From assembly GCA_011389735.1 (NCBI GenBank), contig JAABTS010000009.1, positions 1-35,409 on the forward strand: 35,409 nt of DNA, given 5' to 3'. Position numbers and translations under genes: made by a program. Numbering within the stretch: the first letter of the stretch is position 1; the number at the start of each line of letters is the position of its first letter. The notes under the pieces are model-generated. The model had not been told where the DNA came from. It was given only the letters and a program-made list of their open reading frames with translations, and searched no databases. This DNA comes from Desulfobacteraceae bacterium (GTDB lineage Bacteria; Desulfobacterota; Desulfobacteria; Desulfobacterales; JAABTS01). Positions 1-35,409 of this stretch are shown here, in pieces.

Positions 1-108
1 GAAATTTTTGTGGATGTATTCCAGGTTTGATGTTTTGCCGCCTCTTCCAGGTCCATAGTACACAATTTTCGCTTGAACTTCTTTCTTGATCGGATTGACA
101 AACGCCAC
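1..108 (-). CDS. MglA-family small GTPase, 5' end only (runs off left edge)
   Basis: Only the first 36 codons are in the window, read leftwards from a GTG start at 108. The translation contains KIVYYGPGRGGKTSNLEYI, a Walker A P-loop (G19-x4-G24-K25-T26) in the KIVYYGPG context typical of MglA-type Ras-like GTPases, which act in gliding motility and cell polarity and in other bacterial switch roles. The GTG start is supported by a GGAG Shine-Dalgarno (120 to 117) eight bases upstream and by an in-frame TAA shortly before it. A rare-start alternative upstream has no better ribosome site. The rest of the protein is outside the window, so subfamily and partners (for example a roadblock/MglB protein) cannot be judged. 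Confidence 0.8.
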   Translation of the reverse strand, partial: MAFVNPIKKEVQAKIVYYGPGRGGKTSNLEYIHKNF

Positions 109-445
109 TTCTATGTCTCCAATGAATTATCAATAAGATGGTTGGAAAATTTGCTCGAACAGTAAAAAAGTGTAGCAACCGCTTGAAAAGAACGCCGATA
201 TTCGGATTTGAGAAAATAAAGTTCCCAAATTCCGGGCGTTGTCATGAACCTGCAAGGAAATCGACTTCCAGGCTCTAACTGATCGCTTCTTTAATGTGAT
301 TTTTGAATGAAATGGGGAAATTAATCAATAGGGTGGGGAAGGTATTCCGGCGTAGAAAAAACCTACTTCGGAGGTGGGCTGTTTTCGTATGAACACCGGA
401 ACCTTAATGCTTTATATATTTGTAATCACATCAAAAATTACATGA
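109..445. other. Intergenic, no gene seen; weak hairpin
   Basis: No convincing coding frame. An imperfect inverted repeat at about 190-240 (AACGCC...CGGATTTG against CAAATTCCGGGCGTT) could act as a weak terminator for the minus-strand response regulator gene, but the U-tract is poor. Otherwise nothing recognisable. Confidence 0.4.
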
Positions 446-1114
446 TCACTCCTCCCACAGCTCGGGACCGATGAGCCCGATTTTGATGGCGTACTTCACC
501 ATGGCCACAATATTGTGAATATCTAACTTTTTCATAATATTGGCCCGGTGTTTTTCCACGGTTTTGGGGCTGATGCACAGAACATCCGCGATTTCCGACG
601 TGGATCGGCCTTCGACAAGCAGTCTGAAAACCTGCTGTTCACGTTCGGACAACAGATCGTACCCGCTTACGGCGGGCTTTTCAGTACGGCTTTTCAAAAA
701 GGCGGAGATTAGTTTTGAATTGATTTTGGAACTGAGAAAATATTCGCCTCGATGCACGGCTCGGATGGCTTCGAGCACGTCGGTGGTAGGGCTCGCTTTA
801 AGAACGTATCCCAGGGCTCCGGAGACGAGCGCCTGATGAACATAGGCGTCTTTTTTATGCATGGACAGGAGAACCACCTGGGTTTCAGGAACAGCTTCCT
901 TGATCAGGCTTACGGCCTCCAGGCCGCTCAACTGGGGCATCGCAATATCGATCAACGCCACGTCGGGACTGAGCGATTTTACCTTTTTTACCGTTAAAAG
1001 ACCGTCCGACGCTTCCCCGATGACCTGCATATCCGGCTGTTCTTCGAGGAATTTTCTGAGGCCTTCTCTGACAATTGCATGATCATCGGCGATTAAAACG
1101 CGTATCTTTTCCAT
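446..1114 (-). CDS. NarL/FixJ-family response regulator (REC + LuxR HTH)
   Basis: 222 aa, the normal length for the NarL family. The receiver domain spans about residues 4-120, with the acidic pair D10/D11, phospho-acceptor D56 in LIDIAMP, and the conserved Lys in YVLKAS. A LuxR-type helix-turn-helix follows at about 153-215 (LSEREQQVFRLLVEGRSTSE and the SPKTVEKHRANIMKKL recognition region). A strong AGGAGG ribosome site precedes the ATG. It lies 57 bp downstream of the histidine kinase gene on the same strand, so the two very likely form a two-component system in which the kinase phosphorylates D56 to control DNA binding. Target genes are not apparent from the sequence. Confidence 0.95.
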   Translation of the reverse strand: MEKIRVLIADDHAIVREGLRKFLEEQPDMQVIGEASDGLLTVKKVKSLSPDVALIDIAMPQLSGLEAVSLIKEAVPETQVVLLSMHKKDAYVHQALVSGALGYVLKASPTTDVLEAIRAVHRGEYFLSSKINSKLISAFLKSRTEKPAVSGYDLLSEREQQVFRLLVEGRSTSEIADVLCISPKTVEKHRANIMKKLDIHNIVAMVKYAIKIGLIGPELWEE

Positions 1115-1171
1115 TGTTTCCTCCTTCGCTCAATATCCCCTTTTACGGTTTTGGTTTCGATCTGATTTTTT

Positions 1172-2731
1172 TCATAATGAAACCGGAAGTTCAACCCGGA
1201 TGGTCACGCCTTTGTTCTTACCGGAATGAATTTCAATGACGCCGCTCACCGACACGGCTCTTTCCCTCATGCCCAACAATCCGATACCGTCGGACGATTT
1301 TTTGACATCAAACCCGACGCCGTCGTCCTTGATGGTCATAAATACCTTTGGATGGCTGTATATCAGGGCGACGCCGACATTTTCCGCCTTTGCATGCTTG
1401 ATAACGTTATTCATGCTTTCCTGAAAAATCCGATAGAGCACCAGTTCGATATCCGACGGCAGCCTCTTTCTGAACCCCACGGACTGGAAAGAAAGATTAA
1501 TGTTCGGATGCGATTCCGAGAATTCGTTGACATACCATTCGATAGTGGGAATAAGCCCCATATCGTCGAGAAGATCCGGCCTCAGTTCCGACGATATGTT
1601 CCTAATCTTGTCGCCAAGCTGTTCGATCAGGATCACCAGAGCGTCGATCCGGTTTTTTTGTTCCTCGAGTTCATCGGGCATGGAATTCCACAGTCCTTCC
1701 AATCCCAGATGCAAAGCGGTGAGAGCCTGTCCGAATTCGTCATGCAAATCCTGCGCCAGATCTTTTCTGGCCTCCTCGATACCGCTTATAAGCCGGTTGG
1801 ACAGATAACGGATTTCAGCCTCCGCTTTTTTTCGTTCAACAATTTCTTTCTGAAGTTTTTCGTTGGCCGATGCAAGTTCGATGCTGTGCTGCTTTTCAAG
1901 CACATTGATTTTTTTCAAGGCCGCCAGCATCTTGGTGTATGAATGGGCTAACGTTCCCGTTGCCTCTTCATCTCCTGGGGATAGACCTTTCAACAATAGT
2001 TCGCCGTTTTCTTCCCCGTCTCCGTCGAGTTCACGACCCTTCAGATCCGCCGCATCCGGATCGTAATCGACTTCATCATCGATTTCATCGTCCATTTCAT
2101 CATCCATTTCATCGGGAAACACCGCTTCTTTCAGTGGTGTTTCGGAACTCAAAGCATCATTCGAGGCGCCGGGAAAGTCGCCGTCGAAATCCGTTTCGTC
2201 TCCGTCGCCCTCCACTTCATCTTCAAACCCGTCGTCTTCTTCCGTATTCATTTCCATATTCACGATATCCATTTTAAGCGCTTCAGCTTTCATCACGCCG
2301 GCTCTCAACAAATCCTCGTTTGGCGATCCGGGGTTTTGGGAATCGGTAAATGGCCTTTCGGATTCTTCTTTTTCAAGAGCGGAGTCCGGCTCCTCGTCAA
2401 AATCAATGTCCTCGACCGAATGAACCGGCCGGAGAAAAAAAACGGCGGACAACAATATGGCGATAAAGAGAAACACCAGGGTCACAAAAGCAAAGTTGGT
2501 AGTGAACGTAAAAATTTTGGCGCTCAATCCGTTCAGAAAAACGCGGACATCATCCATTACGGGTGAATTCGGGTGCGCTGACGATATAAATCCTTCAATC
2601 TGAACCTCCAGCCAGTTGGACAGCAGGATCATAAAAAGATTAGACAGCAGTAACGCTATGGAAAATAGAATGAAAAATCTGATAATGTTGTTGAACCGGA
2701 ACCGGCCTGGTTTTTTCGTCATAAAAGTCAA
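1172..2731 (-). CDS. Membrane sensor histidine kinase, NarX/UhpB type (HisKA_3 + HATPase_c)
   Basis: 519 aa. Transmembrane segments at about 16-40 and 80-100 enclose a short periplasmic loop of about 40 residues, too small for a typical sensor domain. A long, highly acidic linker (about 110-260, including DEMDDEMDDEIDDEVDYD) follows, then a coiled coil (about 265-312). The HisKA_3 dimerisation domain carries phospho-acceptor H330 in DLAQDLHDEFGQ. HATPase_c has an N box (QESMNNVIKHAKA, about 437-449), G1 box (DDGVGFD) and G2 box (GIGLLGMRERA). The kinase partner is surely the adjacent NarL-type regulator. No HAMP or PAS domain is recognisable, so the signal may be sensed in the membrane or through the acidic linker. 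The start could be M1 or M4 (MTKK); neither has a strong Shine-Dalgarno. Confidence 0.9.
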   Translation of the reverse strand: MTFMTKKPGRFRFNNIIRFFILFSIALLLSNLFMILLSNWLEVQIEGFISSAHPNSPVMDDVRVFLNGLSAKIFTFTTNFAFVTLVFLFIAILLSAVFFLRPVHSVEDIDFDEEPDSALEKEESERPFTDSQNPGSPNEDLLRAGVMKAEALKMDIVNMEMNTEEDDGFEDEVEGDGDETDFDGDFPGASNDALSSETPLKEAVFPDEMDDEMDDEIDDEVDYDPDAADLKGRELDGDGEENGELLLKGLSPGDEEATGTLAHSYTKMLAALKKINVLEKQHSIELASANEKLQKEIVERKKAEAEIRYLSNRLISGIEEARKDLAQDLHDEFGQALTALHLGLEGLWNSMPDELEEQKNRIDALVILIEQLGDKIRNISSELRPDLLDDMGLIPTIEWYVNEFSESHPNINLSFQSVGFRKRLPSDIELVLYRIFQESMNNVIKHAKAENVGVALIYSHPKVFMTIKDDGVGFDVKKSSDGIGLLGMRERAVSVSGVIEIHSGKNKGVTIRVELPVSL

Positions 2732-3348
2732 CTATAGCTGTGTTATCATAGCGTATGCTTCCGCATGTGTTGTGTTTTTGATGGTTGTTTCAGTCTGAAA
2801 TACAACGCCTGAAAACCAACAGGTCGAAGGGATTTCATTTTCGAACTCATGTTGAAAACCGATAACTCTCTGTTTTTAAGGATAAAATGAAATAAATCGC
2901 CGCGGATAAACGCCTCCGGCGGCAAGTCCACTTCTAAGACTGAAAGAATACAACGGGATATATACCATTAAAAAGTCAATTTTAAAAGCAGGATTTATCT
3001 ATTCGCCGACAAAATCCGTTGATTCGAATTTCGAGGCCCGGTTCCTTCTCTTTCCTGCGTGTTTTCACCGCGAAGGCGCAAAGCAGGCAAGGCGTTTGAT
3101 TTATTGCGCCTTTGCGGCGAGTGTATTCAAGCCGGCTATATACATCGCAATTTTCATAAATTTGTTTCAGGGAACCCATAAGCGCTTGCCTTTTTATATA
3201 TGGAATGGTAAATTATTGACGTTCAAGGGAAATCAGGATGCATGAGTTCATACTTTGAGCGTTTTTATATCGTATCGACGCTTCACCCTGTAAGGACGAT
3301 AACGCATGAATCGGTTCGTGCGGCCATTTATATTGGAAAGGATAATCA
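2732..3348. other. 617-bp intergenic region between divergent operons, no gene seen
   Basis: This separates the minus-strand two-component pair from plus-strand cooC, so promoters for both should lie here, but I cannot place them with confidence. It holds one palindromic repeat at 3066-3121. Short open frames here have no ribosome sites or recognisable protein features. Confidence 0.5.
3066..3121. repeat. Palindromic CACCGCGAAGGCGCAAAG repeat
   Basis: The arm CACCGCGAAGGCGCAAAG is followed after about 22 bp by the inverse arm TTGCGCCTTTGCGGCGAG. The same type of element recurs at 32459-32530, with a single arm at about 32653-32676. This is a dispersed short palindrome of the kind common in Desulfobacterota intergenic DNA. 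It has no coding content. Confidence 0.7.
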
Positions 3349-4104
3349 ATGAAGATAGCAGTCAGCGGTAAAGGCGGGGTCGGCAAAACGACCTTTGCTT
3401 CCCTTTTAATTCGCGCATTGAACGACGACGGCAAACACATTCTTGCGATCGACGCCGATCCGGACGCCAATCTGGCGGCGTCCATAGGTATTCCCGACGC
3501 CGATAAGATTGTGCCTATCGCCGAGATGAAGGATCTGATTTTCGATCGAACCGAAGCCAGGCCGGGGACTATCGGCGGTTTTTTCAAATTGAATCCGAAA
3601 GTGGACGACCTTCCGGATTCGCTGTCGAGCAAGCTTGGGAATATCAAGCTGATGCGCCTTGGGGGAGTGCAAAAAGGGGGAGGCGGTTGTATCTGTCCTG
3701 AAAGCACTTTGTTAAAAGCGCTGGTGACACATATCGTTCTTTTGAGGGACGAATACGTTGTGCTGGATATGGAGGCCGGGATCGAACATTTGGGACGGGC
3801 TACGGCTCAGGCGGTCAACAAATTGATTATAGTAGTGGAACCGGGCAGGCGAAGCATCGAAACAGCGGCGCATATCCGAAAGCTGGCGTCGGAAATCGGC
3901 CTGAAAAACATCGCCGTTTTGGGCAATAAAATACGGAATGATAAAGATGAAGCCTATATTCGGAGCCATTTATCGGAATTTCCGATTCTCGGCTTCCTGC
4001 CTTATGACAACGCATTGATCGAAGCGGACATGGACGGACAATCCCCTTATTCGGCGGGTTCGGACCTTGTTTCGAGGATCAAATCCATGATCGCCGGGTT
4101 ATAA
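3349..4104 (+). CDS. cooC: CooC-type ATPase, carbon monoxide dehydrogenase nickel-insertion accessory protein
   Basis: 251 aa, normal for CooC. The MinD/ParA-class deviant Walker A is KGGVGKTT (signature K8, catalytic K13), followed by IDADPDANLA and the switch-region LDMEAGIEHLGR. The CxC motif (C114 and C116 in GGGCICPES) is the dimer-interface nickel/zinc site characteristic of CooC1. The family couples ATP hydrolysis to nickel insertion into the C-cluster of carbon monoxide dehydrogenase or acetyl-CoA synthase. No CODH gene is present in the window, so the client must be elsewhere. The helicase gene begins one base after the stop codon, indicating co-transcription. Confidence 0.9.
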   Translation: MKIAVSGKGGVGKTTFASLLIRALNDDGKHILAIDADPDANLAASIGIPDADKIVPIAEMKDLIFDRTEARPGTIGGFFKLNPKVDDLPDSLSSKLGNIKLMRLGGVQKGGGGCICPESTLLKALVTHIVLLRDEYVVLDMEAGIEHLGRATAQAVNKLIIVVEPGRRSIETAAHIRKLASEIGLKNIAVLGNKIRNDKDEAYIRSHLSEFPILGFLPYDNALIEADMDGQSPYSAGSDLVSRIKSMIAGL

Positions 4105-4105
4105 C

Positions 4106-6262
4106 ATGAAATCCGCCGGACCTCGAAATTACAATCGCAGACGGAAAGAAAAATCACAGAAAAAAAAGAGAAAACCGATTTCCGTGAAACCGGGAGCCGA
4201 CCGGACCCTTAAAAAGGTGTTCTCCACCATCGGGGTTCCGGAAGAAACTCCTTTTCAACCCGATCCGTTTCAATTGGAGGCGGTGTCCGCCGTTCAATTT
4301 TCCGATTGTCTGGTGACTGCGCCCACAGGTTCCGGCAAAACCTGGATCGCCGAGCAGGCCATAGCCTCTATTTTAAATACGGGCGGAAGGGCCTGGTACG
4401 CGTCTCCGCTGAAAGCGCTCACCAATTCGAAATACGCCGAATTCACGGCCCTTTTCGGAAAAGAAAACACGGGTATCCTTACCGGAGACCGGAAAGAAAA
4501 TCCGGAGGCTCGAATTGTCACTGGAACCACGGAAATACTTAGAAATCAATTATATGACGCCATGCATCGGGGAGAGGATCTGGCGGCCGACTTTGTCATT
4601 CTCGATGAAGCCCATTTTCTGGGCGATGAAGAACGAGGCGTGGTCTGGGAAGAAATCATGATTTATCTTCCGCATCGAATTCCCTTGCTCATGCTTTCGG
4701 CCACAATCGGCAACGCTGATCAGATCGCAGCTTGGCTCGAAAGCATAAGAAACCGAAAATGCACGGTGGTCAAAGAAACAAAGCGGCCCGTGCCGCTTTA
4801 CCCGCTTTTTTTCCACCCTTCGGGAACCTTGCTGCCTTTGATGGGAAAAAGCGGTGAAAACAAAAAGCCCAGGATCAATAAAAAGGTTCTATCCGCATTG
4901 GAAGACGGTTCAACGTCGATGTTTTCCCGCTCTCGCAAGCTGCCTCCCATGGGCGACATGCTTCGCGTACTCAAAAAATACAACCTTTTGCCGGCGATAT
5001 TCTTTCTGAAATCAAGGGCGGATTGCGACAAGGCGCTGGATTTATGCGCCGACTTTTTTATCGAGGATAAAGACCGGAAAGCGGCGCTTGAATTCAGGCT
5101 GGACGAACTGGCGAATCGGAGCCCGCATATCGCCGGACACCGTCATCGATTTTTTCTGGAAAATTTCGGGGTGGGTTCGCATCACAGCGGCCAGCTTCCC
5201 GCCTGGAAGCTCGTTCTCGAAACCCTCATGTCGGAAGGATTGATGAACGCAGTGTTCGCCACATCCACCGTGGCGGCGGGGGTCAATTTTCCGGCAAGAA
5301 CCGTGTTGTTTTTTAATTCGGATAGATATAACGGAAAAGAATTCGCGCCGCTCAGTCCGACGGAATTTCATCAAATGACCGGAAGGGCGGGGCGCCGGGG
5401 CATGGACAATATCGGTTTCGCTGTGGCCGTTCCCAGCAAATTCATGGAGATCCGGTTGATCGGCGAACTGATATCGTCCGAACCATCGGACGTCGCCAGT
5501 CAAATCCGGATCAATTTCTCCATGACCCTGAACCTGTTGCTTTCCCATACCATCAGCCGCATTGAAGATCTGCTGAAAAAATCATTCGCCGCTTTTCTGA
5601 TCGCCGAATCCAGATCCGGCCAATCGCGGAAACGAGCCCCGCACATGATGCTGTGGAATGAATTCTTACATCACGTCGATTTTTTAAAAGAAACCGGATA
5701 TGTTACTGAATCTGGCGCGCTCACCGAAGACGGGATTTGGGCGTCCAGGCTTAGAGTCGATTATCCTCTGCTGATCGCCGAAACCCTCAAGGAAGGATTG
5801 CTGCCCATATCCGACCCGGCCCTTCTATCAGGAGTGATGGCGTCTTTTGTCTACGACGCGGACTCGGATGAACGGCTAGACGAAGAAAAACAAATGTACA
5901 GGCGGATGGCGAAAACCCTGAACAATATTAAAAACGGAATCCGCCCGTTCGTGATGTTGATGTTACAGAGGGGATTCCCCATGCGGCCTTTATTTTTAAG
6001 ACCCGCCATTGCAATTCACGCCTGGGCGGACGGCCGGCGATGGGAACAGGTGGTTTCTCTTGCAAAAATGCCGGAAGGCAACCTGGCCATGCTGATTTTG
6101 AGAACAGCGGACAACTTGAGGCACGTCAAGGCGCTTTCCGATGTGTTCCCCGAAGCGGCCGAAGCAGCCAGGCTGAGCATACTGCTGTTAATGAGAGATC
6201 CGGTTTCCGCGTTCTTTGCGCCCCTTCCGGAACAGGAACCATCCGAAATCCCGGTCGATTGA
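4106..6262 (+). CDS. Ski2-like DEAH-box RNA/DNA helicase
   Basis: 718 aa superfamily 2 helicase. The N-terminus (about 1-37) is a Lys/Arg-rich basic tail suggesting nucleic-acid contact. Motif I is APTGSGKT (72-79), motif II is DEAH (167-170), motif III is SATIGN, motif V is ATSTVAAGVNFPARTVLF and motif VI is QMTGRAGRRGMDN, the last two strongly Ski2/Mtr4/HelY-like. An aromatic/Gln Q-motif-like FQPDPFQLEAV precedes motif I. Family members unwind RNA or structured nucleic acid using ATP; the bacterial substrate is unknown. It starts one nucleotide after the cooC stop, with no room for its own promoter, so translation is likely coupled. It ends at a strong bidirectional terminator. Confidence 0.9.
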   Translation: MKSAGPRNYNRRRKEKSQKKKRKPISVKPGADRTLKKVFSTIGVPEETPFQPDPFQLEAVSAVQFSDCLVTAPTGSGKTWIAEQAIASILNTGGRAWYASPLKALTNSKYAEFTALFGKENTGILTGDRKENPEARIVTGTTEILRNQLYDAMHRGEDLAADFVILDEAHFLGDEERGVVWEEIMIYLPHRIPLLMLSATIGNADQIAAWLESIRNRKCTVVKETKRPVPLYPLFFHPSGTLLPLMGKSGENKKPRINKKVLSALEDGSTSMFSRSRKLPPMGDMLRVLKKYNLLPAIFFLKSRADCDKALDLCADFFIEDKDRKAALEFRLDELANRSPHIAGHRHRFFLENFGVGSHHSGQLPAWKLVLETLMSEGLMNAVFATSTVAAGVNFPARTVLFFNSDRYNGKEFAPLSPTEFHQMTGRAGRRGMDNIGFAVAVPSKFMEIRLIGELISSEPSDVASQIRINFSMTLNLLLSHTISRIEDLLKKSFAAFLIAESRSGQSRKRAPHMMLWNEFLHHVDFLKETGYVTESGALTEDGIWASRLRVDYPLLIAETLKEGLLPISDPALLSGVMASFVYDADSDERLDEEKQMYRRMAKTLNNIKNGIRPFVMLMLQRGFPMRPLFLRPAIAIHAWADGRRWEQVVSLAKMPEGNLAMLILRTADNLRHVKALSDVFPEAAEAARLSILLLMRDPVSAFFAPLPEQEPSEIPVD

Positions 6263-6297
6263 AATAACGCCTCAGTTAACGTATCTTCGGGGATGAA

Positions 6298-6336
6298 TAA
6301 AAAAAAGGATGCGGCGGCCGCCGCATCCTTTTTTTA
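6298..6336. terminator. Strong bidirectional intrinsic terminator
   Basis: A perfect palindrome, GGATGCGGCGGCCGCCGCATCC (6307-6328 with its A/T extensions), is flanked by a run of A on the left and of T on the right. The fully GC-rich stem with poly-U on either strand fits termination of both the plus-strand helicase gene and the minus-strand HesB-like gene, which converge here. Confidence 0.95.
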
Positions 6337-6370
6337 CATTACAGGTTTTCAAAGCATATGGGAATTTAAA

Positions 6371-6685
6371 TTAGTGGCAGGTCCCCCCGGAGCTACCACA
6401 AGAATTGCAGCCGCCGCCAAGCTCGACGCCCGCTGAAATCATAAACCCATACTCTTTAAAGTCAACTTTTACCGGTTGTACACGTTCCATGAAATCTTTA
6501 TTGATCAGATATTTAAACCCTTCAATATCGAAAACTTCATCATTGTCTTTTGGCTCATCCAGAGCCAACGCCAGTGACGGGCCCGCTCATCCGCCTTCGT
6601 TCAGGTAAATCCGAATCGGCAAAACGTCTTTACCTTCAAAATACTCGGCGATTTTCGCAGTCGCCGACGGTGTAATTTCAATCAT
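6371..6685 (-). CDS. HesB/IscA-like iron-sulfur protein, predicted selenoprotein (Sec33 encoded by TGA)
   Basis: Reading from ATG 6685 (AGGAGG ribosome site nine bases upstream) gives 104 codons with one in-frame TGA at codon 33 (6589-6587). The frame is open before and after it: IRIYLNEGG, then TGA, then AGPSLALALDEPKDNDE, continuing to a C-terminus with GGGCNSCGSSGGTCH (C93, C96, C103). Position 33 aligns with the first conserved cluster-ligand Cys of IscA-family proteins (C35 in E. coli IscA), and HesB-like proteins with Sec there are a known deltaproteobacterial selenoprotein family. A 7-bp hairpin sits at the right distance after the TGA (listed separately). Translating only from the internal ATG at 6568 would discard half the fold and has no reason to exist. 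The likely role is Fe-S cluster carriage or redox; the exact client is unknown. Confidence 0.88.
6550..6568 (-). promoter_or_regulatory. Candidate bacterial SECIS hairpin
   Basis: On the mRNA (minus) strand the segment reads TTGGCTC-TGGAT-GAGCCAA: a perfect 7-bp stem with a 5-nt loop. The loop begins 26 nt after the in-frame UGA and has G at its second and third positions. This agrees with the bacterial SECIS rules of an apical loop roughly 16-37 nt downstream of UGA with a G among the first loop bases. It would recruit SelB-GTP-Sec-tRNA. Confidence 0.75.
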
Positions 6686-6839
6686 AATAAAATTCCTCCT
6701 GCAAAATTAGTCATGTCTCTGTTTCCTCAGATACATAATGAAAGTAGTTCTTTGAATCGAATTTGTCAATGCGGGATGCGCCTCTTTATTGACTTTTTCT
6801 ATGCTCGGCCGCCCTGCTCGCTAAAACCAAAAGACGCAT

Positions 6840-7367
6840 TCAATCGCTGAAGGCGTTGATATATCCGGTGTAAACATCATAATCGCCTTTGGAGAAAAGA
6901 GCGAAAACCACTTTCTCAATAGAAGGGGTTCGGGATAGGCGTTCACTAACAGTATCGACCGCAATTTTGCAGGCGTCTTTTATGGGGTATCCGTAGACGC
7001 CGCAGCTAATGGCTGGAAACGCGATAGCGCGGACTCCGTTTTCAACCGCGAGTTCCATGCTGTTCCGGTAACAGGCGGCCAGTTTCTCCGCATCCGCCGG
7101 ATCGCCTTTGTAAACCGGCCCCACCGTATGAATGACATGGCGCGCTTTCAGATTGTATCCTTTTGTTATTCGCGCTTCCCCTGTAGGACACCCTCCAATG
7201 GTTTTGCATTCTTCCAGAAGCTGCGGGCCGGCCGCCCGATGAACGGCGCCGTCCACTCCCCCGCCGCCCAGCAACGTTTTATTGGCCGCGTTGACAATGG
7301 CGTCCACATCCAGTTGCGTAATATCCCCTTGAACCACTTTCATTCGATTCAGGATTTCTTTTTTCAT
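6840..7367 (-). CDS. Macrodomain protein, O-acetyl-ADP-ribose deacetylase / ADP-ribosyl hydrolase (YmdB-like)
   Basis: 175 aa from ATG 7367, essentially the YmdB length (177). Hallmarks in order are the NAAN motif in DAIVNAANKTLLGGGGVDGA, with the conserved Asp of the VDGA loop, then RAAGPQLLEEC, GCPTGEARIT, and the phosphate-binding loop ISCGVYGYP. These residues bind ADP-ribose and hydrolyse O-acetyl-ADP-ribose or remove ADP-ribose from acidic residues. The start is chosen from a GGGGG Shine-Dalgarno just upstream (AAGGGGGAATGCG then ATG). A longer frame from 7448 would add 27 residues encoded partly by an intergenic repeat and lacks homology-like features. Two genes upstream in the same orientation lies an ADP-ribosylglycohydrolase. 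Confidence 0.93.
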   Translation of the reverse strand: MKKEILNRMKVVQGDITQLDVDAIVNAANKTLLGGGGVDGAVHRAAGPQLLEECKTIGGCPTGEARITKGYNLKARHVIHTVGPVYKGDPADAEKLAACYRNSMELAVENGVRAIAFPAISCGVYGYPIKDACKIAVDTVSERLSRTPSIEKVVFALFSKGDYDVYTGYINAFSD

Positions 7368-7424
7368 CGCATTCCCCCTTGTCGTCGTTCGATTACAAAC
7401 GAATTGAATGTTGAAACACTTCGG

Positions 7425-7528
7425 AACTTTCCGCAAATCAAGTTTCACTGCATCGTCGCTCCGGCTTGAACGCCATAGTATGATTTCAGGCCCGGCGCCT
7501 TGTGAAATTCAATCTCCGCAAACCTATA
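7425..7528 (+). repeat. IR105 element copy A
   Basis: Copy of the roughly 105-bp imperfect inverted repeat. Left arm: TTCCGCAAATCAAGTTTCAC. Right arm: CTTGTGAAATTCAATCTCCG, then CAAACCTATA. Its right end overlaps the last few bases (stop codon) of the minus-strand FmdB-like gene. Confidence 0.8.
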
Positions 7529-8018
7529 GATCATAGAGCGTTTCGTCATAATTGGGCGGCAGACGCCGCCGGCCGGCGCTGTCCTGTTTTTTACCCGACA
7601 TTTTAAACGGATCTTCGTTTTCTAGAAGATCCCCCATCTGCGCTTCAATTTCATCCGGATCATCGCCTTTTTCCATCCTGGAAAGCGCTTCCTCCATGCC
7701 GTCTCCAAGTTTAAGCCCCGTCATACCGGTCAGTTTCCGCATCAAATCAGCCGCCTGCCTGGGGTCGTCTTCGTTAATTGAATCCGCCTCGCACGCCAGA
7801 TAACCCATCGCCTTTTCCATTTTAGACTCGTCAAAAGGCAGGTCGTCCATATCGCCCTCCTCTTTGGCTTTGCCGCTGACCGAAAAAAGAGACATACGCC
7901 TTGAAAGCTCAACATCCAGGCATTTAGGGCATACCGGTATTTTTTCGGTGTTCACCGATCTGGAAAAAAAATTGAATATTGTGTTACATTCCTGACAATA
8001 AAATTCATATATCGGCAT
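7524..8018 (-). CDS. FmdB-type zinc-ribbon protein with acidic C-terminal extension
   Basis: 164 aa. The first 45 residues are an FmdB-like zinc ribbon: MPIYEFYCQEC with C8/C11 and CPKC with C30/C33, a predicted four-Cys zinc site. The rest (about 50-164) is charged and acidic with predicted helices (DDLPFDESKMEKAMGYLA, LTGMTGLKLGDGMEEALSRM) and no family I recognise. FmdB-like proteins are small putative regulators of unknown mechanism. A GAGGTG ribosome site precedes the ATG. It is flanked on both sides by IR105 repeat copies and sits between two ADP-ribose hydrolase genes, but co-transcription is uncertain because the spacers are long. Confidence 0.85.
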   Translation of the reverse strand: MPIYEFYCQECNTIFNFFSRSVNTEKIPVCPKCLDVELSRRMSLFSVSGKAKEEGDMDDLPFDESKMEKAMGYLACEADSINEDDPRQAADLMRKLTGMTGLKLGDGMEEALSRMEKGDDPDEIEAQMGDLLENEDPFKMSGKKQDSAGRRRLPPNYDETLYDL

Positions 8019-8069
8019 TTTTCACCTCATTGCACGGTTTAACTTTGATTACCTTTTTTCGGCGTCGAT

Positions 8070-8175
8070 CTTATTATTGCGGAGATCAAATTTCACTGCC
8101 TTGCCGGCGCGGGTTATACGAACAATATTATAACAGGCCCGCCGCCTGGTGAATTTAGAATCTGAAAATCTTTAT
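8070..8175 (+). repeat. IR105 element copy B
   Basis: Left arm GCGGAGATCAAATTTCACTG with GCCGGCGCGGG, a central TATACGAACAATATTATAAC, and right arm CGCCTGGTGAATTTAGAATC with TGAAAATC. Same orientation as copy A. Confidence 0.75.
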
Positions 8176-8337
8176 TATAATACTATCCCTGTAAATCTCA
8201 ATAGCTAAATCCAATACCCGTGAATGAATACAATGCAGCCGGTTTTATCCCATACGCATCAAGCCAACGCGGCAAACCAAAGGGAATATATCGTATAATG
8301 TCAATAACTACAGGAAATCACAAAAACAATAATTATA

Positions 8338-8485
8338 ACCCCCCTCGTTCCCACGCTCTGCGTGGGAATGCAGGCAGGACGCTCCGCGTCCTTTGTATTG
8401 CAAGAAACGACAGGCGGCTTTGTTATCCCGGCACAGGACGCAGAGCGTCCGGGATGGGTTCCCACGCAGAGCATGGGAACCAGGT
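8338..8485. repeat. Cluster of REP-like palindromes
   Basis: Successive hairpin-forming units: TTCCCACGCTCTGCGTGGGAA (8348-8368, broken at the centre by TCT), GGACGCTCCGCGTCC (8378-8392), GGACGCAGAGCGTCC (8437-8451) and TTCCCACGCAGAGCATGGGAA (8459-8479). The two outer units are mutual inverse copies, as are the two inner ones, so the whole 148 bp is itself a nested inverted repeat. This CTCTGCGTGGGAA type of palindrome is widely scattered in Desulfobacterota and other genomes. Confidence 0.75.
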
Positions 8486-8549
8486 CTTAGCTTGATGCGC
8501 ATGGGCTTACCCCCCTCAGAGCAGTATTTTTAAACTTTTCGTTCAAGCA

Positions 8550-9317
8550 CTATCTATGAAAGCCTAAGAATCTCTCGGAAATTTCCCGCAGATCAGGCGG
8601 CAACAAAGAATTCACTTTTTCTCGGATGAATTCAGGAACTTCTCCATAAAAGGCTTCGGCCACGGCGCCGGTGATGCAGGCGAGCGTGTCGCTGTCGCCG
8701 CCCAAAGACACTGCGTTTCGGACGGCGTCTTCATAGGAGGTTGAATCCAGAAACGCGATGATCGCTTCGGGAACGGTTCCCATGCAGGAGACATCAAAGG
8801 AATATCCCGGCCGGATATCGTCCACGGCGCGGTTCATGTCATACCCGAAATCGTTTGCTATGCGCGATCTGATTTCGTCCTTTCCGGCGCCGGTTCGCGC
8901 CAGAAAAACGGCTAGGGCGGCGGCGCGGGCGCCTTTGACGCCTTCCGGATGGTTATGGGATATCTCCGCTGACATCGCCGCCTGGCGAATTACTTCGGCT
9001 TCCGTTGAGAACGCGAATCCGACCGGGCTGACGCGCATGGCCGAACCATTTCCCCAGCTATTGTAAGGTTGCGGATCGTCCGAAAACAGCCATTGAATGA
9101 ACGATCCGCCGTAACCGGCTCCAGGATGACGCCGCCCGATTTCCCTCACAGATTCCAGATATGGCCGTCCGGACAGGATTGCATCGGCAACCGCGACCGT
9201 CAGCACGCTGTCGTCGGTGAAACGGCATTCGGGATGGAACAGCGGAAATTCCTTTGTCTTGATCGGATTCCTTTCGTAAACCGATCCTATGATGTCTCCG
9301 GCAATCGCGCCGATCAT
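8550..9317 (-). CDS. ADP-ribosylglycohydrolase (DraG/ARH family)
   Basis: 255 aa. The N-terminal GAIAGDIIGSVYE, then RFTDDSVLT with metal-binding T34-D35-D36, the central SWGNGSAMRVSP, and the C-terminal GGDSDTLACITGAVAEAFYG (about 206-225) with the second set of Mg ligands, are diagnostic of the family. The enzyme removes ADP-ribose from proteins (Arg in DraG) or cleaves ADP-ribose derivatives, using two magnesium ions. Its ATG overlaps the stop of the upstream acylase gene by four bases (ATGA), so it is translated by coupling. A macrodomain hydrolase lies 1.2 kb downstream. The cellular substrate cannot be told from sequence. Confidence 0.93.
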   Translation of the reverse strand: MIGAIAGDIIGSVYERNPIKTKEFPLFHPECRFTDDSVLTVAVADAILSGRPYLESVREIGRRHPGAGYGGSFIQWLFSDDPQPYNSWGNGSAMRVSPVGFAFSTEAEVIRQAAMSAEISHNHPEGVKGARAAALAVFLARTGAGKDEIRSRIANDFGYDMNRAVDDIRPGYSFDVSCMGTVPEAIIAFLDSTSYEDAVRNAVSLGGDSDTLACITGAVAEAFYGEVPEFIREKVNSLLPPDLREISERFLGFHR

Positions 9318-11773
9318 TTTTGCACCTTCGTTATGGTTTCCACGATCAAATTGGGGTCGCTCATGACGGCCTCTTCCGTGAACAGCATGGGCCGGAGTTT
9401 TTCCTGAGACAGAAGCCTTGTTTGATCGGCGAAGTGGGGCGATTCCGGGTCAGTGGACGATGAATACGCAATCAAGCCGTCGGCTCGGGGGCCGGAGTCC
9501 GTAAATTCCAGAACATACACAAAACTGGCCCCGTAATTGATCAGGAAACCCTCCTTGTAAAGGCCTGTATAAACGTTGATGATTTCGCCTTCGATATTGA
9601 GGGCCGGAAGCAGGGTGTCGTTCATGAGCCTTCTGTTTGTTTCGCTATTGGCGAAGGTTATGATGTTGAAGCACCCCGCGGTTCCAACGCCGCCTGAAAG
9701 AGATATCTTTTCATCGCCTTTTTTGGTGAACTGCACATCCGCCAGTTTCGCATTCAAAGGTAAGCCCGCTTCTTGCAGATTCAAAACGGCTATCGCCAGA
9801 TCCTGAAGCACCGGATCTTCGCCTTCCGCGGGGGGCGGAGCAAGCGTATTCGGCGTTTCCACCGGATTGGCGGGATCAAACGGAACCGCGTAAATAGACG
9901 GCGGCTCCATGGAAAAATAATCTGAAAATTCAGTGAATATATGAGCCCCCACGCTTTCCGGATTGAACCGCCCGTCCCAATCCGCCAGCACGTTACAGGC
10001 GTCGCTGATGTCGATTCCCGGTTGATCTGGATTTAAGACAACCGGATTGCTTCCTCTGGCCTGACATCGTGACACAAGATCTTCAAGCGCAAGTTCCGCC
10101 AGCAAAGCACGGTTTCCAAAAAGAGCGGCTTTGATTTCAGACACTGAAAACCGGCCGTCGTACCCCGATTCTTCCTCGATCAGCTTCAGCCCCAGCCTGG
10201 GTCTCAAATTTTGCCGGCTTCGCTTTGTTCCGTATATCGGCGGATAATCTTCCAGAGGCGCTTTTGGATTGGTCAGCCACGGGCTGTTGTTGGAGTTGGC
10301 CACAAAATCGGTTCGTTCCAGTTTCGGCGCTTTTTCGTAGGGTACCAGGCCGGGTCCGATGGTCCCTTGCCATTCATACGCCGATGAATCGCCCGGAAAC
10401 AAAAAAATACCGCCGATGTTTAAAAACAATTGAGATTCAGACGAAGATTCAAAATACGCCCAGGCGTCGTCACTGAAATTGGGAACGTTGGTGGCGTCGA
10501 TATAGAAGGTGTTTCCCCGGTCGTCGGCGCACAGGGTGTTCACCCAGGGAACTCCGTAATAATCCTTGAAGGTCTGCTTGAACTCTTCCATATTTTGAGC
10601 CTTGTTCATGGACAGCCACTGCTGGATCAGATCCGGATTGTTTTCGTTGGCGTCTTTGAAGGTAAAGGCGTTTTTGTCGGTCCATTTCATGAAATCGGGG
10701 TGTTCGATCATCAACCCGTAATGGGATCGGTAAAACGTGCGGGTTTTCGTCGCATATGAACCGTCCGGTTGAAGTATGCTGATCGTATATGCGTTTTCCT
10801 CCATTTCTCGAATCTGGTCGTCATACCGGTAGGATGTGGGATCTCCTTCGACAAGGCGGAGCTTGTAAACGGAGAAATGTCTGGATGAGGCGACCGTATG
10901 CGTCCAGGCCAGATGTTCGTTGAATCCGATCTGCACCATGGGAACCCCTAACAAAGAGGCTCCGGACACATTAAGTTCCCCTGGAATCGTCAGATGTGTT
11001 TCATAAAATCTTAAAGCGCCGGTGTAAGGAAAATGCGGGTTGGCCAGCACGGCGCCGCGTCCGTTTTCGGTCATGTCTCTCCCGACGGCCCATCCGTTGC
11101 TGCCGGCGCCGATGTTTCCAAAATCCGGAAAATCGATATCGCATTTGCGTTTTGCCCCGTTATCTTCCGGGCTCGCCGCCAGGATCATGTCAACAAGCTG
11201 TCTGCCGCTGCCGAAAATGGAAAGGTTCATATAGTAAGCCAGCAGATCGATTTCATCGATGGGCCTGATCCATTCGGCGTTCCGGCATTCGAACGGAAAG
11301 CCTGCTTTTCCGCTGTCTTCAATGAGTTTGTTGTATCCCGCCACGTATCCGGAAATAATATCCTTTGATTCCTGCGGCAGTTCAGGATATCCGGCCTGAG
11401 CGTATTCATAGACCCGGAAGGCCTTGTATACGAAATCGCTGTCGATATTGTAATCGTCTTCGCCGGGACCGAAATACAAAGCCCGCTCGCTTCGCACTTT
11501 AATGATTTGATCGGCCAGCACACAGAGATAATCTTTCGCGAATTCGTACCCCTGCCCAAAGGCCAGACTTTTCAGATTGTCCGCCTTGATATGCGGAACC
11601 CCGTAACTTGTGGTCCGGATAGTCGCCGATAGGGTCTCTCCGTTCTGTTCCGATTGGATATTGGAATCCGAATCATCACAACCCCAAAAGATCGATCCGC
11701 TCACAAGAATTCCAAAAATCACTCCAGCCAATTTCAAAGTTTGCCGAACCTTGCCGCTTTTCTTTGTTTTCAC
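9314..11773 (-). CDS. Penicillin acylase family (S45) Ntn-hydrolase lipoprotein
   Basis: 819 aa with a GTG start (11773) behind an AAGGGG ribosome site. The N-terminal signal sequence ends in IFWGC (C32), a lipobox-like site with an unusual Trp, suggesting an outer-envelope lipoprotein. The alpha-chain signature YGVPHIKADNLKSLAFGQGY is at about 57-76. The precursor is expected to self-cleave before the nucleophile S225 in GAGSNGWAVG, giving the beta chain. Downstream are GFNEHLAWTHTVASS (oxyanion region) and ANSNNSPW, which are conserved in the family. The family covers penicillin, cephalosporin and N-acyl-homoserine-lactone acylases; the substrate here is an amide but cannot be named. It overlaps the ADP-ribosylglycohydrolase gene by four bases. 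Confidence 0.92.
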   Translation of the reverse strand: MKTKKSGKVRQTLKLAGVIFGILVSGSIFWGCDDSDSNIQSEQNGETLSATIRTTSYGVPHIKADNLKSLAFGQGYEFAKDYLCVLADQIIKVRSERALYFGPGEDDYNIDSDFVYKAFRVYEYAQAGYPELPQESKDIISGYVAGYNKLIEDSGKAGFPFECRNAEWIRPIDEIDLLAYYMNLSIFGSGRQLVDMILAASPEDNGAKRKCDIDFPDFGNIGAGSNGWAVGRDMTENGRGAVLANPHFPYTGALRFYETHLTIPGELNVSGASLLGVPMVQIGFNEHLAWTHTVASSRHFSVYKLRLVEGDPTSYRYDDQIREMEENAYTISILQPDGSYATKTRTFYRSHYGLMIEHPDFMKWTDKNAFTFKDANENNPDLIQQWLSMNKAQNMEEFKQTFKDYYGVPWVNTLCADDRGNTFYIDATNVPNFSDDAWAYFESSSESQLFLNIGGIFLFPGDSSAYEWQGTIGPGLVPYEKAPKLERTDFVANSNNSPWLTNPKAPLEDYPPIYGTKRSRQNLRPRLGLKLIEEESGYDGRFSVSEIKAALFGNRALLAELALEDLVSRCQARGSNPVVLNPDQPGIDISDACNVLADWDGRFNPESVGAHIFTEFSDYFSMEPPSIYAVPFDPANPVETPNTLAPPPAEGEDPVLQDLAIAVLNLQEAGLPLNAKLADVQFTKKGDEKISLSGGVGTAGCFNIITFANSETNRRLMNDTLLPALNIEGEIINVYTGLYKEGFLINYGASFVYVLEFTDSGPRADGLIAYSSSTDPESPHFADQTRLLSQEKLRPMLFTEEAVMSDPNLIVETITKVQK

Positions 11774-11827
11774 CGGTTGTTCCCCTTTCTTTCAGTCAAT
11801 ATGATGATAAAGATACAAAACGGGATT

Positions 11828-11921
11828 GGTTCTAACTTCGGCCATAAGTTTAGTGATTGGGCTTGAAGTTTTTGAATCCAAATCCCGATCCCGATAAATG
11901 AAAATGGCCGAAGATAGAACC
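11828..11921. repeat. GGTTCTAACTTCGGCCAT inverted-repeat element with short CCCGAT core
   Basis: The terminal arms GGTTCTAACTTCGGCCAT (11828-11845) and ATGGCCGAAGATAGAACC (11904-11921) are inverse with one mismatch. The interior holds TTTTGAATCCAAATC followed directly by CCGATCCCGATAAATGAAAA. The same interior flanks surround a much longer hexamer hairpin at 28531-28620, and one arm recurs at about 32548-32565. Confidence 0.7.
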
Positions 11922-11981
11922 AGGCCCATACAAAGCCTCCAAATTTACCATTTTGGACGCCTGTGGCAATCCATAATTAGT

Positions 11982-12097
11982 GCCTGAACGAAAACCTCCT
12001 CGCGCTCCAAGGGGATTTGCAATCCCCTTGGCCGCGAGAGGGAAGACGCGGGTTACAAACCCGCTTAGAGCCGTATTTTAAGACTTTTCGTTCAGGC
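11982..12097. mobile_element. Candidate 116-bp MITE-like element with perfect 13-bp terminal inverted repeats
   Basis: Ends are GCCTGAACGAAAA and TTTTCGTTCAGGC, perfect inverse copies. Inside are two hairpins: CCAAGGGGATTTGCAATCCC (continuing CTTGG) at 12007-12031 and GCGGGTTACAAACCCGC at 12048-12064. A TTAGT pentamer occurs just before the left end (11977-11981) and, one base off, after the right end (12099-12103), a possible target-site duplication. It encodes no protein, so it would need a transposase in trans. Confidence 0.6.
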
Positions 12098-12127
12098 GTT
12101 AGTTGGATCGATCTTATGATTCGGCCT

Positions 12128-15100
12128 TTAACGTAATCCGGCGATAAGTTGCATAATATAAACCGCCTCCTGAATCCCGATATCCAGATCCCCGTTTACA
12201 TCGAAGGCGTGAACCGGAAAATAAGGATTGATCAGTTCCGAAACGTCAACGCCCGCAAGGGCTTTTAAAACCAAAATCAGATCCGCGAGATCCGGATCGG
12301 GAGCGCCCTTGCCGTCAATGTCCATAATGAGTTCATATTCAAAGGCGGTCCCGGACTCCTGTGTCACATTGGTCGAGGCCGGAAGCGACTGATAGTCCAG
12401 AATGTCTTCGGCGTATATGAAAACACCGTAAACGCCTGTATATTCGAATGAATCATAATCTCCGGCATACCGATTTTCCCCATCGGGAAGCAATTGTCTT
12501 GTCGGCAGCGCCAGAACCGGTTCTTCAGCGGCCTCCATGTATTGGGTCGGAGGGATAATCCTTGCCCACACTCTGCTGATACCGTTATCGGATAAAACCT
12601 CGGACGCCGTAAGTGTTGAAGGATTTTCGCCGGCGATAACCGCCGGATTCGCAGATGCGGTTCCAACGCTCGGCGGCGAGCCGGCGGCGGTTCGGCCCCG
12701 GCCGATGGTGAATCCGGTGTCGCTTCGTTTTTGAAACGAATCCGGCGAACCGTCCCCGTTTGTATCGATCAGAGCGTTTTGGAACGAACTCATGAATCCG
12801 GATGCCCCGTTAAAGGCGGTTGTCAAATCGCCCGTATCGGCGACAAGGTTCCAGAATCGATGGGAGAAGGACAGTTCTCCGTCATCCAGGAACCATGCTT
12901 TTTGTTCGGATGCCGCGCTGGTGACGACGATTCGTTGTTTTCCGGCCGGAGGCGTCAGCGCCTGCATGAATGATCCTGACTTGCAAGCGTCGTAAATCAG
13001 GGTGATATCGATAGTCTGTGAGTTCTGGAGCGCGTCCAGCCGGGAATCGAGTTCTTGAGCGGTGATGAATTCCGTGGCGCCTTCGGATTGCTGAAGTTCG
13101 AAAACGCCGGAATTTCCGGGGCCGACCAGATATATGAGAAGATGCGAAGCCCCAACCGACCAGGAGCTGATCGCATCATTCAGATTGGAAACGGTGGCGC
13201 CGGCGTCCACGTCGTTGTTTCCGTCGCCTACGGCGTCAGTGCCTTCCGGGCTTAGATAAAGGATATTGTCCGCCGGATACCCCTGATAATACAGCGCCCG
13301 ATAGGCCTTGTTCGACGCTTTCAGAATGGCTCGCCACATGTCGGTTCCCAGGCTGCGCCCGCCGCCCGCCGCAATGATCGCCTTGTTTTTATTCAGTTCC
13401 GTAACCTCCGTCGAATCGGCGAACGAAAACGCGTCCGCCAGTTCATCGGCTTCAGATCCCCCGTCCGTGACCTTGAGATTGTAATGGCCGGAGGGTTGAG
13501 CCGGTATGGAAACGGAAATATTCGAAGCGCTATTGACGGTCAGCCCGGACGTGACTTGCGTATACGATCCGCTATTGACATTCCGGATATAAATCAGGCT
13601 GTTTTGATTGAATCCCTGTCCGGTGATCCGAACGGAAAGCGGCTGGCCGACCGTCCCCAGCGACGGATAAACAGATTCGACAAGTATGTCCGTATCTTCG
13701 TCCACCACGTTGACGAAAATATTTTCGGGATCGACGCCTTCATAATCGGTATCGTTGCTGACCGCGGGACGGGTTATGATCGCGCATTTTTGAGCGCCGT
13801 CCCTGATGGTTTCATTTTCAGGCGAAACCTGAACCTGCGCGCCGGTATCCCAATTAGCGCCGGTAATCGTAATTCGGTCTTTATCGAGCGTCAGTTCGCC
13901 AGGGTTTGTGCTTTCAAGATAGATCGTGATATCGGCCGCCGGAGCGGCTCCCGTGGTGAACGTAATCGTCGCCGGTTCTCCACCCTCGCGGATTTCGATA
14001 ACCTTTGGAGACACCTCGATGACTCCCTTGTCCAGAAATTTCAAAACCGCCAGCCCTTCCTCGCCGTCCGCGACCAAAGGATAATCGCCGTAAACAAAAA
14101 CGCCTTTGGCCCCTCCTGGAGTATTGTATTCCCCATTTGCAACGGGAATCGGATTCATCGGATCACGGACGTCCAAAATAATGATGCCATATGAGCTTCC
14201 GCCCGCAATAAAGGCGTAATCCCCCGACACATAGACATCATGTGCGTATCCGGGATCATAGGACGCCGGTGTTCCGGGCGCCGACGGATTTTCAGGATCG
14301 CCGACATTGAAAATTTTGATTCCCGGATGACCGTCGGCCACAAACACATGGTTCCCGGAGACATGAACGGCCTCGCTTGACGCGGCATTTCCCGATGCGA
14401 AAAATCGAGGATCGCCGGGGTCGGCTACATCGACTATTTGCAGTCCGCCCCCCGTATCGGCGACATACGCATATGAGCCCGCAACATGGACATCCGCGGC
14501 CGATCCGGGCGTAGCGTATCCCGATCCCACTTTGTAAGCCGACGCCGGATTTGTTACATTGACGATTTGTAAGCCGTCCGCGCCATTGGCGATATAGGCG
14601 TAGCCGCCGGATACGAAAACATTGTAGGGATCAGGATTCAATGCAACTTCTTTAACTTTGACCGGCTTTTGTTTGATACTGATATCGACAATCCACAATT
14701 TATCACCGGAGTCATCCGTTACATAGGCGTAATCCCCGGATACATGCACTCCTGAAGCGGTTCCGCCGTCCGGAAACCGGTAATACCCGATTTCAACCGG
14801 CATGGAGGGCACGCCCAGATCCACGATCCGCAATCCTGTGCGTTGATCCGCGATGTAGGCATAGCTTCCGGATACAAACAGGTTTTCCGTGTTGATCAGC
14901 GTATTGTAACGATTCACATCCAAAGGCGACAACGGATCGGCTGCGTTGATCCTCGATACGCCTTCCGTATTGTCGGCGATATAAACGTCCGCTCCCACCG
15001 CGAGCGCGTCGAATGCTGAACCGGCGGTATCATGGATAACCGGATCGCCAATCGCCGACGGATTGGAAATATTAAGAATATAGAGACCGTTGATTCCGCC

Positions 15101-15910
15101 CGCGACAAAGGCGTATGATCCCGACACATGAATGCTCGCCGCGCCCGGAAGACTTCGGGTGTCCATCGAAGCCGGCGCCGAAGGATCGGACACGTTCACG
15201 GTGATCAGCTCTCCCCCGCTTTTGATGAGATAGGCGACCCCGTTTTTCACAAACACGTCCGTGTAGGATGCTCCGGACGCCGTCCCCGGAAAAACGACGG
15301 GCGATCCCGGCGAAGCGGGATTTTGGATATTATAGATACGGAGTTCCGATGTTCCGTGAGCGACATAGGCGTAATTTCCGGAAACAAAGACATCTTCGGC
15401 CGCACCTGACAAATCTCCCTTGCCTGTCCATTCAGGCGCGAACGGATCGCCGACATCGATGATATGCATCCCTCTTGTACCGCAAACATATGCGTAATCG
15501 CCTGAAACGAATACGCTTTCGGCAAAGGTGATATTGTGATCTAGTACGCCGTCGTCAACATACGACCCGATTATGTGCGGCGAATAGGGATCGCTTACGT
15601 CATAGATGAGCAAACCGGCGTTGTAGCCGGCGATATACAAATAGTCGTCGTAAAACAAATCGTATACGTGGCCGGCCTGATCCAGGGTGTCGATTTGAGC
15701 CACGGGCCGGAGATAATCCGGATCTTCCGTGTTCAATATGTGGACGCCCGTATCGCAGCCCACAAATAAAAGATTTCTTGACCGATCCGCGGCGGCGGAA
15801 AACGCTTTCCCTTCAGGCCATGAGGCGGTTGGTTGAATACCGGCTCCGGCTGTTCCGGAGATAAAAAACACCAAACTCAAAACACCCAAAATTGATTCCA
15901 TTTTTTTCAT
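12128..15910 (-). CDS. Secreted LVIVD-propeller / IPT / caspase-like (C13-C14 fold) / dockerin protein
   Basis: 1260 aa from ATG 15910, chosen for its GGAAGG ribosome site; 20 more upstream codons are open but lack one. The signal peptide is about 1-23 (cleavage near AGA/GIQP). Fourteen LVIVD repeats (about 25-620, pattern VFVSGDYAYVA...LxIVDVxDP) would make one or two beta-propellers. Then come a Calx-beta-like stretch (about 627-735), an IPT/TIG domain (about 743-835, PSLGTVGQPLSVRITGQGF) and a caspase-fold domain (about 838-1065, KAIIAAGGG through LIYDACKSGSF). The catalytic Cys C976 is kept, but the usual His-Gly is Pro931-Gly in YLVGPGNSG. After a further Ig-like region the C-terminus (about 1195-1260) has dockerin-like calcium loops, for example DVNGDLDIGIQEAVYIMQ. 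It is probably exported and surface-associated; partner unknown. Confidence 0.9.
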   Translation of the reverse strand: MKKMESILGVLSLVFFISGTAGAGIQPTASWPEGKAFSAAADRSRNLLFVGCDTGVHILNTEDPDYLRPVAQIDTLDQAGHVYDLFYDDYLYIAGYNAGLLIYDVSDPYSPHIIGSYVDDGVLDHNITFAESVFVSGDYAYVCGTRGMHIIDVGDPFAPEWTGKGDLSGAAEDVFVSGNYAYVAHGTSELRIYNIQNPASPGSPVVFPGTASGASYTDVFVKNGVAYLIKSGGELITVNVSDPSAPASMDTRSLPGAASIHVSGSYAFVAGGINGLYILNISNPSAIGDPVIHDTAGSAFDALAVGADVYIADNTEGVSRINAADPLSPLDVNRYNTLINTENLFVSGSYAYIADQRTGLRIVDLGVPSMPVEIGYYRFPDGGTASGVHVSGDYAYVTDDSGDKLWIVDISIKQKPVKVKEVALNPDPYNVFVSGGYAYIANGADGLQIVNVTNPASAYKVGSGYATPGSAADVHVAGSYAYVADTGGGLQIVDVADPGDPRFFASGNAASSEAVHVSGNHVFVADGHPGIKIFNVGDPENPSAPGTPASYDPGYAHDVYVSGDYAFIAGGSSYGIIILDVRDPMNPIPVANGEYNTPGGAKGVFVYGDYPLVADGEEGLAVLKFLDKGVIEVSPKVIEIREGGEPATITFTTGAAPAADITIYLESTNPGELTLDKDRITITGANWDTGAQVQVSPENETIRDGAQKCAIITRPAVSNDTDYEGVDPENIFVNVVDEDTDILVESVYPSLGTVGQPLSVRITGQGFNQNSLIYIRNVNSGSYTQVTSGLTVNSASNISVSIPAQPSGHYNLKVTDGGSEADELADAFSFADSTEVTELNKNKAIIAAGGGRSLGTDMWRAILKASNKAYRALYYQGYPADNILYLSPEGTDAVGDGNNDVDAGATVSNLNDAISSWSVGASHLLIYLVGPGNSGVFELQQSEGATEFITAQELDSRLDALQNSQTIDITLIYDACKSGSFMQALTPPAGKQRIVVTSAASEQKAWFLDDGELSFSHRFWNLVADTGDLTTAFNGASGFMSSFQNALIDTNGDGSPDSFQKRSDTGFTIGRGRTAAGSPPSVGTASANPAVIAGENPSTLTASEVLSDNGISRVWARIIPPTQYMEAAEEPVLALPTRQLLPDGENRYAGDYDSFEYTGVYGVFIYAEDILDYQSLPASTNVTQESGTAFEYELIMDIDGKGAPDPDLADLILVLKALAGVDVSELINPYFPVHAFDVNGDLDIGIQEAVYIMQLIAGLR

Positions 15911-16332
15911 GACGGCATCCTTCCTTTGTTTTGAGGGGGCGGGCTTTGATTTCAAAGTTTTGAAATACACGCCGGTTATTGAACGGCCCCGGAAAAAACG
16001 TGAATGGCGCTATAGTCTTCCGGAAATCAACTTTCACTGTGTTTTCGGGCCGGGATATATATGAATAGGATGATCCAGCGCCCGCCGCTTTGTGAAGTTT
16101 AATTTCTGAAAACCTGTATCGATTAATTGAATGAAATTTCGGTTTTTGTCAAATCCAAATTCGCAGTGGGGGGCTTGTGAAACAAATTTGAGCGGTTTTT
16201 TAAATCCGCTTGATATGAATTCGTTCTTCTGATAATAGCAATGTAACGGCGTTGGAAGCCACGAAATCGTAAAGGGGTATAGCCGGGTTATTTCAACTAA
16301 AACCGAATGTAAAAACACAAAGGAGGGGACCA
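15911..16332. other. Intergenic region between divergent genes, holds IR105 copy C
   Basis: No gene seen. A 100-codon minus-strand frame here runs through the repeat and has no ribosome site. Promoters for both divergent neighbours should be here but are not identifiable. Confidence 0.6.
16010..16118 (+). repeat. IR105 element copy C
   Basis: Starts CTATAGTCTTCCGGAAATCA, middle GGGCCGGGATATATATGAAT, right arm GCTTTGTGAAGTTTAATTTC, ends TGAAAACCTGTA. One of the best-preserved copies. Confidence 0.85.
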
Positions 16333-16800
16333 TTGAAGTTCGAAAGCATTAATGAGATTATCGATTTCGCAATCGAAAAAGAGGAGGAAGCCGCTGATTT
16401 TTATAAGGCCGCGGCGGAAGAAGAATCCATGTCGGGTATCGCCGATATGCTTCGGGAATTTTCAGCCGAAGAATTGAAGCATAAATCGATGCTGGAGGAA
16501 TTCAAAAAAGGATCGGTGGATAAAATGACGTCCCAGTACAAATTGTCGTGGGTTGAAGACATCAAACGCAGTGATTACCATGTCGATATGGATTATAAAA
16601 AAGGCATGGGATATTCAGACGTGTTGATGGTGGCCATGAAGCGGGAAGAAAAAGCGTTGAAGCTTTACAATGAAATGCTGGATAAAGTCGAAGGGGAGGA
16701 GTACAAAAAGGTGTTCAAGATTCTTTGCCAGGAGGAGGCCAAACACAAGCTGGCCCTCGAAACCAAATACGACGATTATATGGCGAAAATGGGGGATTGA
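16333..16800 (+). CDS. Rubrerythrin-like ferritin-family diiron protein (no rubredoxin domain)
   Basis: 155 aa, a four-helix ferritin-like protein. The start is TTG at 16333 with a perfect AGGAGG six bases upstream; no ATG fits. Diiron ligands appear in the usual four-helix pattern: the E17-E19 region (EKEEEAADFY), E47-x-x-H50 (EELKHK), the E105/E106 region (REEKALKLY) and E135-x-x-H138 (EEAKHK). Rubrerythrin-like proteins reduce peroxide or handle iron in anaerobes; this one lacks the rubredoxin CxxC domains, so it would need a separate electron donor. It stands alone between repeats, with no obvious operon partner. Confidence 0.9.
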   Translation: MKFESINEIIDFAIEKEEEAADFYKAAAEEESMSGIADMLREFSAEELKHKSMLEEFKKGSVDKMTSQYKLSWVEDIKRSDYHVDMDYKKGMGYSDVLMVAMKREEKALKLYNEMLDKVEGEEYKKVFKILCQEEAKHKLALETKYDDYMAKMGD

Positions 16801-16807
16801 TCGTTTT

Positions 16808-16915
16808 ACAGGGTTAAAAAATTAATTTTCGAAAGGCGGCGGGTACGGAATCATTCATACTATTCGTATTTCCGGGACCGGCGAAACTGTGAAATTGTAT
16901 TTCCGGAAGGCTGTA
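16808..16915 (-). repeat. IR105 element copy D (inverted relative to most copies)
   Basis: Read on the minus strand it gives TACAGCCTTCCGGAAATACA, TTTCACAGTTTCGCCGG, CGAATAGTATGAATGATTCC and CGCCGCCTTTCGAAAATTAA, in register with copies C and E. Located 7 bp after the rubrerythrin stop. Confidence 0.75.
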
Positions 16916-16977
16916 CCGTCCGTAAACACAATTATTCACAATTCAAAACAATATCAAAATTGGAAGGAGTAAATGAA

Positions 16978-17541
16978 ATGATCGGCAGATTTCTAAGTGT
17001 ATTGCTCATTTTTATCATGACAACGATTCCCGTATCCGCGGAGAAAATCGGCGGCGTCAACCTACCGGAAACCTTGACCGCCGGAGGAGAAAACCTTGTG
17101 CTTAACGGCGCGGGGTTGCGAAAAAAACTATGGGTCAAGGTATACGCCGGAGCTTTGTATCTCAAGGAGAAATCCGATGATGCTCAAAAAATCATTGAAG
17201 CCGAAGAACCGATGACTATTCGGCTCCATTTCATCCGTGAAGGCGTTGACAGCAAGAAGCTTGTGGATGCATGGAACGAAGGGTTTGAAAGCTCCACCGG
17301 CGGAAACATGGAACCTTTGCAATCGGAAATCAATCGCTTCAACGCCTGTTTCAATCAGGAAACAAAAGAGAACGACGTATACGATTTGATGTATATTCCG
17401 GGCCAGGGAGTCAACGTGGTCATCGAAGGCGCGCTGAAAGACACGATCAAGGGCCTGGAGTTTAAAAAAGCGTTGTTTGGGATCTGGCTTGGGGAAAATA
17501 CGGGATTGAAGGATCTGAGAAAAGAAATGCTCGGTAAATGA
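16978..17541 (+). CDS. Secreted chalcone isomerase-like domain protein
   Basis: 187 aa from ATG 16978 (GGAAGGAG ribosome site eight bases upstream; a TTG six codons earlier is less likely). A signal peptide (about 1-21, PVSA/EK) predicts periplasmic location. The mature part fits the bacterial chalcone-isomerase-like fold: GVNLPETLTAGGENLVLNGA, GLRKKLWVKVYAGALYL, MTIRLHFIREGVDSKKLVDA, and the C-terminal FKKALFGIWLGENTGLKDLR. Bacterial members of this family are not flavonoid enzymes in most cases, and their role is unknown; fatty-acid or ligand binding has been suggested for the fold. Single-gene unit. Confidence 0.88.
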   Translation: MIGRFLSVLLIFIMTTIPVSAEKIGGVNLPETLTAGGENLVLNGAGLRKKLWVKVYAGALYLKEKSDDAQKIIEAEEPMTIRLHFIREGVDSKKLVDAWNEGFESSTGGNMEPLQSEINRFNACFNQETKENDVYDLMYIPGQGVNVVIEGALKDTIKGLEFKKALFGIWLGENTGLKDLRKEMLGK

Positions 17542-17592
17542 CACCGGCTATAGTTTGTAATGGATAGCCGCCGTTGCATAGCGGCTACAAGC

Positions 17593-17700
17593 CATAGCCC
17601 TCCGGAAATCAAAACTCACTGAGTCGCCGGCCCGCGATATAAGAACAGTATTATCCCGGGCCGGCCTTCCTTGTGAAATTTAATTTATGAAAACCCATAT
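17593..17700 (+). repeat. IR105 element copy E
   Basis: CATAGCCCTCCGGAAATCAA, ACTCACTGAGTCGCCGGCCC, GAACAGTATTATCCCGGGCC, CTTGTGAAATTTAATTTATG, AAAACCCATAT. The arms form a long hairpin with a GC-rich CCGGCCCGCG/CCCGGGCCGG core. Confidence 0.85.
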
Positions 17701-17754
17701 ACACATTACCCGCTATGCATTATACACTATACGCTAAAAGCCGGGAGAATCCGC

Positions 17755-18555
17755 ATGGAACAAGAGCGACTTAAATTTATTACGTTCTCGGACCGGGGCG
17801 TTCGCAGGGAAAATGAAGATTATCTGGTTGTCGGGACGGTCGCCGATGATCATATCAAAAAGATGAATCGCGGCCAGATGTTCATGGTGGCGGACGGGAT
17901 CGGAGGTCATCGCGCCGGGCTTCCGGCGGCCCGGAAAATATGTGAACGTTTGCATGAAACCTATTATAGTGCGGATTTCGAGTTTGATTTCAATGATCCG
18001 GCCGCTGTCGAAGATGTGTTGAAAAGACTGTTTCAGGATGTCAATGAGTTTTTGACTATGGCCGGCAAGGACGATCCGGAGGTGTACGGGTGGGGAAGCA
18101 CCGCATCGTTGTTGATCATCGGGGATGACGCATATTATTTCGCGCATACCGGAGACAGCCGTATTTTTCTTGTTCGAGAGGGAACGGCGAAGCTCTTGAC
18201 CGAAGATCAGAATGTCGCTTATCAAATGTATAAGTTGAATCAAATTGATTATCAGGAATATCTGGTGGGCGTGGGCCATAACAAGCTGCTTTCGTATATC
18301 GGCGTCGGCGACGGGATATCGATTCAAACCGGCCGGGGCCCGTTTTCGCCTGATGATGTTTTTCTATTATGCTCTGACGGGTTCAATCAATTCTGCCAGA
18401 TCCATCAGCTCGAACGTCTGGTTGAAAATCTGTCCTCCGAGCGGAAATCCGGGGCGTATGTTCTGGACGATCTGTATCGAGAGTTGACCGAAGAATTAAT
18501 AGAAACGGATAAAGCCAGGGACAACGTCTCGTTTATTCTTGTCGCCCGGGAATAA
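17755..18555 (+). CDS. PP2C-family Ser/Thr protein phosphatase
   Basis: 266 aa, a single soluble PP2C domain. Motifs: SDRGVRRENEDYL (R18, E21, D22), VADGIGGHRAG (metal D47, G48), GSTASLLI, AHTGDSRIFLV, LLCSDGF (D208) and DNVSFILVA (D256, N257), covering the metal-binding aspartates. It would dephosphorylate phospho-Ser/Thr using manganese or magnesium. A GGGAG ribosome site lies eight bases before the ATG. Two Ser/Thr kinase genes follow on the same strand, so this is the natural counter-enzyme of those kinases, although a 353-bp gap with a repeat separates them. Confidence 0.95.
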   Translation: MEQERLKFITFSDRGVRRENEDYLVVGTVADDHIKKMNRGQMFMVADGIGGHRAGLPAARKICERLHETYYSADFEFDFNDPAAVEDVLKRLFQDVNEFLTMAGKDDPEVYGWGSTASLLIIGDDAYYFAHTGDSRIFLVREGTAKLLTEDQNVAYQMYKLNQIDYQEYLVGVGHNKLLSYIGVGDGISIQTGRGPFSPDDVFLLCSDGFNQFCQIHQLERLVENLSSERKSGAYVLDDLYRELTEELIETDKARDNVSFILVARE

Positions 18556-18626
18556 AGATCGCTTGGGTATGGGCCGTTTCATTCCGTGCGGCGTTGAAAA
18601 CCATTTGCAACATCGGAGATCATCTC

Positions 18627-18657
18627 GGGCCGGCTATTTCCGGCCGGCGTATTTTTA
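18627..18657 (+). terminator. Possible intrinsic terminator after the PP2C gene
   Basis: GGGCCGGCTATTTCCGGCCG forms a GGCCGG/CCGGCC stem with a 6-nt loop, followed by GCGTATTTTTAA, a short U-rich tail. Plausible but not strong. Confidence 0.45.
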
Positions 18658-18707
18658 ATCCTGACTATATCTCTAAGTGCTTGCATTTTTTTCGTTGTGG
18701 TGTCAAA

Positions 18708-18793
18708 CTACAGCCTTTCGGAATTAACTTTCACAAGACGCCCGGCCTGTGGCGATGGAGCGTCGGTCAGGCGCCGGCGGCGTGAAAACCCAT
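18708..18793 (+). repeat. IR105 element copy F (degenerate, shortened)
   Basis: CTACAGCCTTTCGGAATTAA, CTTTCACAAGACGCCCGGCC and GCCGGCGGCGTGAAAACCCA retain both ends of the element; the right arm's TTGTGAAATTTAATTTC is largely missing. Confidence 0.6.
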
Positions 18794-18908
18794 AATTTGA
18801 AAAGCGATATGTCGTTTTTCCAAAAATAGGAGTTCTATTATTGCGGATGATACAATCGGCGGCGAAAAATACGTTTGAGCGGAGCGTAAGGGTTCCATTT
18901 GAGACAAT

Positions 18909-20261
18909 ATGGCGGAGAACCTGAAAATGAACGCCACGGAGCCTGGCGATTATACCGTCGGCAGTCACATATTCAGAGATTACACCTTGAAAGGCGTCCT
19001 TGGAGAAGGCAGTTTCGGGATCGTATATCTTGTGGAAAACCGGATCGGCGTTCCGTTTGCGCTCAAGGTGCTCAACAAAAACGTGAATATGGAAAAGCGC
19101 GGTCTGGAAACCGTGATGCGGGTTCATTCAAACCGTTTGATCAGCGTTCAGGATTACGGAAAAACCGTCAAAGGCGTGGACAGTATCCTGATGGAATACG
19201 TATCGGTGAATCTCGAAGATTTGCTGAACCAGGGACGGCTTGGTGAAATGAAAGCCCGCCATTACTTTGTCGAGATCATAAAGGGCCTGAAAACGCTTAA
19301 AGAACACGGTATTCTCCATCGGGACATCAAGCCGGGCAATTTGTTTGTCCTTGAAGATATCATTAAAATCGGCGATTTCGGAACGGTCCGGTTTCTTTCC
19401 GGGGAGACCAGTTCCATGAGCGAGGTCGCCGGGACCTTTCATTATATGGCGCCTGAGCGGTTCAAAAAAGAATACGGCTATTCCGTGGATCGATGGTCCG
19501 CCGCCGTAGTTTTCTATAGAATGCTCACAGGCCGGTATCCGTTTGACGGAAAGGATCGAACCGAAATATTCGGCGCCATAATGATGGAAGATCCGAACTT
19601 GAGCATCCTTCCTGAACGGTATAGACCCTTCTTTAAAAAATGCTTTGAAAAAGACTCCGGCAAACGCCATCAAAGCTTGCAGGATGTTCTCGACGATCTG
19701 AAGCGGATTCCGAGCGGCGGGCCTGAAAGCGCGGAAACCCAAAAAACCGTGGTTTCGGATGTCAAAAAAGACATCCATGAAGAAAGAACGCTGATCCATT
19801 TACGACGAACCCCTCATACAGTCCGGGATGAAGAATTCAAAACGTTTTTCAGGCTGAACAATAAACGGCGCCCTCAGGAATATATCGAAAACGTATATGT
19901 GGACAACGGCGACGGAACCGTTACGGATTTCGCCACGGGCCTTACATGGCAAAAAGGCGGATCGATAAACTACGTCACCTATGATAACGTGAAAGCATAT
20001 GTCGATGAAATCAACGCGGAACGATTCGCGGGCTATGACGACTGGCGGGTTCCCACGGTCGATGAATTGATGTCCCTGCTGGAGCCTGAGAAAAGCTCCA
20101 CTGATTTGTATATAGACCCTGTTTTCGATAAAATGCAGAGCTGGTGCTGGTCGTCCGATGTACGGTCGAACGGAACGGTATGGATCGTTTATTTCAGATA
20201 CGGCCATGTTTACTGGAACGTGATAAAATTCATCAGCTTTTTGAGGCTGGTGCGATCCTGA
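18909..20261 (+). CDS. Ser/Thr protein kinase with C-terminal Lcl (DUF1566) domain, paralog 1
   Basis: 450 aa. The Hanks-type kinase domain spans about 24-265: Gly-rich loop LGEGSFGIVY, catalytic K53 in FALKVL, HRDIKPGN with D139, DFG 156-158, activation segment with SMSEVAGTFHYMAPE, and DRWSAAVVFYRMLTG. All catalytic residues are present. A linker leads to an Lcl/DUF1566 domain (about 325-450) with VDNGDGTVTDFATGLTWQK, DDWRVPTVDELMSLL and QSWCWSSDV. No transmembrane segment, so the kinase is cytosolic, unlike most PknB-type kinases. Lcl domains usually occur in surface or secreted proteins, so the pairing is unusual. M7 (ATG 18927, GGAG upstream) is an alternative start. Paralog 2 follows after 164 bp. 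Confidence 0.93.
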   Translation: MAENLKMNATEPGDYTVGSHIFRDYTLKGVLGEGSFGIVYLVENRIGVPFALKVLNKNVNMEKRGLETVMRVHSNRLISVQDYGKTVKGVDSILMEYVSVNLEDLLNQGRLGEMKARHYFVEIIKGLKTLKEHGILHRDIKPGNLFVLEDIIKIGDFGTVRFLSGETSSMSEVAGTFHYMAPERFKKEYGYSVDRWSAAVVFYRMLTGRYPFDGKDRTEIFGAIMMEDPNLSILPERYRPFFKKCFEKDSGKRHQSLQDVLDDLKRIPSGGPESAETQKTVVSDVKKDIHEERTLIHLRRTPHTVRDEEFKTFFRLNNKRRPQEYIENVYVDNGDGTVTDFATGLTWQKGGSINYVTYDNVKAYVDEINAERFAGYDDWRVPTVDELMSLLEPEKSSTDLYIDPVFDKMQSWCWSSDVRSNGTVWIVYFRYGHVYWNVIKFISFLRLVRS

Positions 20262-20425
20262 TGCGGAAAATCGCCGTTCTTTCAAAGATTACATTTCAGC
20301 GCGCCCCCGGTTGCAGAGGTTTTAGCCGGAGGATCTTTTTTTCCGCGCCGGCCTTCTGAAGGATCAGACCCGCTGGAATCGAAAATCCTGAAACGCCGGC
20401 GAATAATTCCGTCGATCCTTGAGCG

Positions 20426-21751
20426 ATGAAAGAAAGTCCGAACGTCATCCGGTTGAATCGAAAAAAACGGCGTGAAACCCGGCTCGAAGAAACCGCCAAA
20501 GGCAAAGAGGTATTCAAGGAATACAAACTGAGGGAGCTTTTGGGTGAAGGCAGTTTCGGGAAAGTGTTTCTGGTCGAAAACCATGTCGGAGTTCCGTTTG
20601 CGCTGAAGGTGCTTCACAGAAAAGTGAATATGGAAAAGCGCGGTTTGGAAACGGTGATGAAAATCCGTTCCAACCGCCTCGTAAGCCTTCTCGATCACGG
20701 AAAAACCGTGGACGGCGTCGATTGCGTCCTGATGGAATATATTCCCGTCAATCTCGACGATGTCCTGAAACGAGGCGCATTGGACCGGGAAACATCCAGG
20801 AAATATTTCGAAGAAATCCTTAAAGCCCTCAAGGTTCTCGAAGACCATCGAATCATTCACCGGGACATTAAGCCCGCCAATCTTTTTGTGCTGGAAGATA
20901 TTATCAAAATCGGCGATTTCGGCACGGCCAAATATATCCCGAAAAACAGTTTTATTATGAGCGATGTGGCGGGCACATTCAATTTTATGGCTCCGGAACG
21001 GTTCAGAAAGGCGTATGGGTTTTCCGTCGACAGGTGGTCCGCCGCGGTGATTTTCTATCGTATGCTGTCGGGTGAATTCGTCTTCGACGGCGAGGACAGA
21101 ACCGATATCTTCGCATCCATCATGATGGATGAGCCGAACCTGGATATCGTTCCCGAAGAATACAGAGATTTTTTCACTCGCTGCTTTCAAAAAAAAGTGG
21201 AGCGCCGTCATTCCGGCGTTGGAGAAATGTTGTCGGAATTGAGCCGGATTCAGGTTTCCTCCGAAGCGCGGAAACAAACCAAAATTCGTCTCAGAAGCGA
21301 TCCCATGACCGTTCAGGCCCCCAGGTTCCGAGATATATTCAAAGTGGACGGCCGCCGGCGCCCCCTTCGATATATCAAGAACGATTTCAGGGACAATGGC
21401 AACGAAACGGTTACGGATCTTGCAACCGGCGCCGTGTGGCAAAAAGCCGGATCGCCGTCTTATATGACCTATCAACGTGCAAATGCTTATATCGATGAGC
21501 TGAACCTGGATCGGTTCGCCGGTTCCGAAAACTGGCGGCTGCCCACCGTCGACGAACTTTTATCGCTCCTTGAACCTCAAAAACGATTGAACGGTCTGTT
21601 TATCGATCCCATTTTTGACAACACTCAGACGTGGTGCTGGAGTTCGGATGTCCGCACTTCCGATTCGGCCTGGATTGTGTATTTCGACAAGGGAAACGTT
21701 TACTGGAACAACATGAAGTTCATCGGATTCGTCCGCGCTGTTCACACCTGA
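20426..21751 (+). CDS. Ser/Thr protein kinase with C-terminal Lcl (DUF1566) domain, paralog 2
   Basis: 441 aa, colinear with the preceding kinase along its whole length, including blocks such as VNMEKRGLETVM and NLFVLEDIIKIGDFGT, so the pair arose by tandem duplication. Kinase domain about 33-255: LGEGSFGKVF, K61, HRDIKPAN (D147), DFG 164-166, and MSDVAGTFNFMAPE. The Lcl domain (about 315-441) has NETVTDLATGAVWQK, ENWRLPTVDELLSLLEP and QTWCWSSDV. A basic N-terminus (NRKKRRETRLEE) replaces the acidic one of paralog 1. No membrane segment. Both paralogs look catalytically intact; divergence in the Lcl loops and linkers suggests different ligands or partners. The ribosome site is weak. Confidence 0.93.
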   Translation: MKESPNVIRLNRKKRRETRLEETAKGKEVFKEYKLRELLGEGSFGKVFLVENHVGVPFALKVLHRKVNMEKRGLETVMKIRSNRLVSLLDHGKTVDGVDCVLMEYIPVNLDDVLKRGALDRETSRKYFEEILKALKVLEDHRIIHRDIKPANLFVLEDIIKIGDFGTAKYIPKNSFIMSDVAGTFNFMAPERFRKAYGFSVDRWSAAVIFYRMLSGEFVFDGEDRTDIFASIMMDEPNLDIVPEEYRDFFTRCFQKKVERRHSGVGEMLSELSRIQVSSEARKQTKIRLRSDPMTVQAPRFRDIFKVDGRRRPLRYIKNDFRDNGNETVTDLATGAVWQKAGSPSYMTYQRANAYIDELNLDRFAGSENWRLPTVDELLSLLEPQKRLNGLFIDPIFDNTQTWCWSSDVRTSDSAWIVYFDKGNVYWNNMKFIGFVRAVHT

Positions 21752-22065
21752 TCCCCGAATATCCTTTTTCAGGGATTGTATATTTCACAAGGCCGCGGCC
21801 CTCCTGAACAATTGTTGTGTCGTTTTTTTGCGTTGACATCCATGTTTCTGTTTTTTATACACGGTAAAAGTGTTACCGACCGTATAGTCTTTTGGAAATT
21901 GAATTTTACCGTGTCGCCGCCCTGGAATATGCGAATCTTATGATCCGGGGCCCGCTGCTTTGTTAAATGAAATTTCTAAAAACCCTTGAATTTATATAGC
22001 TTTCCAGATATTCAGTTTCGCTGCTTTGGAGATTTTGTTGGCGGCTTCGAGGAGAACAGGCGCAA
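21752..22065. other. Intergenic region holding IR105 copy G and a solo left arm
   Basis: No gene seen. After copy G there is a second partial left arm at about 21996-22035 (TATATAGCTTTCCAGATATT, CAGTTTCGCTG), a decayed or solo half element. Confidence 0.55.
21880..21986 (+). repeat. IR105 element copy G
   Basis: CCGTATAGTCTTTTGGAAAT, TGAATTTTACCGTGTCGCCG, TATGCGAATCTTATGATCCG, CTGCTTTGTTAAATGAAATT, TCTAAAAACCC. Same orientation as C and E. Confidence 0.8.
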
Positions 22066-22524
22066 ATGGCCGAAGAACCATTGAATATGTTTGAACAAAC
22101 TTGCTCCCGAATCAAGGATGCGATTCCCTCGGAAACGCAATGGCGTTGGGAATTGCAATTTCGGACCGTGCTGGCCGTGCTTCGCGGAGATTTTATTGAA
22201 GATCTCGAAAACCTTCTCGCAAACGAGTTCCAGGACAAATGGGACTATCTTTCAATCGAAAACGCATCGGATGTGATGTATCGCTCCTTTACGGACAGCC
22301 TGGGGATTATCCCAGGCCAACACGTCTATTCCCGGGAAACAGGCGAATTGATTCTGTTCGCCGCATTATGGCCCTGGGGGGAAAAAGATTTGCATTCATT
22401 CAGAATCGGATTGATTTCCAAAAACGATCTGTTGTACGGTGATTGGGCTATTCGAAAAATGCTCCGGAACTGGTTCAATCCAAAAGAAAGGGAGGACGAA
22501 TCCGAACCCTGGCTACAGTTTTGA
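22066..22524 (+). CDS. Hypothetical protein, 152 aa
   Basis: I do not recognise a family. It is a soluble, acidic protein without signal peptide or membrane segment, rich in Trp (WRWELQF, KWDYLS, ALWPWGEKD, NWF, PWLQF). The middle part looks helical (LENLLANEFQDKWDYL). Codon use matches its neighbours. GAGGAG lies somewhat far (11 bases) from the ATG. It sits between the second Lcl kinase and the CheD-like gene, separated from each by an IR105 repeat, so it may be a substrate or partner of the signalling block, but that is only positional inference. Confidence 0.75.
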   Translation: MAEEPLNMFEQTCSRIKDAIPSETQWRWELQFRTVLAVLRGDFIEDLENLLANEFQDKWDYLSIENASDVMYRSFTDSLGIIPGQHVYSRETGELILFAALWPWGEKDLHSFRIGLISKNDLLYGDWAIRKMLRNWFNPKEREDESEPWLQF

Positions 22525-22552
22525 TAATCCGATACAACGTTCCTAAAGACGA

Positions 22553-22660
22553 AATCGTCTTCCGGAAATAAATTCCACTGAATTGCCGGCCCGGGATAAA
22601 CGGATCGTAAGCTCCCCCGGCCCGACGTTCCTTGTGAAATCGAATATTTTTTAACCGTAA
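22553..22660 (+). repeat. IR105 element copy H
   Basis: AATCGTCTTCCGGAAATAAA, TTCCACTGAATTGCCGGCCC, CGGGATAAACGGATCGTAAG, CTTGTGAAATCGAATATTTT, TTAACCGTAA. It ends shortly before the CheD-like start codon. Confidence 0.8.
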
Positions 22661-22675
22661 TTCAAGGATGAAGCG

Positions 22676-23116
22676 ATGGCGGAAAGCGTAACTGTAAAAC
22701 ATATGAAATGTGTGATGGCCAGGGAGGGGGTACTGGTCATAGATCGGATTTCATCGGGCGTGGGCTTGATTTTATTCAATCCTGCCCAACGAACTGCGGT
22801 CGGCGTGCATATACTGGCTCCGAAATCCCATCGCCTTGCGCCTCCGAATCCCGCCAGATTCGCGGACACCGCAGTACCCCACGCCCTCTATCAATTTGAA
22901 AAAAACGGCTTTGCGCCTCCGACATCGATCGCGCTTGCAGGCGGAGCCGAACCGCCCGATATCAATCCGGAATTCAATGTGGGTAAACGGATTGTCAAGG
23001 CTGTCAAAGCCGCCCTGGAAAAAGCGAAGTTGAAAGTCAAGCTTGAAGAAACCGGCGGCCATAAAATCCGCATGATGCTTTTAAATATCGACGCCGGCAA
23101 GATTAAAATCGGTTGA
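22676..23116 (+). CDS. CheD-like protein lacking the catalytic cysteine
   Basis: 146 aa, the CheD size range. It aligns with the CheD receptor glutamine deamidase core: VLVIDRISSGVGLILFNP followed by AVGVHILAP. In CheD the motif is LGSCV with a catalytic Cys and a His 17 residues later; here the Cys position is G28 (SSGVG) while H45 is kept at exactly +17, and the upstream Thr of the triad is also replaced (Ile22). The C-terminal half (FNVGKRIVKAVKAALEKAKL, LEETGGHKIRMMLLNIDAGK) matches the CheD fold, including GGHKIR, near the usual GG..gR..f segment. It is probably a non-catalytic binding protein of chemoreceptor or CheC type. AAGGATG precedes the ATG. Confidence 0.8.
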   Translation: MAESVTVKHMKCVMAREGVLVIDRISSGVGLILFNPAQRTAVGVHILAPKSHRLAPPNPARFADTAVPHALYQFEKNGFAPPTSIALAGGAEPPDINPEFNVGKRIVKAVKAALEKAKLKVKLEETGGHKIRMMLLNIDAGKIKIG

Positions 23117-23143
23117 CCCCGGCGAATTTGAATATGTGAATGT

Positions 23144-24169
23144 ATGAAGATTGAATGCTCGGGATGCCATAAAGTTTACATTATTCCGGAAGACCGTTTC
23201 CCAAAGGATAAAGACCGGTTTGCATTCCCATGCCCCGCCTGTAAGGAAATCATTCATGTTGAACGGACTGCTGAACCCAAAGATGTCGAATTTCCTGCCA
23301 ACGCCCCTCCTTCGCCCGAATCCGTAGAAAAGCTGAAAGCGAAAATCCTGGCCCGGCTGGGAGACTTGCCCGCCGTATCCCGAGTCGTTTTCAAGGCCCG
23401 GGATGTAATGGCGAATCCGGATCTGGGCATCAAGGAACTCGCCGGTGTGATCGAAAAAGATCCGGCTATGGTTTCAAAGGTGCTAAGAGTCGCCAATTCC
23501 GCTTATTACGGACTTAGCGGAACCGTATCCTCGATACAACACGCCACCGTGCTTTTGGGAGTGAAACGGGTAGGTGAGATTATTTCCATGTCCGGCGCCT
23601 CCCGGCTGATAGATAAACCGCTCGCCGGATATAAAATGGAATCCGGGGAACTCTGGGAACATTCCCTGTCCGTAGCCTTTGCGTCAAAGATGATTCTTCA
23701 AAAACAAAACTCCGAGCTTAGCTCGGACGCCTTTGTCGCCGGGCTTATACATGATATCGGGAAGATGATACTCGATCCCTATATCGCGGAAAACGTCGAT
23801 TTATTCGAATCCTTTATCGCGAACGGCATGACTCCGATAGAGGCGGAAACACAATTGCTCGGATTCAGCCATACCGAAATGGGGTATGAAGCGTGCGTCG
23901 CATGGGGAATCCCCGAGGCGTTGCGCACGGCGATAAGATTCCACCATAATCCGTCGGAATCGGGAGACCGGTTACTGGCTTACGCTGTCGCTTTCGGGGA
24001 TGTTCTGGCGGGCATGAGCGGCGTCGGAACCAGCGCCGAAGGGCTTGTCTATCCAATGGAAACGGAAACTATGGCCCGGTTGGGGGCGACCGACGAAGAC
24101 ATCCTTTCCGTGCTGGGAGACATGGTGGAATCCGTGCAAAAAGTGGAGGAGGACATTCTCGGCGAATAA
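23144..24169 (+). CDS. HDOD-domain signalling protein with N-terminal zinc ribbon
   Basis: 341 aa. The N-terminal MJ0042-type zinc finger has C5/C8 and C30/C33. After a short linker an HDOD domain spans about 65-270: LPAVSRVVFKARDVMANPDL, VLRVANSAYYGLSG, IQHATVLLGVKRVGEIIS, WEHSLSVAFASKMI and GLIHDIGKMILD (H203-D204). The family is related to HD phosphohydrolases but generally lacks a full metal site, and works in regulation linked to chemotaxis, motility and second messengers. It starts 28 bp after the CheD-like stop, so the two are probably co-transcribed. It ends three bases from the convergent SDR gene. The ribosome site is weak. Confidence 0.92.
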   Translation: MKIECSGCHKVYIIPEDRFPKDKDRFAFPCPACKEIIHVERTAEPKDVEFPANAPPSPESVEKLKAKILARLGDLPAVSRVVFKARDVMANPDLGIKELAGVIEKDPAMVSKVLRVANSAYYGLSGTVSSIQHATVLLGVKRVGEIISMSGASRLIDKPLAGYKMESGELWEHSLSVAFASKMILQKQNSELSSDAFVAGLIHDIGKMILDPYIAENVDLFESFIANGMTPIEAETQLLGFSHTEMGYEACVAWGIPEALRTAIRFHHNPSESGDRLLAYAVAFGDVLAGMSGVGTSAEGLVYPMETETMARLGATDEDILSVLGDMVESVQKVEEDILGE

Positions 24170-24172
24170 TCG

Positions 24173-25138
24173 CTATTTCAAAAGCGGTGCGCTTTTTTTA
24201 TTCTTAAGCTCCTTGTAATACCGGAAAATATCGCGCAGCCCGTATTCCGTTTGAAAATCGAATGTTCGGGTAAAATGCCCGCCGTCGATAATGACGGGAT
24301 ACTTTAAATAATTGATCAGGTAAACCGGAAACAATTTCCATTTTAGCATCCGGCTGATGCGCTTTGTCAATAAAGGCGGCGTCGACGGAACGGGCAGGCG
24401 GCGGCATCCGCATTCGTCCAAAGCGTCCTGATACGCGATCCAATCATTGGGCGCCACGTTGTAAATCCCCGGCCTGTCTTTATCCAAAGCCGTGACGATC
24501 GCTCTGGCCATATCGTTTATATGGATAAACTGCATCATCGGTGAAAACCCGATCAACACCGGAGTGAACCTGCGGGCCAAAAGCAGGCTCATGCTGTTTC
24601 GAATGCCGGGGCCGGCGATATTGCAAGGTCGAAGCAACGTCATTTTCATTTCCCGGTGTTTCCAGAGATAAATGATGCAGAGGTTTTCGAGTTCAACGGC
24701 GTCGACCAGTTCCTGAGTGAGTTCCGATGCTTTTTTAGGAGTACTTTCATCCATCAGCGACGGATTGTAGGGCCCGGCGCCGTAAACGAAATATGTGGAT
24801 AATACGATGATTTGGGAAACAGCATATTTCCGGCAGAGTTCGAGAAGTTTCTGAGTTCCCAGCACATTGGTGTTGTAACGGCTGAACCTGTTGGATACGT
24901 CGGGTCCGATCCTTCCTAAGTGGAGTACCCCGTCGAAATCGTGCTTTCTGAATATATCCTCGAAATTCCGCTTGTTGATATCCACATGGTAGCTTGGAAT
25001 TCCGTATTCGAATTCAACTTCCCTTCTGAAATCAACGGCCACAATCCGGTATTTTGTTTTCAAGCGGGACATGGTTTCCCGGGCCAGAGCGCCGCCCGCG
25101 CCGGTAATCAGGATTTGAGGTTTCATTCCGGTGCTCAT
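24173..25138 (-). CDS. Extended SDR / NAD-dependent epimerase-dehydratase family protein, atypical active site
   Basis: 321 aa with an N-terminal Rossmann fold: ILITGAGGALARETMSRL (GxxGxxx), D36 in VAVDF, the GVLHLG strand, and STYFVYGAGPYNPS. The expected catalytic YxxxK helix is not visible: the aligned stretch (about 138-152, SELTQELVDAVELEN) has neither Tyr nor Lys. LLRPCNIAGPG and MQFIHINDMARAIV are typical downstream family features. It may therefore bind NAD(P) without standard epimerase chemistry, or use other residues. Its ATG overlaps the stop of the upstream acyltransferase gene by four bases, so the two work together, probably in lipid or envelope glycolipid metabolism. Confidence 0.9.
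   Translation of the reverse strand: MSTGMKPQILITGAGGALARETMSRLKTKYRIVAVDFRREVEFEYGIPSYHVDINKRNFEDIFRKHDFDGVLHLGRIGPDVSNRFSRYNTNVLGTQKLLELCRKYAVSQIIVLSTYFVYGAGPYNPSLMDESTPKKASELTQELVDAVELENLCIIYLWKHREMKMTLLRPCNIAGPGIRNSMSLLLARRFTPVLIGFSPMMQFIHINDMARAIVTALDKDRPGIYNVAPNDWIAYQDALDECGCRRLPVPSTPPLLTKRISRMLKWKLFPVYLINYLKYPVIIDGGHFTRTFDFQTEYGLRDIFRYYKELKNKKSAPLLK
24180..24199 (+). terminator. Possible terminator for the HDOD gene inside the convergent gene end
   Basis: AAAAGCG-GTG-CGCTTTT followed by further T residues. The stem is short (7 bp) but well placed, 11 bases past the HDOD stop codon; it lies within the last codons of the opposing SDR gene. Confidence 0.4.
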
Positions 25139-25956
25139 TTAAACCATCCTTTTCTTTCAGAAAGTCCTTTATCGATTAATTTCCTGACGGCCTGTTTAAC
25201 CTGTTCCACGTTTTTTTCGATTTGAGCGTCGCTCAGTTGATTGCCGTTGAAAGTCATCGGGGCTCCGAAATTGAGAATCACCCGCGCCGGGAGAACTACG
25301 GGAGCCGCCAGTGGAACGTAGGGAAATCCGAGAAGTTTGGCCAGCGGTTTGATATTGGCCAGAGCCGGTATGGTTTCTTCGCATCCGACTACGCCCACGG
25401 GGACGATGGGCGTGTTATGGTCGATCGCCAGATGCATGAAACCGTGGCCGAACCGCTGCAACTGGTAACGGTGCTTGAAAAGTTTGCCGCTGCCGCGAAC
25501 TCCTTCCGGAAATACGATGACGGTTTCTTCGTTTTCCAGCATTCGGCTGCAATTGACAGGATCCCCGACCACTCCTCCGAATTGGTTGATCAGATTTCCG
25601 ATATACGGCACTGTCGGAAAAAACCGTTCCACCATGGCGCGGGGCGCCCTGGGACCGTGATGGTTCGTCCCCACCGCCGTGCCGATCAGCAAACCGTCGA
25701 TGGGTAGCTGCCCGCTATGATTCGCGATAATCAAAACCCGCCCCCGGGCCGGCACATGTTCGAGGCCGTGAGCGGTGACACGGAAATAATGGTCATAGAT
25801 AAATTTGAACACCGCGAAACAAATTTTCACGGTCTCGCTGTTGTATCCCCAGGGATCGTATCCGAAAGATCCGACGGTCTTGGGAATACTGTCAACATAG
25901 GCCTCCATTTCGGAAGGAACCAGCAGCTTTTTAAGGAAGGGTTTAATAATTTTCAT
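25135..25956 (-). CDS. Lysophospholipid acyltransferase family protein (PlsC/LPLAT)
   Basis: 273 aa. The acyltransferase block I is ANHSGQLPIDGL with N79-H80 and D87; this NHSGQLPID variant, with more residues between His and Asp than the classic HX4D, is typical of a subgroup of bacterial glycerol-phosphate acyltransferases. Block III is FPEGVRGSGK (149-158), followed by VPVGVVGCEETIP. It transfers acyl groups from CoA or ACP to a lysophospholipid or related acceptor at the inner membrane. It is encoded first in a two-gene operon with the SDR protein (ATGA overlap). No strong Shine-Dalgarno is visible at the chosen start. Confidence 0.9.
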   Translation of the reverse strand: MKIIKPFLKKLLVPSEMEAYVDSIPKTVGSFGYDPWGYNSETVKICFAVFKFIYDHYFRVTAHGLEHVPARGRVLIIANHSGQLPIDGLLIGTAVGTNHHGPRAPRAMVERFFPTVPYIGNLINQFGGVVGDPVNCSRMLENEETVIVFPEGVRGSGKLFKHRYQLQRFGHGFMHLAIDHNTPIVPVGVVGCEETIPALANIKPLAKLLGFPYVPLAAPVVLPARVILNFGAPMTFNGNQLSDAQIEKNVEQVKQAVRKLIDKGLSERKGWFK

Positions 25957-25993
25957 TCTTGGTCTCTCAGTCTTTCTCCTTGTACACTTTGAA

Positions 25994-26013
25994 ATCGGGA
26001 TCCCGATCCCGAC
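25994..26013. repeat. Short ATCGGGATCCCGATCCCGA hexamer hairpin
   Basis: ATCGGGATCCCGATCCCGAC is a collapsed form of the ATCGGG/CCCGAT hairpin repeats seen at 28540-28612 and 29596-29672. Confidence 0.6.
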
Positions 26014-26227
26014 TTTGAGTTTGACATCATTTGCACACGGAAAAAATAATTTTCAAACACGTTCTAAAAAATATCCGGATCTGAAAGCCGGCAATATATG
26101 GAAGGCTATAGCCAAAATGAACCATTAACACAATGAAAATTTTTAGTTCATGGCGACCGTAAAAAATTCGCGAACGTTTATATTTCTTGACTGAACGGGG
26201 GATTGAAGGCGATTGTTGAATTTTTTT

Positions 26228-26257
26228 TTGACACATACGACTCATTTTTGGTATTGT
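26228..26257 (+). promoter_or_regulatory. Sigma-70-type promoter of the Sia-like operon
   Basis: TTGACA (26228-26233), an 18-bp spacer and TATTGT (26252-26257). The -35 is a perfect consensus, and the T-rich run before it suits an UP-like region. It lies about 72 bp before the start of the 52-aa gene that heads the operon. Confidence 0.65.
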
Positions 26258-26328
26258 CTTTAAAATGTTTTACAAGCCAATAATTGATCCAATCACGAAT
26301 GTGAAAGATAACCGGGAAGGGAAATCGG

Positions 26329-26487
26329 ATGATGAGTTCCAACTGTGATAGATGCAAGCTGAAACAATACGCTGAAAAAAAGCCCAATTCGATCGTCGCG
26401 AAAATATGGAGATGGCATACGGGATGGTGTCCCGGATGGAAGGCGTATCAGCGTGAACGTGAAAACGTAACCCAAGATCGGCGATGA
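26329..26487 (+). CDS. 52-aa Cys/Trp-rich small protein heading the SiaC/SiaA-like operon
   Basis: ATG 26329 (or the next ATG at 26332) to TGA 26487 encodes MMSSNCDRCKLKQYAEKKPN followed by SIVAKIWRWHTGWCPGWKAY and a charged tail. Cys residues form CDRC (C6, C9) and a WCPGW (C34); H30 could complete a metal site. A GGGAAGGG ribosome site precedes the ATG pair. The stop is four bases before the SiaC-like ATG, and a consensus promoter lies upstream, so it is a real translated first gene of the operon. Function unknown; a small zinc-binding or protein-binding adaptor of the Sia module is a reasonable guess. Confidence 0.8.
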   Translation: MMSSNCDRCKLKQYAEKKPNSIVAKIWRWHTGWCPGWKAYQRERENVTQDRR

Positions 26488-26491
26488 TGCG

Positions 26492-26872
26492 ATGGACAAG
26501 TTTAAAATCGAAGCGACCAAACATACTCCGGAAATCGTTTATCATGAAGAGGGTAATTTGCTTGAGATAAAGGGAGAATCCTACCCAGGGAACATTTCCG
26601 AATTTTACGAACCGTTTTTCAACTGGCTGGATACGCATCTGAAGAATAGGGGGGAGGAACCGTTCACGGTTCATGTCGATCTTTCATATGTCAACAGCAG
26701 CACCGTAAGAGTGTTGTGGAAACTTTTCAGCAGGTTGCAGGAGGAAGTGGAAAACGGAAAACAGGTCGTCGCCGACTGGATTTATGACGAAGACGATGAC
26801 GATAAACTGGAAATGGGCGAAGAATTTCAGGATGACTTCAAGGAATTGGGGTTAAATCTGGTCAGCAAATAG
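26492..26872 (+). CDS. siaC: SiaC-family regulatory phosphoprotein (DUF1987)
   Basis: 126 aa. It begins FKIEATKHTPEIVYHEEGNL with the conserved TPEI, then GNLLEIKGESYPGNISEFYE and the phosphosite region HVDLSYVNSSTVRVLW. In Pseudomonas SiaC a Thr in the NTSS motif is phosphorylated by SiaB and dephosphorylated by SiaA; here S69 would occupy that position with S70 and T71 next. The acidic YDEDDDDKLEMGEEFQDDFK tail region is usual. Unphosphorylated SiaC-type proteins bind and activate diguanylate cyclases or other targets. It is followed by the SiaA-like phosphatase gene. No SiaB-type kinase is present nearby. Confidence 0.9.
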   Translation: MDKFKIEATKHTPEIVYHEEGNLLEIKGESYPGNISEFYEPFFNWLDTHLKNRGEEPFTVHVDLSYVNSSTVRVLWKLFSRLQEEVENGKQVVADWIYDEDDDDKLEMGEEFQDDFKELGLNLVSK

Positions 26873-26955
26873 ATGTGATGATGAAAGAATATCTTTTTTG
26901 GGATGTGATAGCGATTTATCCAAAATTGTTCCGTCCTGTTTTCGCGTAAATTCAC

Positions 26956-28527
26956 ATGACGATTGAATCCGGCCGAACAAGCAGCATCAGCCGTCATATA
27001 AACCGGGCGCTCATCGGCGTGGTGGCGTTGATGCTGATTGTTTTTTCTATTTTCATTATCACCTACAACATCAACAAGACCGACCGCCATTTAAACGAAC
27101 GGCTAAACAACATATTGAAAATGGCCTCCATATATGTGGGGCCGGCCGTATGGCAGCTTCACTACGACTATATTCACAAAACCGTGGACGCGCTTTTTCT
27201 TCAAGATATTCTGGTGTATTTCAGCATCCGGGACGATTTGGAGCGGGAACTCGCCGTCAAGCACAGACCGCCTTACGAAGGCAAGCCCTTTTCGTTTTTC
27301 CGGAACTCCAAAAAATTTAAAACAGGCCGGATGAAAATTTTGTATCAGGAGACTTACCTGGGTACGCTTCAGGTTGCTGTTTCGAGAGACCGTGTTTACA
27401 AGGAATTGGCCGGAAGCACCCTGATCGCTGTTGTGGCGATGACATTGATCATTACGGCCGTCGTGGTCACCACGATTCTGATCACACGCCGCCGGATCAT
27501 TTTCCCAATATTGAAGTTGCAGGAATCCGCGGCGCGGATTGCAAGCGGCAATCTCGAGACCGACGTCGACAAAGGCGGCGCAGACGAAATCGGACATCTG
27601 GCAAAAGATCTCGATATTATGAGAAAATCAATCAGAGGCCTGATTCATGATTTGAAGGGCGCCAATCTCCAATTGGAAGAATACGCCGGAACCCTGGAAC
27701 GAAAGGTCGAAGAACGCACTCAACGTTTGAGTGAAACGCTGAAAGCCGTCGAGTATGCAAACAACATGATCACTGGAAGCATCCGGTACGCTGAGAAAAT
27801 TCAATCTTCTCTTCTGCCGGCCGCCGAGACTCTGGATCATTTTTTGGATGACTATTTTATTATCTGGGAGCCGAGCGACATTGTCGGCGGGGATATCTAC
27901 CAGGTCGAACACACCGGGCGGGGCTGCCTGATCGCCGTGTTTGACTGCACGGGCCACGGCATTCCAGGCGCTTTCATGACCATGATCGCCGGAACAATGT
28001 TTAAACGGGCCGCATCCGGCTCGAATTTCCATGATCCGGCCAAACTGCTTCAGACCCTGAACGTCGGTCTGGTAAGCGTGTTGTACCGTGACGGAAAGGA
28101 AACCGTATCCGACGACGGCATGGACGCAGGCCTCTGTTACATCGATCCGCAACGGGAAACTCTGGTTTACGCCGGCGCCAAAATTCACTTGATCCGTATT
28201 GAAGAGGATGAATTGATCACCATAAAGGGGGATCGCCGGAGTCTCGGATACAGAGACACGGACACCGGCTATATGTTTACCAACCACAAAATCGACCTGA
28301 AGCCGGGAATGCGGTTTTATCTGTCGTCCGACGGGTACACCGGCCAGGCCGGAGGCCCAAAAGGACTGTCTTTGGGAAAACGGCGGATGAATGAAAAATT
28401 GCTGGAAATCCACCAAAAATCTTTTGACTCGCAAAAAGCGGATTTGTTAGACTATTTAAACGAATGGCAGGGAGACAGGGAAAGACAGGACGATGTCACC
28501 GTGATTGGATTCGGGTTCAATCTTTAA
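26956..28527 (+). CDS. SiaA-like membrane PP2C/SpoIIE phosphatase with HAMP
   Basis: 523 aa. TM1 about 18-38, periplasmic sensor region about 39-152, TM2 about 154-177, HAMP about 178-232, coiled coil about 235-275, then a SpoIIE/RsbU-type PP2C domain about 295-523: EPSDIVGGDIY (D313), VFDCTGHGIPGAFMTM (D330), LSSDGYTGQAGG and RQDDVTVIGF. The enzyme dephosphorylates its cognate phosphoprotein, here surely the SiaC-like protein encoded 83 bp upstream, in response to an envelope signal read by the periplasmic region. The ribosome site is weak. It is the last gene of the operon. Confidence 0.92.
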   Translation: MTIESGRTSSISRHINRALIGVVALMLIVFSIFIITYNINKTDRHLNERLNNILKMASIYVGPAVWQLHYDYIHKTVDALFLQDILVYFSIRDDLERELAVKHRPPYEGKPFSFFRNSKKFKTGRMKILYQETYLGTLQVAVSRDRVYKELAGSTLIAVVAMTLIITAVVVTTILITRRRIIFPILKLQESAARIASGNLETDVDKGGADEIGHLAKDLDIMRKSIRGLIHDLKGANLQLEEYAGTLERKVEERTQRLSETLKAVEYANNMITGSIRYAEKIQSSLLPAAETLDHFLDDYFIIWEPSDIVGGDIYQVEHTGRGCLIAVFDCTGHGIPGAFMTMIAGTMFKRAASGSNFHDPAKLLQTLNVGLVSVLYRDGKETVSDDGMDAGLCYIDPQRETLVYAGAKIHLIRIEEDELITIKGDRRSLGYRDTDTGYMFTNHKIDLKPGMRFYLSSDGYTGQAGGPKGLSLGKRRMNEKLLEIHQKSFDSQKADLLDYLNEWQGDRERQDDVTVIGFGFNL

Positions 28528-28530
28528 AGC

Positions 28531-28620
28531 TTTTGAATCCAAATCGGGATCGGGATCGGGATCGTTATCGGGATCGAAGGATTCAGTTTCGATCCCGATC
28601 CCGATAAATGAAAATGGCCG
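28531..28620. repeat. Expanded ATCGGG/CCCGAT hexamer hairpin
   Basis: TTTTGAATCCAAATC, then tandem ATCGGG hexamers (28540-28566), a GGATTCAG centre, then CGATCCCGATCCCGAT (28590-28605), ending AAATGAAAATGGCCGAA. The two hexamer arms are complementary and would form a long hairpin directly upstream of the solute-binding protein's ribosome site. It shares both flanks with the collapsed copy at 11871-11912. Confidence 0.8.
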
Positions 28621-28636
28621 AAAGGAGTATGAAAGA

Positions 28637-29386
28637 ATGAAAAAGCGTTGGATGTTCGTATTTGTAATCTGTTTGGCGGCCATGGGAGCGGCTTCGGGAA
28701 CGTCGGCGGAACCCCTTGCCATGGCCACGGGGGAATGGACTCCGTATACCTCCGAACACATGGAGGGGTACGGATTCATCACTGAAATTGTAACTGAAAC
28801 TTGCCGCGAAATGAATATCGATCCGGAATACCGGTTCTATCCCTGGCGGCGATGTTATACCGCGGTTTTATCCGGAAAAGTATGGGGTGCGTTTCCTTAC
28901 TCCTATACCGAAGAAAGGGCCGGTGAGGTGCTTTTTTCGGAACCGGTCGGCGAAAGCAAGACCGTTTTTTTTTACTACAAGAATAAAAAGTGTGAATTTG
29001 AAACGATCGCGGACTTGAAACCCTGTAAACTGGGGGGCGTGGTTGGGTATTTTTACGAAGAAGCTTTCAAAAAGGCGGATCTGAATGTAGATTACGCTCC
29101 GGATGAAACCAGCGCGGTTCGCAAATTGTTCGCGGGCAGGACGGACTTGCTCCCCCTGAACGAACTTGTGGGATGGCAAATCATCAGGACCGAATATCCG
29201 GATCACGCCAAAGAATTCGGTGTGCTGAAAAAGCCATATGACATCAATGAATTAAGCATGATCGTATCTAAAAGTTATCCTGATGGGGAATCTTATCTAA
29301 AGCGGTTCAACGAGGCTCTGGCCAAAGTGAAGGCGGGTGACAAATTCAAGCGGATTTTGATCAAATACGGACTGAAAGCCGACTGA
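28637..29386 (+). CDS. Periplasmic solute-binding protein, family 3 (SBP_bac_3)
   Basis: 249 aa from ATG 28637 with AAGGAG nine bases upstream. The longer frame to 28505 would translate the hexamer repeat into a Gly/Ser-rich tail and is rejected. Signal peptide about 1-24 (GTSA/EP). The mature part shows the family-3 pattern: ATGEWTPYTSEHMEGYGFIT, FYPWRRCYTAVLSGKVWGAF, SYTEERAGEVLFSEP, LGGVVGYFYEEAFKKADLNV, and a C-terminal FNEALAKVKAGDKFKRILIK. Such proteins usually feed amino-acid ABC importers or act as sensory ligand-binding proteins. No permease or ATPase is nearby, so it is an orphan; a signalling role with the adjacent Sia-like phosphatase is possible but unproven. Confidence 0.88.
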   Translation: MKKRWMFVFVICLAAMGAASGTSAEPLAMATGEWTPYTSEHMEGYGFITEIVTETCREMNIDPEYRFYPWRRCYTAVLSGKVWGAFPYSYTEERAGEVLFSEPVGESKTVFFYYKNKKCEFETIADLKPCKLGGVVGYFYEEAFKKADLNVDYAPDETSAVRKLFAGRTDLLPLNELVGWQIIRTEYPDHAKEFGVLKKPYDINELSMIVSKSYPDGESYLKRFNEALAKVKAGDKFKRILIKYGLKAD

Positions 29387-29451
29387 CGTGAATGTGACCG
29401 GCGGGCGGGCTTCCGTCTCCGCCGGTTGAAAGATACGCGCAATCCCAGGCA

Positions 29452-29554
29452 TATATAGTTTTTCAGGCGTCAATTTCACAAAGCGGCGGTCCCGGGATCA
29501 CATTATTCGTATACCCTGGGGCGACAACGCAGTGGAAATTGTTATCTGAAAAGC
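29452..29554 (-). repeat. IR105 element copy I (inverted)
   Basis: On the plus strand it begins ATATAGTTTTTCAGGCGTCA, then ATTTCACAAAGCGGCGGTCC, ATTATTCGTATACCCTGGGG and GCAGTGGAAATTGTTATCTG. The order shows it is in reverse orientation, like copy D. Confidence 0.75.
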
Positions 29555-29595
29555 GGCGTCTTTCATAAATGCTGATAAATAGTTTACACTTCCCA

Positions 29596-29672
29596 AATCG
29601 GTATCGAAATCGGCATCGGTATCGAATTATTATGATTTCGATCCCGATCCCGATCCCGATCCCGATTTTGAT
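29596..29672. repeat. ATCGGN/CCCGAT hexamer repeat hairpin
   Basis: Variant ATCGGT/ATCGAA/ATCGGC units (29596-29625) are followed by GATTTCGATCCCGATCCCGA and further CCCGAT units (29637-29672), another large potential hairpin. Confidence 0.75.
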
Positions 29673-29745
29673 GAAACTGTAAACAAGAAATGAAGGATGC
29701 TTGAAAAGCTATAGTTTTTCTGGAAGACTATAAAACGATGAGCCG

Positions 29746-32019
29746 ATGGAAGATCCGATTCGCCCCCCGGGCAACGACCGAATTACCGCCATACTCGAAG
29801 ACGCCTACCGCTCCGGACGGGAAGTCCTTTTCGAATATGAGGTCTATGAAATACTGAAAATTATGGGATTGCGCACTCCGTCCCATCTGGTGATCACCGA
29901 TGTGTCCCAGATCAGCAGCCACACCCTGGCTGTATTCGGCGGCGACAAAATCGTCATCAAAGCCGTATCCGCTCAACTCACCCATAAACGTAATGAAAAC
30001 GGGGTTCGGGTCGTTTACAAAGATCTGGAATTCGTCAAATATTCAGTCAATCGCATGAAGGCGGATCTCGAAGGCCGGGGATATTCCATTGCCGGGATCA
30101 TGCTCGTTGAATTCATCCGCTATTCTCCGGAGCTGGGCAACGAAACGCTGCTGGGATTCCGTGAAAGCGAGGCCTTCGGGCCTGTCATTTCATTCAGCAA
30201 GGGCGGGGTGGATGCGGAACATTTCGCAAAATATTTTTCGCAGCCCAACCTGATTCTGGCGCCCATTGACCGCCGATGGGCCCTGGCGCTCCTCGAATCC
30301 ACCAAAATCCAGTTGAAATACAAGCAGGAGGGAAAGCTCGATTATATCAGTAAAATCGTGGACGCCGGCGTTTGGCTCAGTATTCTGTCCGTCCAATTTT
30401 CCAACTTTTTTGAAAGCGATTCCCGGTTCGCCATACACGAATTTGAAATCAATCCCTTTGTATTCGATTCTGAAGGTAATTTTATAGCACTCGACGGGTA
30501 CGCCGCGTTTTCCCTGAAGCAAAAAGGAATTTACAATCCGGAAATTTTGTCCGAACAGACCATGATTCCTTTTTTCGAACCCGGTGGGATTGCGGTGGTG
30601 GGCGTCAGCGCCGGCGATCCGGCCAAAACCGGAACCATTATTTATAAAAACCTGGTCAACACCGGCCGCACTGACGTCTACGGCGTCAATAACAAGGGCG
30701 GGACTCTTGTAATCAAGGGCGAAAAAATCGACTTGTATAAATCTCTGGAAGAGATCGGACGGCCGATCGATCTGGTTGTGGTGACCGTTCCTGCCGGAGC
30801 GACTTTGCCGGTGGTTGAAGCCTGCGCCCGCATCGGCGTCAAGGCCGTCGTACTCATTCCCGGCGGTTTCGGCGAAACGGGCGAAAATATCGAACTCGAA
30901 GAAAAAATCCTGTCCATTGCGCGGGAGCATCATATACGATTGATGGGCCCTAATTGTTTGGGCCTGTTGTATGCGGGAAAAAAGGGTGAACCGGGTGTAA
31001 ACACCTTTTTTGTACCCGAGGAAAAATTTTCCATTTCCTTCAAGGAGGAAAGCGATGTGGCCATATTGAGCCAGAGCGGAGCGCTGGGGCTGACCGAAAT
31101 TTACAATCTGCGGCACGCCATTTCCCCTCGGGTCGTGGTCAGCTACGGAAACCAGTTAGACGTAAACCCGGCGGATCTGATCAACTATCTTGCAGGCGAT
31201 CCCCTGGTGAAAACAATCGGTTGTTACATAGAGGGTTTCAAACCGGGCGAGGGCCGAAAATTTTTCGATATCGCATCGGCGATAAAAAAGCCGGTCATTG
31301 TGTATAAAGCGGGCCGGACGGAAGCCGGGCGAAAGGCGACGGAATCCCATACCGCCAGCATCGCCGGCGAATATGAAGTCGCCAGAGCCGCCATGAAGCA
31401 GGCGGGGCTGATCGTGGCGGACACCATGCTGAATCACGGCGATTTTGTCAAAACGTTCGCCTTGCTCCAGGATTTCTCGGTCAACGGCAAACGAATAGCC
31501 ATTATCGCCAACGCCGGATATGAAAAAACCTATGCGGCGGATAATCTTGGCGACCTGGCGGTGGCCGAGCTGGACCGGAGTACGCTCGACCGGCTGGCGC
31601 AAATCCTCCCGCCCTTCGTAACCGTTGAACCCTTGCTGGATTTGACGCCCATGGCCGGCGACGAAATATATCAAAAGTGCATCGAAATCGTGCTGGAGTC
31701 TCCGTCCGTGGACGCCCTTTGCGTGTCCATAGTTCCCATGAGCGCCGGGCTTCACACCACCGATAACGAAATCGACGGGGACAGCGAAAATCTGGCGGCC
31801 CGAATTGTAACCGCCGTACATAAATACAAAAAACCGGCGGCGGTGTCCGTCAATGTGGCGTCCGGAGCCGACGCGGCGTACAACAACTTTGCCAAAACAC
31901 TCGATTCCGGCGGCGTACCCACCTTTTTAACCGCCAGCCGGGCCATGATCTGCCTTAACGAATTCATCCGATACCGGCTCGGAAAAGAAAGCGGCGATCT
32001 CGGAGAACGATTGAAATAA
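29746..32019 (+). CDS. Acyl-CoA synthetase, ADP (NDP)-forming, acetyl-CoA synthetase family
   Basis: 757 aa fused ACD-type enzyme. An N-terminal ATP-grasp domain (about 20-245, IVIKAVSAQLTHKRNENGV and ESEAFGPVISFSKGGVDAEH) precedes the CoA-binding Rossmann domain (about 272-400, FFEPGGIAVVGVSAGDP, GPNCLGLL) and the succinyl-CoA-ligase-like domain with VAILSQSGALG and GRTEAGRKATESHTASIAG. H535 lies in the SHTAS motif conserved in the family, whose chemistry runs through a phospho-His. The enzyme interconverts acyl-CoA, ADP and phosphate with acid, CoA and ATP, conserving energy in anaerobes; the acyl specificity is unknown. The ATP-grasp-first order differs from Pat-type proteins, and no GNAT domain is present. 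Weak ribosome site. Confidence 0.92.
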   Translation: MEDPIRPPGNDRITAILEDAYRSGREVLFEYEVYEILKIMGLRTPSHLVITDVSQISSHTLAVFGGDKIVIKAVSAQLTHKRNENGVRVVYKDLEFVKYSVNRMKADLEGRGYSIAGIMLVEFIRYSPELGNETLLGFRESEAFGPVISFSKGGVDAEHFAKYFSQPNLILAPIDRRWALALLESTKIQLKYKQEGKLDYISKIVDAGVWLSILSVQFSNFFESDSRFAIHEFEINPFVFDSEGNFIALDGYAAFSLKQKGIYNPEILSEQTMIPFFEPGGIAVVGVSAGDPAKTGTIIYKNLVNTGRTDVYGVNNKGGTLVIKGEKIDLYKSLEEIGRPIDLVVVTVPAGATLPVVEACARIGVKAVVLIPGGFGETGENIELEEKILSIAREHHIRLMGPNCLGLLYAGKKGEPGVNTFFVPEEKFSISFKEESDVAILSQSGALGLTEIYNLRHAISPRVVVSYGNQLDVNPADLINYLAGDPLVKTIGCYIEGFKPGEGRKFFDIASAIKKPVIVYKAGRTEAGRKATESHTASIAGEYEVARAAMKQAGLIVADTMLNHGDFVKTFALLQDFSVNGKRIAIIANAGYEKTYAADNLGDLAVAELDRSTLDRLAQILPPFVTVEPLLDLTPMAGDEIYQKCIEIVLESPSVDALCVSIVPMSAGLHTTDNEIDGDSENLAARIVTAVHKYKKPAAVSVNVASGADAAYNNFAKTLDSGGVPTFLTASRAMICLNEFIRYRLGKESGDLGERLK

Positions 32020-32046
32020 TCCACATATAACGGATATGAAGGTTAC

Positions 32047-32367
32047 ATGGAAAACACGATACTGAAAATCAATATAATCACCATTTCGATTTCCGGCGTG
32101 ATCATGGCTGCAGGAGGCCTGGTTTTATACGCCATCCGGGATTCCATAGCTCCCTATATGCGATTCCTTCTGCCGGTCCCGCCCGTCGGCGTGGCGGCAT
32201 ACGTCTTTGTATTCAACATGTTCGCCGTTTACAACGGCCGCCTGCCTGCCTCCACATTTCAAACCATCCGCGAAATCTCGCTCGCAACCTTGTTCTCAGC
32301 CTCGATCTTTCTGGTGTTTACCCTTCTACTGGTTTTGCTGGTTCATTTTATCATGAAGTGGGTGTAG
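32047..32367 (+). CDS. Small integral membrane protein, 106 aa
   Basis: No family recognised. Three hydrophobic segments: about 9-30 (IITISISGVIMAAGGLVLYA), about 38-60 (RFLLPVPPVGVAAYVFVFNM) and about 78-104 (LATLFSASIFLVFTLLLVLL). GAAGG precedes the ATG. It follows the acyl-CoA synthetase stop by 27 bp on the same strand, so it is probably co-transcribed; whether it transports the acid product is speculation. Confidence 0.75.
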   Translation: MENTILKINIITISISGVIMAAGGLVLYAIRDSIAPYMRFLLPVPPVGVAAYVFVFNMFAVYNGRLPASTFQTIREISLATLFSASIFLVFTLLLVLLVHFIMKWV

Positions 32368-32369
32368 TA

Positions 32370-32446
32370 GAGGTTTTCAGGAAAATAAATTTCACAAGGC
32401 GTCAGGCTCGGGATCATACCTCCGGGGGCTTGATTCCATTTCCGGC
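32370..32446 (-). repeat. IR105 element copy J (truncated)
   Basis: GGTTTTCAGGAAAATAAATT, TCACAAGGCGTCAGGCTCGG and GATCATACCTCCGGGGGCTT retain the right arm and centre; the other arm is mostly lost. It starts three bases after the small membrane protein stop. Confidence 0.65.
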
Positions 32447-32458
32447 CAATATTTTTTT

Positions 32459-32530
32459 CACCGCAAAAACGCAAGGAACGTAAAACATTTAATTTATTTA
32501 ACCTTTGCGAACTCTGCGTCTCCGCGGTGA
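32459..32530. repeat. Palindromic CACCGC...GCGGTGA repeat
   Basis: CACCGCAAAAACGCAAGGAA against CCTTTGCGAACTCTGCGTCT followed by CCGCGGTGA. Same family as 3066-3121. Confidence 0.65.
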
Positions 32531-32714
32531 GATTATTCAACCGGCGGTCGTGGCCGAAGTTAGAACCAAGCCCTACCTCCGGCTTATTCCCAGCCGGAAA
32601 GGCGCGGGAATTTAATCTACGGAATCCTTCCTTTATCGACTTGATATTGAGTATTTTGCGCCTTTGCGGTGGAAATCAGGTTGGCTGAAAACAGGGTCAA
32701 GCCGTCGAGTTCGA

Positions 32715-33743
32715 TCAAAACACAACCGTTTCCCCATGTTTCAAAAGCATGAAGGCGTTTTCGGGGAGCCCGGCTTTTTGACGCTCGTCGGCGAGTTTTT
32801 TGGGAGGTTCGTCGAATGGCTCATCGCTCAGAATGAATGTTCCCCAATGGATAGCTACGGATTTTTTCGATTTGATATCCAGATGAATTTTCACGGCCTC
32901 TTCGGGATTGACATGTTGCGGAGCCATGAACCATCTGGGTGCATAGGCCCCGATGGGGATGGCGGCGATATCGAAGGGCCCCAGTCGATCCCCGATTTCC
33001 TTGAACACCGGGCAATATCCCGTATCGCCGGCGAAAAAAAAATTAGCCGTTGACGACCGGATCACCCATCCCGCCCACAATGTCTTGTTCCTGGAAAACA
33101 GGGATCGTTTGCTCCAATGCTGAATCGGGACCGCCGTCACCGTAACGCCGCCTGTCACGGTTCGGCTTTCCCACCAGTCCAGTTCCTCGACGTTATGAAC
33201 GCCGCGGCCGGTGAACCAATCTTTCATCCCCAGCGGAACAAAAAACCGCACTGAATCGCCGCCTTTGCCGGATACGATTTGCATAATCGTTTCTTCGTCA
33301 AGATGATCGTAGTGGTCATGGGATATGACGACGATATCGATTTTCGGCAGTCGCTCGAAAGGGATTCCCGGAGGGGTGATTCGAACAGGCCCCGCCCATT
33401 CGACCGGAGACGCACGCTGTGAAAATATCGGGTCGGTCAGCAATGTCGATCCGGCGGTTTGAAACATCAAGGTGGACTGGCCGATCCATGTGAGCGTGTT
33501 TTTTTTATGGTCGGAACGAAGACAGAGGGGATTGACGCCGGCCGGAGGAAACGGGGCGGCCGTATCCTTGTCAGGCGCGCGTCCGGTCCGTGTAAGCCGC
33601 CATTTAAAAAAATCGGCGATATTCGCCTGATCATGCGCATACGGATTTTGAAATCCATTGTTGAGATGATGTGGTTTGGCCGGATTCACGGGATATCCCT
33701 TGCATCCCCATAAAACCATGAGGATCAGCGCCGCAGTTCGCAT
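32715..33743 (-). CDS. NAPE-PLD/UlaG-like metallo-beta-lactamase-fold hydrolase, lipoprotein
   Basis: 342 aa. A short signal with lipobox VLWGC (C14) predicts a lipoprotein. The MBL-fold zinc motif is SHDHYDHLD (H142, H144, D146, H147), preceded by TWIGQSTLMFQT and LLTDPIFSQRASP, and followed by VPIQHWSKR, FAGDTGYC and VAIHWGTF, the pattern of N-acyl-phosphatidylethanolamine phospholipase D-like and UlaG-like enzymes. It probably hydrolyses a phosphodiester or lipid substrate in the envelope. GGCGG close to the ATG is a weak ribosome site. The downstream end faces repeat-rich DNA. Confidence 0.93.
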   Translation of the reverse strand: MRTAALILMVLWGCKGYPVNPAKPHHLNNGFQNPYAHDQANIADFFKWRLTRTGRAPDKDTAAPFPPAGVNPLCLRSDHKKNTLTWIGQSTLMFQTAGSTLLTDPIFSQRASPVEWAGPVRITPPGIPFERLPKIDIVVISHDHYDHLDEETIMQIVSGKGGDSVRFFVPLGMKDWFTGRGVHNVEELDWWESRTVTGGVTVTAVPIQHWSKRSLFSRNKTLWAGWVIRSSTANFFFAGDTGYCPVFKEIGDRLGPFDIAAIPIGAYAPRWFMAPQHVNPEEAVKIHLDIKSKKSVAIHWGTFILSDEPFDEPPKKLADERQKAGLPENAFMLLKHGETVVF

Positions 33744-33798
33744 AGGCCGCCTTTCAAAAATTTACGTTCCGGAAAACGCCGGCTTCCGACACAGGTTC

Positions 33799-34137
33799 CT
33801 ACGGTTTTTCGTAGAAAATATAATTGGTTGAATAATCGCTGAATTCGAAATACACTTTTTTTTCGCCTTTATCGACTTCCATGTTGTGGTTGGCGTCGAA
33901 AACGCCGTAACCGTAGCGGTATGGCCGAGCCTCCTTGTCCTCGGTTCCATAAGCCGTGGAAATTTTGTCGATTTTGATGAATCTGGCGACCAGCTTGTCG
34001 CCCGCATAAATATTCAAGACGCCGTCCGTGCCGGTCCAATTCTGAAACGACCGGCTGAATTTGTTTTGTGTTTCCTGGGTGCATCCGAAAACGGCCGCGG
34101 ACACAGCAAGCAATCCCAAAAGCATGATTTTTTTCAT
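33799..34137 (-). CDS. Small lipoprotein, unknown function
   Basis: 112 aa from ATG 34137 with AGGAGG ten bases upstream. Signal peptide and lipobox: MKKIMLLGLLAVSAAVFGC with C19. The mature part is a small beta-rich domain (GTDGVLNIYAGDKLVARFIK, RYGYGVFDANHNMEVDKGEK, VYFEFSDYSTNYIFYEKP) with no family I can name. A longer frame reaching 34794 is only the antisense of serA and is rejected. It lies 55 bp upstream of the MBL hydrolase gene on the same strand, so the two may form an envelope lipoprotein operon. Confidence 0.85.
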   Translation of the reverse strand: MKKIMLLGLLAVSAAVFGCTQETQNKFSRSFQNWTGTDGVLNIYAGDKLVARFIKIDKISTAYGTEDKEARPYRYGYGVFDANHNMEVDKGEKKVYFEFSDYSTNYIFYEKP

Positions 34138-34217
34138 CGAACGATTTCCTCCTAATTGCTCAAAGATTTTTAATTGCCGGGCGTAATCGTCGTGACTCCG
34201 ACGTTCCGGGATAATAA

Positions 34218-34244
34218 TTGACGAATATGCGAAAATAATATACA
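34218..34244 (+). promoter_or_regulatory. Possible serA promoter
   Basis: TTGACG (34218-34223), a 15-bp spacer and TATACA (34239-34244). The spacer is short, so the call is tentative. It would give a leader of about 210 nt containing the palindromic element. Confidence 0.35.
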
Positions 34245-34337
34245 TGTTTTCCCGTGATGGCAAGCCGTTTTCCCGAACACGCCGATACGGCGGTTCCTGA
34301 CGGAACCCCGGTGTCCGGAATTCACTCAAAACGTACT

Positions 34338-34406
34338 GCTCCGAGCGGGTTTTTAACCCGCGTATTCCGGGGCGCGGTCGGCGGGGATTGCAAATCCCCT
34401 CGGAGC
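34338..34406. repeat. REP-like nested palindrome element
   Basis: Outer inverse ends GCTCCGAG and CTCGGAGC enclose GCGGGTTTTTAACCCGC (34345-34361) and GGGGATTGCAAATCCCC (34383-34399). The two inner hairpins correspond to those in the element at 11982-12097, in swapped order. Confidence 0.7.
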
Positions 34407-34461
34407 ATGGGACCGGCTTTCCGAAAAACGACACATTCTGAATTAAAGCGGAGGAGAAACT

Positions 34462-35409
34462 ATGTCCGGCAAGTTTAAAGTGATGATAAGAGACAATACG
34501 GACCCGGTCGCCCGGGATATCCTTGAATCCACAGGCCGAATCGACGTGGTGGTCGATAATGACAAGAAAACCAATGATCCTGACGCCTTGTCGCGAATTA
34601 TCGGGGAGTTCCACGGCCTGGCCGTGCGAAGCGGAACAAAGATTACCGAAGCCGTTATCGAAAAAGCGAAAAATCTGAAAGTGATCGGCCGGGCCGGCGT
34701 CGGCGTCGATAATATCGACGTGAAGGCCGCCACCCGGAAAGGAATCGTGGTCATGAACGCTCCCGGCGGAAATACGGTCACTACCGCAGAACACACCATT
34801 TCTCTCATTCTCTCCCTGGCCCGCAATATCCCCCAGGGAACGGCCTCCATACGCGAAGGCCGGTGGGAAAAAAAAAGCCTCTCCGGGTTCGAGGTCACCG
34901 GAAAGACGATCGGGATCATCGGCCTGGGGCGGATCGGCGGAATCGTCGCAGACAGATGCAAAGGGCTCAAGATGAATGTGATCGCCTACGACCCGTTCAT
35001 ATCAAACGACGCCGCATCGGAAATGAACGTTGAACCCGTAACTCTCGATGAATTATTCGGCCGCTCGGATATTATAACCCTTCATGTCCCCAAACTAAAA
35101 GACACCGTCAACATGATCAACGCGTCCACAATTAAACAAATGAAAAAAGGGGTTCGGATCATCAATTGTTCACGCGGCGATATCGTCAATATAGATGATT
35201 TGTATCAGGCCCTCGTAAGCGGCCATGTAGCCGGCGCCGCTCTGGATGTGTTTCCGGTGGAACCTCCCCAAACCGATCATCCCATATTTAAAGAGCCCGG
35301 AATTATTTTTACCCCCCATCTCGGCGCCAGCACCGGCGAGGCCCAGGTCAACGTCGCCACCATGATAGCCGGGGAAATTGCAGCCTATCTCATCAACGAC
35401 GTGATCACC
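34462..35409 (+). CDS. serA: D-3-phosphoglycerate dehydrogenase, N-terminal part (runs off right edge)
   Basis: 316 codons are present, open at the window end. ATG 34462 has a GGAGGAG ribosome site. Substrate-binding half: VMIRDNTDPVARDILESTG and GRAGVGVDNIDVKAATRKG. The NAD-binding motif is GIIGLGRIGG (about 153-162). Catalytic features of the D-2-hydroxyacid dehydrogenase family follow: R in NCSRGDIV, E in PVEPP and the His in TPHLGAST. SerA oxidises 3-phosphoglycerate as the first step of serine synthesis. The C-terminal regulatory (ACT-type) region is beyond the edge, so the allosteric class is unknown. Confidence 0.95.
   Translation, partial: MSGKFKVMIRDNTDPVARDILESTGRIDVVVDNDKKTNDPDALSRIIGEFHGLAVRSGTKITEAVIEKAKNLKVIGRAGVGVDNIDVKAATRKGIVVMNAPGGNTVTTAEHTISLILSLARNIPQGTASIREGRWEKKSLSGFEVTGKTIGIIGLGRIGGIVADRCKGLKMNVIAYDPFISNDAASEMNVEPVTLDELFGRSDIITLHVPKLKDTVNMINASTIKQMKKGVRIINCSRGDIVNIDDLYQALVSGHVAGAALDVFPVEPPQTDHPIFKEPGIIFTPHLGASTGEAQVNVATMIAGEIAAYLINDVIT

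Follow-up and report, generated by a model that had tools for sequence, protein, structure and literature searches.

Selenoproteins of the HesB-like type have been reported before. In PMC1794560 (2006) they are counted as one of 25 bacterial selenoprotein families, with 11 selenoproteins, and the tables of that paper place members in Syntrophobacter, Syntrophus, Desulfovibrio, Geobacter and Desulfuromonas. The family is also named in PMC1242214 (2005) and PMC1088965 (2005), and Table 1 of a 2026 review (PMC13188914) gives it the motif UxGP under the model TIGR01911. Furthermore, PMC11097638 describes how mutagenesis and 75Se labelling revealed such a selenoprotein in the archaeon Methanococcus maripaludis. 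The gene that we describe here is one more example of this family, which was already catalogued in 2005-2006, and therefore the find is an ordinary one. It has in common with the HesB-like selenoproteins of PMC1794560 a deltaproteobacterial distribution, and the tables of the same source bear out the remark of an earlier note on this DNA that such selenoproteins are known from deltaproteobacteria.

The gene was found in a window of 35,409 nucleotides, by which we mean the whole stretch of DNA that was analysed (Desulfobacteraceae bacterium, contig JAABTS010000009.1). It occupies positions 6371..6685 of the minus strand, from an ATG at 6685 to a TAA at 6373-6371, and it has 104 codons plus the stop, with only one in-frame TGA, codon 33 (6589-6587, minus strand), which was recognised from the translation and the family comparison and which we translated as Sec. 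The earlier note had given the right coordinates without a strand; the strand is the minus one, and translation of the plus strand of 6371-6685 yielded no HesB/IscA-like protein. The strong ribosome site that it had described can be read directly, AGGAGG at 6700-6695 on the minus strand, 9 nt 5' of the ATG, and the open frame that it had seen on both sides of the TGA is confirmed by the 104-residue translation and its match to a full protein profile. Under the standard code two pieces of the gene remain, a stub of 32 aa and an ORF of 65 aa (6371..6568, minus strand) with a TTG start at 6568, the latter being the C-terminal half that the note had expected to be left over. This ORF is likely the truncated form that a gene call would give, and the selenoprotein reading mends the split gene. 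Searches of the window with Rfam at gathering thresholds and with ARAGORN returned no matches.

The presence of a 65-aa ORF with its own TTG start would agree with the UGA being a real stop, which ends a 32-aa peptide and is followed by a separately started protein. However, both halves align to one family. With Cys substituted for Sec, the read-through product reached 114.5 bits against the NCBIfam model NF038090 (IscA_HesB_Se, cut-off 85), covering profile positions 1-101 of 101, and, with the same substitution, 33.2 bits against Pfam PF01521 (Fe-S_biosyn, gathering cut-off 26.3). When the genome was searched with NF038090, reading through stops, the window gene obtained 107.5 bits with one TGA inside. 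In addition, the relatives with Cys have no stop between the two halves and the choice of codons just 3' of the TGA is constrained, as detailed below, so that we give a real stop almost no credit.

Regarding the other models, the product obtained 35.8 bits against TIGR01911 (HesB_rel_seleno), and 33.4 bits in the genome search, where the cut-off is 66.35; accordingly, the protein is assigned to NF038090 instead of TIGR01911. Its UAGP fits the UxGP given for HesB-like selenoproteins in Table 1 of PMC13188914, but it scores below the cut-off of the TIGR01911 model used there. It was also under the cut-offs of TIGR00049 and of the IscA, SufA and ErpA models, far under in the case of these last three equivalogs. 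Compared with NF038090 we found no difference; the match is full-length and above the cut-off, and codon 33 stands for Sec or Cys in all 63 family sequences read, the window's own included. The solved relatives retrieved by sequence were 1nwb (Aquifex AQ_1857), two entries for the IscA of E. coli, 1s98 and 1r94, which go under the name YfhF, and the E. coli SufA structure 2d2a. In the alignment with 1s98, residue 33 falls on the Cys of the TSGCSG motif of that protein, in agreement with the earlier placement of the TGA at a conserved Cys of the IscA family, and this Cys is presumably the first ligand Cys of IscA.

A structure predicted from 28 aligned sequences had a mean pLDDT of 81.0 and a pTM of 0.68, and a Foldseek search of the PDB with this fold matched IscA 1s98 (TMq 0.71) and 1r94 (0.69), as well as the [2Fe-2S]-bound IscA 1x0g and SufA 2d2a. 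The Cys-rich tail, residues 91-104, had pLDDT values below 50, and the model leaves a contact between Sec33 and the tail unplaced. The identity of the product to its aligned relatives was 41-66% for 26 of the 27 and 36% for the other one (L031), and among the invariant columns of the 28 sequences were residue 33 and Cys96, one of the three tail Cys residues together with Cys93 and Cys103. By a rough count, 35 of the 50 Sec forms and all 13 Cys forms have a CxxC in the tail, and every sequence has at least one Cys there. The product shares with the A-type carriers of E. coli (IscA, SufA and ErpA) the fold, the position of Sec33 on the conserved IscA Cys and a Cys-rich tail, whereas it differs from them in having Sec for Cys and a tail of the CxxC...C type, where IscA has CxC.

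The earlier note had proposed asking whether the relatives have Cys or Sec at codon 33. We read 63 loci, including the window's own: 12 from named metagenome-assembled genomes that came out of a single scan (10 of them with Deltaproteobacteria or Desulfo- groups in the title, the other 2 with Pseudomonadota or Proteobacteria), 31 from whole-genome searches, among which is the window's own, and 20 further stretches. The codon was TGA in 50 of them, including all 12 named loci, and TGC/TGT in 13, with no third kind; since most of the Cys forms (10 of 13) had been selected for having no stop, the 50:13 ratio is no frequency. The class-wide search with NF038090 found a match in 260 of 291 genomes (254 above the cut-off) and none above the cut-off in 14 control genomes, and among the matches listed 13 had no stop and every other one had one TGA. 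The relatives share ancestry, which means that these counts are not independent and that the p-values given below are only indicative. Sec and Cys copies also occur together: in genome G235 a Cys copy (L042) adjoins a Sec copy (L079) on contig C403, and both kinds were found in six further genomes (G035, G064, G106, G213, G268 and G274). The two forms of one small protein offer a natural comparison, in which the codons of the hairpin described next are nearly fixed only in the Sec forms.

The perfect 7-bp hairpin of the earlier note was recovered at 6568-6550 on the minus strand (TTGGCTC-TGGAT-GAGCCAA), with its loop UGGAU at 6561-6557, starting at the 26th base past the TGA, i.e. with 25 nt between them. 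The bacterial SECIS model, as given with Fig 2 of PMC13188914, asks for a loop of 3-9 nt, a stem of 4-16 bp, a G within the first two loop positions, a distance of 16-37 nt from the UGA and an energy of at most -7.5 kcal/mol. The window hairpin, with its loop of 5 nt, its stem of 7 bp and its 25 nt from the UGA, lies within this model, and the 19 nt folded alone reached -10.2 kcal/mol in a structure that shows 6 of the 7 pairs. When the single 49-nt stretch was folded against dinucleotide shuffles, no significant signal emerged, as 59 of the 200 shuffles folded equally well (z -0.50). The stem nevertheless exceeds what chance would give: when the 19 codons past the TGA were recoded synonymously 20,000 times, 306 of the recodings gave a 7-bp stem when G-U pairs were included and 9 a 7-bp Watson-Crick stem.

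The comparison among relatives is more telling. The hairpin core GGCTCTGGAYGAGYC is present in 45 of the 50 Sec forms and absent from all 13 Cys forms. At codon 41, 49 of 50 Sec forms have GCT (the exception, L025, has a Val codon) versus 3 of 13 Cys forms, codon 42 is CTG in 50 of 50 versus 9 of 13, and codon 44 is GAG in 48 of 50 versus 4 of 13; as a background, counts over 23 window ORFs gave GCT for 83 of the 725 Ala codons and GAG for 128 of the 621 Glu codons. The five inner pairs of the stem form in 48 to 50 of the 50 Sec forms. The fourth pair is G-T in place of G-C in 10 of these forms, and the third shows one two-sided change from C-G to T-A, in L025. The window's stem has a sixth pair, which forms in just 30 of the 50, and a seventh, which does so in 13. 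A stem of at least 4 pairs at this site with the loop G is kept in 47 of 50 Sec forms and in 0 of 13 Cys forms, so the proposed SECIS check came out in favour of the hairpin; when the energy limit and the demand that it be the best hairpin were added, the numbers were 38 of 50 and 0 of 13, which means that 12 Sec forms miss at least one constraint of the published model as scored in this analysis. The energy of the best hairpin at any allowed place had a median of -11.1 in the Sec forms versus -3.7 in the Cys forms (Mann-Whitney p 0.005, among sequences that are related). Nevertheless, another rule-passing hairpin, of at most -11.2 kcal/mol, occurs elsewhere in 4 of the 13 Cys forms, and therefore energy alone separates the two groups poorly. 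The strong evidence is comparative, coming from related sequences and not from the folding of a single one.

These comparisons also bear on a pseudogene or a sequencing error, that is, a Cys codon TGC/TGT misread or mutated to TGA in a broken IscA-like gene. TGA is indeed only one base away from TGC and TGT and the genome assembly is divided into 477 contigs, as might suit such an error, but an error confined to this sequence is difficult to reconcile with a TGA at the same codon throughout the 50 family sequences, with a hairpin kept at synonymous sites in the Sec forms and not in the Cys forms, and with selA, selB, selD and tRNA-Sec in the same genome. We consider a pseudogene or error very improbable. 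Both this explanation and the real stop were rejected, on the grounds given for each.

The earlier note had suggested looking for selA, selB, selC and selD, and the complete set was found in the genome of the window (6.5 Mb, 96.86% complete). Profile searches gave 599.7 bits for selA, 359.2 bits for selB and 372.8 bits for selD, which has its own TGA inside, and the tRNA-Sec scored 73 bits, its anticodon TCA being confirmed by ARAGORN. Among 14 control genomes, selA was above the cut-off in 1, selB in 2, selD in 2 and tRNA-Sec in 5, and therefore the tRNA score is the least specific of the four. Furthermore, 3 of the 10 matches to PF02662 (FlpD) in this genome had a TGA inside, so the organism looks like one that uses selenoproteins. 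These three FlpD-type genes, with one in-frame TGA each, are located at 3908-4276 of contig C260, 2748-3119 of contig C277 and 36317-36685 of contig C90 of the genome (G000), and they are likely further selenoproteins. As regards other genomes, selA was found in 19 of the 20 tested: all 5 that have a Cys copy, all 5 that have a Sec copy, and 9 of the 10 for which no NF038090 match was listed. It is mostly present with or without the gene, and thus the Sec trait alone fails to predict the HesB-like gene.

Taken together, the position of the codon, the homology, the conserved hairpin and the Sec machinery of the genome give good support to the interpretation of the earlier note, and we predict with high confidence that the product of the gene is a selenoprotein of the HesB/IscA-like type, belonging to the NF038090 subfamily and carrying Sec at codon 33. 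In bacteria, Sec insertion by SelB and Sec-tRNA on a hairpin is an established mechanism. Here, SelB carrying Sec-tRNA would bind the hairpin 25 nt beyond the UGA, selenocysteine would enter at codon 33 in place of termination, and the outcome would be a 104-residue protein similar to A-type carriers. Sec33 and the Cys-rich tail (Cys93, Cys96 and Cys103) would then most likely bind an Fe-S cluster or iron and hand it on, or carry out thiol/selenol redox chemistry. Sec insertion in this organism, the binding of a metal or cluster and the client are what we infer from the sequence comparisons.

The likeliest role, and one towards which we lean with some reserve, is that of an Fe-S carrier which would use a selenolate ligand in binding and delivering clusters or iron. 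A serious rival is that the same selenoprotein has a selenol redox or detoxification role and is not an Fe-S carrier. Selenoproteins commonly hold Sec in redox sites, as the abstract of PMC1794560 states, and a disruption mutant of the M. maripaludis HesB-like protein still fixed nitrogen, an unpublished observation mentioned in PMC11097638, where the function of that protein is described as unclear; the nearest upstream neighbours, a macro-domain gene and a zinc-ribbon gene, would also suit such a role. However, Sec33 stands at the place of the conserved IscA Cys and the predicted fold matches IscA, including the [2Fe-2S]-bound 1x0g, so that we regard the redox role as possible but less likely.

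The macro-domain gene (6840..7448, minus strand; PF01661, 161.5 bits) lies directly upstream of hesB and is preceded by the zinc-ribbon gene, of the FmdB type (7524..8018, minus strand; PF09723, 35.8 bits), for which we assume the name FmdB. A same-strand macro-domain homologue ending at most 600 nt upstream of the Sec/Cys codon was found in 13 of 42 other loci, and a 14th locus, L051, has one at 699 nt. A same-strand zinc-ribbon homologue was upstream in 10 of the 42, although the upstream flank, of at least 900 nt in 40 of the 42 loci, is too short to reveal the zinc-ribbon gene every time. Either gene was upstream in 16 of the 42 and both in 8, all these being raw counts, and the order zinc-ribbon, macro domain, hesB was seen with both genes in L021, L042, L050, L051, L054, L057, L058 and L060. 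The window's helicase was near in 3 of the 42 other loci and its NifH/CooC-like ATPase in 3 as well. FmdB is among the Sec-containing families in PMC13188914. A literature search for pairings of HesB, macro domain and FmdB gave one phage paper and two reviews in which HesB and FmdB both occur; the table passages of the reviews name the families and make no mention of such a gene link. This neighbourhood is a modest lead on function. As a separate observation, an ADP-ribosylglycohydrolase gene (PF03747; 8550-9317, minus strand) lies two genes upstream of the macro-domain one, and therefore ADP-ribose-related genes are close together here.

A bolder proposal is that cells of this lineage have no A-type-carrier-like protein besides Sec-HesB, which would act together with the upstream macro-domain and zinc-ribbon proteins as a conserved module; if it were true, selenium would be required for an Fe-S or redox step linked to ADP-ribose metabolism. 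Searches with NF038090, TIGR00049 and TIGR01911 found no second IscA-like gene in the genome, a result that is not final as the assembly is 96.86% complete. A six-frame genome search with PF01521 gave 0 matches, but it missed the window's Sec gene itself and thus cannot support the absence of other IscA-like genes. We consider the proposal unlikely.

Between the convergent helicase and hesB genes there is a symmetrical hairpin with A/T tails (6300..6335), whose minus-strand fold, at -25.3 kcal/mol, was equalled by none of 200 shuffles (z -6.12). A terminator pattern scanner listed none at these positions; the hairpin is probably a two-way terminator common to both genes. Elsewhere in the window, two consecutive protein kinase genes on the plus strand (18909-20261 and 20426-21751), each with a C-terminal Lcl_C domain (PF07603), are apparently a tandem duplication.
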